Assembly: GCF_964355755.1 (NCBI RefSeq)
Contig: NC_092676.1
Coordinates: forward strand, 19,576,288-19,640,287
Direction of reading: 5' to 3'
DNA length: 64,000 bases
Source of the DNA: Antedon mediterranea
Taxonomy: Eukaryota; Echinodermata; Crinoidea; Comatulida; Antedonidae
In this document: in pieces, positions 1 to 64,000 of the stretch
Layout: the number at the start of each line of letters is the position of its first letter
Position numbering within the stretch: the stretch's first letter is position 1
Translations under genes and position numbers: made by a program
Notes under the pieces: generated by a model
Told to the model about the DNA's origin: nothing
Databases searched by the model: none
The model's input: only the letters and a program-made list of their open reading frames with translations

Positions 1-2560
1 TGTTTTCACCACGCAACACATGCGACGCGAGATTTATCGAAACTCCGAGCCATCGACTGACGATCATGTTTTTGACAATTAAAATCACGGCATATTCAAC
101 GACCTGGTTTAAACGATCGTTTAACAATTAGCGGTCCGGCTCGATCATCATTACATTATATTTAGTGATTTGAAAAAAACAAAACACCCCTTTTGTCATC
201 GCGATTTGTTTATGAGACTCATCGACGGAAAAGCAAATAAAACACTACAAGGCCCGGTCATGAAATGCTGCATGCAGCATTGTTAATATTTTAATAGTAA
301 TATGTTTTAATAAAATATAGGCCTAACGGGATAATTTTCATAGGCACTACAGTCCTAGCCTTTGTTTTTATTGTATTTAATAAATGGGCGCGTAGTGTAG
401 CACTGACCATGTGACTTCATAAACTCTATTGATCGTCGGAGGTACGTACCGCTACTCTACAACGGGAGTGACGATCACAAAGGATGCCGACCTGCTTAGT
501 AAAACGCGACCAAGCTCACCACGTGGTTTTGATCAACTTGCTCCTTTTAGTTTTACACTTAACTGTGAATGATCGTTGGTAAAGCTAGAGATTGATAGTA
601 CACAAAGGATGTCAACGTACATGCTTGGTGAAATGCGATCAAGCTGACGATGTGCTCCGACGTACTATTTTCACTATGAAAATGACCGTCGAAACGATAG
701 GTGTTTTTAAAATCTATTTAATTTAAAAAAAAAAAAAAATCTTTAAAAAATAGGGGGGGCGTACGCCCCACACGCCCCCCGCTAGATCCGCCACTGAATT
801 CTATAATCCCAATAATCTCAAACCAACCCACCTTCTCCTCAATGGTAGTTGTATAAAAATATATATCTACATTAGGCTTAAATATTGTGTTGCATTCTGC
901 CATTCCAAAAATTTCCAGAAAATTACAAAAAATAAATAAAATAAAAAGTGTGAAAAACAACCAAAACTACAATGCAGTTTTGTTGTGTATTTATCGAGAG
1001 ACTAACTTGTTTAGAAATTGAGACAAGCTTTTCAATTTTGTTTAAAAAAATCTGTATAATTATAACAGCAAATATATGTAGACCATTCAATAATTATTAT
1101 GTTTTTCTGTATAATAAGAGATGATGAGGTTATTCTTTCATGACAATGTAAAATACAATTAGATAATTATCGATTCTCAAGAGAATTCAGATGAGATAAC
1201 TTGTACTTTAACGTATTTCACGCTTTATTATCGTGCGGAGGTCGGACCACGAGACTTACTACTTCAAGCGCATCTCTGAAGAAGCATTTAAAGCACATTT
1301 TGGCATAACAAGTGCGTTTTATTTCCATTTAAACGGTCTCCGGTTACAATTTATTCTTAACTACTGTATAATTCTGTGTTAACTAATGCACAGTACCGCG
1401 GTCACTCACCTCTAGCTAGCAAATATTTCTATTGATTTCCATTATGAATCTATACATTCTGGTGTGTTATTGATAGTGAATATTAACACCTTTTCCAAGC
1501 AAGTTGTTTGTGTAAACGTTAGCACACTTTTTACAAAGCGTGAATGCTAAACATTACAGACAGTCGTGTTGTTTTAAAGTAAAAGTTGGTTCAACCAACT
1601 TTTCACTTCAGATTAAATTTCTAAAGAATTATTCAAAAAAATGTTTTAAACATTTCTTTCTTGGTAGCCAGAATACCTGATTATGACAAAATATAAGATT
1701 TTTGCCGAAAATAATGGTTTTCAGAAACGTAGATTTTTACGTTTTGAATCTTTTTCGAAAATTCCCAGTTGACACAATGGTCTTGACTATTTAAAAAAAG
1801 AACATATTTTTTATTTAGATAAATTAATGAAATTGTAAACAGAATATAGTGTAGTGCAATAAAATAAGTTACTATCTTGTACAAGAGAGGATCTGAAAAC
1901 CTAAAGTAATAAAATATACAGCCATATTACAAGTAAACAATAATAATAATTAATTAATATCATAATTTAAACTATGACCAATTGATAGAAAAATTAGAAA
2001 ATTATCTGTTTGGTAGGCATTCAAATATTGTATCAATTGCAACTTCGACCACCTTCGAGAAAAGTTGTCAAACATTTTATCACCGGTAATTCATTTGATT
2101 ACAAAGATTAGCTCTTAAATAAAGTCATTACCAAATCTTAAATTAACACCTTTATCGACTCATTATTTTAAATCTTGACAGGATAGTATAAACTTTATTA
2201 TTTTGGCTGAACATAAACTATTCTTAATTTTCTGTTACCGGTATTTATATCTTAGAAACATATAGTGACTCAAGTCTCTGCTTATAAGGAAAATCCGTAG
2301 ATCTAGGAAAGGATTTCCTTCTGATTAGACAACGGAAGTAACACCTTGATCAAATGTTGTATAATAAAGAAATGGTTTATTAACACCCATTAGTCAGCCT
2401 TACCTGTCTCCTACTGAAATATAGAACGATATCCTAATGAGACATAGTACCGGCATTATTTTTTCTGACACGCTCATTTCGAGCAAGTTGTATGTTATAA
2501 GTTTTGACAGACTGTTGAATATTTTCATTGAGATACAGTTTGCTAGTTAAACCAGGTTGA
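1..2560. other. Upstream flank of the NR0B gene, no gene seen
   Basis: This AT-rich stretch has no reading frame that looks coding. The short frames here are low in complexity, for example a Phe-rich one opposite the poly-A run near 725-740. It should contain the promoter or a non-coding first exon of the NR0B gene, but I could not single out a TATA box or start site with confidence. TATA-like strings such as the one near 2359 are expected by chance at this base composition. Confidence 0.5.
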
Positions 2561-2577
2561 ACAAGTCACTCAACAAT

Positions 2578-2594
2578 TTTCATTTGTCTTTCAG
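2578..2594 (+). other. Putative 3' splice acceptor before NR0B exon 1
   Basis: A pyrimidine-rich run ending in CTTTCAG lies 20 bp before the chosen ATG. It could be the acceptor of a 5'UTR intron, or it could be fortuitous if transcription starts just upstream. The start codon is the same in either case. Confidence 0.4.
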
Positions 2595-2614
2595 AGTATT
2601 CAGGCTTTATTGCA

Positions 2615-3206
2615 ATGCCATCATCACCTCCGAAGTGTGCGTGTCCGGAACAACCAAAGGAAAATAGTATCCTCTTTTCATTGTTATCAACACCACCAGC
2701 AGAAGACCATACTAGTAAAGAGACGTCAGTTGCGTACCCAACAACACAGCTCGTAGACTCCATACTTAAACGTACATCACGGTTACAACCTCCCGTTGTT
2801 GTGGCACTACGGTACCCAGAATTAGTATGCCAGCAAGCAGCTCAACTTCTTTTAAAAACTGTAGATTTCGTTAAAGCCTTACCATCATGCAGCTGTTTAA
2901 GTTCAAAAGATCGTGCGCTTCTTTTGAAGCACTGCTGGGCGGAACTCTTGTTAATAAGCATGACCAAATATCGATTCCGATTTGAAATTATTGAGTATAT
3001 ATTATGCTGCGATTGTGCAAACACCACAGACTCGTGCTGTGAAATGTCCAACGAGAGTATTGTGATGAAGTGTCTAGCAGCACTTCAAGGCATTCCAACA
3101 AAATCGGACATTCAATTGATGGACAGTTTTTTCACCCGATGCGAAACGATGGAACTTGACGATAAAGAATATGCATTTCTACAGTCAGCAATTTTGTTTA
3201 ATCCAG
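2615..3206 (+). CDS. NR0B: NR0B (DAX1/SHP-like) orphan nuclear receptor, coding exon 1
   Basis: Exon 1 encodes residues 1-197 plus one base of a 276-residue nuclear receptor without a DNA-binding domain. NR0B proteins are known as nuclear corepressors that bind other receptors such as NR5A members through LxxLL-like motifs. Residues 8-24 form the typical N-terminal module: Cys8-x-Cys10, nine residues, then the LxxLL motif Leu20-Phe-Ser-Leu-Leu24. The ligand-binding domain starts near residue 60. The helix 3-5 signature lies at about 82-114 and includes KTVDFVKALP and LLLKHCWAELLL. The exon ends in AILFNP at the donor gtatgt (3207), phase 1. No C4 zinc finger lies upstream. The ATG has G at -3, and a likely acceptor (tttgtctttcag) ends at 2594, so a 5' non-coding exon is possible. 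An in-frame stop at 2558-2560 limits upstream extension. At 276 residues it is close to SHP (about 257) and shorter than DAX1 (about 470). Confidence 0.9.
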
Positions 3207-3239
3207 GTATGTTATATAATTATCTTTTAAATGTTTAGT

Positions 3240-6200
3240 GTCAGAGCATGGAGCAACTGCTCAATGGTTTATGAGATACCTTTTGTTATAATCTAACTTC
3301 TTTCCATGTTTGAGATCATAATGAGAATTGCATAAAGAAAAAGATAGCAAAACGGGCAACTATTCAGAAATACTTCTTTAAGTTGGTCTACAATTTTCGG
3401 TTTTCTTAAAAGTCTAATTTTCAAATTGCATACAGTAGACATGAATTTCTTATTCTACTGCAGTAATAACATTTTATTTACTTTGAAGCTTTTTTTCTGG
3501 GTAAATCATAATATTGTGATTGCCTCATAAACTTCTACATTGAATAAAAATGGTACATTATTACAGTAAAGATAATAGAGTAACTGCGGTTTAATAATTT
3601 ATAACATGATCTCCAGAAGAAGGTTTGACTCTACATAAAATTTTAGTGCGTCGTCAACACGATCAATTTCTGGAGACCAACAAAAGATTGAGATCATCAT
3701 CTTTCTGAACAAAGTAATAATGTTATTTGAAAGCAACTTTATATTCTCACAATGATTCCCATAGCTCTTGCCATGTATATCGATTATTATGGCGTCAGAC
3801 AGCAATGTGTTATCAGTTTAAAAGATAATACATGAATTGTGTATGTATGTTTTTTTTTTTTTTTTTAAGTACAGTACACATACTCCATAAATGTATACAT
3901 ATATGTGATTTTTTTTAAACGATATGTGAGGTAAAAAGATATTTGGATGGATGGCAAGAGGAATATAACTGAAAAGTAGAGTGGCAACGTCAAAGCTTGA
4001 GAAAAATAAGCTAGGTGGTCAAAGAAGGTAACATAGCCTGGGTAGAAGACATTTAGGCTACTAGACCACCTCAACATACCCTTTGATTTTATCATGTACA
4101 GTATAGGAGATATTTATTTTTACTGCTTATTATCAGGCTAATCTCTTTTATCTCACACTTTATCAGAGATAGCTGATAAATGTTACAAACAAGATTACAT
4201 CTTGCAAACTCATCTACTGTACACTGTAATTTCCTGGTACAAATATTGTTATACGTATTTCAATACTTATCTCCGAGGTTTGAATTTCATATTCAATATA
4301 GATAGCTATTCTTTTTTTTTCTTATAGGATAGTACAATTCGTAGAATACTAATGTCCTAATATATTAGATTTTTAATTATACTATAGATTCCCTTAGTTT
4401 TAAAATCTCCCTTCCGGGTATACGGGGTCACATGCACTGTATCTAATTAATGAGATGTACCGCTTTGTTATTTTACCGTACCGCGCTTGCCGAACAATGA
4501 TAACGTTGAATGCTTCATCAGATCGCAATGAATATTGTTAGATGTTTTGCAATGACCTGGCCTGTATTTTCCATCTCAAGGTCATTGCCACTTGTAAATT
4601 AGATGGAAAGCATTTGATGTGCGGTCATGCATGGTGGCTACGTTTAGTCAGACCCCGACAGCTGGGCATTGAAAAACTGTCTGGAAAATGTTTCATAATA
4701 ATATTTAAAATACACATCATTTAAAAATTTACAAATCATCATTACCATATAGACATTTATTCGTTTATTAATTAATCAATCGTTAACCATATATTTTATA
4801 ATTAAAGCTGTACTTTTATGAATTTGAAATGTTGTATAGTTACATATATCTATAAGCTGCAATGGCAAACCAATTTTACTCTATTTCCTCCAAATAACAA
4901 GAACGATACTTGCACCATTTTTGCGGTGGGACACCTTCTAATTCTCCTAAAGTGTTAAGTCTATGTTAGAAAAGTGTTTTCCTACGAAACAGGTTTTTTT
5001 AAACCAATTTCTTTGAAACGGTTAAGCATCATTTGTCAAAGATAACGTTTTATATGAATTATACAGTCAACCTACAGTACTATAATATAACACCGTCAAG
5101 GCTTCTTGGTCTGTTAAAAGTCCAATAAAATATAAACACTTCATGATACGTTTGTGCTACAGCAGAATTCAGCACTTGATGTACACCATTTTTTTGATAA
5201 ATATAGAACACTATTTGTATTTCACAAATAAAAATATAACAAACTATTATAGCTATCAGTAATACAAACCAATTGAGGAATATTTCTTTAATTAATTATA
5301 GTGTTCTAAAGATTTATGTAATCTGTTGTCTAGACCAGATTACTGTGGGCTTGGATATGAATCATTAACTACCCATTAAACATAGGTACTAGTAGTATTA
5401 ATTTATGAAGGACACCAACAATTATACCTTATTGTGTCATAATATAATCAGTGAATCTTTGTTGGTAATAAGAATAATAATAACAATAATTAATTTATTA
5501 TAATCGCATATAAGACTCTTGTAGAAGACAGGAAACAAACAAAATTGTTTATAAATCAAATGCTTGTTGGAAAGGAAATATAGGATGTGTAATATACTTG
5601 GTAACAGATAGATATGGTAACATTCAAAATTGCCCAGTATGAAAACTGAAAATATGAATGAAAACATGAAAATAAAATACTAATATCTAAATATTGAATA
5701 TACTTTATTATTCTCTGGATTGTGGCATATTTTGTCTAGGCATTGAATTAGGGAATGTACATGAATCAGACATATCAATTAAATTTGAATTGTATTTGAT
5801 GAGTGAGATCTCAATGCGTATTTCCTGTACTGCACTTTGACATTGTGAATGTGGCATTGAACTGTCTATGAAATACAGGGCAAAATTAGTTTAATGTTAC
5901 TATTGATTTTTAGATATTATTTGAAATATTAATCTCAATAAAACAAATTAATACAAAAAAAGTTTTGGGAAAATGATATGCATCACTACGATGAAATGTA
6001 ATACCTTTACTAAAAATATATTATGTATTGTTTGCTTTCTGGTTAAACCGTTTATAGTGGGCCATGAGGAATTGTGAACATATTGACGTCACACTCGATC
6101 TAGTATGGTGAATGGTGTAGCTCAAAAACAAATTGATACTATTGTAGTGTAGATTGAATCTTGAAAGGATTGCTATGCTCATAGCCTCTTGATTAAAGGC

Positions 6201-8410
6201 AGAGACATGTGGATGTTTTTCCAGTCACCTATAGATGTTTTTACTCGGAATTCTTACAACAAACATTTATCACTACATGCATTGCTATAATTAGGATGAA
6301 ATTAAACATTATTGGGCACGTTTCAAGGACATAATGTCATTTTTTTTAGATTTTTGACTGCCTGTATGTTTTTTAGTAGCTAGTTTGACCACATTGTATG
6401 TTGTAGCTACAGTACATTGTAGCCGACTAAACATTTGTATGTGCGTGTGTCTCTTTCTCTCCCCACAGCAACCTGCTCCAGATTATTTTATAAAAATTGT
6501 ATAGAAAATAAGAAACATAATGCAATAAGATTTTTACAATATAAATTTAGAATGTTTATACGATAAGAATGGGAATAGATATATTATTATTATTCATAGT
6601 TTTACAGAAAAGCCCCAAATTAATTGTGCTATCAGAAGATACATAAATTGTTTATTCATTAATAATATCGCGTTATTAAATTGAGGTTTTAGTACAATTC
6701 ATTTATTGATTATTAGTTTAATAACTTTAAAGTATACTTTGTTATTGCCGAGGATCTGAAGGGTATGACCTTGATAAATACAATCTAGTTCAACTTCATT
6801 TACATAATACTGATTATAATTTATTTTGATAGTACAGTTAACTCTATACAATATAGAACCTCTCATTATAACAAAGTGCAATTTGGCGCTTCACAATTAT
6901 ACTTTGAATTACAAAATAATTTTATATTTGCAAAGAATGCTTATTAGTAATACAATGTATAATTTTGTGGTCTTTTTACATTTTCTAGACTGTAAAATTG
7001 TTATTTTGTTCATCTCAAACATGTAGAGAAAATGCTATAAAAAAGATATCTCGAATAGTCCTTGGTTTAATTCAGTAAACTAGTACAAAATCTCTCTACA
7101 CTCTACAGTCCACCTTTATTTTTCTACCACCAAAAGTGGAGGAGGACAGATTGACTTGTAAAATCAACCCTAAATACATTAACAGTAATAACAGACACTG
7201 TTCTGCATATTTCCATTTTTTAACTCGCACCTAAAAATAACAACTTTATACTGGAATGTTTGTATGCCTTTGTTGTGTACAATATGAATAGAATTTATCA
7301 TTGTCGCAAATAATTATTAAAGGTAATGACGCAACGGGAATATATTGCTGTTTATTTTTGTCATTGACACAAAAACCAACTTTAATGACACATACCACAT
7401 ACAATAAAAAAATATTTGTAATCTAGACAAGATGCATAAATAGATGCAAACTATATAATGATGAAGTGTGAAGGTATTATTGCCATTGACACAGAAAACA
7501 TATCTGAAAAATGTGGAAGTCCTAGAAAAATATAGCAGCTCTCACATCGCCTATCAAACTCTAGTATTTAAGACATACCGGATTGTCAGCACCTGTATCT
7601 TGTATGCTGTGTCCCCGTCAGTGTGTTATATACTAGGTTATCCCCCAGATCACTAGAGTGGCGTTCCTACAGTACCTCTAGAATTCTACCATCTTACTTT
7701 AAAATTGTTCTCATTGATGTATATAAATGAGTATTTGGTATATATGTCTCAAGGTGCCATGCAATTCTAGGATACTCAATTCAAATCCATTTGATTTTTC
7801 TCATTGCTAAAAATATAAAGTCACTACCTATAACCTCATAAAACAAGAAATATTTCTTACAAAAAACGCCGCGTAACTTTTTGACTGGACAGTTGTAAGA
7901 ACAGTCTTCATTAATCTAATATAATAGGTCGGCCAATCAAAACGCAAGTGAACAATTGGGACTTTACTTGTGATTTATGTCATTGGCCTGTCAGCACAGT
8001 CGTTTCTTTCTAGAATTAAACGCACAAACTTGTATTGGGAATAATCCCGGAATAATGTATGTTTATGTGGTTATTACTATCGCATTTAGGTATTGATAAT
8101 ACAGTAATAATAATATGGCTTTTGAATATATAATTACTGTCTGTAGAATAACATTTATACATTCGGTTCGCGATGAAAAGTTATATGAATGGATTTGTAA
8201 TAGGTATTTATAATAATAGTATATGGGTTGTATTATTGCTAAGCTATCACCAAATCGCGTTATAACATTATTTCTCAGGGTTTTTTGCACCATTGATCAA
8301 TACCAAACGCGTATCGGTATTATAGTTTTTAATGAATCATTACATTAATAAAAATACCCAATTAAATCAATCGCGTCAGTCCAATTCCGACTTAGGTTTC
8401 GATCACATAG
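3240..8410. other. Intronic AT-rich sequence, no gene seen
   Basis: I see only short, low-complexity frames here. Two exact NR5A-type half-sites (TCAAGGTCA at 4576-4584; reverse complement at 6766-6774) are the only regulatory-looking words I picked out. There is a poly-T run near 3850-3866. Confidence 0.5.
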
Positions 8411-8562
8411 TTCTGTGTCTACACTGTCCCAACTAGTTTAACAAAAAAAGTGTGATGTGCCCAAATATGGTAGTGATATGCCCGAATATCGTAGTGATAT
8501 GACATCGTCATGTCTATATAATATGGGCACATCATATTTAGTTTGATAGTATAGACAGAGCA
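8411..8562. mobile_element. MITE-like palindromic element, family A copy 1
   Basis: This element of about 150 bp has imperfect terminal inverted repeats, with GTGTCTACACTGTC on the left and GATAGTATAGACAGAG on the right. Its interior has TGTGATGTGCCC and ATATGGTAGTGATATG segments in inverted arrangement. Two relatives sit at 31288-31445 and 56003-56147. There is no coding capacity, so it would depend on a transposase from elsewhere. I could not define a target-site duplication. Confidence 0.7.
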
Positions 8563-8586
8563 TAAGGATTATATTAAAAAAATGTT

Positions 8587-8876
8587 TTCTTACATTTTGA
8601 ACGGAAGTATTTATTTGTTTATAAGCCCAATTTTCCAGTCTTAATTTTACATTTTGAAAAAAAATATTTATTTTTTTATAAGCCAAATTTTCCAGTCTTA
8701 ATTTTACATTTTGAAAAAAAAAAGGATTTTATTTGTTGATAAGCCCTATTGTGCAGTCTTATTTTACATTTTGAACGAAAGTATTTATTTGTTGATAAGC
8801 CCAATTTTGAAGTCTTATTTTACATTTTAAACGAAAGTATTTATTTGTTGATATGCCGAATTTTCCAGTTTAATAA
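8587..8876. repeat. Tandem repeat, about 57-bp unit, five copies
   Basis: Units begin with TACATTTTGAA and continue through TATTTATTTGTTGATAAGCCC and CAGTCTTA. They recur at about 8591, 8648, 8705, 8765 and 8821. The copies diverge by A-tract expansion and point changes. Short reading frames running through them are repeat by-products. Confidence 0.75.
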
Positions 8877-9407
8877 TAATGACCCCTTCCACAGTGCTTA
8901 TACCATATACATTTTACATGATATTGACCGTGGGTTCTTTACGCCTCTGATGCATTTGTTTTTATTGTACCTTTTTAATAAATTATTATATGTTTAGGCC
9001 TAATCACACCAAATTTAATGAAACGGTCAGATTCCGATTTCAATTGAACGAAAGTAGTACTGTATTTATTATTCATTGATAAGCCAAGGGTCCCATGGCG
9101 TTAGCCGATATCTTGAGCATTTGACTCATGTAACACAAATCATTCTTCAAAATCTAAAGAAAGAACCTCACACGTCTTTTTTGTGAGTGATACACTATGG
9201 ATATGCCCACGGAAATAATATGTGGACATTGCAAACAATCATAGGCCTACAGTAACAAACATAACATGGCTAATAAGCATAGCATTCAGGCTTGCTTGTT
9301 TTTTAGTGGATTTTTATTTACTTTAGCATGTAGAATAAAACTAGTAACAGTGGCTATATTAATAATTATACTGATTATCCTTGATGTTATCGCGTCTAAT
9401 AATAAAA

Positions 9408-9565
9408 TATTCTGTTGTTGATAAGCCCAATTTTTCAGCCTTGATTTTACATTTTGAACGAAAGTATTTATTTGTTGATAAGCCCAATTTTGCAGTCTTA
9501 ATAATGACCCTTCCACAGTGCATTTTATTTGATATTGACCGAGTGTTTTTACGCCTCTATAGCCA
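9408..9565. repeat. Second cluster of the 57-bp repeat plus shared flank
   Basis: About two copies of the same unit are followed by a flank (AATGACCCTTCCACAGTGC, then GATATTGACCG and TTTACGCCTCT). The same flank follows the first cluster at 8877-8947. The whole block is therefore a diverged duplication, probably part of an unrecognised interspersed element. Confidence 0.65.
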
Positions 9566-9859
9566 CTGATCAATACAATAATTAATGTACTTTTTTAAAT
9601 GAATATTGAAATGTTTCAACATACCCAATTCAAAAAACCAATGTATCATTGCAACCCAACTATGGGATGAATTCACGACTTGGTGGGAAAAAATTTCAAA
9701 AAACAAAGATTAACCTTGATAAGACATCCATATTATTTGGTTACAATACAGAAAATCATGATATGCTATTACATTTATGTATTTTGTTGATTAAGAAAAT
9801 TATATTTAGCGAGTCCAACTAATAAAATCGGAATGATCAATTAATTGAACATTTACAGC

Positions 9860-10228
9860 ATAAGGCCCATACACTAGGACGATAACGATCGACGATAAAT
9901 AGACAAATGTGCATTTTTAATACATAAACCAAAAGAAATATAAACAATTCCTTTGATGAAAATTATATTTTCACACGTCCCAACCAAACGACGTCATGAT
10001 TAGTAAGACCAATAATATCGTGACAATACAGCGATTTTATTGTTTATATTTATCATGACGTCATTTGATTGGAATTTGAAAAACATTATTTTTATCAAAG
10101 ACAGCATAAATGATTATCCTATAGGTCTAGAACGAAAACCTTTCTAATTTCTTTTGGTTTATGTAAAAAAAATGCATGCTATATATTTATCGTCCGTCGT
10201 TATTGTCATAGTGTAATTGGGCCTTTAT
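9860..10228. mobile_element. Palindromic MITE-like element of about 370 bp
   Basis: The two ends are inverted repeats: ATAAGGCCCATACACTAGGA on the left and the reverse complement of a similar string ending GGGCCTTTAT on the right. The similarity continues inward through CGACGATAAAT, TACATAAACCAAAAGAAAT and the ACGACGTCATGA/TCATGACGTCAT pair, so most of the element can fold on itself. It has no reading frame. The symmetric structure suggests a non-autonomous DNA transposon. Confidence 0.65.
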
Positions 10229-10624
10229 ACAAAAAAAATAAATTGATTACGAAGTTACATGTCATTTTCACCTATCACCAAAAAACTAACCTTTTCAACA
10301 CTAATTGTTACGAAGCCAATTTATATTATATATTTCATTAAAACTGAACTTTACGGTAAATGAAGAGTAAGTATCAGTTAATATGAATAATATAACTAGT
10401 AGGTCTATGAACTTGCGTCCAGACACAGAACTGTGACATTACTATCATAAATGTTGAAACCACTTATAAAACCTTTTTTTAAAGAAAATATAATTGTGTT
10501 AGGAGAACTAATAAACAAATAGATACAAACCTTTTTCTGGATTAATTAATGGAGCAGGCGTTCCTAATAATCTGCTGCTGCTACCTAGACTGATTGTTCA
10601 CGTTCTGACGATAATTTATTGGAC

Positions 10625-10640
10625 CCCCCCCCCCCCCCAT
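10625..10640. repeat. Poly-C tract
   Basis: A homopolymer run of about 15-16 C, unusual in this AT-rich context. A similar C run occurs at about 57700-57716. Confidence 0.8.
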
Positions 10641-11944
10641 GGCATCTGATAACCAAAAAAAAATTTACCAGGACTGTTTCAATGATTTAATATCTGACGG
10701 CGTATTATTATAACATTGGCCTAGATTGACAGTCAAAAGAAAGTCATTGTAAATACCTCCCTTTATGTTGACAGAGCCAAAATAAAGTTTTTACCATTAT
10801 CGAATGATTATTTGACAGTGACTTATTATAATACCGGCCTGGTTGACAGCAAAAACGAAGTTATTATTTATTGAACAAGATTTTACAGATTTCCGTCTAC
10901 ATCTCAATAATACTGTATTATCAGCAAAGGCTTTCATATAGACTCTCTTCTCCCAGACGTTTTTTGGGTCCAGCATCTACCTATAAATTATAGTCGAGTT
11001 TCCAAATTCACAAAACTGTCAGCCTTAGATACTAAAGCTACCGCTATGAAACAGCTTATTAATGAATGTGTCCTCCTGGGACATAGCTGGCTAGAGCCGC
11101 GGCGCGAAAAACTTGGTTAGCACAATATGATTTGACCAATCACAAGTGATCGTTCATCTTGTTTGCACTGCATCTATGTCATTGCATTGTGTCTCTAGTG
11201 GAAACCAAACTCACCATTACATTCGTTCTATATTACATTATTCGATTTAGAACTATTGATATTTTTTTATATGATACTTGTAGTCGTTTTAAAATATACT
11301 TTAGATATTTTTTGATGACATACAAAAAGCCTTAATGTTTGATAGTCAATGAATGCATTCTCTGTCGCCAACTTCTCATATAAAACCTGGTTTCATAAAG
11401 TTCAGGGACGTTTGCAGTTTTTATAAAGCATCTAATAAAATATCTCCAAAGTGCCATCTGATTCTGTTAACATAGAAATTCATAGTTCATTTTATATTTC
11501 GAAATGTACCTTCGGTTGTATATTTTTGGAGCCTTTTCGTTTAATTTATTTATATATTAATTATTAATGTTTAGTAAACATGTTAGCCATCTGTACAATA
11601 TGTATGGCATAAGCCAGATGACGCCCAACAAGAAAATTAATATCACCGACAAAGATTGTATAATACTAAATAATAAATTATTCATGTTTATTAATTTTGT
11701 TTACCCATAAGTCAATAAGTTTATTTGTAAAAATGTATGGCCATACAAATGATGATTTAATGCATAGAGATACTTGTACTATTATTAAATACTTTCCCTA
11801 CGTTTTTTCGATTTAATTTAAGGTCACAAACAACATTTTATGTAAAATACATTATGGACCTGTATTGCGATATTTTTGTAGTCTTAACTCAATTCGAATA
11901 AATGAAAATTATGTATTTTTATGATGTAATGTGCAGTGAAGTAA

Positions 11945-12125
11945 AAAAACATCGTAACCATCACACACTGCTGACCACAACTGTACATGACCATACAGCT
12001 ATCCATCATATTTGACCGTCACAACCTCAACATGACTATCAATATCATCAAAACCTGACCATCAAACCCTGTCTGTCACACCCTGGCCAACCTACACTGA
12101 CCGTCATAGACCATCACACACTAAA
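11945..12125. repeat. Degenerate TGACCATCA-type short tandem repeat
   Basis: Variants of TGACCATCAC/TGACCGTCAC recur roughly every 15-30 bp with C-rich, G-poor spacers. It looks like an old, eroded minisatellite. No coding is evident. Confidence 0.45.
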
Positions 12126-12129
12126 TACA

Positions 12130-13995
12130 AAACCCATTTTACAAATCAATACAATTAAAAATTATACACTACAATTGTTCTTTTCTTTGCCCACTTTGTA
12201 ACCTTTTTATTATAGTACAATAATAATACTATAATTATTTATATAAGTACGATTTGTCTACATAATTGTCGGCTTCTTTTATGTATCTTTCAATTATAAT
12301 GGAAATCCATTAATCAAGCGATTACTTAACCTTTTGCACAGAAGTGCGATTCAGAAAGTACAGTTGCCCTCTGGTTAGCTAAGAAAAGTGAGCATTTACT
12401 GATAATCTTACTAAATCTTGTACTTTATAAGCAAATTTCTGTTAGCATTTGTAATACATATCGATATTATGGCATTAAAGTTACCCTACGGAAAATGTAT
12501 ATGAATGTTTCGAGATCAATTCGGCATTCAGTGTTTGTTGACTTTCGATTTAAGTTCATTTAGATCAATAGTATAGACGAATTATGTCTATTATACATTA
12601 TGAAAGCTTAATACAGTATTTAGCACACCCTGGGGTATAGGCCCAAATTTGGAGTAATTTACATGTAAAATTGTCCACATCAATGTGGACTAAACCATTC
12701 ATTGTGGTACCCTTGAGCATGACAAATGAAAATCCAGTTTCCATCTGTCTTGGCGTCTTGCGTCATATGAAGACGTTAATAATGTATATTTAATATAAAT
12801 TTTAATAATTATTGAATATTATTAATAGATATTATAGATTATTTAAAAGTTAGTTGATACTCAATGTTAAACTATAAGCTACATTTTTAATTGATATATT
12901 AAATATATTGATACAAAATTAAATATTGATAACCATAAATTATTCAATAAAAGAGGTTTGCGATTTTACTTATAAACACTCATTTTCCATCCTATATTAG
13001 ATTAATATAAAATTTAAAACAAATTTAATTATATGTTTATCATTGTGCGGAAATTCTCCAATTGAATGTTGATCAGTTCCTTCAAAATATTTAACAGGCC
13101 TTCCTCAGGCAATTATTGAACAATGGTGATAGAAGATCTCAAGGACTATTTTCACCTGAGCAGCTAGGTCTGATTAGCATACTGCACAGAGGTAAATGTC
13201 AGGGACGTTTGGCAGGCTTTGTTGATATCAACACAATGGCTTGATTACCTTGGCCTGCTTAATTTGGCTGTTATCATGTATACTTTACTGCAGTGTTGAT
13301 TGCTGTAATGCTGTAATTACAGTGTACAAATGCATCTGTTTGCTCTTTCCATGTTTTTAGTTACATTTTTGTTTTCAATGCCATATGAATGCAATCCATA
13401 TTGACCATTCAGTATTATAATTACATAGATAACAATGGTAAAGTTATTTCATATTTATTTATTATTTTTAAAAGCAATGTTTATCTCTGTATTGAAGTTG
13501 AAAGTGTGATGCAGTGGTCAAATCAAAGGCTTTCTACTAATGACATTTTTATGTCCCTTGCCTACACTTGCAGAATGCTTTGCTGACAGTATCTTTGACA
13601 TGTGTCAATCAACAGCGCAACACCTTTGTTAGGATCACTAGTTTATAAACAATTGACAGTACTGTATAATAGTTGTTTGTTCTAATAACAATCAATTACC
13701 ATTAATAGCTATATGCAAATCAATTGGGTAATTAACAACAATACTTTAAGTGCAATATTACTGAATCAGTATCCTGTAATGCGACTAGTAATAATGATGA
13801 TGACATAATAATTGTTGAAATGTTGAATTATCTAAGCTATGGTATTCTCCATATTATTTCTTAAATTTTGTATTGTTTTTCTAATACCCAAACATGTTCC
13901 ACAATCTATTTGAAAGAATATAAATATCAAAAAATAATTACAATGAAAAAAGATGAGAAGAAATTGTCTGAAAAGCAAGAATATACTGTATACTT
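12130..13995. other. Intronic AT-rich sequence, no gene seen
   Basis: There is no convincing coding sequence. A short 65-codon frame near 13389-13586 has no recognisable motif and AT-driven composition. Confidence 0.5.
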
Positions 13996-13999
13996 TTGA

Positions 14000-15138
14000 A
14001 AACACATACAGTACACATAGAAACACATACAGTACACATAGAAACACATACAGTACACATAGAAACACATACAGTACACATAGAAACACATACAGTACAC
14101 ATAGAAACACATAGAGTACACATAGAAACACATAGAGTACACATAGAAACACATAGAGTACACATAGAAACACATAGAGTACACATAGAAACACATACAG
14201 TACACATAGAAACACATACAGTACACATAGAAATACATACAGTACACATAGAAACACATACAGTACACATAGAAACACATACAGTACACATAGAAACACA
14301 TACAGTACACATAGAAACACATACAGTACACATAGAAACACATACAGTACACATAGAAACACATACAGTACACATAGAAACACATAAAAACACATACAGT
14401 ACACATAGAAACACATACAGTACACATAGAAACACATACAGTACACATAGAAACACATACAATACACATAGAAACACATACAGTACACATAGAAACACAT
14501 ACAGTACACATAGAAACACATACAGTACACATAGAAACACATACAGTACACATAGAAACACATACAGTACACATAGAAACACATACAGTACACATAGAAA
14601 CACATACAGTACACATAGAAACACATACAGTACACATAGAAACACATACAGTACACATAGAAACACATACAGTACACATAGAAACACATACAGTACACAT
14701 AGAAACACATACAGTACACATAGAAACACATACAGTACACATAGAAACACATACAGTACACATAGAAACACATACAGTACACATAGAAACATATACAGTA
14801 CACATAGAAACACATACAGTACACATAGAAACACATACAGTACACATAGAAACACATACAGTACACATAGAAACACATACAGTACACATAGAAACACATA
14901 CAGTACACATAGAAACACATACAGTACACATAGAAACACATACAGTACACATACAGTACACATAGAAACACATACAGTACACATAGAAACACATACAGTA
15001 CACATAGAAACACATACAGTACACATAGAAACACATACAGTACACATAGAAATACATACAGTACACATAGAAACACATACAGTACACATAGAAACACATA
15101 CAGTACACATAGAAACACATACAGTACACATAGAAACA
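14000..15138. repeat. 21-bp minisatellite, about 54 units
   Basis: The unit is AAACACATACAG followed by TACACATAG. It repeats almost without change over 1.14 kb. Variant units cluster: four consecutive copies at about 14108-14190 read CACATAGAG instead of CACATACAG, and single units carry AAATACATAC or CATATACAG. Two length breaks, near 14385 (extra AAAAACACAT) and 14950 (extra ACAGTACACAT), shift the phase. Because 21 is divisible by three, long frames stay open on both strands (for example repeats of Thr-Val-His-Ile-Glu-Thr-His). These are by-products and not genes. Confidence 0.97.
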
Positions 15139-15199
15139 TCTGATATAGAGAAAACTTGTTTAAAAAATTAAAGTGTTCTAATATTTCTAAAGCATGTAA

Positions 15200-18100
15200 A
15201 TATTTACTGTACGAGTCTTTGGATATCTGATTGTATTGCCTTAATGTTGCTGATAGATTGCAATATATATACCCAAAAAACATTGTAAATTGACGTTGTA
15301 AAATGCATATTAAATGCTATCAATTTGAGTAATGTAACCAAACTAGTGACATTCTGTAGGAATTAAGGAGTAATGACTCAGAAAATCCTCTCTGATCTGT
15401 TGCTACTTAAGCTAATATATCTAATATAGTCTTTATCTATTTACCATATTCATATCAAATATGAATATATTATTATTAGTTTATTATAATAGTTGTTGAA
15501 AATCTGTTTAAACTATCTAGTCTTTCACCTATTGGTTAAGCATACAATTATACTGAGATTGCTGGCTTTTTGAAAAATAATCTGTCCCTATATTTGGAAA
15601 AGTAACTAAAACTCATTATTCAATCATTTATGTCGGCCTGAAGTTGTACTTATACTTTTAATTTTTAGTCTGAGAGGGTTTTTTTTCTTCATGTTTTTTT
15701 ACATCAGCAGTTGGTATTTCCTTGTTTGTACTATTCTTTCCAAGTATATGCCTACCTGGATTGAAAAACAAGAAAATCTAATTTGTTTCAAACATTCTTT
15801 TTGTTTTCAGTAGCAGGAAACCCACCCCTTGTGGTTTAAGTATTTCTTGGTAGGCCTAATAAATCAAGTTATACTTTATGAAAACCTGTTATTTCAGAAA
15901 CTTGCTTCAGCAGACAAAAATTTTGCTACATTCCCAACCAACAAGATGAAGAATAGGCCTATAAAAATAGAAAACTCATTGGTGACACTCTTGAATTAAG
16001 TCCAGGTACTAGAAAAACCACCTAGTGTGAAGTTGAACTTATTTAATAACCACATTTTATTTTCTTTAAAACTAAAATGTGATATTTTGTTTAGCTTACC
16101 ACATATCTAAACTACTGTAAACTATGTAGGACAGGTCATGTAAACTAGTACATGTCATAATGTTACTCAATTCTACATTCTATTGTTTGCCAATTTCTTA
16201 TTGTTTGGCAAAATGTTAAACCCTAAATTATCATTGTTATAAAATCGCCTTGTTTTCAATTCCAAGGATAAGTTACATTTTAGATGGGAACGATCGAATC
16301 GATCAGAGCAAATGTTGAGAAAAACAAAGACTCTTTTCATCTTTGTTGTACATGGTTTCTTTTTGTTCTTTTGTTACTTTTTCGCTTTTTTCCTTCTATT
16401 TTACACTTTCTGCTCTATTCTCCATCGCATTAAAGAAGTTAAGAATTATTCATCTGGTGATAAGAAACATAACCTGTACTTTTGTGTAGTTTCAGCTACT
16501 CTAAAAAATGTAGATAGAATACCAGAGCAGAAACAGACCATCGGTTTGGTCGTGCAAGTATTTATTGATAAAAAAACTAAGAAAAGTACCTTCAACTATA
16601 CATATTTTGGAAAACCAAGATAGAGCACTGCTTAAACAATAATTTAAGAATATGTGTGAAAGAGACTTCATAAGATTAAGAAGAATACCAAGAATCAACA
16701 ATAAACAGTTTATATGTTTGATCATGGAGAAATAGTTTCTCCATGGTTTTATCTTTCTTAAATACTAAAATAAAACAAAAATCATACTAACTTGAGCAAT
16801 TTATATTTAAATTGGTTAATTTGTTTATTAATCATGTAATTAACATGTTAATAAATGTCCTTGTGAAGTTTACATAGTTGTACAACTTTCCTAATCACAT
16901 TTTTCTCTTTCGTTTTTGCTTCCCATATATTAAATTCCTTTATTTCCTTATTTAATCAGTCATTCACACTTTCTGTATTATTACATAGTTCTGTTTATGT
17001 CAACTGTTGTAATCCGTGGCTAATCTGCCTGTACCTATATAACATTCAATTAGTCAATTCTGGTACTGTATCACATCACTTGACTATGATTCTGGGCAAA
17101 TTTAGGTCACATGTGAAACATGTGAAGCCTGTATTTATATAGACAATAAACCCATAACCTAACTTTCCATGGTACAGATATCACACATGAAACAAAATTT
17201 GTCTAATATGTATATAAATATGGAATTCGTCTATATGATAATAGACAAATGTTGTTGTCAAGATTTTAATCAAACGCAATTTAATTTACATATATATTTT
17301 CTCTATCTTTTGGTTACATTAATTCGCCAAGTAGGTTACGTGTTTATATCAAATCATCTATGAATTATCTTTTTAATGTGAGGCCTTGCAAAATGTTACA
17401 CACCCTTTTTGTGCTAATCAAATTTGAGGACTTCTTCCTCTGATGCAGCTCCAGTGTGAATGCATCTATCCTTTGTGTATCTAACTTCCTTAAGTACATT
17501 TCTATATTTCTTTCCATAATTGATGTAACCTTCAATGTCTAACCCTCTTCTGACCATCACACTTGGGATCATGTTTTTTTTATTCATAATGGGTGTGTTT
17601 CTAACATTCACGTTTTTGCTCATTAATTAACTATTCTTAATATCAATTACTACAATTAATTATTTATCTTTCAACATCCATCCCACACATTTAATCGGTA
17701 TATTTAATTTGTCTTCCTTTTCTAAAGTGATATATAAGTACAGTATTTATATCTTTGATATTCAAGCATACTAGTTCTATTCATTTTTGTTGTTTTTTTA
17801 AAGTTCTTCACACTAGAAGAACTCTACATATTTTGGAAGAAAATAGAGATAAATAAGTAATATATAAATTGATAAAATGAGAGGAAAAGAGAGAAAGGAA
17901 AAAGGCCATAAAGTATATTTTTTTTACCCTATCCCAAATATTCTGTATATTAAAAAGTAAATATATTTCCATTTGTCTCTAACCATAAACTTGTATTGGA
18001 TATTCAATTTATATTTGTGACATACGTTTTCAATCCTTTGTGTTACCCTTTCTGACCCATTACTAATTACTCCCCTTCCTAAAAACAACCCTCTGTCCAC

Positions 18101-21100
18101 TGTTACATATGTCTTAACATTGTGCTATTACTGTATTCTGTAACTACTAAGTTCAGTGACTTGCGTTTGAATTGAAACATAGGCTTTGATTGTAACTGGA
18201 AGTGACAACTTAAAAGCAGCTATGTGCTGATGACCGGTGTCGTTCACTCCCTTAGTTCTTGTAAGCTTTTCTCGTAGACAGTGGAGGATGTATACTGCCC
18301 TACTTTGCGGTTCAAGATCGCAACCTTAAGACCTTTCCACTCCTGTGAATATTACTACCAGTCTTCAAAATGTCCATAGATATAATTAATTCATTTTATA
18401 ACACTTTATTTAAAGTTTTTAACTTTATCCATTTATTTTTAACACTAAATATATTTTAAAGTGATGATTATTTTACTGATTTCTCAGCAAACAAAGTAAG
18501 CTTAAACATGTCCCAGTACACTGCCCGCCTACATGTTTTTATTTTTAACACTACAGATATTGAATTAGGGCTAAAAATATATTAAATTAATTAGTAACAT
18601 CCGTAGGCATTATCTCAGGACACACAAAATAAATTACATTAATAATTATTTTAAATAAGACTAATCAAAAAAGAAATGTTATTAGGTTATAGTTGCTGAT
18701 TAATGATACGTTGTGGGTAAAGCTATACTTTAGTAGTAATTTAAAGTCAAATTTTGTATACCAATTATTTGCAACAGTAAAAAATGTTTATTTTTTTGTT
18801 AGAAATTAAAGTCTACAGAATGCAATGAAAACAAAAGACTTTTACAATATCTCTCAAAATCAGTTAAATATAATCTGAGCTTTTTTACAATTTCTACCAT
18901 CAAATAACGTCAGATTGAAATGGAAAGTAATTCTATGCAAAACAAACAAAAATCCAAAAATAGCTCTCGATATTGAATATGATTGTTAGTAACCTACAAA
19001 AGGTTAATGATTTCATTATATAAGATTCAGCCTTCAACCTTCATATTAGTAGGTTAATTTACCATCTTTATTAATTCATATTAATTATTGCAGTGAGTTA
19101 CCGACAAACATTTTTTAGAAAATAATGAATGTATTGATGGGGGTTATCTTAATAGTGTTCATCGGTTTCATCTTTGATATTCATAAACAATTGAATCAAG
19201 GCCTGGGAAAATGACTGTTCTTAGAATAGTTACAAAATAGTATTTAATAGCAAAATCAATATTTGCACATATACAGTTGTAGATATATGGCTCACATTTA
19301 AATTTTCATCTGAAAGTACAGAGTGAACCTGATGTCAAACGTGTCAATCAAATACAGACATGTTTTCTAACCTGTAGGCCTATTCATTACACACCTGAGT
19401 GTTGTTACATATGATGTTCCGGTACTTTGATTGGTTGGCAGACTATCAGCGAGCATTAGCAATGTCCTTGAATATTTTTTTTATTTCGCAATGTTATTTT
19501 TTACCATTGCATTTGCAACATTGCGCCCTCAAGGTACACATTTCTTTATCCCTTAGTTATTTATTTAGTCCTTAACTTCACCTTAAGTTTCTAAAGCACG
19601 TTCAAATAAATTAAAAGAAAAACAAGAATATTTTTTGTCATTTTTAAAAAGAAACAATTATTTTGTACTTAAGTTGTTGCAAATGGTAGTTTTACGTTTA
19701 CAATTTATTATTTATAAATAGATATTTCTTCATTTAATTTAATTAGATGTACAATTTATGTATCTTCCATCACAATTTCAATTCTAGATATTGAAAAACA
19801 AACTTCTATAAATATTACCCATAATTCAAAACAATATATAAACAATGAAAGGAGTATTTGACACTTTCACCATTAATAGCTTTCAGATGATTACTTTTGA
19901 CCTCATTTCTAGACCCCATGTTTCGGATACCAGTAACGCAGCTGTTTCAGCCTTGACCGGCCAATCCAGCCCCCAGCGAGTGGCCACATTACCCAGGATT
20001 AAGTCTATGTTCACAATGCCTGTGGAGAATACCAAAGTTAACCAGGGCTCCTCTCGTTCAACTCGGTTGCCCTAGCTAACTGACCTTTCTAAATCAGCAT
20101 TTATTGCTTTCCAGACTTAAAAAATCATGCACGGAAATATGGGTAAACTTGATAGCCTAACAAGAACCCCGTGGGGATTTACCTCAGCTATGCATATCCA
20201 GCTACAATTGGGCTTATTCAAGGAGAATATACATTAGTGAACTACTGTTAAAATCCCACAATGCCCTACCTTTCTAAGCCCCCTGTTATTTGATTAACTG
20301 CTGATGCTGTTTTGTATATGAAGTGATAAGATATACCCCATCTCAGCAGGTTGTCTGCAGAAAGAAAACCTGTTTATACTTCGTCCTTCAACTCTTCTAT
20401 TTTGGAGGTGACGTTCGCATTGAACAGAATGAAAAAATAAATTATAATATGCGAACATATTGTGAATTCAAAAAAACTGTAGAAAGCAGAAAAGAAGAAA
20501 AAGTGATTATTGTATTTTTCTTCAATATTTGTTTTATGACAATCAATAATTATTTTATGGGGATGTCAATTTTTTAGCTGCCGGCATTTTTATATACAAA
20601 GCATGCAAAATGCTATTAAATTTACAGTTCATATTTAGATATGACATTTTGAACTACCATGGCACGATACTGTCAAATTAAATAATTTATTAAAAATAAT
20701 TTTAATCAATTAATAAGTTCAAAGAAATTAAGAAAAATTATTACCATTTTAGAGTTCTTTCCACTTCCAAATTAAATTCTTTACCACAAATTTAAAACAC
20801 TCTTGGCTTTAAAATAAACTAAACTCATTTATTTACCTCAAATTTACAACCTATAGTCTTCAATAAAGTAGCTTTTTTAGCTTAATAATACTTCATCTCC
20901 TTGCTACTAGTAGATAGAGACTATTCAAATATTTTGTTATTAATTTTTAATGGCAAAAGAATAATTTGATTGACCTGCAACAAATGCCATCTGATAATTT
21001 GTTCTGACTGGGGCATATTTATAACTGAAGCATGATGATTTGAACTAATAGTACTGACTGGGGCATATTGATCAAGTAATATAACACCCGACTGTTATGA

Positions 21101-24100
21101 CAACGTTACGAAATGTGCGTCGAAAAGCACAAATTACTTCTCTATGTCATCATATACTTTCCAGCTCATTCGATCACAATCTAAAATGTCGTTGTGTAAG
21201 TTTTGAATGATCGCTTACCCTAGATATGTAAATGTTGACCTAATTGCTGCTCGCAACTTCAGCTAACTCAAATTCTTATCCGACTTTTGCTTGATTCTTT
21301 TTCGAACTGTGTTGTGGAAACGTAGCGGCTTTAATGCGTGGATCACGAGCTAACAAGTCGGTGTAACAGTGTGCTGTTACATACTAGCCAACCTATATTC
21401 ACGTCACCTGTCCTACATTCAATTTGCCATGTCCTGCTTTTCTGCTGAAAAGGTCTGCCTCCATCGCAGTAATACACAAGATTTTAGCAACAAGAAAAGA
21501 ATACTAATCGGAATACTTATCGTAAAATCTCATTGTTTTAAGCTATTAAACATGTTTATTATATTTGATATTTAAGACGTTTGGTATCATCTTCCTCATT
21601 ATACAGTATTTTATAAATATAATTGATAATTATTTTATTATTAACAATCAAAATAATAGTCGTTTATCACATTTAAAAAAACTTTTTTTCAGTAATAGAA
21701 TGTTTATATATTAGAAATATTTCCCCAATATGTAAGAGATGGGATAAATATGATTATTGACTATCATTTTAACTGTATGATATAGTCCCTTGTACAAAGA
21801 AATGTATATATAGATTATTTTAATATATAGATTATTAATAATATATACTATTTATAGATTATTTTTAATATATAGATTATATAATAAAAATAGTAGTTTT
21901 GTTTAAAACTTTAAAAAATTGTTTACCACTTTGGATAAGTTGTATTAACTTTTACAAATGAATTTGTAATCTTTTAACAATCTGGTAAGAATTATAAGAT
22001 GACGTCAGTATTATATTAATCTTCATACAGAAAGACCTTCGAAATAATTAATTTACCTGAAGAAACTAAACTGATTTCTCAGAAAACTAATATTTTAATT
22101 AAAGCTAATAGAGATACGAGCGAGGTTTCATTCAACTAACGCTGATCGTTGTGATGTAAATTTTAAATTTTCGGTTTAATCAAAGTTGAGAGTGAGGTTT
22201 CTCCATTTCTCAAGACAAGAAGAGCAAGGTCGTTTGCTTTTCTGGCATCAGGTCAGTGTGATGAGAAGAAGATTTAACTTAAGTGGCCATGAATTATCTT
22301 CAGGATGGGATTCTTCTAATTGGATGCTTACTGTCAGATGGGGCTAGGATTAAGACACAAGGATGTTGTTGTCAGCCTCATCTTCTTCACCTTGGCCTTA
22401 AAAATATTCCTAGATCAGTTTACTAACAAAACAAGCCTGGAATGAAAATATAGTATAGTGTCAAAGGTCAAGATGGGCCTAGTACAATGTCAAAAATCCC
22501 ATTTTGCAAAAAGCCATTAAAAATGATTTAGTTATTAAATTTAATATTCTGTCTGTGAGACTTAATCCTATATTTGCAATAGATTTGAACAATGGAATAA
22601 TTTCTAATATATTTTCCAAACACAATTAATTTTGTTTAATTTTGAACCTAACTTGTTTGTAGTAGAACTATAGTTTCATAACACTTTTTAGAGTGTATTG
22701 CATTGAGTACAATAAAACATCTTTGCTTTTTGAATACATTTATACTTTGTTCAAGCACCACATACATCAATGAACTTAACATTTTTAATGTAAAAATGAC
22801 TGAATGATATTCCATAATGACAAGTTTAAAAAGCTTTTTTTTTTGCTCCTTTGTGTACAATCAAGCCGATAACATTTGGCCTTCACCTATGATGACATTG
22901 TTGCATTAATTCATAGGTAGTTTCTACATCTATAAAGCCATAGGTTTTAAGGAAATGAAAACAACGCAGCCTTGGGCCACACAGGGCTCCCCAAGACTCC
23001 TCCTACCAGAGTCAGGCTTTCATACACAAGTTCAGGGCCATCTTTGTCAGGGCCAGAAGGAACAACTCAGGTTCAAGGAAGTAGCAGCAAGGTGTTCAGT
23101 CTTTCTCTTGTGTGTGGCTATCAGATGTTTTCTTGTATTTTTTTTTTTTTCATTGTGTAGTACTCCTTTATGTCTTTATAATAAACTTGTTTTGCAATAC
23201 ACATATCTGCTACCCTCTATAGTTCAATTTGTTAATCTTTCTTTTTTTATGTGAATAAAATTTATACAATCAAATTAGTGAATTTGATCATCAATCGATT
23301 GTATGTCAATGACAATACCAAATTGTATGTTTGTTACGTCAATACCAAATTGATGTTTTTTATTTTATCATATAAAAATCGTTTGTTTTTAGGATACATA
23401 TTGAACACAAATATTACATTTATTTAATAATTATTTGATTAAATTAGTTGATTGGATCAAAGTGTTTACATTATTTGATCAGAATTAAATTGCTTAATGT
23501 AGTATATTAATTATATAATAAATATGGATAAATTATAATGTTAATTTAATGTAGGCCTTACACATTTATTTAACAGTACTGTATTTTCTTGTAGGTAATT
23601 AATTTTTTTAGTAAACATCATTCTCCATCATAGATCTGGTTTTTAGGGAGTAGCCATTTAATAATGAGACCATAGTGACCTTTGTATATGAAGGAAACAA
23701 CCATTACAAATGCTTTTTAAATTCTAATGTGGGCAAAATATAGAAAACTGGGGCAAGGCATTTGCTAGCCTTCAACTAAAGGTCACTTTGTTCCAACAAA
23801 AACACTCATAAAGAGGGAGAACCTTCTGGGTTAGATACATAATAGAAGTTTCATAAAACCAGGGAAATTGCCTTTTTATTTATATAAATTATAATATTTT
23901 ATCAATTACGAACAATGAATTTATGTTATTAGAAATTCTTTTCTATTCGCTTTTAACAATAGTTTATTATTTCAGTAATATTTATGTTAATTTTATAATG
24001 TCTTTTTGTTTGGGTTTTATAGTTGACACCCCTTCGTTTGAATGTTAATGGAACAGTCCAACCTTGGCTAAAGTTTCTCTTAAACCAATCAATCAAGTCA

Positions 24101-24530
24101 TTTGACTGGCATAATCACCTTCCCTGGGCTCTGAGCCAGTGAGTTGAAACGTTCAAGGAAAATGCAAATTAGCTACGTCAGCAGCCTAAGTGCGATTCAG
24201 ACTCGTAATACAGCATGTTGGGCACTAACCCGAAATCAACCAATCGCAGTGCAGTACTGTGAGGTTATGTACTATTTCTAATGCTAGTCTATTGCTTGGT
24301 TGTAATCCTACAGAAGTTGAATGGAGTTCATAACAGCGGTTGAGTGAGGGCGATGTTTTAATCTCAGGTTTTCGTATGTGGTTTGTGTGCAAACATAACA
24401 CTTGAACTGTCTGCAAATGTCACTATGAAAAAAATAATATATATCCCTTTTAATAAATTATCTGCAAAGTTTATTCGTCTGGAAGACATGTGAATTTAAT
24501 ATTAAACAAGAAATATTCCTTGTCTACAGC
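15200..24530. other. Intronic sequence with no confirmed gene
   Basis: This is mostly AT-rich. Two islands of clearly higher GC stand out, at about 19888-20085 and 22960-23100. Each has frames open on one or both strands and splice-like edges (a CTTTCAG ends at 19887; AGCAAG|GTGTTC near 23090). I do not recognise their products and cannot choose a strand. A short hairpin (CATGGAGAAA/TTTCTCCATG) lies at about 16723-16746. Confidence 0.4.
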
Positions 24531-24534
24531 TTTT

Positions 24535-24650
24535 AGGGGGACACTTGTGAAATGAACAAGAGGCAATGTATGTTTTAACACTACGGCCAACTTCTATTAT
24601 GGGACACCCTATTAAGGGACATTTTGTTGGGTCCTAAAGGTGTCTCCTTA
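24535..24650. repeat. Interspersed repeat (GGGACACCC...TTAAGGGACA), copy 1
   Basis: The segment contains ACACTACGGCCAACTTCTAT, then GGGACACCCTATTAAGGGAC and a GTGTCTCCTTA end. It matches 31741-31845 in the order ACACTAC-GCCAACT-CTAT followed by GGACACCCCTGTTAA. The repeat family is unknown to me. Confidence 0.55.
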
Positions 24651-24720
24651 ATTTTTCATTTAATAGTTGCTCCAATGTTGCATTGATGTAAACAACACAA
24701 TTACATTTATGATAAACTTA

Positions 24721-24826
24721 GTCTATTACGTGCCTGCTTACCTAGATAAACCCGACAGTAGCTCTTTTCCACGATGTGTGAAACGGGCTACTGTCTGGTT
24801 TATCCAGGTAAGCGGCACTTATAGAC
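24721..24826. ncRNA. 106-nt near-perfect hairpin (miRNA-like or tiny palindromic element)
   Basis: The left arm (24721-24762) begins GTCTATTACGTGCC and ends GACAGTAGC. The right arm (24787-24826) begins GCTACTGTC and ends GGCACTTATAGAC. The arms pair over about 40 bp with a few mismatches and one or two bulges, leaving a loop of about 24 nt. The size and the sharp ends fit a pre-miRNA. However, the symmetry extends to flanking TA, which would also fit a very small palindromic transposon remnant. The arms do not match a miRNA I recognise. Confidence 0.45.
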
Positions 24827-25959
24827 TACCAACACCATTTTTGTGTATTTATTTTGTATTAATTAACCAAGATTACATATTTATATCCTGAATTTGTTTA
24901 TCTAACCACTACCGTTTTACAATTTAACATCACTCAAAAGTCATTGTCCTATCAACTTTAATAATAATTATATATTTAGGATAAATTATTAATATTTTTC
25001 ATATTTATGAATACAGTAATCCTTATTTTGATTATTTTTCATATTAAAATTGCAAATTTAATTTAAAAAATTTTAATATTCTACAATTTTCAAAAAAATG
25101 AATCATTAATTATCTTTAGGTTTATAAATTTATCAGATGTGGCTGGTATATCTGAACCCTGTAAAATAATAATAATAATATTTATAATTGATGGTATGTA
25201 TTCTTACTTGTTATATCTTTTTAATTTGTTTATGTTTTCATATTTATTAATTATTAAAGATTTCTTGGGTTAGTCTACCATCCAAACCTTCTGTTTCAAT
25301 AATTAAAATGTCAAAACATCTTTAATAAAATATCATTTTGCATAAATTTTTATTTATATCATTCAACTCTGTTGGTTTTGCATTAATTTATTATTATAGC
25401 TTTTAAAACATATTGTATGATGAGCCTGGTTATTCATATCTAGTGTGGTTATGCTGGGTTACTCTAGTTCAGGCTAGACTGCTATGAACTGTCTTGCTAG
25501 GCCAAGGTTGTTCATCTAGCCAGTTCTGGATTATACAACCAACCAGACAAGAATAGAACCTGAGATCATATTCATGTGAAAAAAATACAAGTCACTTTAT
25601 TAGGAGATACAAAAGAGTGGATTTATGGTATGTTTAGTCTGTCAATCAACAAATTTAAAAGGGATACAGAGGGGAAAATAGTTTTCATTGAGTTTAGTTT
25701 CGAAGTAACCTAGTTTTACTGTATAATGATTCATAATTTTCTACCAAAATATCAAACAAAAATAATTAGAATATCATTTTTATTTATTAAATATTGAGAG
25801 CAGCCTTCAATTTTAGAATCAGGGGTTTGATGGATGGGGGAACAAGAAAAAAAACATAAAATTCACTGTAAACTTCTTTACTATTGAATCAAGGACTGAT
25901 ATTAACGTCTTTGAGTCAAGCGGAGATGAGAGATTAAGAAACCTCAAATTCTACATCGA

Positions 25960-26133
25960 TTAATTTGCAATTGGCTTGTCACTGTCCACATCATATGTGA
26001 TGGTCTCGGAAAAATGCATCTTTCCAAGGAGAGGTGTTGTGGAAAAGTATGAGGGCAGGCTGTCGTCACCAACAACAAAGTAGAATGTTTCGGTTTTTGT
26101 TTCTTTGTCAAAATTGAAGTTGAAGGAGGACAT
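25960..26133 (-). CDS. Small antisense reading frame or terminal exon, unknown protein (57 aa)
   Basis: On the minus strand, ATG at 26133 opens a 57-residue frame ending with TAA at 25960. It is richer in GC than its surroundings. The product starts MSSFNFNFDKETKTETFYF and ends YDVDSDKPIAN. It is acidic, aromatic and beta-strand-like, with no signal peptide, membrane segment or motif I recognise. An AATAAA poly(A) signal lies about 175-180 bp downstream of the stop (25779-25788 on the complement). This fits a 3'-terminal exon of a gene nested antisense in the NR0B intron. A possible acceptor (ATATAG) lies about 20 bp upstream of the ATG. Its plus-strand frames are interrupted. It could be a decayed fragment. 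Confidence 0.35.
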   Translation of the reverse strand: MSSFNFNFDKETKTETFYFVVGDDSLPSYFSTTPLLGKMHFSETITYDVDSDKPIAN

Positions 26134-26364
26134 AAATAGTGGATTTGTGTAATACTATATTATATTCATTTTTGTTATTAATTTCTATAGCAACGCAACT
26201 AAACAATATTTTATTTGGAAATACTGTATTTAAAAATCTTATTTCTATGTATGACAAATGTTTTATAATTATTTCCATAGCAGTGACTTAGCTATTTTGA
26301 TTCATAAAAGACAGTTCTTGTTACTCAACACAAACTTTTGTAATGACATACTTTAGAAATTTAA

Positions 26365-26475
26365 TACGAATGCTGCAGTAGGTTGTCTTGAAAGTGCGGC
26401 AGCGGTATTGAGTAGTGCGATGGCCTTGAACGGACCCAGAAACGCCAGTCAACAAAGCCTTTACTTGTGTTATTT
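26365..26475. other. GC-elevated island, possible exon of undetermined strand
   Basis: Composition rises sharply here, and frames are open on both strands. The plus strand reads LESAAAVLSSAMALNGP. Two minus frames also read through. It lies about 230 bp from the antisense frame at 25960-26133 and could be an upstream exon of it. Frame and strand cannot be decided by eye. Confidence 0.25.
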
Positions 26476-28219
26476 CTACTATTATTTTCCCAGAACTATG
26501 TAAACAGTAAAAAAAGTTACACAAAGAAGACAATTGTCTGTTTCATTATTAAAGTCAGCTTTTTATTGGTATAATTTAGAAATCATTAGCAATTAGGTGC
26601 TGCCCTCAATATGTAATTGTTAGTTGGATCGATCCATTTGAATCACGGGTAATAAATAATAGAACATAGAAATTAGAACATTATATAATTTGTAAAAACA
26701 ATTCATCTATTTATATATTCAGTAATTAACCTATTTATTGTACTTTCAATATATTATTAAAAATTGTTTGATTTTATGTTTCCAAAGAAAAGTTTTCAAA
26801 AATTAGATATCTCTGGATAAAATTTTGTTTTAATATTTATATATTTTTCCTAATAATTAATAAGTATGATAAAAATGAACTTAAATTTAATATTTAATTG
26901 AATAATTATTATAATATTTATTTAATTTGTAATTAATAGAATCCTGGGTGTGACCTAGCACTCTTGTTTGCCATCATCCTCATTTCTTCAATCCCCAACC
27001 ACCAACTTTGAAACAACATAACATTTTATTCATTCAAATACAAACAATTCTTCATTTCATCATCATTCTGTTTTTGTTAAAAGAAGTTCATATCAGTAAA
27101 CCTGTACTTGTAAAGTACTATAATATGATTATGATATGTATTCATAAATTTATTCTGATATTATTTGTCAGTAAGGGTAGTTAGGAGAATTAGTCATTGT
27201 TGTATAATAATAATAATATAAATAGATTGGTAAACACAATACATTCAAGGTCGTGGTGCTATAGTACTTTTCATAATACAGTACACACAGAGTACAGATA
27301 ACCTCTCATATCTGTGTATCCCTGTATCATACACCATGTTAACATCAAGATCGGTAATTAATATCATAATCATTGGGTAATCTCTTTCTTATCTTTTTGA
27401 TTACAATGAATTTATGATTACAGTATTTTTAGAGCAAAAATTTCAACAACCAAAAAAAGTGTTCTGATCCTGTTTCAGAACCTTTTTTTTTTTTCAAGCT
27501 GAAATTGGCAAAACTTAACGAAAATAAATCTAATCTGTATTCTCTTTGATTTAAGCACTATTGAAAGCAATTTTAGCTTCGGAAACCTGTTTTGCGAAAT
27601 CTTTATTTACAGAAATAATTTTGTTTAACGTGGAAAATATGCCAAGATTCTTATTTTTTTGGTAAAAGTACATTACAGGTCTTACATATTAAGAGGAAGA
27701 AAACTATACATAAGCAATAAATACCCTGGTATACAAATAATACTTACGTCATCCTTCCATTTAATCTTATTGAGGACAAACAAAACCATAAAATTATTAT
27801 ATAAAAGTTCAGTGAAATACAGTATACAGATATTCATCTTATTATTCCACTAAAAATAGACTAAAAATAGCTTAACAACACAGCAATTAGTTTACAATAT
27901 TTGTAGACTACTAGATTTGGATTAATAAGGTCAAGTGAGAAGTGTATTATTCAAAATTGAACCTTGATACTACTAAAGTACTTAATTCTGCCTTATTTTT
28001 ATGTCCTTGACTCTTTCCCTCTGCTAGTAGTAGCTAGGTTGTTTTATTAACTGGGCCTTTAACCACATAAGGACCCCTTAGATCTGGAGTACTAGGTAAA
28101 CTGCTCCCCTATGTTGCTAAAATCAAATCTGCAACGCTACACACTCACCTATTTGGTTATTTTCTTATTTGTTAAATGTATTGTGTGATGTGTTCCAATT
28201 AAGCGATAACCTTGAAATA

Positions 28220-28290
28220 CTGTAGTGGTGCTATTGTTGCTTTAAGATGCCTGTCATCCCAAGGTGATTGGTTCAAATCCTATGTGGAAC
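28220..28290 (+). pseudogene. tRNA-like remnant (possible tRNA-derived SINE head)
   Basis: A perfect B-box (GGTTCAAATCC, 28270-28280) is preceded by TAGTGGTG and CCTGTCAT, resembling the D-arm and anticodon region of tRNA-Asp (GTC). The anticodon stem and acceptor stem do not pair, so this is not a functional tRNA. It is more likely a tRNA-derived retroposon head or a decayed tRNA. Confidence 0.3.
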
Positions 28291-29019
28291 CAGGATTATA
28301 ATGGCAATTAAGGCTCTGTCACACCTCCTTTGAATCTGTGCATATACATAATTAATATCTCATAGTTTTATTTTATTTATTTAAAATTTTTCAAAAATCA
28401 TTTTATAATATTATTATTAGAGTTTCAATGTATGAAACACAACATTTTCTGCTAAAATGAGTTTGATAACGGAATTGTATTAAATATTTTTATATCCACT
28501 AAAATTTGAAAAACTGTAAAATGTCATTAGTATAATTTTGTACCATTTCAATTTTTTCAATCATCGACATTTTTATTCCATAATCAATATACATTCCACG
28601 ACCTATATTCTATATTGCTAAATATAGGTGTCCTTCTGGACATAAGAAATTCACTTCCTAATAAACACCTATAGAGCCGGATATTTCATACCCAAAATTT
28701 CCTCTCAGCCTAAATTACTTTTAACTGACCAACTTCCTATGTTTCCATGGCATTTAAAGTAACAATAACCGTTTGGTGCATCATAATACACTACAGTACT
28801 TATATCTTCTCAAGCAGAAAGGATGATCAAAGAACTGAGAACTTGCAAAGATATCTTATTACTGAACTGGCCTAGAAATAAATGAACTTATATGAAGTCA
28901 TATAGAACAGAAATGAAATTAGATAAAATATGCAACCTTATCAACAACAAAAGTTTAAACGGGTCATTATACGGTCAAAAATTATGGTTTTAAAAAATAA
29001 TAACAGCAGGCCTTTACGA

Positions 29020-29385
29020 TTGTTGAGTGTGAATCATCCCTTAAGGGCGGGGATGCGGATGTAACCCCTATTTTGAAAATTATGACCAAACATAAAAGTA
29101 CATACTTAATGCATAGCAGAAATAGGAACAGGCAGTGACGCTTATTATAGTTAAGTGTAATCCCATTTTTGAAAATTATAGCCAAAACTAAAAGTACATC
29201 ATTTGTGTACAGCAGAGTCAGTAGACTTTTATGATAGTTGAGTGTAAACCTCATTTTTGAAAATTATAACCAACAAAAAAAGTACATTATTTGTGCACAA
29301 CTGAGGCAGCAGACTTTTATGATAGTTTAGGTGTGAATCGTCCCATAAATGTGGGGAAGCGAACGTAACCTCTATCATAAAAGGT
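29020..29385. repeat. Tandem repeat, about 90-bp unit, 3-4 diverged copies
   Basis: The core TTTTGAAAATTAT(G/A)(A/G)CCAA recurs at about 29071, 29167 and 29255. Each is followed by AAAGTACAT and preceded by TTGAGTGTAA/GAATC. The outer copies carry a CCC(T/A)TAA-GGGG-A-GCG insertion absent from the middle ones. An open frame on the minus strand follows the repeat and is not a gene. Confidence 0.7.
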
Positions 29386-31287
29386 TGAGGTCAATGCTTG
29401 ATGTATTTCTACTGTTGCTTTTGTGGAAAAAATAATATTCACAATTATTAGACTGTATTGCTATTTGATTCAATTTGTAATTATTGCTTTGCTTTAATAC
29501 ATATCTAAAAATAGTGAAATCGTCATTGAAATGCATGAAGGACGGCCTTGCTAACTATTTTATACAACCCTCGTCAAGGGCACGTCCTTCGGGGTTTTCT
29601 GGTTTAATTCCCTGAGATAATTGTGTTCCTCTGATCAGCCAGAAAACTGTTAGTATTGACTAGGAACATTCCGGATACAATACATAGCAATTGGACTATG
29701 ATAGATGATTTGACAATGCTTTTTCAGGTTGCTAGTGCTCAAATCGAGCAAGCGAGAATTAGTGCCATCGAACTTCTTTTAACGCATTCACTACGAGAAT
29801 GAATAATACTGCAGGAAGTTTTCGGTGCAGTTGAACGAATATTTATATTTTTGTTTACCAATGGCTGATTAAGTACTACCATGATCAGTTTTTCCTCGTG
29901 ATGCACACGTTTGAATGAGATCATGAATTTGTGAATGAGTTGAAACGAAGTTTGTGACCGGAATTGTAATTAATAATAGACTTGCTCCATTGATGTGAAT
30001 TGTCTACGACAATATAACGTCTGACAATAGCCACAAAAATATTTATATAGCATCTGATCATAGATGCAACAATAGTTAGTTTTCAATTATAGATTCTATA
30101 ATACCCATGTATGTAGATTTGCATTGTATGCAAGAAGGTACACAAAATAAAGTGTTATTGAAGACCGAACAAGCCAGACACACTACTACTCACTACCTAA
30201 TTCATTAAAATACTGAATAATTGTGAGAAATTATGTATTATTGTGTTAAAAAATTGACTTTTAATACTAATTCACTTGAGATTTTCCAAAATGTCCACAT
30301 CTGGGTGTTCAAATTCTTTGTATTAAATATTGCAATAATCGATTATTTATTTCTTGGAAAGGGTCGTAGGACATGAACATGTAGACTCTGATTTTAAATT
30401 TGCAGGTTTTTTTTCCTAGGGTGACACCACAAACGTATTGCCTATTGATACATACTTCATGATTCTAGGCGACCAATGACACAATCTACGTAGATTCTAG
30501 GTTTAAAAGGTTGAAAATTAAAAACTTAATATACTCCCGAAAATACGGTACTTTAGTTTTGTTTACAAGATATTATTTTCAATTTAAATAAAAAAAAACT
30601 TTAGATATTTTCTATTCAGCTGTGATTTAAACATAAAGTTATACAGCATGGTAGCATTTTTCAGTTCTGGTGTTTATCCGTAAGTAATTAACGCGTACAG
30701 AGCAGTTGGTATCGATTTACCACTTCCCGTCGTCGCACTCTACAAAAAAAATCACTTTGTCGAAATAGAAACAACTATAACCAAATGATTATTTAAGCAT
30801 GAGTTTGTTTTAGTATTGTTTCGCATTCAGTTACCATCTTTTTTCTGCGATGAAAACATGTGGGTGTTTTGAAGTTAACCTTGGCCTAACTCTACAATTA
30901 TTAACCCATCACTGACATTATGATCGGCCAAGCCATGTATGAAAACAATGAAGGCATAATATCTGTAGTCTGAGAACAAAAAATGAAAATAATTTGATTA
31001 TTGACAAATTCGTTGTTTTCCACTTTATAAATTTACAGTGAAGTTTCTTAATGCGGTTTTTATCAATTAGGCAATATATTTAGTTTTATTTTCCTAGTTA
31101 AATATATTATTTAAATTAAGAATCAAAATATCTACCGTAACCAAATCTCTTGCCTTTCATCGATCTTACTTATCATACTTACCCTTACTATAGATACATC
31201 ATAGACTAAGCTTTCACTTACGGTATATAAAATGTGCAAATTATATTCAATGGAAACAAAATATTCTATATAAAATAACTTTATTAT

Positions 31288-31445
31288 AGCTCTGTCTACA
31301 CTATCAAATTTTATGTGACAACAAAAATGTGATGTGCCCATATATGGACACGATGATGTCATACTACTACCATATTTGAGCACATCACTACCATATTTGA
31401 GCACAACACTTTTTTGTCAAACTAGTTTGATAGTGTAGACAGAGT
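31288..31445. mobile_element. MITE-like palindromic element, family A copy 2
   Basis: This is the best-preserved copy of the family. It starts with CTCTGTCTACACTATCAAA on the left and ends with TTTGATAGTGTAGACAGAG on the right, a 19-bp perfect terminal inverted repeat. Inside are GTGATGTGCCCATATATGG and two CACATCACTACCATATTTGAG-type segments. There is no coding sequence. Confidence 0.8.
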
Positions 31446-31740
31446 TTAACACAAGTTCTTGGCTAGAAAACAACCTAGTCATGATATTGCAGGTTTTTCC
31501 CGTTGATGAATGGGGGTCAGTTCTCCTATGGGGCTATTATTTAATTCGTACAGTACATTTTTATGCATGGGCCTAGTTATGAAAACGAAACATTATGTTC
31601 TGATGAGTCAGAGAATGACTTTGGACTTTTTACGGCAGTTATTCAAGTTTACATTTACACATTAATGTCAATTTTGTCAACAAAAAAAAAGATTTTCTAG
31701 AGAAAAAAAAAATAGCACTTGACAATAGAAGCCTCGTTCG

Positions 31741-31845
31741 CGACACCCCTGTTAAGGGACACTTTTTAGTGAAAAAAATCATGGAGAAAAAATATGTTCT
31801 AACACTACAGCCAACTGCTATATTCAGAGGACACCCCTGTTAAAC
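31741..31845. repeat. Interspersed repeat (GACACCCCTGTTAAGGGACA), copy 2
   Basis: This shares ACACTACAGCCAACTGCTAT and GACACCCCTGTTAAGGGACA with 24535-24650. The motif GGACACCCCTGTTAA occurs twice here about 90 bp apart, so the element may itself be built from tandem units. Confidence 0.55.
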
Positions 31846-31849
31846 TGTG

Positions 31850-34800
31850 TTTTCTATTGTTTTAATGAATTTCTCTGGAAATAAAATCCAAACAATTCTT
31901 ATTTATAGTCGTACTACTACTACTACTATACTCCAGTCAGATACTACCATATTTTTATACGATTTTATCCGACTGGGAAGTAATCAAACTTGTAAATTGT
32001 TTGATTTCAATTTCCGCAGCAGCCAATTTTGAACAAGTTTGTAAAAATAAAATGATTCATGTCAAACCTGATTTAGAAATAAATGAAAAATCTGTATTTA
32101 TACTGACGTATTGTATTGAGTATTTACTATAATATTCGTAATTTTATTGAAAAGTATCTTGCATATTACCGCTTTAAATTAAGTAGCCAATACAGAGTGA
32201 TAGCCATGTTAAAGTTAAACATCATTCATATTGACACAGGAAAATATGAGAGAAATTATATCATACGAATCATACTCGTTCACACTTCAGATATCACGAT
32301 AACGATTCATATTAATATGAGAAAAAACATGATTAACTCTTTGAAGAATGACAGTAATGATGTTGATGGTAGCGAACGTCATCAGCTAGAGTCGCGGTCC
32401 CACGAGGGGTTATAACCAATTTATACTGGCTCTATAAATATTCTGGACTAAGCAGGGTTCATTGAGTGGCCTTGGCCCAAGCTAATCTAGTAGATATATC
32501 CAGTGGAACAAGATGTTTGATTGTGACGTTAATTTCGCTGTATTCTCGACACCGACAGTGATCATGTGCAAGGACGTTGTATTTTTAGCACAGTGTCGTT
32601 CGTAAGCACTTCCTACGCAAGTGCGCAAATCTTAGTTTTCTTTTTATAGTACTACTGTAGATGAAACCATATAGCCTAATCTGGACTGTTTATCAGAATT
32701 CAATTGTTTACCAACAGAGTGCTGCTAATCGCTTCTATTTGTAATGTCATATTATGTTCTACTCTATGGTCAGTTGTATCAGGCTAGTTGTAGGATATAA
32801 CTGTCTTGAAGAACAAGTTTCTTTAGTGACGGGGACAAGTGTGATTATGTAAGAAACTTGTTTTATTGATGGAATAATGAATGTGAACTAAGTGGTCCTG
32901 TAGCTTAGTTTCCTTAGAATCCTAAGCCTTTGGTTTTATTCTTGTTTTGATCAATTTTTTTTTTATATTCTGTGGGTGTTTTTATATAATTTTCCAATGC
33001 TATACTTGTGCTTAACTTCAAAATAACAAAATTGATCATTATTTATTTATACAAAGCTCTTGTTTCTGCCTCAAAATAAAATATTTATTGTACTAGTACT
33101 ATCAACCATAGGTCATCATTAGGTACTGTATACTTTTATATAATATACGCAAACATTAATTAATTTTAAAGAAAATTGTGTAGTATGTTATCTATAATTA
33201 AATAGATTCAGTGGTTAATATATTTTGTAGTTATTATTTATTATTTATGTAATGTTTTGCCCCTGAATTATATTGATTTAGTAATTAGCCTTATAAGTGA
33301 TATACTACATCATTAATTTTTAAAGGTTACAAATGTTGACAGTTTAATCAATTACAACCATTAAATTTAGACATAATCTATTTTGTAATTTCAATTCATA
33401 TCAGATATTCAAGGACTTTAATAGATCATATTTTTTTTTTAATTTAAAATACTAGTATATTTATTATAAGGATATTTTTACATCTATAAGTAATGTATTA
33501 CATTAATGTAAACAAAATTAAATAATGAAATATAATAGGATAAAATTTGATAAATTTAGATTTAATGTTCACCTCACAATGTTCACCTCACAATGTTCTT
33601 TAAATTAAAAAGAAGCGACAATTAAATGTTTCATACTTTAATATTTCAACTTTTTCTAATTTATAAATATTAAGATAAGATAAAATATTTTGTTTTCAAT
33701 AAATAGAATAAACTTTTTATAAGAATAATGGATGGTAAACAATATGTCAAATGTAACTGAATACTAGTTGACCTGTCTATATTGTTGACCTGTCATAGAA
33801 AGTACAGTACTGCTGGTACATTTTTTTTTATAGACACAATACACAATTTGTTTTAGCTTGGTCAGGATCACTTAGGTCAACAATAATCAATCATAAACCA
33901 TCTTGTGTATCCATGGACATGGCCTAGGCAGGTGGCACACAGCAACTACAAGTGTTCCTTGTAAGTTGATACTATTAATGCTAATTCCATACAGTCATAC
34001 CAACATCTATAACTTCCCCCAGACTTACCCAACCAGCGAGGGCAGTATTTAGCTTTTTCTTCTAAGGCAATAACATCCTATGAAGTAGGTCTGATATAAA
34101 CCTGTAAAACACTACTACACAGGGTACTTTTGTTTCTAATAAGTAGACCATCTAACAAGTCTTGTTGTAAATTTTTATTTTTTTTGGTTCAAATTGTGAA
34201 CATATCCCAATGGGTAATATTATTTCATGTTAACCTTCTGACCTCATAAACAAGTTCAAGTGAAAGACATTGAACTTTTAAAACCCTGATGGATAAAATA
34301 CACATGCCCTCAACAATGTTTGTTGATGTTATAATTAATTTACTTACTTTTTGTCTAATTCACTTTAAAATAGTGATCTGTTTAGTATGAAATTGTGATA
34401 TACATGTATATATTTTAATTAAAAGAAATAAATAGAAATTATTTTTGGGTTCAGAGATAGTATACAACCTAATTAGTTATTTATTACAATTAAATGTGAA
34501 ATAATCACTTTCCAATACTGTTGTTAAGTGATAACCTATTTACTAGAAACCCAATTATTTATATCTGATGAAGTGAAAATGTCTAGGTAGGCTATCTATC
34601 TGTCTGCACTTTTATTTTTAATGAAGTTTATATTGTTTACAGTTGAATCATTTTGTGTATTCAAGTAGTATGTCAATTTATGCTAGCTTCTTCTATAAAT
34701 TATGTAATATATATATATATATATTATTAATAATAATATATTATATATGTAAATAGTTTTAAAAAGTCTCCGAAATTGTGGGTTGGGGGTACATTAAACT

Positions 34801-36420
34801 TTAACAATTTGTTTATTTGGCATTCAATTAAATAAATACTCGATGGAAAAACAATACACAATGAAAAAGTCCTCTTAATCATATACACCAAATGTTTTTC
34901 ATAAAGTATATAAAAATGAATATTTTATGAAAAAGCTAAAAAAAAAACATTTTTGTTAGATAAATATTACAACCTGTATTGTTACAAACATGTGAATTTA
35001 TAATAAAAAAAAAAAGGGTAGGTTTCAAATTATTTTTAAAAAGCGGGATTATGAGAGATTATGTTTCATTAAAAAGACAGACATATGTAGTCTGTCCATG
35101 GAATAATAATAATTACTCCATGGTCTTACTGGGTGTCTCTGGTAACACCATATTCAATAGTAAACAATAGACAATTGAGGGTTAGACACATATTCAAATG
35201 CAGTTCAAGGAAACATGGATTGAATTGAATCCTAGAGAGAAAAAAAACATAATTTTGCTTTTTTCCAAATAAGGTTGTTTTAACGCTTTTCTCTCTGTCC
35301 GACCTTGTCTGGTATCTGTCACTAACATTGCGTCTGTCGGGAATTTAATTTCGTTTAATCTTTTCAATCACTTCATCTTCCTAAAGTCTTTTATTCTATG
35401 ATCCCTTTGTTTCAGTATTTTAACTTTCACTTTGTATGATTTATAATATAGTCACATATTGACTATACTTCACATTTATTTAAATAGATATATTTTTATT
35501 GTCTGAATCAAAATTTAAAATCTTTTTCACTTAAAGTTAAATAATAATTTAAAAACTTTCATTTGTGGCCCTTTAATATATTACCTTGAACTATGGTGTT
35601 AGTATAAGTATAGGTTGTACTAAGGTAATTAAATTATTGTATATGTATTTGAAAGTCATCAATATGTATAGGCAAACTATTTTGACCTTTTGCTGGTGTC
35701 CTGACCTCAGTAATTGAGTGACCAATTAAATGTTTTACCTTGTGTGTTATTAAGCCACTGTGGCCTTTTTTTCTCTTGTAGAACAAGGTTTTGGACTTGG
35801 CTCAAAACCCTTGATGACTGATGTGATTTTAAATGCTATACTATCCATGCTGTGGATAGACTACAACTTTTCATGAATATTCATATAAATGGGAGGAGTT
35901 ATCACATTGCTATGGGTCTATCTGAGACATTGATTTCAATAATTTAATTATTTTACTTTATATTTCAGATATGAACGAGTAATTATGTAAATATTTACAG
36001 TTTTGCTGTGATAATATTCATAAATCATAATTGATTTTTTCATTTTTAAATTATAAATTTATATTCATAAAAGAAATAATATATGTTTATAAATATTTAT
36101 TATGAAAACATTTTATTTTGATACAATATAATTAATTATAGCAATGTACTACGTACGTATTATTATAACAAAGACACATGAGGGATTTTTGTACCATTTA
36201 TAGTATTAACGTTGAACTTCCGTGTTTTAATCATACGAATAATATGACTGTAGTTAAACAATTCAATTCTTTGAAAATTTAGTATGTTGAAGGCTTCTTA
36301 CTTTTTAGGGGAATTTTGTCTTTAGTCATGTATTATGCAAAAGACCTGTCAATCTTCATAGTCACCGCCTACCCATGCTAGTCAGCCAACAAGAATGCCT
36401 TTTGTAATCAACTTCCTCTG
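31850..36420. other. Intronic AT-rich sequence, no gene seen
   Basis: I see no convincing coding region. A GC-richer end of a short frame (about 32340-32415) has no recognisable motif. There is an (AT)n run at about 34706-34724, and a direct duplication of GTTCACCTCACAAT at about 33568-33596. Confidence 0.45.
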
Positions 36421-36424
36421 CTTA

Positions 36425-36494
36425 ATTTGCATAATATATTCAAGGTCGTCTGCTCTATGAGGTCATGCATGTCACCTAGTGCTAGCTTATAAAA
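36425..36494 (+). promoter_or_regulatory. Compact putative internal promoter: octamer, NR5A site, IR6, TATA
   Basis: In 70 bp the sequence shows ATTTGCAT (octamer, 36425-36432), TCAAGGTCG (extended NR5A/SF-1 half-site, 36440-36448), AGGTCA-n6-TCACCT (inverted nuclear-receptor repeat, 36460-36477) and TATAAAA (36488-36494). The order and spacing fit a TATA promoter starting near 36518, about 350 bp before the ATG at 36868. NR5A receptors are known activators of vertebrate NR0B1 and NR0B2, so this is consistent with family biology. The leader would hold a 19-codon upstream ORF (36600-36656) and an acceptor-like TCTTTTCAG ending near 36840. Function is inferred. Confidence 0.5.
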
Positions 36495-36867
36495 CTGCGG
36501 ATGATAAGGTTTGACTACAAAGTAGCAAGGACGCATTGGTTATTGAACAGTGTGTAGTGTGCTCTCTCATAGATATCATCATTATACCGGTGAACATAGA
36601 TGACAGTTGATTGCAATAGGAGTCGTTGGCCTTTTAACACAATCAATACATATTGAGGGAGCTCTAGGCACACACTATCTTCTGAAGGCAAATAGGAAAA
36701 ACCTAATAGGCATTTTATACATTGGTGGATCTTGACACTTTTGGAAAATCTTTCTGCAAATTATAATTGGTGGTGAACCTTGATTTGTTGTGGAGGAGTT
36801 TGTTCGTAAGAGCAATTATTTTGTGAGTGGTCTTTTCAGGTCCACGGAGAACATTTAAAATAGCAGA

Positions 36868-37158
36868 ATGTCTGCAGCTACAGCCGAAAAGGGGCCTATT
36901 CACATGTCTGTGGTACAGTTTCACAGATCGTCTAAGTTAGAAAAACAACTAAGAGCGACGGAAATTTACAAAATTCATGGAACATGTCAATGTCCAAAAA
37001 TCGACTCTAAAAGTACAATTCTGTACCGATTACTAACAGACACTTATTTTAACTCAAACTCTTGTTGTCGGAGCGGTTGTGGATTTTGCTCATCCGCCGC
37101 AGAGAGTAAATTAAAACTTTTACTAGAAGAGTCAAAGAAACATCACCTTTTGCAATAA
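36868..37158 (+). CDS. NR0B N-terminal-domain-only protein or alternative NR0B first exon (96 aa)
   Basis: This 96-residue frame contains Cys40-x-Cys42, nine residues, then ILYRLLT with the LxxLL motif at 52-56. The order and the nine-residue gap equal those in NR0B exon 1 and in the N-terminus of vertebrate SHP and the DAX1 repeats. A second unit follows: Cys66, Cys67, Cys71 and Cys74, then LKLLL (82-86), also an LxxLL. The frame has no ligand-binding or zinc-finger domain and ends KKHHLLQ. The ATG has A at -3. A donor-like A|GTAAAT at 37106 leaves phase 1, which would splice in frame to NR0B exon 2 (39393) and give a 158-residue product lacking helices 1-7. Without splicing it is a small, basic, Cys-rich LxxLL peptide. 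Homology to the NR0B N-terminus is clear from spacing. Which transcript exists is inference. Confidence 0.7.
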   Translation: MSAATAEKGPIHMSVVQFHRSSKLEKQLRATEIYKIHGTCQCPKIDSKSTILYRLLTDTYFNSNSCCRSGCGFCSSAAESKLKLLLEESKKHHLLQ

Positions 37159-38171
37159 TTTATGGTACTTTCTTTTTAAAGCAGTCACTATGTCAAGTAG
37201 GTATAATAAATTATACATTTTTTTTTTATTCATTCATACAACCAAAATTAGAACATGGCGTTTTCTGTTTCTCACTTTAAGCCCATGACGTGTCACACTC
37301 GCTTTCCAGAGGCAAACATTATAAAACTATTTCTTAATTTGTAGGTACAGATACAGATCTTAAATGAGCTTGTAGTTTCCATAGCTAAAGCTTCTGTTCA
37401 CTATTCCTCTACTTTAAATATCATTTTCTATTCCTATTTTGTTTGTTACAATTTTTATTTAGCAATTTCCTATAACATTTTGTACATTAATTTTTTTGTG
37501 GACAATACAGCAGATTGTGAATGTTTTAGTTTAAGAAAAAAAACCGTTATTATTATATCCCTGACTTTGGTAATTAAATACTGTATTAACAACAATTATG
37601 AAACTCAATTTAAATTGCAAATTTCAAATCTCGCCTTCTTTTACATCATCAACAGAAACCTGTTGATTTTGATATTTTCCCATTGATATTGTGATTGGAA
37701 AGTTCAGAAATAACATGAAAGAAAATTGTCTACAACAAGATTTAATGAATCAAAATATATGGCTTTGTTTAACAGTGAATGCTAGTTACACATACTATTA
37801 AATATACAATATGAACCATTAAATTTAATACTATAAATGCATATAAATATTTATGATCTGATGTATACCGTATTATTAATTTATTTATTATTAAGATGTA
37901 AATTTTAGAAAACCATCTTATAAATCTGGCAGGATTCCACTGTAATACGTGACTGACTTTGCATAGACACTCTTTTATATAACAGTAACACTTACTGTAG
38001 CTGTATAACGATATCTATTGTATATATGATTGTACAAATAAATACATTCTATTGTAAGTTATTCTCTAGAATATATACTGCACTGTAATCCTGCCATTAT
38101 CAGTACAATTAAAGTATTTAAAGAGATTTCCCATAAATAGATATCTCACTTATTCAATCCACAATAGTGGA

Positions 38172-38261
38172 TTATATTATGGTGCTAATTCCTGGACAAT
38201 ACTTCAGTTTTGTTCCTGATTCCGGTTGGAAATTACTACAGACAAAGGCTCCAGCCTTCAT
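38172..38261 (-). other. Possible small antisense exon
   Basis: On the minus strand a good acceptor (CTATTCTTCCACAG) is followed at 38261 by a 29-codon frame, MKAGAFVCSNFQPESG and onward, ending TAA at 38172. Composition is richer in GC than the surroundings. The product is too short to recognise, and it may be chance. Confidence 0.2.
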
Positions 38262-39392
38262 CTGTGGAAGAATAGGAAGGGTGAATGTCCTCGCTAAAGC
38301 AGGGTCATAGCCCTATAGGCGGTAGCAGTAGGATCCAGATTCCCTAGCCTACAAAGCTCAATGTCACACCTCATTGACCAAGTTATTGTGCATTGGATAG
38401 CACGCTTTTAAATTAACTCGTCGCTTTCATTAATTAATGTTATAAAAATTGTTACTGTGTAATTTTCACTAAGCATCAATCCTGCAATTTTGTGTTGTAT
38501 CTAGATGCGAGAATTTGAAAAAAAGTGCGGTTATGTAAAACAAGTTTTGCAAATTTATTTTCAAATATTAACGTATTTAGTTTAGATATCCGTGATGCGT
38601 TAATAAATTGTGTGGCCTTCATCATAAGAAATGCTGATCGATTTGTGCTGTATGTATAACGCCCGTTAATAACAAGGGCCTTGAACCAAACTCATTTAAT
38701 GGCAGCAAGAATTAGTTTTCGCTTTTATGATTCTGTCAGCATAGTGATGGCAAGTTAATGTTGTTTTTACACGGCCTTGGTTAAATTACAGTCGGCCTTC
38801 AATTTGCTTTGTTGGGGGAAAATTGTTTGACAAAAATTTTGAATAAGAAGTTCAGTGATTGGATAAATTTTGTATATAGTACTAGTTATATAACTACTAT
38901 TAATAACTAATGATGATGTTTTTAAATCAAGTTGATTTCATTTTTATTTCATCATCATATACCTGTATATATAATTATATCGATTTAGAGTGAAAGGTGT
39001 AAATATTATTGTTTACTTAAAATAAATGATAGCTCAGTATCAATTTCAACTTTGAAATAGATTTGAATTTTATTTTCAGTATGACAAATAGTGTATGGAA
39101 AAGTTTATATAACATAAAAATGATTGCAACTTTACAGTATCTGTTTCGGGGTACACACACTAAATACTTCATTAATGGTTTTTGTACACTATACTATTTC
39201 ACTCACTACCATAAATGGTTTTTGTTTCAGCAACAATATTTCCACATGTCTATTTGCAGCACTCACTTGCAATTTCTAATACTAAAGTTATTGTTATCTT
39301 GTATATTCGATATACAGTTACTTTGTTATAAAATTACAATAATTATTTGGTATCTTTAACTAACCAATAAATGTATTACTTTTGTCTTATAG

Positions 39393-39631
39393 ATGTACCA
39401 GGCTTGGAAAATCCCCTGTTGGTTGAAAGATTGCAAAGCAGTGTTCAGCTTCATCTGAATGAATATGTAGCTGCCAAACATCCATATGATCAGCTTCGCT
39501 TTGCAAGAATCCTCCTTAGTCTGCCACCGCTACGAAACATAAAAGCTCAAGTAGTTACGCAGTTGTTCTTCCGTGACATGATAGGCAACGTTGCTATGGA
39601 GGACTTGTTATCACAGATGTTACAAGGGTAG
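39393..39631 (+). CDS. NR0B: NR0B (DAX1/SHP-like) orphan nuclear receptor, coding exon 2
   Basis: Exon 2 completes the receptor with residues 198-276. It begins D-VPGLENPLL, directly continuing AILFNP of exon 1 across the conserved phase-1 junction. FARILLSLPPLRNIKAQVV corresponds to helices 9-10. QLFFRDMIGNVAMEDLLSQM covers helices 11-12 and is very close to the LFFRPIIG...M pattern that ends vertebrate DAX1 and SHP. The terminal MEDLLSQML is the AF-2/helix 12 region. The protein stops two residues later at TAG (39629). The same exon could also be the 3' partner of the alternative first exon at 36868. Confidence 0.92.
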
Positions 39632-40345
39632 AAGAATATCAGCAGCATCAATTATCTGATGATGTTAACAGTCACTCTTTACTAGTTATCAGAACTTGTT
39701 GCAGATATTATATGAGTAAAAGATGGATACGATGTCTTCACGCTTTACTGGTGATCAGCATCAACAATCAGGTCACTCTTTACTTGTTATCTTTCTTTTG
39801 CTGATGCTACAACATTAGAAGATGGAAGTGATGACTTTACTGGTGATTAACATCAACTATCTGGTGATGTCAACTGAGTAGACACATGGTCTTTGTGTCA
39901 ACCAACCAAATACGAAGCCTTGATCTCTTGCTTGGTTGGCATAAAGACAATGTGTAATGTTTTATTACAGTCATTGATTTGTTTAAAATCTACATTGTTT
40001 AAATTATTTTATAATGTGTTATGTATGTTAAAAAATCTTGACTTGTTCTTAACTGAGAAATAATCCAATGGTGGATTCTCTTGTCCTGGTATTTTAACAG
40101 AAAAGGAAAATACTTTCCAACTTTAGGATTAATATTTATAAATGTACAAAGAAAGAATTGCTTGATTTACCTTTAACACCCTCCTTTGAGGATGCAAACA
40201 AAATTAAATAAAACAAATCTTGTGTTAAACCATTAAACAAGAGAAAAATTTTAGGTAAAAAAATCAGTTTTAATATTGATCGTTACTTTCTTGTTTTTGT
40301 ACATAGCTATTACAAGATGAGTTCGAGTTGTATAAAAATAAAGTA
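39632..40345 (+). other. NR0B: NR0B 3'UTR with imperfect repeats
   Basis: The 3'UTR runs from the stop to about the AATAAA at 40337-40342, followed by a GT/T-rich element suited to cleavage. An alternative AATAAA lies at 40207-40212. The first 250 bp contain three imperfect copies of a block with CAGCATCAA-TATCTG-TGATGT and TCACTCTTTACT-GTTATC (about 39648-39700, 39745-39800 and 39836-39875). Confidence 0.6.
39882..39955 (+). ncRNA. miRNA-precursor-like hairpin in the NR0B 3'UTR
   Basis: The left arm (39882-39905, starting ACACATGGTCTTTG and ending CAACCAA) pairs with the right arm (39932-39955, starting TTGGTTGGCATAAAG and ending ATGTGT). This gives a 24-bp stem with one mismatch and two G-U pairs. 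The loop is 26 nt. The 74-nt total length, the uniform stem and the U-rich 5' end of the 3' arm fit an animal pre-miRNA. I do not recognise a known miRNA seed. It could instead be a structural 3'UTR element. Confidence 0.5.
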
Positions 40346-40349
40346 AATA

Positions 40350-40750
40350 TTTAATTGTTTGTTTATTTTATTTGTCTCTTATTGTTTTCTCTGCAGTAGA
40401 ATTAAATTTGGAAAAATAGAAAACTGCATGAGATTTTTTAAGTCAAGCACCTTTGTTGAATGTTTACGTATAATTTGCTCCAAGAGAATTTTGCATGCTT
40501 TTTTAGAGTTTATTGTGTGATTTTGGGATATTCTAAGAGAGTAACATTTTATTATACATTTCCAATTAGTTCTGTGTTAATTTATTATTATATAAAATGG
40601 GAAAATACAAATTGGTATCTGAAATGGATAACAAAGGTGAATAATAATACATCTATTTTTTGACTTGGAACACTTTGCAGATATTGGCTTACTTAACTTG
40701 CTAAAGATTACAAGGGTTTATTTCGCATTAAAATTATGTATGTGAATAAT
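40350..40750. other. Downstream flank of NR0B, no gene seen
   Basis: AT-rich sequence with only short chance frames. Confidence 0.5.
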
Positions 40751-40754
40751 ATAA

Positions 40755-40758
<4 letters not shown>

Positions 40759-40792
<34 letters not shown>
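40759..40792. repeat. (TA)17 microsatellite
   Basis: An uninterrupted TA dinucleotide run of 34 bp. Confidence 0.95.
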
Positions 40793-40795
<3 letters not shown>

Positions 40796-40799
40796 GTAT

Positions 40800-43700
40800 A
40801 ACAACAAAACCAGAACTATTATTTTATACCCAATGTGATCTGACCCAAAAAATACATGTATTTTTAATCAATGAAAGGGGTTACAATTTAAATCTTAATA
40901 TTAAAGCTAGTAGATAAATATGATATTGTATTACTGTATTTAATTTATTATTTGTATAGAAGTGTTTGTTCTTCTACTGACTATATTGTTGTGGAATAAA
41001 CTTCACCAGCACTGAAATATGTAAAACCTACTGAAATACGTATGATGGATAAAAGTTTTTAAGCTAGAATTATTTGAAAAATGTCACAATAAATGTCGAT
41101 TAAAAAAGCAATTTTGTTGAAGACCTATAACTATGCTTACGTACTTCAGGTGTAAGGTAGTCTTACATTGTCGTCTAGCAGAAAAACTCATTAATAATAA
41201 ATAAAAATGTCATAATTATATGTTTATTCACTTCCAAACAATTTAATACTTGCAAATTAACATTTTAAAAATATTACAGATCTTAATTTGATCGATACAC
41301 AAATTTTTGTGAATCAACCAATCGTTTGATATATACAATTCTAATTTTATTTTTCTGAATTTAGACAAAATTGTGAATTTGTAACCATATCAAAATCAAT
41401 TTAAAAGGTTACTGCTAAACTAAGCAATCTGTGAATAATTTGGTGGAGGTGAAACAAACTTTTGATATTGTTTGTTCACAAACCAATATTTTCAATGCCA
41501 ACAAGCTCTAAAATTAGCCAAAATCAATTGTAATTAATCCACTGAGCCCTAGTTTGTTTATTTGCCTTTGACTTACAAATTGCAGTCATTAAAAAATGAA
41601 ACTATAGGATTGTAGCCGAAATACGGTAATCATTTTAGTGTCCATTGTAAAATCCATACAGTTGGCTTAAAAGTGCTTAATAAAAAACTGGTTTTACCTG
41701 ATTTGTATCGATTACTATAATAAATTCACCTTTAAATATTATTCCATCATTCCACTACAATTGTTTCTTAACTGTTTAAACGTTGCTTTACTAAATTTAA
41801 ACTCATCTGAAATCACAAGTGACAGAAAACCTTTGGTAAAAGGGCAATTTCTGGAAAACAATCCAGTACAGTTGAAATATTTAAAAAAAGAATTTTGTCT
41901 GAATGGTATTCAGCATAATTAAATTGTGTAAATCTTTTGAGTGCTTAATAAAGGTAAACTAAGGTTTAGAACATTATCAATGTGTAATTACAAATACAAA
42001 GTAATATTCAGAAACACTTTCAAAGAATACATGTATCCTGATCATAATGTAACATTTATTTTTTAATCTTTCAAATCGTTTTATTAAGTGAATCCCTTTA
42101 TAATTTATTTTTAAAGTACTCTTTTAAACTTAAAGACTTTTCGTTACAATCAAGAAATGACCGTGCATAATAACAATCATAATCTATTGATTGACAAATT
42201 ATGCGAAAACGAAGAGTGTTTTTAGTGTGAATGTCGACTGAATTCAATCTAAGATTCATTTTAATCGATTTTGATCTGTTTGACGAATGTTATTATTTTT
42301 TTAAAGTCTTTAAGTTTAAATGAGTACTCTATTGCTATTGACAGCTGTTCTGTTTTTGTTGTGTGTGTTATATTTATATTAAGCAAAACTAGCTTGGTGT
42401 GTCGTTTTATTTCTGTGCAGTTAATTTAATCCGTAGGTATACCCGTCTTGTTTATTGTGTTACTATACTTTGAGAGTTGTGAAATGCGTAGGCGAACTGT
42501 AAAAAAAGTTGTATAAAGTATTGGCTGGCCCAGATCAAGATTTGGGTGATTTATTCTGTGCATTATATAATATAGAAAAATTGAGAATCTTATTTCGTGA
42601 GTAAATGAGATGAGAGAAAAAATACATATTAAAGTTGTATAGAACATCTTTTATTTGAGAGAAATAAACAAATCATAGACACAAAAGTGTACTTGTTCTA
42701 GAAATTTATTTTCAAAGTTTGCGTCAAAGGTGATGTTGATGATTCGTAACGTACTGTACTACAATAACGACTGACTTGGACGTTGTCAAAATCACCGGGC
42801 GATTTATTTTGTTGCACTATTTAATAATGGAACGATCCATTTGATGATCTACCATAAGTAGAATGAAACTAGAAAACTCAGATCTTGTTATCCGATTTCT
42901 AGATATTCTAGAGACACTTTTGTTCCCGGAAGTTGTCCTCTAATAGTGGTTCTACTGTATTATGTAATATTAACGCATAGTACAAATATATATTTTGGTT
43001 TACCAGATCTTGGTTTCACCAGAATAGACTAGACTGATTACCGGTTACAGTAAGTCTAGGCCTACATCAATCGAATATAAACCATTCTTCTTAATAATAG
43101 ACCAATAGATATATAGATACAGCACCCTAATCAGATCAATTAAGTATCTCATCCATGAGACAGAAAATGATCCATAAAAATCATAATTGCGGTTCTGGGT
43201 AATGACAATTTACATCACTAAACATCATACACGGTTCACTCATGGAGGTATCTCAATGGTCCACTGCAACACATGCGGTCTCCGTAGAAACATTATATTT
43301 AACATTACTCTAACAGTGGACAGTAACATGATTAATCAATGTACGGTAACACCAAGAGGTCCACGAAACTGTATACCAACAAATACATGGCCATAGGTTC
43401 GTGTATTATTAAATAATACACGAACATATGATGTGACAACGGTCACGCGACGTCACACGACACGTCACTTGCCGTTAATGTCCAACGCTACACCTAACCA
43501 CGTGTTTCATAATGGCATCATGCCAGTGTGTAATCAAAATAGGAACACTATAAAAGACAAGGCTAAAAACGTTTAATCAGTTTCTATAATTTAATAATTA
43601 GCATTGAGCATGCCATTAAATCAAAATATGATGTGAATCTACAGATACGCTTACAGTAGTATTTAAAATTATTTAACAATCGTTGTATTGCCAAACCAGT

Positions 43701-46250
43701 GTTATTTTATTCCTGAAATAATTTTCTAGTTAATCGACCACCTGTACGAATATTTCCTTACATCATTTGCATAATATGCTTGTACGCTTTTCTTAAATCA
43801 TTTGCATAATTAGCACACTTGAGTGCATTCCTGGCGTAACTTCACACGTAACCAATTCCTTCCCAGTACGGTACATTACGGTACACATTCTCTTGAAAGA
43901 TTGTGGAAAAATAAAAGTATAACCATGGTAGGCCTATAACCATCTTTTGCTGCTTCACATAGATTCGTTAGCAACGTATTGCACCAGGTAACAGCCTACA
44001 TCTTTTGTTTACAAAGATAATTCGATGTTACTTAATGAAATGTACTACCGGTAACTTTGTCAATGTTGTCATCGGAGCTTATGGTAAGTTAATATTATAC
44101 TAACGTAGGACACGTACATTGTGTAGGTGAAGGTCGGCGTAAAGTAACTTAATGTTCCTTGCATTATGCTTTTACCAATATGTGTTATTGTTTTGTAAAT
44201 ATTAAGCTACCGTATCACCCATGCCAAGTATATTTTTTGAGATCCAGTTATATTTTCAAGATTGGTTAACTTAAATAAACTTCCTGCATGTTTTCCTATT
44301 TTATTTTGTTTTTATTATTACAAGCTACGCGATTTTACGCTTACGTGGCTCGTCTGTGTTAATTGGCATTTAGGCCTACCGTTAATGGCAACAAAGACAT
44401 GTGAATACGATCGGACTACCAATTTCAGAAATCAGATTATTACAATTATCATTGGGAAATATACAAGATACAGTGGCAGCAGCAGATGAGAAGTTATTCC
44501 AAAATGATCTTGATTTTCCTCTACCATGTCATTTCTGAAAAGATACCATGTAAGAACAAAATACACCATAGTAGTATCTTTTTAATAAACTGAATTAACT
44601 TTGGTAAAAGTTATTTGTAAAGTTAAAAGTTATTTGGAGAAAGTGAAAATGACGAATTGCGAATGACTGCTCCAAAAGTAGTGTTATACTGTACTATTTA
44701 AAATTAAAACTACAAATACCAATTTTATATATCGGTTAAGTCTTTAAAGTTTTTAATTAATACTACAGTAGGCCTAACCATGAAATAATAGAATATAGTA
44801 TTCGGAGGCCCTTAGCTTTTCCTTGACAGCGTTGCATCATTGGTCTGTATCTGCTAACAATCCTTCTGCTAGAGTTGAGTCCCTAAACCTCTCTCCAATT
44901 CTATCCTCTGTCCGTTTCAATTTCCACCATTCTCATTTATTCCTAATGTCTAAATAGAATTTTAACAATAGTTGTACTATTTGATGCATTTGTAATAATT
45001 GTTGTAATTAATGAAAATATAAAATGTATAAATAAATATTATTTATGTATTATACTGAATACTGTTATGCTTTATTTGTCCATTACCATAAAAAAAATAA
45101 CAATAGAAATTCTTCTTAAACATTAGCAAATGTTAGTACAATAAAACAGATAAATATAGATATAAACAAAAATTTATGCACACACATTATCGCACAAAAG
45201 TTTTAAAATGTGGTTAAATACCATAAAAATGTATAAAACGCTTAAAAAGGAAACATTGATAAAAAGTTTCATTTATATACCGGCAGTCTTAGTTACAATA
45301 CAGTAATTATTAATGGTGACGTGAATTAATAGTAATAATAATTATTGATGGCAGTTACTTAATTATTATAATTATTTTAGATATTTCAGTAACTTCGACA
45401 CATGTTCAGGTTTATGATCCTCACCTCTGTAAAATCATTGTTATTGTTATATTTTGGTCATTTCAAAAAGGAAAATACATATAGAGTTTGAGAAAATGAT
45501 GAATATTAAATGAGCATATTGGTTTTTTTCTTTTCATTGCCGGCGTGTTGACAAAGTTATCACATAAACAATCTGGCTGACAAATTCCATTTATAGAGAC
45601 AAAAAACATTTATGTAATGTTCTATTTATTTTCTCTATTATTACTAATGATACATACAAATGCACATCGGAACATTATGCATTAATCCGAAGCTGAACAA
45701 CGAGGCCGGGTCGCAGTATGGCCTTGCTGTGGCCTATATAATGTATTTATTCATAATGATAACATTTATTATGCAAGGCATATGGAAAGTTGGGATAGGC
45801 GCAGATTAAACCCACTTGCGGTTAGCGTATGATGGTGCTATACAAAGAAATAACACAGTTTAATTTATTCCGTTTTCTATATAAAAAATAACCTTGTCTT
45901 TACATAAGTAACCTTGAAAATAGGTGACCCGCTTCTTATATTGTTCCATAACCCATTGGTTTTATAGCATGAATGTGATTTATCAGTCATGAATGCTCTA
46001 GCGTTGATAGGACGCGCGCGTACCCTTTAGGCATGCTCAGTTGAATGATGAACCGATCGTAATTTTAATGTAACAAGACAAATGCGACAGTTGGATGTTT
46101 ATAAAAAGTTACAGCTTTTGGATCTCGATGAAGCTTTTATTGTTAGACATAAGGTCAATCTGGATTGATATAAGAGAAACATTAATAAAAATATCATTAT
46201 TTACTTATGAATGACAGTACCTTAATAAAGTATACAAATCCTCGCTTAGG
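40800..46250. other. Intergenic AT-rich sequence, no gene seen
   Basis: There is no convincing coding sequence. The region around 43380-44000 is richer in short inverted words, and it contains the perfect palindrome at 43397-43425 listed separately. Confidence 0.45.
43397..43425. repeat. Perfect inverted repeat, 14-bp arms around one base
   Basis: GTTCGTGTATTATT, a central A, then AATAATACACGAAC: every base of the arms is complementary. A symmetric protein-binding site or a cruciform are both possible. No gene boundary lies next to it that would make it a terminator. Confidence 0.8.
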
Positions 46251-46257
46251 CTACATT

Positions 46258-46665
46258 CTGTCGTTGCTGTTGTTTGTGTTGTTTTTGTTGCTGCAGTTGT
46301 AGCTGCTGTTGTTGCTGGTGTTTTTGGTTGCTGTTGGTGTTGTGGTTGCTGTTGCTTTGTGGCTGCTTCTGTTATTGCTGCTGCTGTTTTGTTGCTGTTG
46401 CTAGTGTTGCTGTTGCTGTTATTATTGCTACCGTTGTTGTTGTTGAATGCTGCTGCTTCTGCTGTTGTTCCTGATGCTGCTGTTATTGTTTCTGCTGCTG
46501 CTGTTTTCCTTCTGCTGCTGTTGCTGTTGCTGTTTATGCTATTGTTGCTGCTGCTGCCGCTGCTGTTGTTTTTGCTGATGTTGCTGCTACGCTTGTTATG
46601 GCTGATGCTGATGCTGATGCTGCTGTTATTGTTGATATAATTGTTGATGTTGATGTTGCTGATAT
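46258..46665. repeat. Trinucleotide-rich tract (TGC/TGT, i.e. GCA/ACA on the complement)
   Basis: About 400 bp consist almost entirely of TGT, TGC, TGA and TTG triplets in irregular order. Frames stay open on both strands (poly-Leu/Cys/Ala forward; Asn/Ser/Thr/Ala/Gln-rich 155 codons in reverse). The openness is explained by composition. A Gln/Asn-rich exon on the minus strand cannot be excluded, but nothing flanking supports it. Confidence 0.8.
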
Positions 46666-46699
46666 AACACACTTAGGCCTGTTCATTCGAATTTCGATA

Positions 46700-48505
46700 T
46701 TCTCCGTTCCACTGCTTTAGCCATCTTCTACCTTCAATCTCAGTGACATCAGTTTAGCCATGAACTTCTCAACATCACTGCGCCAGAATGTTAGTTTAAC
46801 CAATATTTTTCATATCTCATTATTGACAATAATTCTTTATATATTTTCGCGAGTCTCCGTTTAAACTTCAATAGAGGAAACACATACGGATCGATAATGA
46901 TATATGTAATGTGTCTATAAAGCAACGTAGCCTTGGCTTGCCATAAAGGATGTGTTTTTTATTTCCTCTTTCCGGCTTTGCTAATGAAAATAAAGAGTTT
47001 CATAAAAGTAATAACTTTCACCTTCTGTTAGAAGATGATGCCGTCGTTTAATAATTTCTTATGAAAAAAATATGTTCCTTCAAATATTGTACCATATTGT
47101 TATAATATTAATAATTTAGTAATGATTTATTAGTTTGCAATTAATATTTACGAGTACTGGTATTTAAACATTTTTTTTTACCAATTTAGGCCTACCTGAA
47201 TTTGTTAAAATATGTTTTTTTTTTCGGTTTAATATCAATAATAATAATTCATTTCCGTCGTGAAATCATCGTCTTAAAACTCTCACGTCACGGTGACATC
47301 ACACATAATGCCGATTTTTCAATTACGGTATTATCTGTCGAAATTGCGTTATCCCGCCATAGTCGCACATAACTGTAATGTACACATCCGTTTTTTCTAA
47401 CAGAGTGGGTTTAACACTTTTGATTGGTCGGAGAAAGTACGCGCCGAGAACCAATAATGATGCTGATGCTTATTTTGTTTACACAATGCAATACAATAAA
47501 TATATTATAAAACTTAGCATTAGGTTTTAACCAAAATCCGGCTCAAAACTGATCAAGTAGGGTCGGGTAAAGTTCATTCGGTTTAAAGGCAATAATCGAA
47601 CCTTATTTTGGAAATACATTTCTACATAATTGTTATGAAAACGTCTTTGGAATGAAAATTAACGAGTGATTTTTATAAATAAGCTAATTTTACGGCGCGA
47701 AGATATTTTAAGTTTTGTTATCATTGGCAGATATCTTATATTGATTAATCTGACTTCAGTCTATGTAGGCTACATCTTCGCTGGTGCTAAATAAACTTGG
47801 CTTCCATGTGTGTTTGTAACGAGCTGTATCTACTACGGTATCAATCTATTCTGCGTGGTTGACGCAAATGTCTATATTCTGTCGTATAAAGGTTTCCAAG
47901 TTGCTAGAATAACTTAAAGTGTGTATTTTCTCATTTCCGTTGTTTTTAAATTGCAGTAAACGGATTATATTAGGTAGAAAACATGCAGAATTAATATCGA
48001 AAACGGTATTAGGATCAAAGGCATTGACCGACGAGATCCAGCAGGTATTCAAATTCGATCTACAAAGTGCTCGCAAGCAAAGTGATTCCGCTACGATGCA
48101 ATCATAATTAACCATCTGCAAATTGGATTGCTTGATTAATACGCTGAATAATATAGTTCATTGGTCTTTATTGGTGTCAATTGCCTTATGATGTACCGTA
48201 CTCACATTCTTTAGTATGGGGGGCATTATAAATTAATATGCATAACAATAAGATACAAATATCATCATATAATTTATTTTGCTAAAAATACTGTACTGTA
48301 CGTAGGCCTAGGCCTATACATACATGATAATATAAAAATAAGTTAAAAAAAATAATAAATGATATAAAAAAGTAACAGTCGAGAGGATCTTTAAGAAATA
48401 ATTCCATACAATTATGAGTAGGCCTATATATGGGAAAAAAGAAAAGAAATTAAAATTTATAGAGTACCGATATAATATATTTAAAAGGGATAGTTTTATT
48501 ATCGT
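46700..48505. other. Intergenic sequence, no confirmed gene
   Basis: A GC-richer patch at about 47958-48107 follows an acceptor-like TTTTTAAATTGCAG and has an open plus frame (LGRKHAELISKTVLGSKALT), with a donor-like CAG|GTATTC at 48041. It may be an isolated exon. I do not recognise it and its neighbouring exons are not evident. Confidence 0.3.

Positions 48506-48511
<6 letters not shown>

Positions 48512-48539
<28 letters not shown>
48512..48539. repeat. (TA)n microsatellite
   Basis: A 28-bp TA run directly upstream of a retroposon-like 3' end. Confidence 0.9.
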
Positions 48540-48540
<1 letters not shown>

Positions 48541-48544
<4 letters not shown>

Positions 48545-48616
48545 TTTAATTGTTTAACTCTGAGCAAATGAATGTCTCTGAAGATAAATAAAATTATTCT
48601 GATTCTGATTCTGACA
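48541..48616 (+). mobile_element. LINE/SINE 3' end with (ATTCTG)n tail
   Basis: The string GAATGTCTCTGAAG is followed by ATAAATAAAATT and a short (ATTCTG) tandem tail. This is the layout of CR1/L2-type 3' termini, where a microsatellite tail replaces poly-A. No reverse-transcriptase coding is present here, so it is a short 5'-truncated insertion. Confidence 0.5.
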
Positions 48617-48619
48617 CTA

Positions 48620-50380
48620 TAATCATAGATGCTTTTTTAAGTGTTGATTTAATATCAGTTTAGGCCTAAATAGAACATATGCCCAATTGTTCGTTTACTA
48701 TGCTTTATGTGAGGATCAACAACTTATCTGATTCTGAAGTCTTTCTATTTGCCCGTTTGATGTTGATTGCAGTTCTCAAAAACTCTAAATAGAGATCTCT
48801 TATTGTTGTAACTTTATGATTAAGATTGATTATTAAATATATAATTTCAATCTATGCAGGCCTAATATAATATGCATCGTTCTACGAAATCTAAGCTAAG
48901 CTTCTTCTGTCCTCTGTCCTATGTATGGAGGAAGTAATTGTACTTCTTGGAAGTACCAAGTACCTGGAATAATTTGTTAATAGTTCCCCAATAGTACCTG
49001 GAAGCATGAAGACGAACTCGATGTTTTTGCAAGTTTCGGGGACTTTATCGGAACTAAACTTTCACGTTGTTGTGGATTAACTTTATGTGGTTATGTCTCC
49101 GTACCATTTGATACCGTATTTACCGGATGTAATTAAAATTAATATTGTGTTCATGAAACATTTTGAAAAAGAAATTTGTATTGAAGTCCGTGGGATTATT
49201 TTATTCAAATTGTTTAATGTCTAGACGAAAGTTACGAAAGTTCATGGAGAAAATGTTTTTCCCCACCATGATCCACAGATGTGTACAAATCCCTTTCCAA
49301 TGTGTCAAACAACTTGCCTTATTAACGTACATTAGCATTGTACTGATAGTCATACGGTTCGAACCGAATATGTTGTCTCTAATTAAATCAAAGAAAAGAA
49401 TCAAGTTTTTGGACTTTTTTCTGTTGTCTTGGTCAAATTGGTATTTTCATGGTGTATTTATAACGCTTTTTTTCTTGTTACACCTGAGTTAAACAGCGCA
49501 TATATAGATTATTTGTATTTTGCTTTATAAAAATTAAAAACCAGTAACCATGATTAACCATTATGTTAGTTAGTATTATATTTTACTCCTTCGATAGGCC
49601 TACACCCTTTATGTTTCCATTACTGTGTTTGGTTTCCGTTCCCGTGATGTCCTGTCTTGAGTTCACTTTCATAAGCTTATTTTCCTGTTGGTGTTTGTCT
49701 CTCTTTAATCAAATTATATTTTTTGGAAAAAAGATGTTAGGGTCATGTTTGGATGTTGGGACAATCAACAACTTTTTTTACAATTTATTAATAAATGTTA
49801 ATTAGATATTTTATGATGATGATAATAATAATTTTGTTTCTACCCATGTAGATTACTCAACATTACTCAAAACATTAGTTATTACCTTGGTAACATCGTG
49901 GATATTTAAATTCATCGCTAATGTGGGTTTTCATTTTTTTAAATATAATATTTAGGTTAGCTTGATTACTTTCCTGGAACTCGAACAAATTGAAAAATAA
50001 TTTGATAAATAGTTTTCGATTTCATTAGAATCTGTGCTGGTTTTCAAGTCACCTGATTAGTCACCTGATCTTAACAGTACAGGCGTACATATTTGTAGCT
50101 CAATTCTAAGAAAAAAATTACAAGACCTGTTTTAGCTTGTTCTGTTTTTACTGTTTCTGTAAATATTTGATTTCTGTCGTATTTTTCTTCAATAATCAAG
50201 GAAAGATATGAAAGGCCTACAAAACATTGAAGTAAATACTTTTAGGTCGATATGTAATATATATATTTAAAATGATGATGATAATAATAACTAGGCCTAC
50301 TATAAATCGGTCATAACGTCATTGTGTGTTATTTTGGGATTAAACATTTATTATGTTGGAGTGTATTTAATGTAACTAGT
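48620..50380. other. Intergenic sequence, no gene seen
   Basis: Short frames at 49163-49492 and 49563-49805 are hydrophobic and AT-driven, without motifs. The first lacks an ATG at its listed start. I do not call genes here. Confidence 0.45.
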
Positions 50381-50386
50381 ATACCT

Positions 50387-50500
50387 AAAGCTTGGTTCCC
50401 ACAAGGACGTAACGCAAAGGACATAAATAAGTGCATCATTGGATCATTCATCGCGTCGTGATTGGTCAAATTACTTACGTCATAGTGTGAACCAAGCTTT
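50387..50500. mobile_element. MITE-like element with AAAGCTTGGTTC termini
   Basis: The left end AAAGCTTGGTTCCCAC and the right end GTGTGAACCAAGCTTT are inverted repeats. The pairing extends inward through GGACGTAA/TTACGTCA for about 28 bp. The length is 114 bp. It has no reading frame and fits a small non-autonomous DNA transposon. Confidence 0.65.
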
Positions 50501-51364
50501 AATAAAAAAAAAGTGCTGAAATATTAAACGTGTTTTTAGTTTTACATACAAATAATGCCTAGCAACAAATTGAGGCTGGAATTAATTTCAAAATTGAAGA
50601 TCTCGGCAAAAATGTACTGGTTCTTTTCAAAGTAAAAAAGTAGGCTAATAGATCAATTTAATATTTGTATTTGATGGATGGCAGGACCAGTGACAAACTG
50701 ACCGTAATTATAATCATACATTTAAAATAATAAACAGAGATGTTCATGATATGAAGCCTTGAAAAATGTGAAATTCTTTTATATGATACACATCAAGCGT
50801 GCGCGAACACACTTTCACCGGAAAAGAGTGATCGACTGCCGCAATTAATATAGTTTACTTAAAAGTGCGAGTATTCTCCCGCCTATCAATCTGTAAAACT
50901 GACTCATCACATCATTATTGCGTTCATAATTCAGGACAATAACTGTATGGAAGGGTCGCTTGTCGGTGGTTTATCAATCTCTCTTGTAGCAATTGATTTC
51001 GATATTCTATTCTCCATAGTGTACTGCAATTGACAGATGATAACATGTGTATATCGAAATCAATTTATATGTCAGCATCAATCAAGTGAAGTATCTGGAT
51101 AGTAACATCATAGATACCCTAGATAGCAATAATGAAAAAGAAGCCCTATCTGGAATGAACTTGAAATAGGCCTATATCTCATTGTGCCCATCCCATTATG
51201 ATCTAGGCATATGATAGTTGGAAGTATCTTCCCACCCAACAAATGATTTACCTAATTTTTTGAAATAGGTAGCCCGGGAGGTAACCAGGTCACCCGAATG
51301 GTAAAACTGCAAAAATTGATGTCGTGAGGGGGAATGCGATAAGGACATTATACGATCTAATCAT

Positions 51365-51735
51365 ATTCAATTCAATTCAAAAAACATTTATTGACCAAAA
51401 ATATTATATCATAACTTTAACAATGGTTGGCATATAATATATATAGTCGAGAGACTACAAAAGGCCCGATGGGCCTGTCGCTGTAGTCCCTCTTTACATT
51501 ATACAAATAATAATACAACACTTAAGCTAATCTTAATTATCCGTTACGTACATTATATAAAAAAAAAAGAATACAGTATCTTAATTAATTAGGTTACCAT
51601 CTGAGGTATAGGCCTACTTTAATAAAAGATATTCTTTAATGAACCTTTTTCAACTTTGCCATTCTTATGCACCATGCTTGGAATTTTATTACAGAAATAA
51701 TTCCAAAGTTTAGGTCCATATTGCGATGGTTTTAA
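51365..51735 (-). mobile_element. CR1-like LINE, 5'-truncated 3' end
   Basis: On the minus strand a remnant frame (51735 to stop at 51619) reads QYGPKLWNYFCNKIPSMV. This matches the GPKxWNxLP pattern near the C-terminus of CR1/jockey-type reverse transcriptases. A 3'UTR follows with a GGCCCatCGGGCC hairpin and a terminal AATAAATG before a (TTGAA)n tail at 51365-51380. The coding part is degraded, with a stop just upstream, so the copy is dead. Confidence 0.65.
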
Positions 51736-51739
51736 TCAG

Positions 51740-53586
51740 GAAAGAATCACTCGTCCCTGGTTTTAATACGAATATGACGGTGACGGTGGTTATACGATTA
51801 GAAGCTTTGAGACGACACCGGTGGATATGCATGCAACAAACTCGGTTTTATTAGGACGGCGGTGACGATAACGGTATCCGGCTATTAAACAACAAATAGG
51901 TCTATTTGTAATTCTGTTCATGTATCTTTCTGTAAACATTACTGCAAAAGAAAACCACAATAAAAAAAAAACGCTGTGTACGTGTACTTGTGCACGTAAT
52001 ATCGGCCATTGTGTCGAGCAGGTTAATTTTCTTTTTTTTAGAACATGAATGTTTTTTTACGTTGCAGACTGGTTTAAATCTGTTGAAAACGTGAAGTGCG
52101 GGACAACCTAGGTCTAGATAATATGTTATTGGGCTGTTGACAATTTAGGTTGAAATATGATCCAGAAAAGGGGGAAATAAGTGAGACTCCTTACCCATAC
52201 GTCGTTTGGAGGCTAATCGTCCATGACATAATTAGGGTTAGTGTGCCTATTGGCTCCATTAGACGCATTGATAAACGCATAAAAGCAGTGTCTATATAAT
52301 TTTGACCGCGATTTTAATGTAGAATTTTGCGTTAAAATGTAATACATTTTATACAGCCTGAACGCGACGAAGCATGACGCAAGGACTCGTAAAATTATAT
52401 AAAAACATATATCTTTTAATGATATCCCAAATAACATTTAAAAAGAAATTGCCTTAATTACCGGGGAAGACAACTTGGTGGATGTTCTGCATTAAAAAAA
52501 ACACTACACGTCACGATGTAGGCCTATTTAAACAAGTTAAATATCTTCTCGGCGTACCATCCATTATTATTTGCCTCCGACAGAACAGAACTGCTTTTTA
52601 ACCAAGAAGACACATTTATGAGTGTCCTGTATTTTTTTAATAAACACTTCGTACCGCATGTTATGTTGTCACCTGACGTATCATCTTTATTTTTATTTAT
52701 TTTATTCAGTTGTCAACCAACAGCGATGAAACCGCCACTAACAGGTTGAATCAAATCTATTATTATTTGCATCTACTGAACAGAATGCATTTTTACTGTA
52801 CCTGTATAAAACATTGGTGTCACACGGTGGTTGTAACAAAAGGAAATTCCATTCATTCAACAGTTTTTATGTATTTTGTAGGTTTGTATTAGAAATGTTT
52901 TTAAAATAGTCTACCCATTAAATACCGTCATGCATATCTATCTGTATAATCATTCTATTCATGAGACCGGATACGGCGTTCAAACAGATTCGATATTATT
53001 TAGCCCATAGTAGCAGGGAGTTGTAAAATAATTATTTTAAAACTCCCTGATAGTAGCATGTGATAAACTGATTTTGAAAACACTTTTTTTATGTTCTTAT
53101 ACAAAATTCCATATTTTATTTTGTTATAATTTATAAATAAATACTTTTATATTAAGATATTTGATTTTTAGTTTCTTTAAAAGAATATACACTATTCGCC
53201 ATCGGTTTCATTAACAAAAACTTTCTTCCCGGTTGTACAGTAGAACCGTAATTCTATACATACAAGCTACATTCATTCATCGTTTGGATTTCATTGTCAT
53301 ATAATGGGCCAATAGAGAGGAAACCATTTTGTTTTATACAGAGATTGATATTTTTACTTCATAAATATCGTGTTAGTGCATGAGATATAAAACTCAAGTG
53401 TCATTTGGGCTATATATGAATTTTGTTTTTTTTCTGTAACATTTTAAATATTATCTTTCAGCCTCAAATCGGTTTGTTGGTTCTTGTTTTTTTTACGTAG
53501 CACACGGGGATGTTCATTAAAAATGCATTATACAGAAATGTTTAAGCCTAAAGTTCTCCTGTGATACTTAACTGTGGAAGGTTTCA

Positions 53587-53619
<33 letters not shown>

Positions 53620-56000
53620 CTTTCATTAAGAAATTATTTAGATAGAATGTGTTTAATAGCTGACTTCGTTCAAAACCAAATGACGAGTGAAAGGCATTTG
53701 ATTACTGAACATTTTAATTATAAAACATTAATGAACGCTGCAATAACGTACGATTCCATCTGCACACACATTTACGCACGATTAAAAATGTCATAATTAC
53801 TGTAATCGGGTTTGATTGATTTAAGTAAAATGTTTTGACTAAATTATGTGTTTTACCTTGCTTAACGTCAATCAAGGTCAAGTGATGAATACATATTCAA
53901 GGAATCTTCATAACAGAATTCTTGAATCGTCTGCCAAGTTAATAATTAGCCAATCAGAATCGCGCAAGGCAACATTCGGGCACACTTTCATTTGTAAACA
54001 ACATGTACTACAAAAGTTGGCAATTGTTACAACCTTGCAAGTAGCCTTGCGAATACAGATACATAATGACATCTCCCAATGATACTACATAACCTTGAGA
54101 GTGGCAACCTGTCCTTTGATGAAGGTAACCTCGATGCACCTAGGCCTATGCCATTTTTTAAAACAAATGAATTCTGAGTCACAAGGCCTTGCATAGCGAC
54201 CCTCATTCCCGTGGCCTTAATTAATTGTACGCATAATGGGACACTCTACATAATGTATTGATGATAAACTGCATTATGTAAGTTATTTTAATTACATTGT
54301 TTTCAACTCATTGCTGTGTAGTTTCTAAAATCGATCTTTGTCGTGATGCGATGTACAAGCGATGATTACGTCACATTTCAATGACACAAACATCATCAAT
54401 GCTAACGAATTTCATGGAAACGAACGATTATGGAATTACAATACCACTATTGTATGATCACTAAACCACGTTTTGTTATTATAAAATATGTTTTTATGGT
54501 TTTCGATTTGTCATTCTGAAAATAGTTATTGATGTCTGTTATATTACTTATAAGTTTTAAAATGGCAATGACCTTTGTGTATCTGGTATATTATATTTTG
54601 GTGAGGAATTACAGTAGGCCTATGATATACTTGTATGTGCATCATTTCTGCTGCAAATATATATCGTGTATTCAATATTAAAAAATACGGTATATATACG
54701 GTTTAAAGTACGAGCCTACGTGTTCATATTTTCTCTGTTTTTTTAAATGCGTAGTTTTGACAAAACTTTAGAATTGATATTTTATTCCACCTTTTTAAAG
54801 TACGATCCTACGTGTTCATATTTTTTGATTGTGTGACAACTTATTCCAGCCTAAGTTCTTGTTAATTTGTCTTATCGTGTTTTAAATTGTAGGCCTAGTT
54901 TACTACTCTCAACTAATTTACTAATAGCATCACATTTCCTTATACAAACAACATATCGTGTTGTCCAAACTTTTGGAGCAATTGTAGTCGGATATCAATG
55001 ACTCGTGTTAACAGTTCGTACAGTTATACTGTATTTCAGGATTTCCTACTATAGTATTTTATTATACTAATAATACCACCTCTTTTATTATAAAAACGCA
55101 CATATGGAGTATGAATATTAATATTGGACTGGTTTGAAGCATCGGCTTTTACATTATATTCCGATCCTGAATAGTTTGTCAATACACGATAAAATACAAA
55201 TGGCGCGAAAGAGAACCCGGTGTTCGTGGCGTCTAACCTACTTCGTGTCAGTATTGCTTGTTAATGTTATTTGAACAACGTTGACTCTTATTGGCCGACA
55301 GAAATTAACTGAAAACTTAATGAAACGTTGAGGGCACATACCCGCATAGCTTGACCGGCGGACGACTGGAATACTACTAAGAGATAGAAGTATTGATGAG
55401 CTCATTTTCGTTTTTGTTAATTGTCTTTTCAAGGTTAAAAGTTTTCTTTTATAGGTTGTTAACCTGATCACTATGATTTTCCGTATTTGTGGCAGTCGAA
55501 TAAAAAAAACGTGTAAGAGTTGATTGGTACTGAGAATAATTATGTATTTGTATTCAAGAAAAAGCGGATGCTTGACTTTTAGTTGTTACTATCATAATGT
55601 TTTGTTGATGGAATGTTGCCACATTTTTTTTAAAGTTATTGCTTTCTCTTTCAATACTCCTCATTGTCACGTGTCAATGGATCATTCAAAATGTTCGGCC
55701 ATGTTATGTAATTATCACTCTACTGTCTAGAATTCTGGGTTTTCTATATTATTACAGTTCAATAACCAAACGTCAAATCGGATAATGCATTTTATGAATG
55801 TTATTACGGATGTGGCGATTGAACAACTGACACATTGAAGCGTCACTGTTCATTGTTGTACTGTATAGTATTTATTAGAAACTCAGCTTTCCTTGAAGAG
55901 ATTAATAAATAAATAATATCAAGCTTTGTTGTATAACAATAATGGTGTGTAGGTCTACGTTATAGACAGTGTTTCGGTGCAAATAAGTAGACTTATGGTG
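51740..56000. other. Intergenic sequence, no gene seen
   Basis: There is no supportable coding region. It includes an A-T hairpin with CAGGGAGT/ACTCCCTG arms at 53015-53050, and an exact NR5A-type half-site at 53872-53880. Confidence 0.45.
53588..53620. repeat. (TTGA)n microsatellite
   Basis: About seven to eight uninterrupted TTGA/GATT units. Confidence 0.9.
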
Positions 56001-56002
56001 AC

Positions 56003-56147
56003 AAGCTCAGTCTACACAATCAAACTTTATGTGACACAAAACATACGGACATGATGATGTCATATCACTGCCATATGTGGGCATATCACTACCATATTGG
56101 GGCACTTTTTTTATTGCCAAACTAGTTAAATAACGTAGACAGAGCTT
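56003..56147. mobile_element. MITE-like palindromic element, family A copy 3
   Basis: Left AAGCTCAGTCTACACAATCAA and right ACGTAGACAGAGCTT form imperfect terminal inverted repeats. The interior keeps the TTTATGTGACA, GACATGATGATGTCATATCA and CACTACCATATTGGGGCAC segments shared with 8411-8562 and 31288-31445. Confidence 0.75.
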
Positions 56148-57180
56148 AAGTTATGTTCGCTAACTACGCGGTTTTGATTGTATTCCACTTGGTTTAGTTT
56201 TGACTGTTACTTTCAATTCCACCTTGTACCATATTATTATACTTAAGACGGGTATATAACTATTTCAACTTTCATTTACTTTCAAGTAAAGCACAGGATT
56301 GGCTGTTTTTAGTTTTTCTCTGTTTTTTTTGTGTGTTGTGACATACATAGTGGAGAAATCATCAAGACATTTATTAACAATGGAATAGGACTTTAAACAT
56401 AGATTAAACTAGCCTAGTTACTCAACCTTTTTTATATCAAATGTTTTGTTTTTTTGTTGATTTGCTGTTACTAACATTAATTAGTTTAGGCTCAAATTGT
56501 TCATAGTTTGGTACAATATTTTAGTGTTTCTTGAAACCATATCGGATCCATCCATCCATCAACACACTTGTTCGTACTAAAAAAAGCTATGGCAACGCAA
56601 TATATGATGTATTTGATTATATAATATTTTATCATTATATTGATAGTTGCGTTTCTCTTTTCTTATTAATAAATTCTTTAAAGTATAAGAACGACCTTGA
56701 CGAATGCCTTTTTGTCAAGTAATTTTAATATATTTACTTATTATACAGGTATATGTATTTTCATTTATCATATGTTCACACATTGTAATTGGTGTATTGT
56801 AGTATACTGTACATCCCTATCTGTTTTTCTATAGGTAACCTTGACGACTTTAAAAAGAATAATGCACGAGTCCTCGAACTTGTGGATGGCTCGAACGGTG
56901 AATAAACCTGCTATTAACCTAGCTTAGCAATGACCATGAACGGTCAAGGTTGGTCTTTGGCGCTCCATAGTGACCCTTTCAAGGATATAAACTTTCAACT
57001 AATGATCTTTCGCTGCACTTTGGTGACATTCTAGAAGATGGATTTAGATTTATGATAATAATAATCAATTATGCATAAAATTGATTATTGGTCAAGACGT
57101 CAACGTCCAATTCGTTGGCCTCGACTTTCTCATCATTGCTACTCTCCTCTTTTCGTTACCTCCTACCTTGCCGTTTCCAC

Positions 57181-57295
57181 CATATCATCATCATATCATC
57201 ATCATCACCATCTTTCCATTCAGGTCCTCCTCTTCAGTCGCCATTGTTCATCATCATTATCATCATCGTCGTCGTCATTCATCATCGTTATTAAT
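57181..57295. repeat. (ATC)n/(CAT)n-rich microsatellite tract
   Basis: Interrupted CAT/ATC triplets with CGT variants keep three plus frames open (His-, Ser- and Ile-rich), which explains the overlapping short frames here. Confidence 0.85.
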
Positions 57296-57319
57296 TATTA
57301 CACCATAGACAATGATTAA

Positions 57320-60300
57320 CACGTCATCACCTTTACGTCGTCATCACCACCGTTCATCATACTTGTTTCCATTATCATTCCATCCATTCAAATCATCTAA
57401 ACCAGTATCAACTCTTCTCGAAGGTTGAGACATGCAGGCCCCATGAAACGTCCTGAGAGAGAACCAATACTAACAATTAGATTAATTATTTTGTTCTTAC
57501 ATCCAAACAATCAATACCTCGGTAACGAAATAAGAATTCCACGCCTAATATATCCTATTTTCACATTATCTAATCCTAATAGTTTCTATATGGAGGGTGA
57601 CGATGAAAAGATCACCAAAATCGATTATAATGGAATTACTATAATCATTTGATCAGTTCATGATTGACCTTATGATATTTAAATATCTTTTAAGATGTAC
57701 CCCTCCCCCCCCCCCCGCAAGAAAATGAAGATTTAATTAAATGAGATTTTTAAATGGGTTATTTTGTTTTTTTCGATTGAATTTTTCTTTCAAAGTGGGT
57801 AACTATTATGTGCCATTAAAATGGCATATTCATACAAAAAAAAATTATTTTTTCAGGGGAAATATATCTTTAAAATGTTACCTGAGCAAACATATCTATA
57901 TTAATTATAAAGATATCATGACCTCTTTCAAACTCTGTATTTTAATTTACAAGAATTTAATTTACAAGAATAGATTATCATACTTATTATTATTACAAAA
58001 AATATATATTTCTCATTAGGTGAGCATTTGGTTTGTCCTATTTCTAATAAATTTCCAGTCGTACACTCTCTTGTTCCAAATATTAAATCCAAATTCTTAT
58101 CTCAGCCTACTTGACTTGATATTCTCAAGAGCCGTACCAAACTGACCAATGTACTTTAATCCTTTTGCACATCCTGGTTCTCGTACTACAAGGTAAAAAT
58201 GATTAAAATTGTCCTTTTTAAAATTCATTTTACAAATTATGACAAAAGGATGTTTGCAGTCCGTTATAACAGCAACTATGGACAAATGAATAATAATACT
58301 ATAATAATAATAGTAAATGAATGTTTCGATTCTCCATGCAAAAACTAATTAAGTAGCAATATACCATAATTGTGTAAAAATTGGTTCCGCAAAATTAAAA
58401 GACGTATTTTTATTTTACTTGTTTTCGTTTCATTAAATAAATGTTTATACTGTACTACAATGTTAACAATAATTTAAAAGCTTTCAAGGTTTATGAAATA
58501 AATGTATCGTCAGATTATATAATTTTTGCAATAAAAAAAACCTTCGACTGTTTCATCAAATAAACGATATTTGTAACAATGTCCTCCACATCTAATTTGA
58601 TACATCAAGGATTATCTTATCTCAGAAAGCACTTCTTCTTCGGTACTTCAATGCCATCTACAAGGTGTACAACACTAATTGAACTTGACCTTGAGATACC
58701 AAGGGAGTGGCAATGTACCGCATGAGATAACATTGAGATCAATGCTAATCAATAATGATCAATGCTGTCATTACGTGTTAAAGGTCATGCGCTAATGAAA
58801 GATGTAAAAAAAACAATTAATGAAATTGTGTATAACCTTGCTGATAAGAATTGTGAATTTTACTTCTGTTTCAATTTCTAAACGTAACCCGGGCGACGAA
58901 GTCTTAACTTTCGCAAATATGATGTTGACAAAACAAATTTGTATAAATAAACCCATATGCATAAGCGAAACTATAAAATCCACATACAAATGAACAAACT
59001 AAGAATAAATAAATGCTGAAATAACTCAACACTAAAATAAAACAACGAAGAATGAAAAACACAATCTTCTGCATTGTTAGACCTATGTAGTGTAGGAGGC
59101 CTACAGTTTTGTAAACAAGTATTATAATAATGTTATATTTGGGGCGTGCAAATGCCATAAATATTTTCTTATTTATCTGAACTACATCTAATTGAGTTAT
59201 ACAAAAATTAACAAAACTTTTAAAATACTATTACTACAACAATACAATTAACTTTTCCATTTAAAAATAAAATATTAAAAACAACAGAAACAAAGAAGCA
59301 TGCGTCGACGCTTTTAGGTAATTAAATATTACAAACTTTTTATCAAGTTCAATATATCAGACCTCATGGTATTTTAGGCAAATTATTAAATAACTTGATC
59401 TAAGTAATCATAACATAATCCCGAGAATGATTTGCTGATATCGCGAGTTACAGAAGACATGACTCACACTTTTACATTAAAAAGGCTCATTCAAAGATTT
59501 GTGATTCTTGTTGAATGGAAACAACACATTTACGTCTTGAACATGTGTAGAATTTACGCTATTTACGTTTTTTAAGTATTGATAAGAGATCAAGAAAAGT
59601 TTCCCGGTATTACTACCTATTAATTATTATTTTATTTTTGATGTGATACAGCGAGTTGAATGTCTACAGCAGTTTGTAAGTTCGATCATGCGTGAAGCGG
59701 TCCTATTACACAATGTCACATTTTATCATTGGTTCAAAGTGTTATATTATTTGCATAAAGTTTTATCGCAAAAAAATATTTTAATAATGTTAAAAGTGTA
59801 ATGCGTGTTTATCATTCATAAAACTTACCAAAGGTTAACAGCCATGTGTTAAAAACCAATTGTTATTCAAACATAACCAGCATAACTATTTGTTTAGAAA
59901 GTAATTTCACAACCCTTAATAAATTGATCTTCATTCCATTTAAAGTTCATTATAAATACATTGTTTTTCATTTGTTTTGCTGGATTACAAACACTTCAAG
60001 ATACTTCGGTAACACTAGATTGTATAGTATTATCAAGGCCTGGCCTTGGCTTGTATTACTGAATTTGAAAACCATTAGTCGTTTGAGGTCCTTTGGTCGG
60101 GGTGTCCTCCATAGAGAATGAGTGTCCTCGTAGAGCTATCCTTTAACTAAAGGTCTATAATGCATTATATAATTTTGTGTTAATGAATCGGAGGACAAGA
60201 AGAGAAGATAATACATGTTCCCATGAAACTTTATTTTTTAATTGTGAATTGCAATATTATTTTTTGACGTTACTTTACAAAATACAATGAAATCTTAAAT

Positions 60301-61765
60301 GTAAAGAAGCGTCGCTGTGAAACTGTAGGCCTAACAAACCAATAAGAAATATAGTGAAAGCAGTCCTTATAAGAACATACTTATTGCTGTATATTTACAT
60401 TTTATTAAGCTATGGGTGGCGTGCTCCCTTAAATTCATTTTTATAAAATACTTTGGGCTCAATTATGTTTTTATTGAAAACATCCGGCTATATTTATTTC
60501 CTATGATTATCTTGAAGGTTATAGTTCCGGAAAACCTCGCAAAAATTAATTTCTAGACAAAACACCTTGATATTGATATTATCAAGATAATAACTAGGCC
60601 TATGGCTGAAGTATTAGGCTACAATTTCAGTTAATTTGTGTTGATACTCATGGGTTTTATTTTCCCGATGTTCAAAATGTTTACCTTTAGGCTATTAAAA
60701 AATATTATATTATAACAGTATTTAATTTAATGTTATTAAAATAATACAGCAAATTTTAAATTAAACCTTAACAAACATTGAAAATGTCATTGTACCATAA
60801 TCTTCAAATAATAACAAATAAAGAATTGTTTGGACAATATTTTTAATTACGGGAGAAGAATTGTTTCCTCTCCTTGGTAAAATTTGATAGGTATAATTCT
60901 TCATTGACATAATGGTTTAGAATAGGATCTATTTTATTACATAAAGAAATGACAGCGCTATTACTGTATGTTTTATTTAGTCTTAAAATATTAGAAAAAC
61001 ATTTTAACTAGGTCTAAGTGACTTTATTTTTATGTCTTTAATTAAAGTCTAGTAGGATGCCAAATTTAAGTAAGTGTCATAAGGTCTTCTGACAAGTGTG
61101 CCTTTTAATAGTCTACGCGCACGATTCCTAACCTCAGCATCACCAAACCCCACCAAGTTCGCGTGCAGAAAGTGTCTTGGTACCCAGCACATCTTCAAGG
61201 CTGCAACGGCGGGAAGTCGACTGATCAATTAATTTATGTCGGTATCGTTCAGACGCCGACCAGGTATTTTACCGGTAATAATAGGTAGTTATCGTTGCAT
61301 GGCAAATATTGAACCTGGCCTTGAATATCAGCAAGCTACTACCAAGCATGCCGTTATTTCTTGCAGTAAGGATTGGAGATATTTCTCTGTGGGCCTAATC
61401 GTTGCAAATAAAACCAGGTTAATCTATTGAGGACTGTTAATAGGCTTCAAGGTCACAACCCTTTGGGAAAAGTGCTTTCACTGAACAACATATTAAGACA
61501 TAATTAGCTCGTATAATATTATAGTAGTAGGCCTAAATAATAAGGTAGAATATCATTATTACTTATCTGAATTTGAATTCTAAATCTAAAATATATTATT
61601 TATTAATAAAAAAAAACGAACATTTGTATGGTACTCTAATTTTCTTACCTATTTCAAACTTAAAATGTTTTATTTGTTGTTTGTAAAATGTTTCAGCTGC
61701 GCCCCATTTTAAATCTGAAAAAGAGCCGACTATGACTACTATATCTTATAATATACTATAATATA
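57320..61765. other. Intergenic sequence, no confirmed gene
   Basis: This is AT-rich with no recognisable protein. It contains a C-rich run at about 57698-57716, exact NR5A-type half-sites at 58686-58694 (complement) and 61447-61455, and a GC-richer patch at about 61100-61430 with an unremarkable 64-codon frame. Confidence 0.4.
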
Positions 61766-61772
61766 GGAAGTA

Positions 61773-62312
61773 TACAAGATACAAGATACAAGAAGATACA
61801 AGAAAACTTTATTCATCCCAACTTGGGAAATTGTGTTGCTGTCTAATAACAATGCCGTATTTAAAAGAGAAATGATAGGCCTAATACATAAGTGTGATAA
61901 TAATAATAATAACAATAAAAGTGTATCGTAATAAATTTCCCTATCTTTGATACCTTTCATTATAGTCTTGTATGCCCCTTGGGAGGAAGGAGAGACGATG
62001 GCGTTCAGTGGATCCCCGTGGCGGCCTCAGTCTACCACTACGTTCCATAAGGCAGTCGGCAATGTCCGAGTTAAGGGGATGACTAACATCATTCCATATC
62101 ACTCTAAACATATTGCGCAACCGTTCATGATAGACCGAGTCCACCACGGGTAATTCACATCCAACTATCCTCCCTGCCCTCCTCACCAACCTGTCTATTT
62201 TATCCCTATCAACCTTACCAACATTCCCACCCCAACCCAACAGACAATATCCCCAAACAGAACTAATCACTGACAAATAAAACATCCTAAGGATGTGGCT
62301 ATCAACATTTAT
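61773..62312 (-). mobile_element. Non-LTR retrotransposon (LINE) 3' fragment
   Basis: On the minus strand a frame from about 62312 to the stop at 61941 (114 codons from its first ATG at 62285) shows the C-terminus of a LINE reverse transcriptase: GWGGN, RLVRRAGRIVG, VSHPL, SGRLRPPRGSTERHR, SFLPRGIQDYN. These match the pattern CWGGN-x-LVKKAG-x-SHPL-x-R-x-SF-P-AI-YN seen in many animal LINEs. The 3'UTR ends with GATGAATAAAG and a (TTGTATC)n tail at about 61773-61800, in place of poly-A. It is a 5'-truncated insertion. The remaining C-terminal frame is intact, suggesting fairly recent arrival. Confidence 0.8.
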
Positions 62313-62780
62313 TTTAATATTTTTTTTTTATATTTCGTCAACACCGTTGGTTTAATTTAGCTCGTCAAACATTAAATGGGCCTATTAAATTGTTTAGATT
62401 AACTTATTTATTTGGTAACATACATGATAGTTATGTTTATTGATTGTAAAAGATTTGTAAAAATTGTTATGATTGAATTTGACTTGTTTTTTTAGTTTAA
62501 AACTATAGAGGACGTACTTTAAATGGTGTAGAATTATAGAAAAATAAATACAAGTGTGTTTACAAAATAAAACAACACAAAAATATCATGAGAATATGCT
62601 ATTTACTAATATAAATGGAAAAAAAAAATGAAAAAATGGAGACTTATAGTAAAAAACAAACAAACAGTAAATAATAGACCTAAGCCTAGGCCTAGTAGGC
62701 CTAGTTTAAATAATTTGTTTGTTTGTTATCTATAGGGGGCGTACTGTCTCTTTTTTTAATTGACTCATGGGATATCCAAA

Positions 62781-62942
62781 ATGGCAGCCTCCAGTAATTA
62801 TAAACATGATGGTGGAAAGAAAGGAAAGAAGTATAAAGCTAAATTTAGCAAAAACCGAACACCTGATATACAGCATAAACGAAAACAAAAATGGCAACTG
62901 GATGAAGAAGAAATTGCTTTGCTGAAATCAAAATATGACAGC
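62781..62942 (+). CDS. First coding exon of a probable DDX10/Dbp4-type DEAD-box RNA helicase (partial)
   Basis: An ATG in a strong context (CCAAAATGG) opens a 54-codon exon ending AGC|GTATGT (donor at 62943, phase 0). The peptide starts MAASSNYKHDGGKKGKKYK, is highly basic (nucleolar-like), and ends with KWQLDEEEIALLKSKYDS. That end aligns with the region just before the helicase core of DDX10/Dbp4, pattern W-Q-[VL]-x-x-E-x-I-x-x-L-x-x-x-Y. DDX10 family members act in the nucleolus in small-subunit rRNA processing. The helicase motifs would lie in exons beyond this window. The exon looks real from Kozak context, composition and donor. The family assignment rests on about 18 residues and is moderate. 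Confidence 0.5.
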
Positions 62943-62949
62943 GTATGTG

Positions 62950-63235
62950 TATTTATGTAAAAACGTGTGTAGGAGGCCTCCTCTAGCTAGCCTGATAGGC
63001 TAGCTAGGCCTAGCTCTAGGTAGGCTCTAGGATAGGCCTAGCTAGCTAGGCCTAGAGAGTAGGCCTACTACTAGGCTAGCCAGGCCCTCTATAGACTATA
63101 GAGGCCTAACTAGGCCCGCCTACCTTATCCAGCGTAGCTAGGCCATGCTAGGCTAAGTTAGACTAGGCTAGCCGCTCTACTACTACTAGTAGTAGGCCTA
63201 GCTAGGCCCTCTAGCTAGGTAGTTATTAGGGCGCT
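62950..63235. repeat. TAGGCCTA/CTAGCTAG-dense patch
   Basis: Nearly 300 bp are built from overlapping short words (TAGGCCTA, CTAGCTAGGC, TAGTAGTAGG) and are much richer in GC than their surroundings. The words are self-complementary, so many small hairpins are possible. The patch lies directly inside the first intron of the gene at 62781. Confidence 0.8.
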
Positions 63236-63257
63236 AGTTCCGTTTCGCACCTGTCAT

Positions 63258-63578
63258 TTATTTCGACTCAAAATTTGTTTAGTAACTTTATCGTGAGTAC
63301 CACACCTTAGAATTAGGCCTCAAAAATACTTTTACGAAGGAGATCACACAAAAAGTAACAAATAAATCCTTTAAATTGATGAATTTACAGACGTGTTTCT
63401 CGCACATCTGTTCGTGAATTTCGCATACGCCATGTTCAATGTTGTTGTGTCTATGGAGCGCCAAAAAAGCAATAATAATAGAGGGACGAAAACTCAATAT
63501 AATGCGTATATTTAATGCATTTATTGGTGAAAATTACGTTCAATTTTAATATATTTTGTCAATGTCAATGCAACAAAA
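63258..63578. repeat. Foldback element, left arm
   Basis: This arm of about 320 bp is repeated in inverse orientation at 63690-64000, with a few differences and small indels. Matching landmarks include TTATTTC-ACTCAAAATTTG at the outer end, TACCACACCTTAGAATTAGG, TCCTTTAAATTGATGAATTT and the inner TTTTGTCAATGTCAATGCAA. A 69-codon frame on the complement is an accident of the repeat. Confidence 0.9.
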
Positions 63579-63689
63579 ATGTTACTGTTGATACTGTACA
63601 TGGTTTTCGCAGTTTTCGTTAACCTTACTGTACTGTACTCTTAGTCTTAGAGGCCTAGGCTAGGTAGTGATGCTGATTTAGGCCTAGAG

Positions 63690-64000
63690 TTTTGTTGCAT
63701 TGAAATTGACAAAATATATTAAAATTGAACGTAATTTTCACAAAAAAAGGCATTAAATATACGCATTATATTGAGTTTTCAGCTCTCTATTATGATTGCT
63801 CTTTTGGCGCTCCATAGAAACAACAACATTGAACGCGAAATTCACGAACCGATTGCGAGAAACACGTCTGTAAATTCATCAATTTAAAGGATTTATTTGT
63901 TACTTTTTGTGTGATCTTCTTCGTAAAAGTATTTTTGAGGCCTAATTCTAAGGTGTGGTACTCACGATAAAGTTACTAAACAAATTTTGAGTTGAAATAA
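63690..64000. repeat. Foldback element, right arm (runs to the window edge)
   Basis: This is the inverted copy of 63258-63578, separated from it by a spacer of 111 bp that contains AGGCCTAGGCTAGG words. The arm reaches base 64000, so the outer boundary on this side is not seen. An RNA through both arms would form a long duplex. Confidence 0.9.

Follow-up and report, generated by a model that had tools for sequence, protein, structure and literature searches.

A small two-LxxLL frame in the NR0B intron of Antedon mediterranea and its likeness to the NR0B N-terminal docking module

The NR0B gene and the small frame in its intron

The window, which is the whole 64,000-nucleotide stretch of Antedon mediterranea DNA that was analysed, contains the two coding exons of an NR0B gene and, on the same strand within the intron between them, a small open frame that is located 2.2 kb 5' of exon 2. 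The features of the two coding regions are as follows.

2615 to 3206, + strand: NR0B coding exon 1, in which the module of NR0B itself, CACPEQPKENSILFSLLS, begins at 2636
3207 to 39392, + strand: NR0B intron of about 36 kb hosting the small gene, donor CAG/GTATGT
36868 to 37158, + strand: coding frame of the small protein (P0001), 96 amino acids followed by TAA, with homologues P0002 and P0014
36985 to 37053, + strand: block A, the NR0B-like module CQCPKIDSKSTILYRLLTDTYFN, residues 40-62, with the NR box LYRLL at 37021-37035
37102 to 37140, + strand: block B, ESKLKLLLEESKK, residues 79-91, with the second LxxLL (LKLLL) at 37111-37125
39393 to 39631, + strand: NR0B coding exon 2, where the phase-1 junction restores ...LFNP-DVPGL...

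Joining of exons 1 and 2 across the phase-1 junction results in a protein of 276 residues with a hormone-receptor ligand-binding domain (LBD; PF00104, Pfam E value of 1.1e-19), for which NR0B1 and NR0B2 are the best solved relatives. The NR0B1-like protein of Anneissia japonica (P0003) is 96% identical to the NR0B of the window, and a database search showed clear NR0B to be present in crinoid, brittle star, two sea stars and sea urchin. The intron donor of NR0B ranks 2 of 3534 GT sites in our home-made splice scores, which are rough, as seen from the true acceptor of NR0B exon 2, ranked only 188 of 2949. By the same scores a strong acceptor, TTTTCATTTGTCTTTCAG, is positioned at 2577-2595 (rank 11 of 2949), 20 bases 5' of the NR0B start codon, indicating that a 5'UTR exon probably precedes the first coding exon. 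With an acceptor just before the start codon, one 5' exon common to NR0B and the small protein and alternatively used is also thinkable.

The module of the small frame, CQCPKIDSKSTILYRLLT, and that of NR0B exon 1 have one layout, CQCP-KIDSKST-ILYRLLT in the former and CACP-EQPKENS-ILFSLLS in the latter, with identical spacing and eight residues from CxC to IL in both. Strict and loose (8-9 residues) patterns of this module, composed only after the match was known, each have exactly two matches across the six reading frames of the window, one in NR0B exon 1 and one in the small frame, and none in 200 dinucleotide-shuffled windows. Beyond the module, P0001 contains a second Cys cluster and the LKLLL string, and then stops without an LBD. 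The first-pass annotation had described a repeat of the NR0B exon 1 module with identical spacing over nine residues, followed by a second Cys-cluster/LxxLL unit and a stop without any LBD. The spacing is indeed identical, with eight residues instead of nine, and the second cluster, its LxxLL and the stop are present as described, whereas the view that block B repeats block A is unsupported, since 23 of 200 column shuffles score as well. The length of P0001 is unremarkable, as a stop-to-stop frame of 113 residues lies about 190 bases 3' of it; no support was found for this downstream frame.

Homologues and conservation of the small protein

A whole-database search (5.8 billion sequences) with the P0001 frame gave a single match, P0002 (116 amino acids, E 1.4e-10), with 60% identity over 62 aligned columns in the C-terminal part, and residues 53-116 of P0002 matched P0014 (105 amino acids, E 2.7e-21). 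These searches reach relatives that have several 5-residue words in common with the query and a length of 53-168 residues for P0001 or 64-203 residues for P0002. No Anneissia japonica copy of P0001 was found among database proteins of 53-168 amino acids, though the NR0B of this species is present. P0002 and P0014 are closest to each other, with 78% identity over the searched region, and judging from this likeness may count as one lineage. Their names are uninformative (one is a "hypothetical protein" and the other is unnamed), and their starts and ends are those of the database entries, from source contigs of at most 2.7 and 2.2 kb (jgi, lgn). Phage records, viral contigs and prokaryote contigs contained no relative of the small protein, and a two-sequence profile (A1) found no relative in the PDB up to an E value of 10. 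The Pfam scan of P0001 and P0002 resulted in sub-cutoff matches only, with no LBD, P0014 has no precomputed Pfam domain, and Rfam found nothing in the 64-kb window.

Alignment of P0001, P0002 and P0014, a comparison at the protein level, shows the reading frame to be conserved in both homologues. All three have an MSxA start, preceded by MYI in P0002, all contain CxCPxIDSKSxILYRLLTDxYxN and ESKLKxLLEESKK, and each ends five residues beyond the last shared KK of block B. Residues identical in all three number 18 of 23 in block A and 12 of 13 in block B, as against 7 of 39 for the N-terminus, 2 of 16 for the linker and 0 of 5 for the tail. Such concentration in the two LxxLL blocks is the pattern expected from selection on the protein. 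The LxxLL motifs are conserved in 3 of 3 proteins and fall in helical segments of an AlphaFold model of the small protein, a low-confidence model (mean pLDDT 49.8) in which the only helices, 48-57 and 81-94, correspond to the two boxes. Helices predicted to be confined to the boxes are what docking motifs embedded in disordered sequence would be expected to show. Each of the three proteins also has at least four Cys residues, which would fit conserved blocks that serve some other purpose, such as Cys-based metal binding or interaction with a different partner, the LxxLL strings, common in general, being incidental helices. We regard such a purpose as improbable, since both conserved blocks are centred on an LxxLL, the first with the docking layout of NR0B, and of the linker Cys residues just one is aligned in all three proteins.

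Two further readings, both raised in the first-pass annotation, tie the small frame to NR0B itself and are disfavored by these comparisons. As an alternative first coding exon of NR0B, the small frame would be spliced to exon 2 at 39393, and a GT at 37106 is in the right phase for this (phase 1, by counting). This donor is weak, however, with a rank of 664 of 3534, the larger part of block B, which is the best conserved region, lies beyond it and is followed by the protein end in all three sequences, and the product would be without most of the LBD; such use of the frame is very improbable. A cassette exon between NR0B exons 1 and 2 was likewise set aside, as phase-1 entry at 36840 reads another frame and then meets a stop (by eye). 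The module likeness and the position within NR0B would also be explained if the frame were what decay has left of a tandemly duplicated NR0B, a reading that we hold to be scarcely credible. The start and stop of the frame are intact, key residues are kept relative to P0002 and P0014 while the remainder has diverged, and tblastn of NR0B proteins against the 64-kb window returned the two known exons, weak module matches in the small frame and otherwise scattered matches at chance level, with no remnant of a second LBD. Origin of the small gene from a duplicated 5' part of NR0B is possible. Homologues with the same end, the absence of an LBD and the block-concentrated identity together make it very probable that the small protein is a conserved stand-alone protein, neither a relic nor an NR0B N-terminus. 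The earlier proposal of a separate small LxxLL protein has gained strong support from two homologues that likewise stand alone and end at the same place.

Relation to NR0B and possible function

The small protein is not an NR0B receptor, as the LBD is absent. The hormone-receptor match of PF00104 is found in neither P0001 nor P0002, and the phase-1 intron within the LBD, which is conserved across the NR0B family and present in the NR0B of the window, is absent from what is a single open frame with a stop and no LBD. Leaving descent aside, the protein does possess the NR0B-type N-terminal docking module C-x-C...ILYxLL, with C-x-C-P and, eight residues from CxC, IL[YF]xLL as in ten echinoderm NR0B N-termini. 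It differs from NR0B (DAX1/NR0B1 and SHP/NR0B2) in being only about 100 residues long, with its own stop, no LBD at the Pfam cutoff and its own frame in the NR0B intron, and its second conserved LxxLL block is unlike the NR0B module. In a search with a hidden Markov model (HMM) of the ten echinoderm NR0B N-termini, the small frame came second only to NR0B among 2046 window frames, with an E value of 0.057, and an unrelated frame was third with an E value of 0.079. In the reverse search with the small-protein profile, NR0B exon 1 was twelfth in the list with an E value of only 2.3. We count these weak values against the explanation that we favor below. Comparison of the NR0B-module profile with the small-protein profile in hhalign resulted in a score of 35.1 and a probability of 96%, with a maximum of 15.8 for column shuffles (n=200). 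When the ILYRLL columns were kept fixed the maximum was 31.7 and none of 300 shuffles reached the observed score, indicating that the match includes the Cys-Pro lead-in and its spacing in addition to the LxxLL. As judged from these profiles, the module of the small protein is similar to that of NR0B beyond LxxLL.

This similarity is confined to about 22 residues, and the same layout could be shared by a small two-LxxLL receptor-docking protein that does not descend from NR0B and has arrived at C-x-C-P...ILYxLL convergently, by adapting to the same surface of the receptor. Convergence would be in keeping with so short a match and its modest HMM values in both directions, with the lack of any LBD or LBD remnant and with a block B that is not demonstrably module-derived. 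It is opposed by the match of both Cys residues, proline and spacing outside the core, as seen in the core-fixed shuffles, and by the location of the gene in the NR0B intron, and we consider convergence unlikely while giving it real weight.

The explanation that we favor, with somewhat better than an even chance of being correct, is a small nested gene with a mostly disordered two-NR-box product that competes at receptor AF-2 grooves. The usual view of an NR0B repressor is that of an LBD protein to which a docking tail is attached at the N-terminus. The product of the small gene, of about 100 residues, would be mostly disordered with two short helices, each bearing an LxxLL NR box, and the first box, C-x-C-P...ILYRLLT, is laid out exactly as in the N-terminal docking module of NR0B. 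Either or both boxes may occupy the AF-2 groove of receptors that are bound by NR0B, where they would keep out coactivators or NR0B itself. From what is generally known of DAX1 and SHP, NR5A or HNF4-type receptors are the first candidates. LxxLL-like boxes are a further likeness to NR0B, and in excerpts of two papers such motifs of SHP and DAX1 are described as binding other receptors and repressing them, with SHP targeting AF-2 domains (PMC3346990, PMC4649613). By analogy, the small protein may work like the NR0B N-terminus. Because an NR0B LBD is absent, neither NR0B-style dimerisation nor LBD-based corepressor recruitment would be available to it, which suggests the role of a competitive attenuator; by the same analogy, attenuation at AF-2 grooves seems the most economical reading. 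Expression of the small protein, the identity of its receptors, its binding to them and their repression are what we infer within this explanation.

SRC and RIP140 are NR-box coregulators, and multiple LxxLL boxes in disordered sequence are, from general knowledge, a feature that the small protein has in common with them. In contrast to these coregulators, it is far smaller, is without an enzymatic or platform domain and has the NR0B-type Cys-Pro lead-in. NR0A receptors, with a DBD only, are similar in that a piece of the receptor family exists without the other domains, but NR0A retains the DBD, whereas the small protein has neither DBD nor LBD. The NR0A (knirps-type) group is listed in an excerpt of PMC7827873. 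Among the matches listed from the open-licence literature, no title or abstract start refers to an LBD-less NR0B-like protein, and such genes would tend to escape annotation by being short and intronic. A bolder proposal, which we put forward tentatively and regard as doubtful, is that of an unnamed animal mini-protein family, comprising at least one crinoid and two additional sequences, in which a free two-box NR0B docking peptide is nested in the intron of the repressor as a built-in NR0B competitor, one ancestral module having either been split from NR0B or been fused to an LBD at the origin of NR0B. A conserved protein made up of the docking module only would serve naturally as a competitive inhibitor, with its code inside the gene of the repressor that it resembles, and would bear on the origin of the NR0B N-terminus.

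Flanking elements and other features of the window

The surroundings of the small frame contain several candidate elements, among which the TATA-like element, the AATAAA and the half-sites are no more than suggestive.

36440 to 36448, TCAAGGTCG, and 36460 to 36467, AGGTCATG, + strand: putative NR5A/ERR-like half-sites, 5' of the TATA-like element
36488 to 36494, + strand: TATA-like TATAAAA, a candidate core promoter, weak alone, since the + strand of the window has 45 TATAAAR
36590 to 36839, + strand: possible 5'UTR intron, speculative, with donor CCG/GTGAAC and acceptor CTTTTCAG/G (acceptor rank 56 of 2949)
37205 to 37210, + strand: AATAAA, a candidate polyadenylation signal 47 bases past the stop codon, common by chance in AT-rich DNA

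The half-site strings at 36440 and 36460, together with TCAAGGTCR, are ones that we take to be NR5A/ERR-like. YCAAGGTCR is found 8 times in the window (4576, 6766, 27245, 36440, 53872, 56692, 58686 and 61447) compared with 0.91 expected from dinucleotide shuffles, none of 100 shuffles reaching 8, and the flanks of these sites have no evident common repeat by eye. The excess of TCAAGGTCR is window-wide and not just at the small gene, and the string at 36460 is only slightly in excess, with its count reached by 3 of 100 shuffles. Removal of the speculative intron at 36590-36839 would take out an upstream ATG at 36600. The best-scoring acceptor of 36450-37160 is at 37103 (rank 8 of 2949), inside the frame where block B begins; we read it as chance and all the same count it against the favored explanation. 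The local G+C content at the small gene is 0.35-0.40 compared with 0.30 in the intron; taken singly, this difference and each of the candidate elements are weak indications.

Elsewhere in the window, a donor at position 442 scores highly in the home-made splice scores. An open frame at 61941-62327 on the - strand has no Pfam match and presumably resembles the C-terminal portion of the reverse transcriptase of non-LTR retrotransposons. The region 14000-15138 is a tandem array of 27.6 copies of a 42-base unit, giving long open frames of repetitive sequence on each strand.
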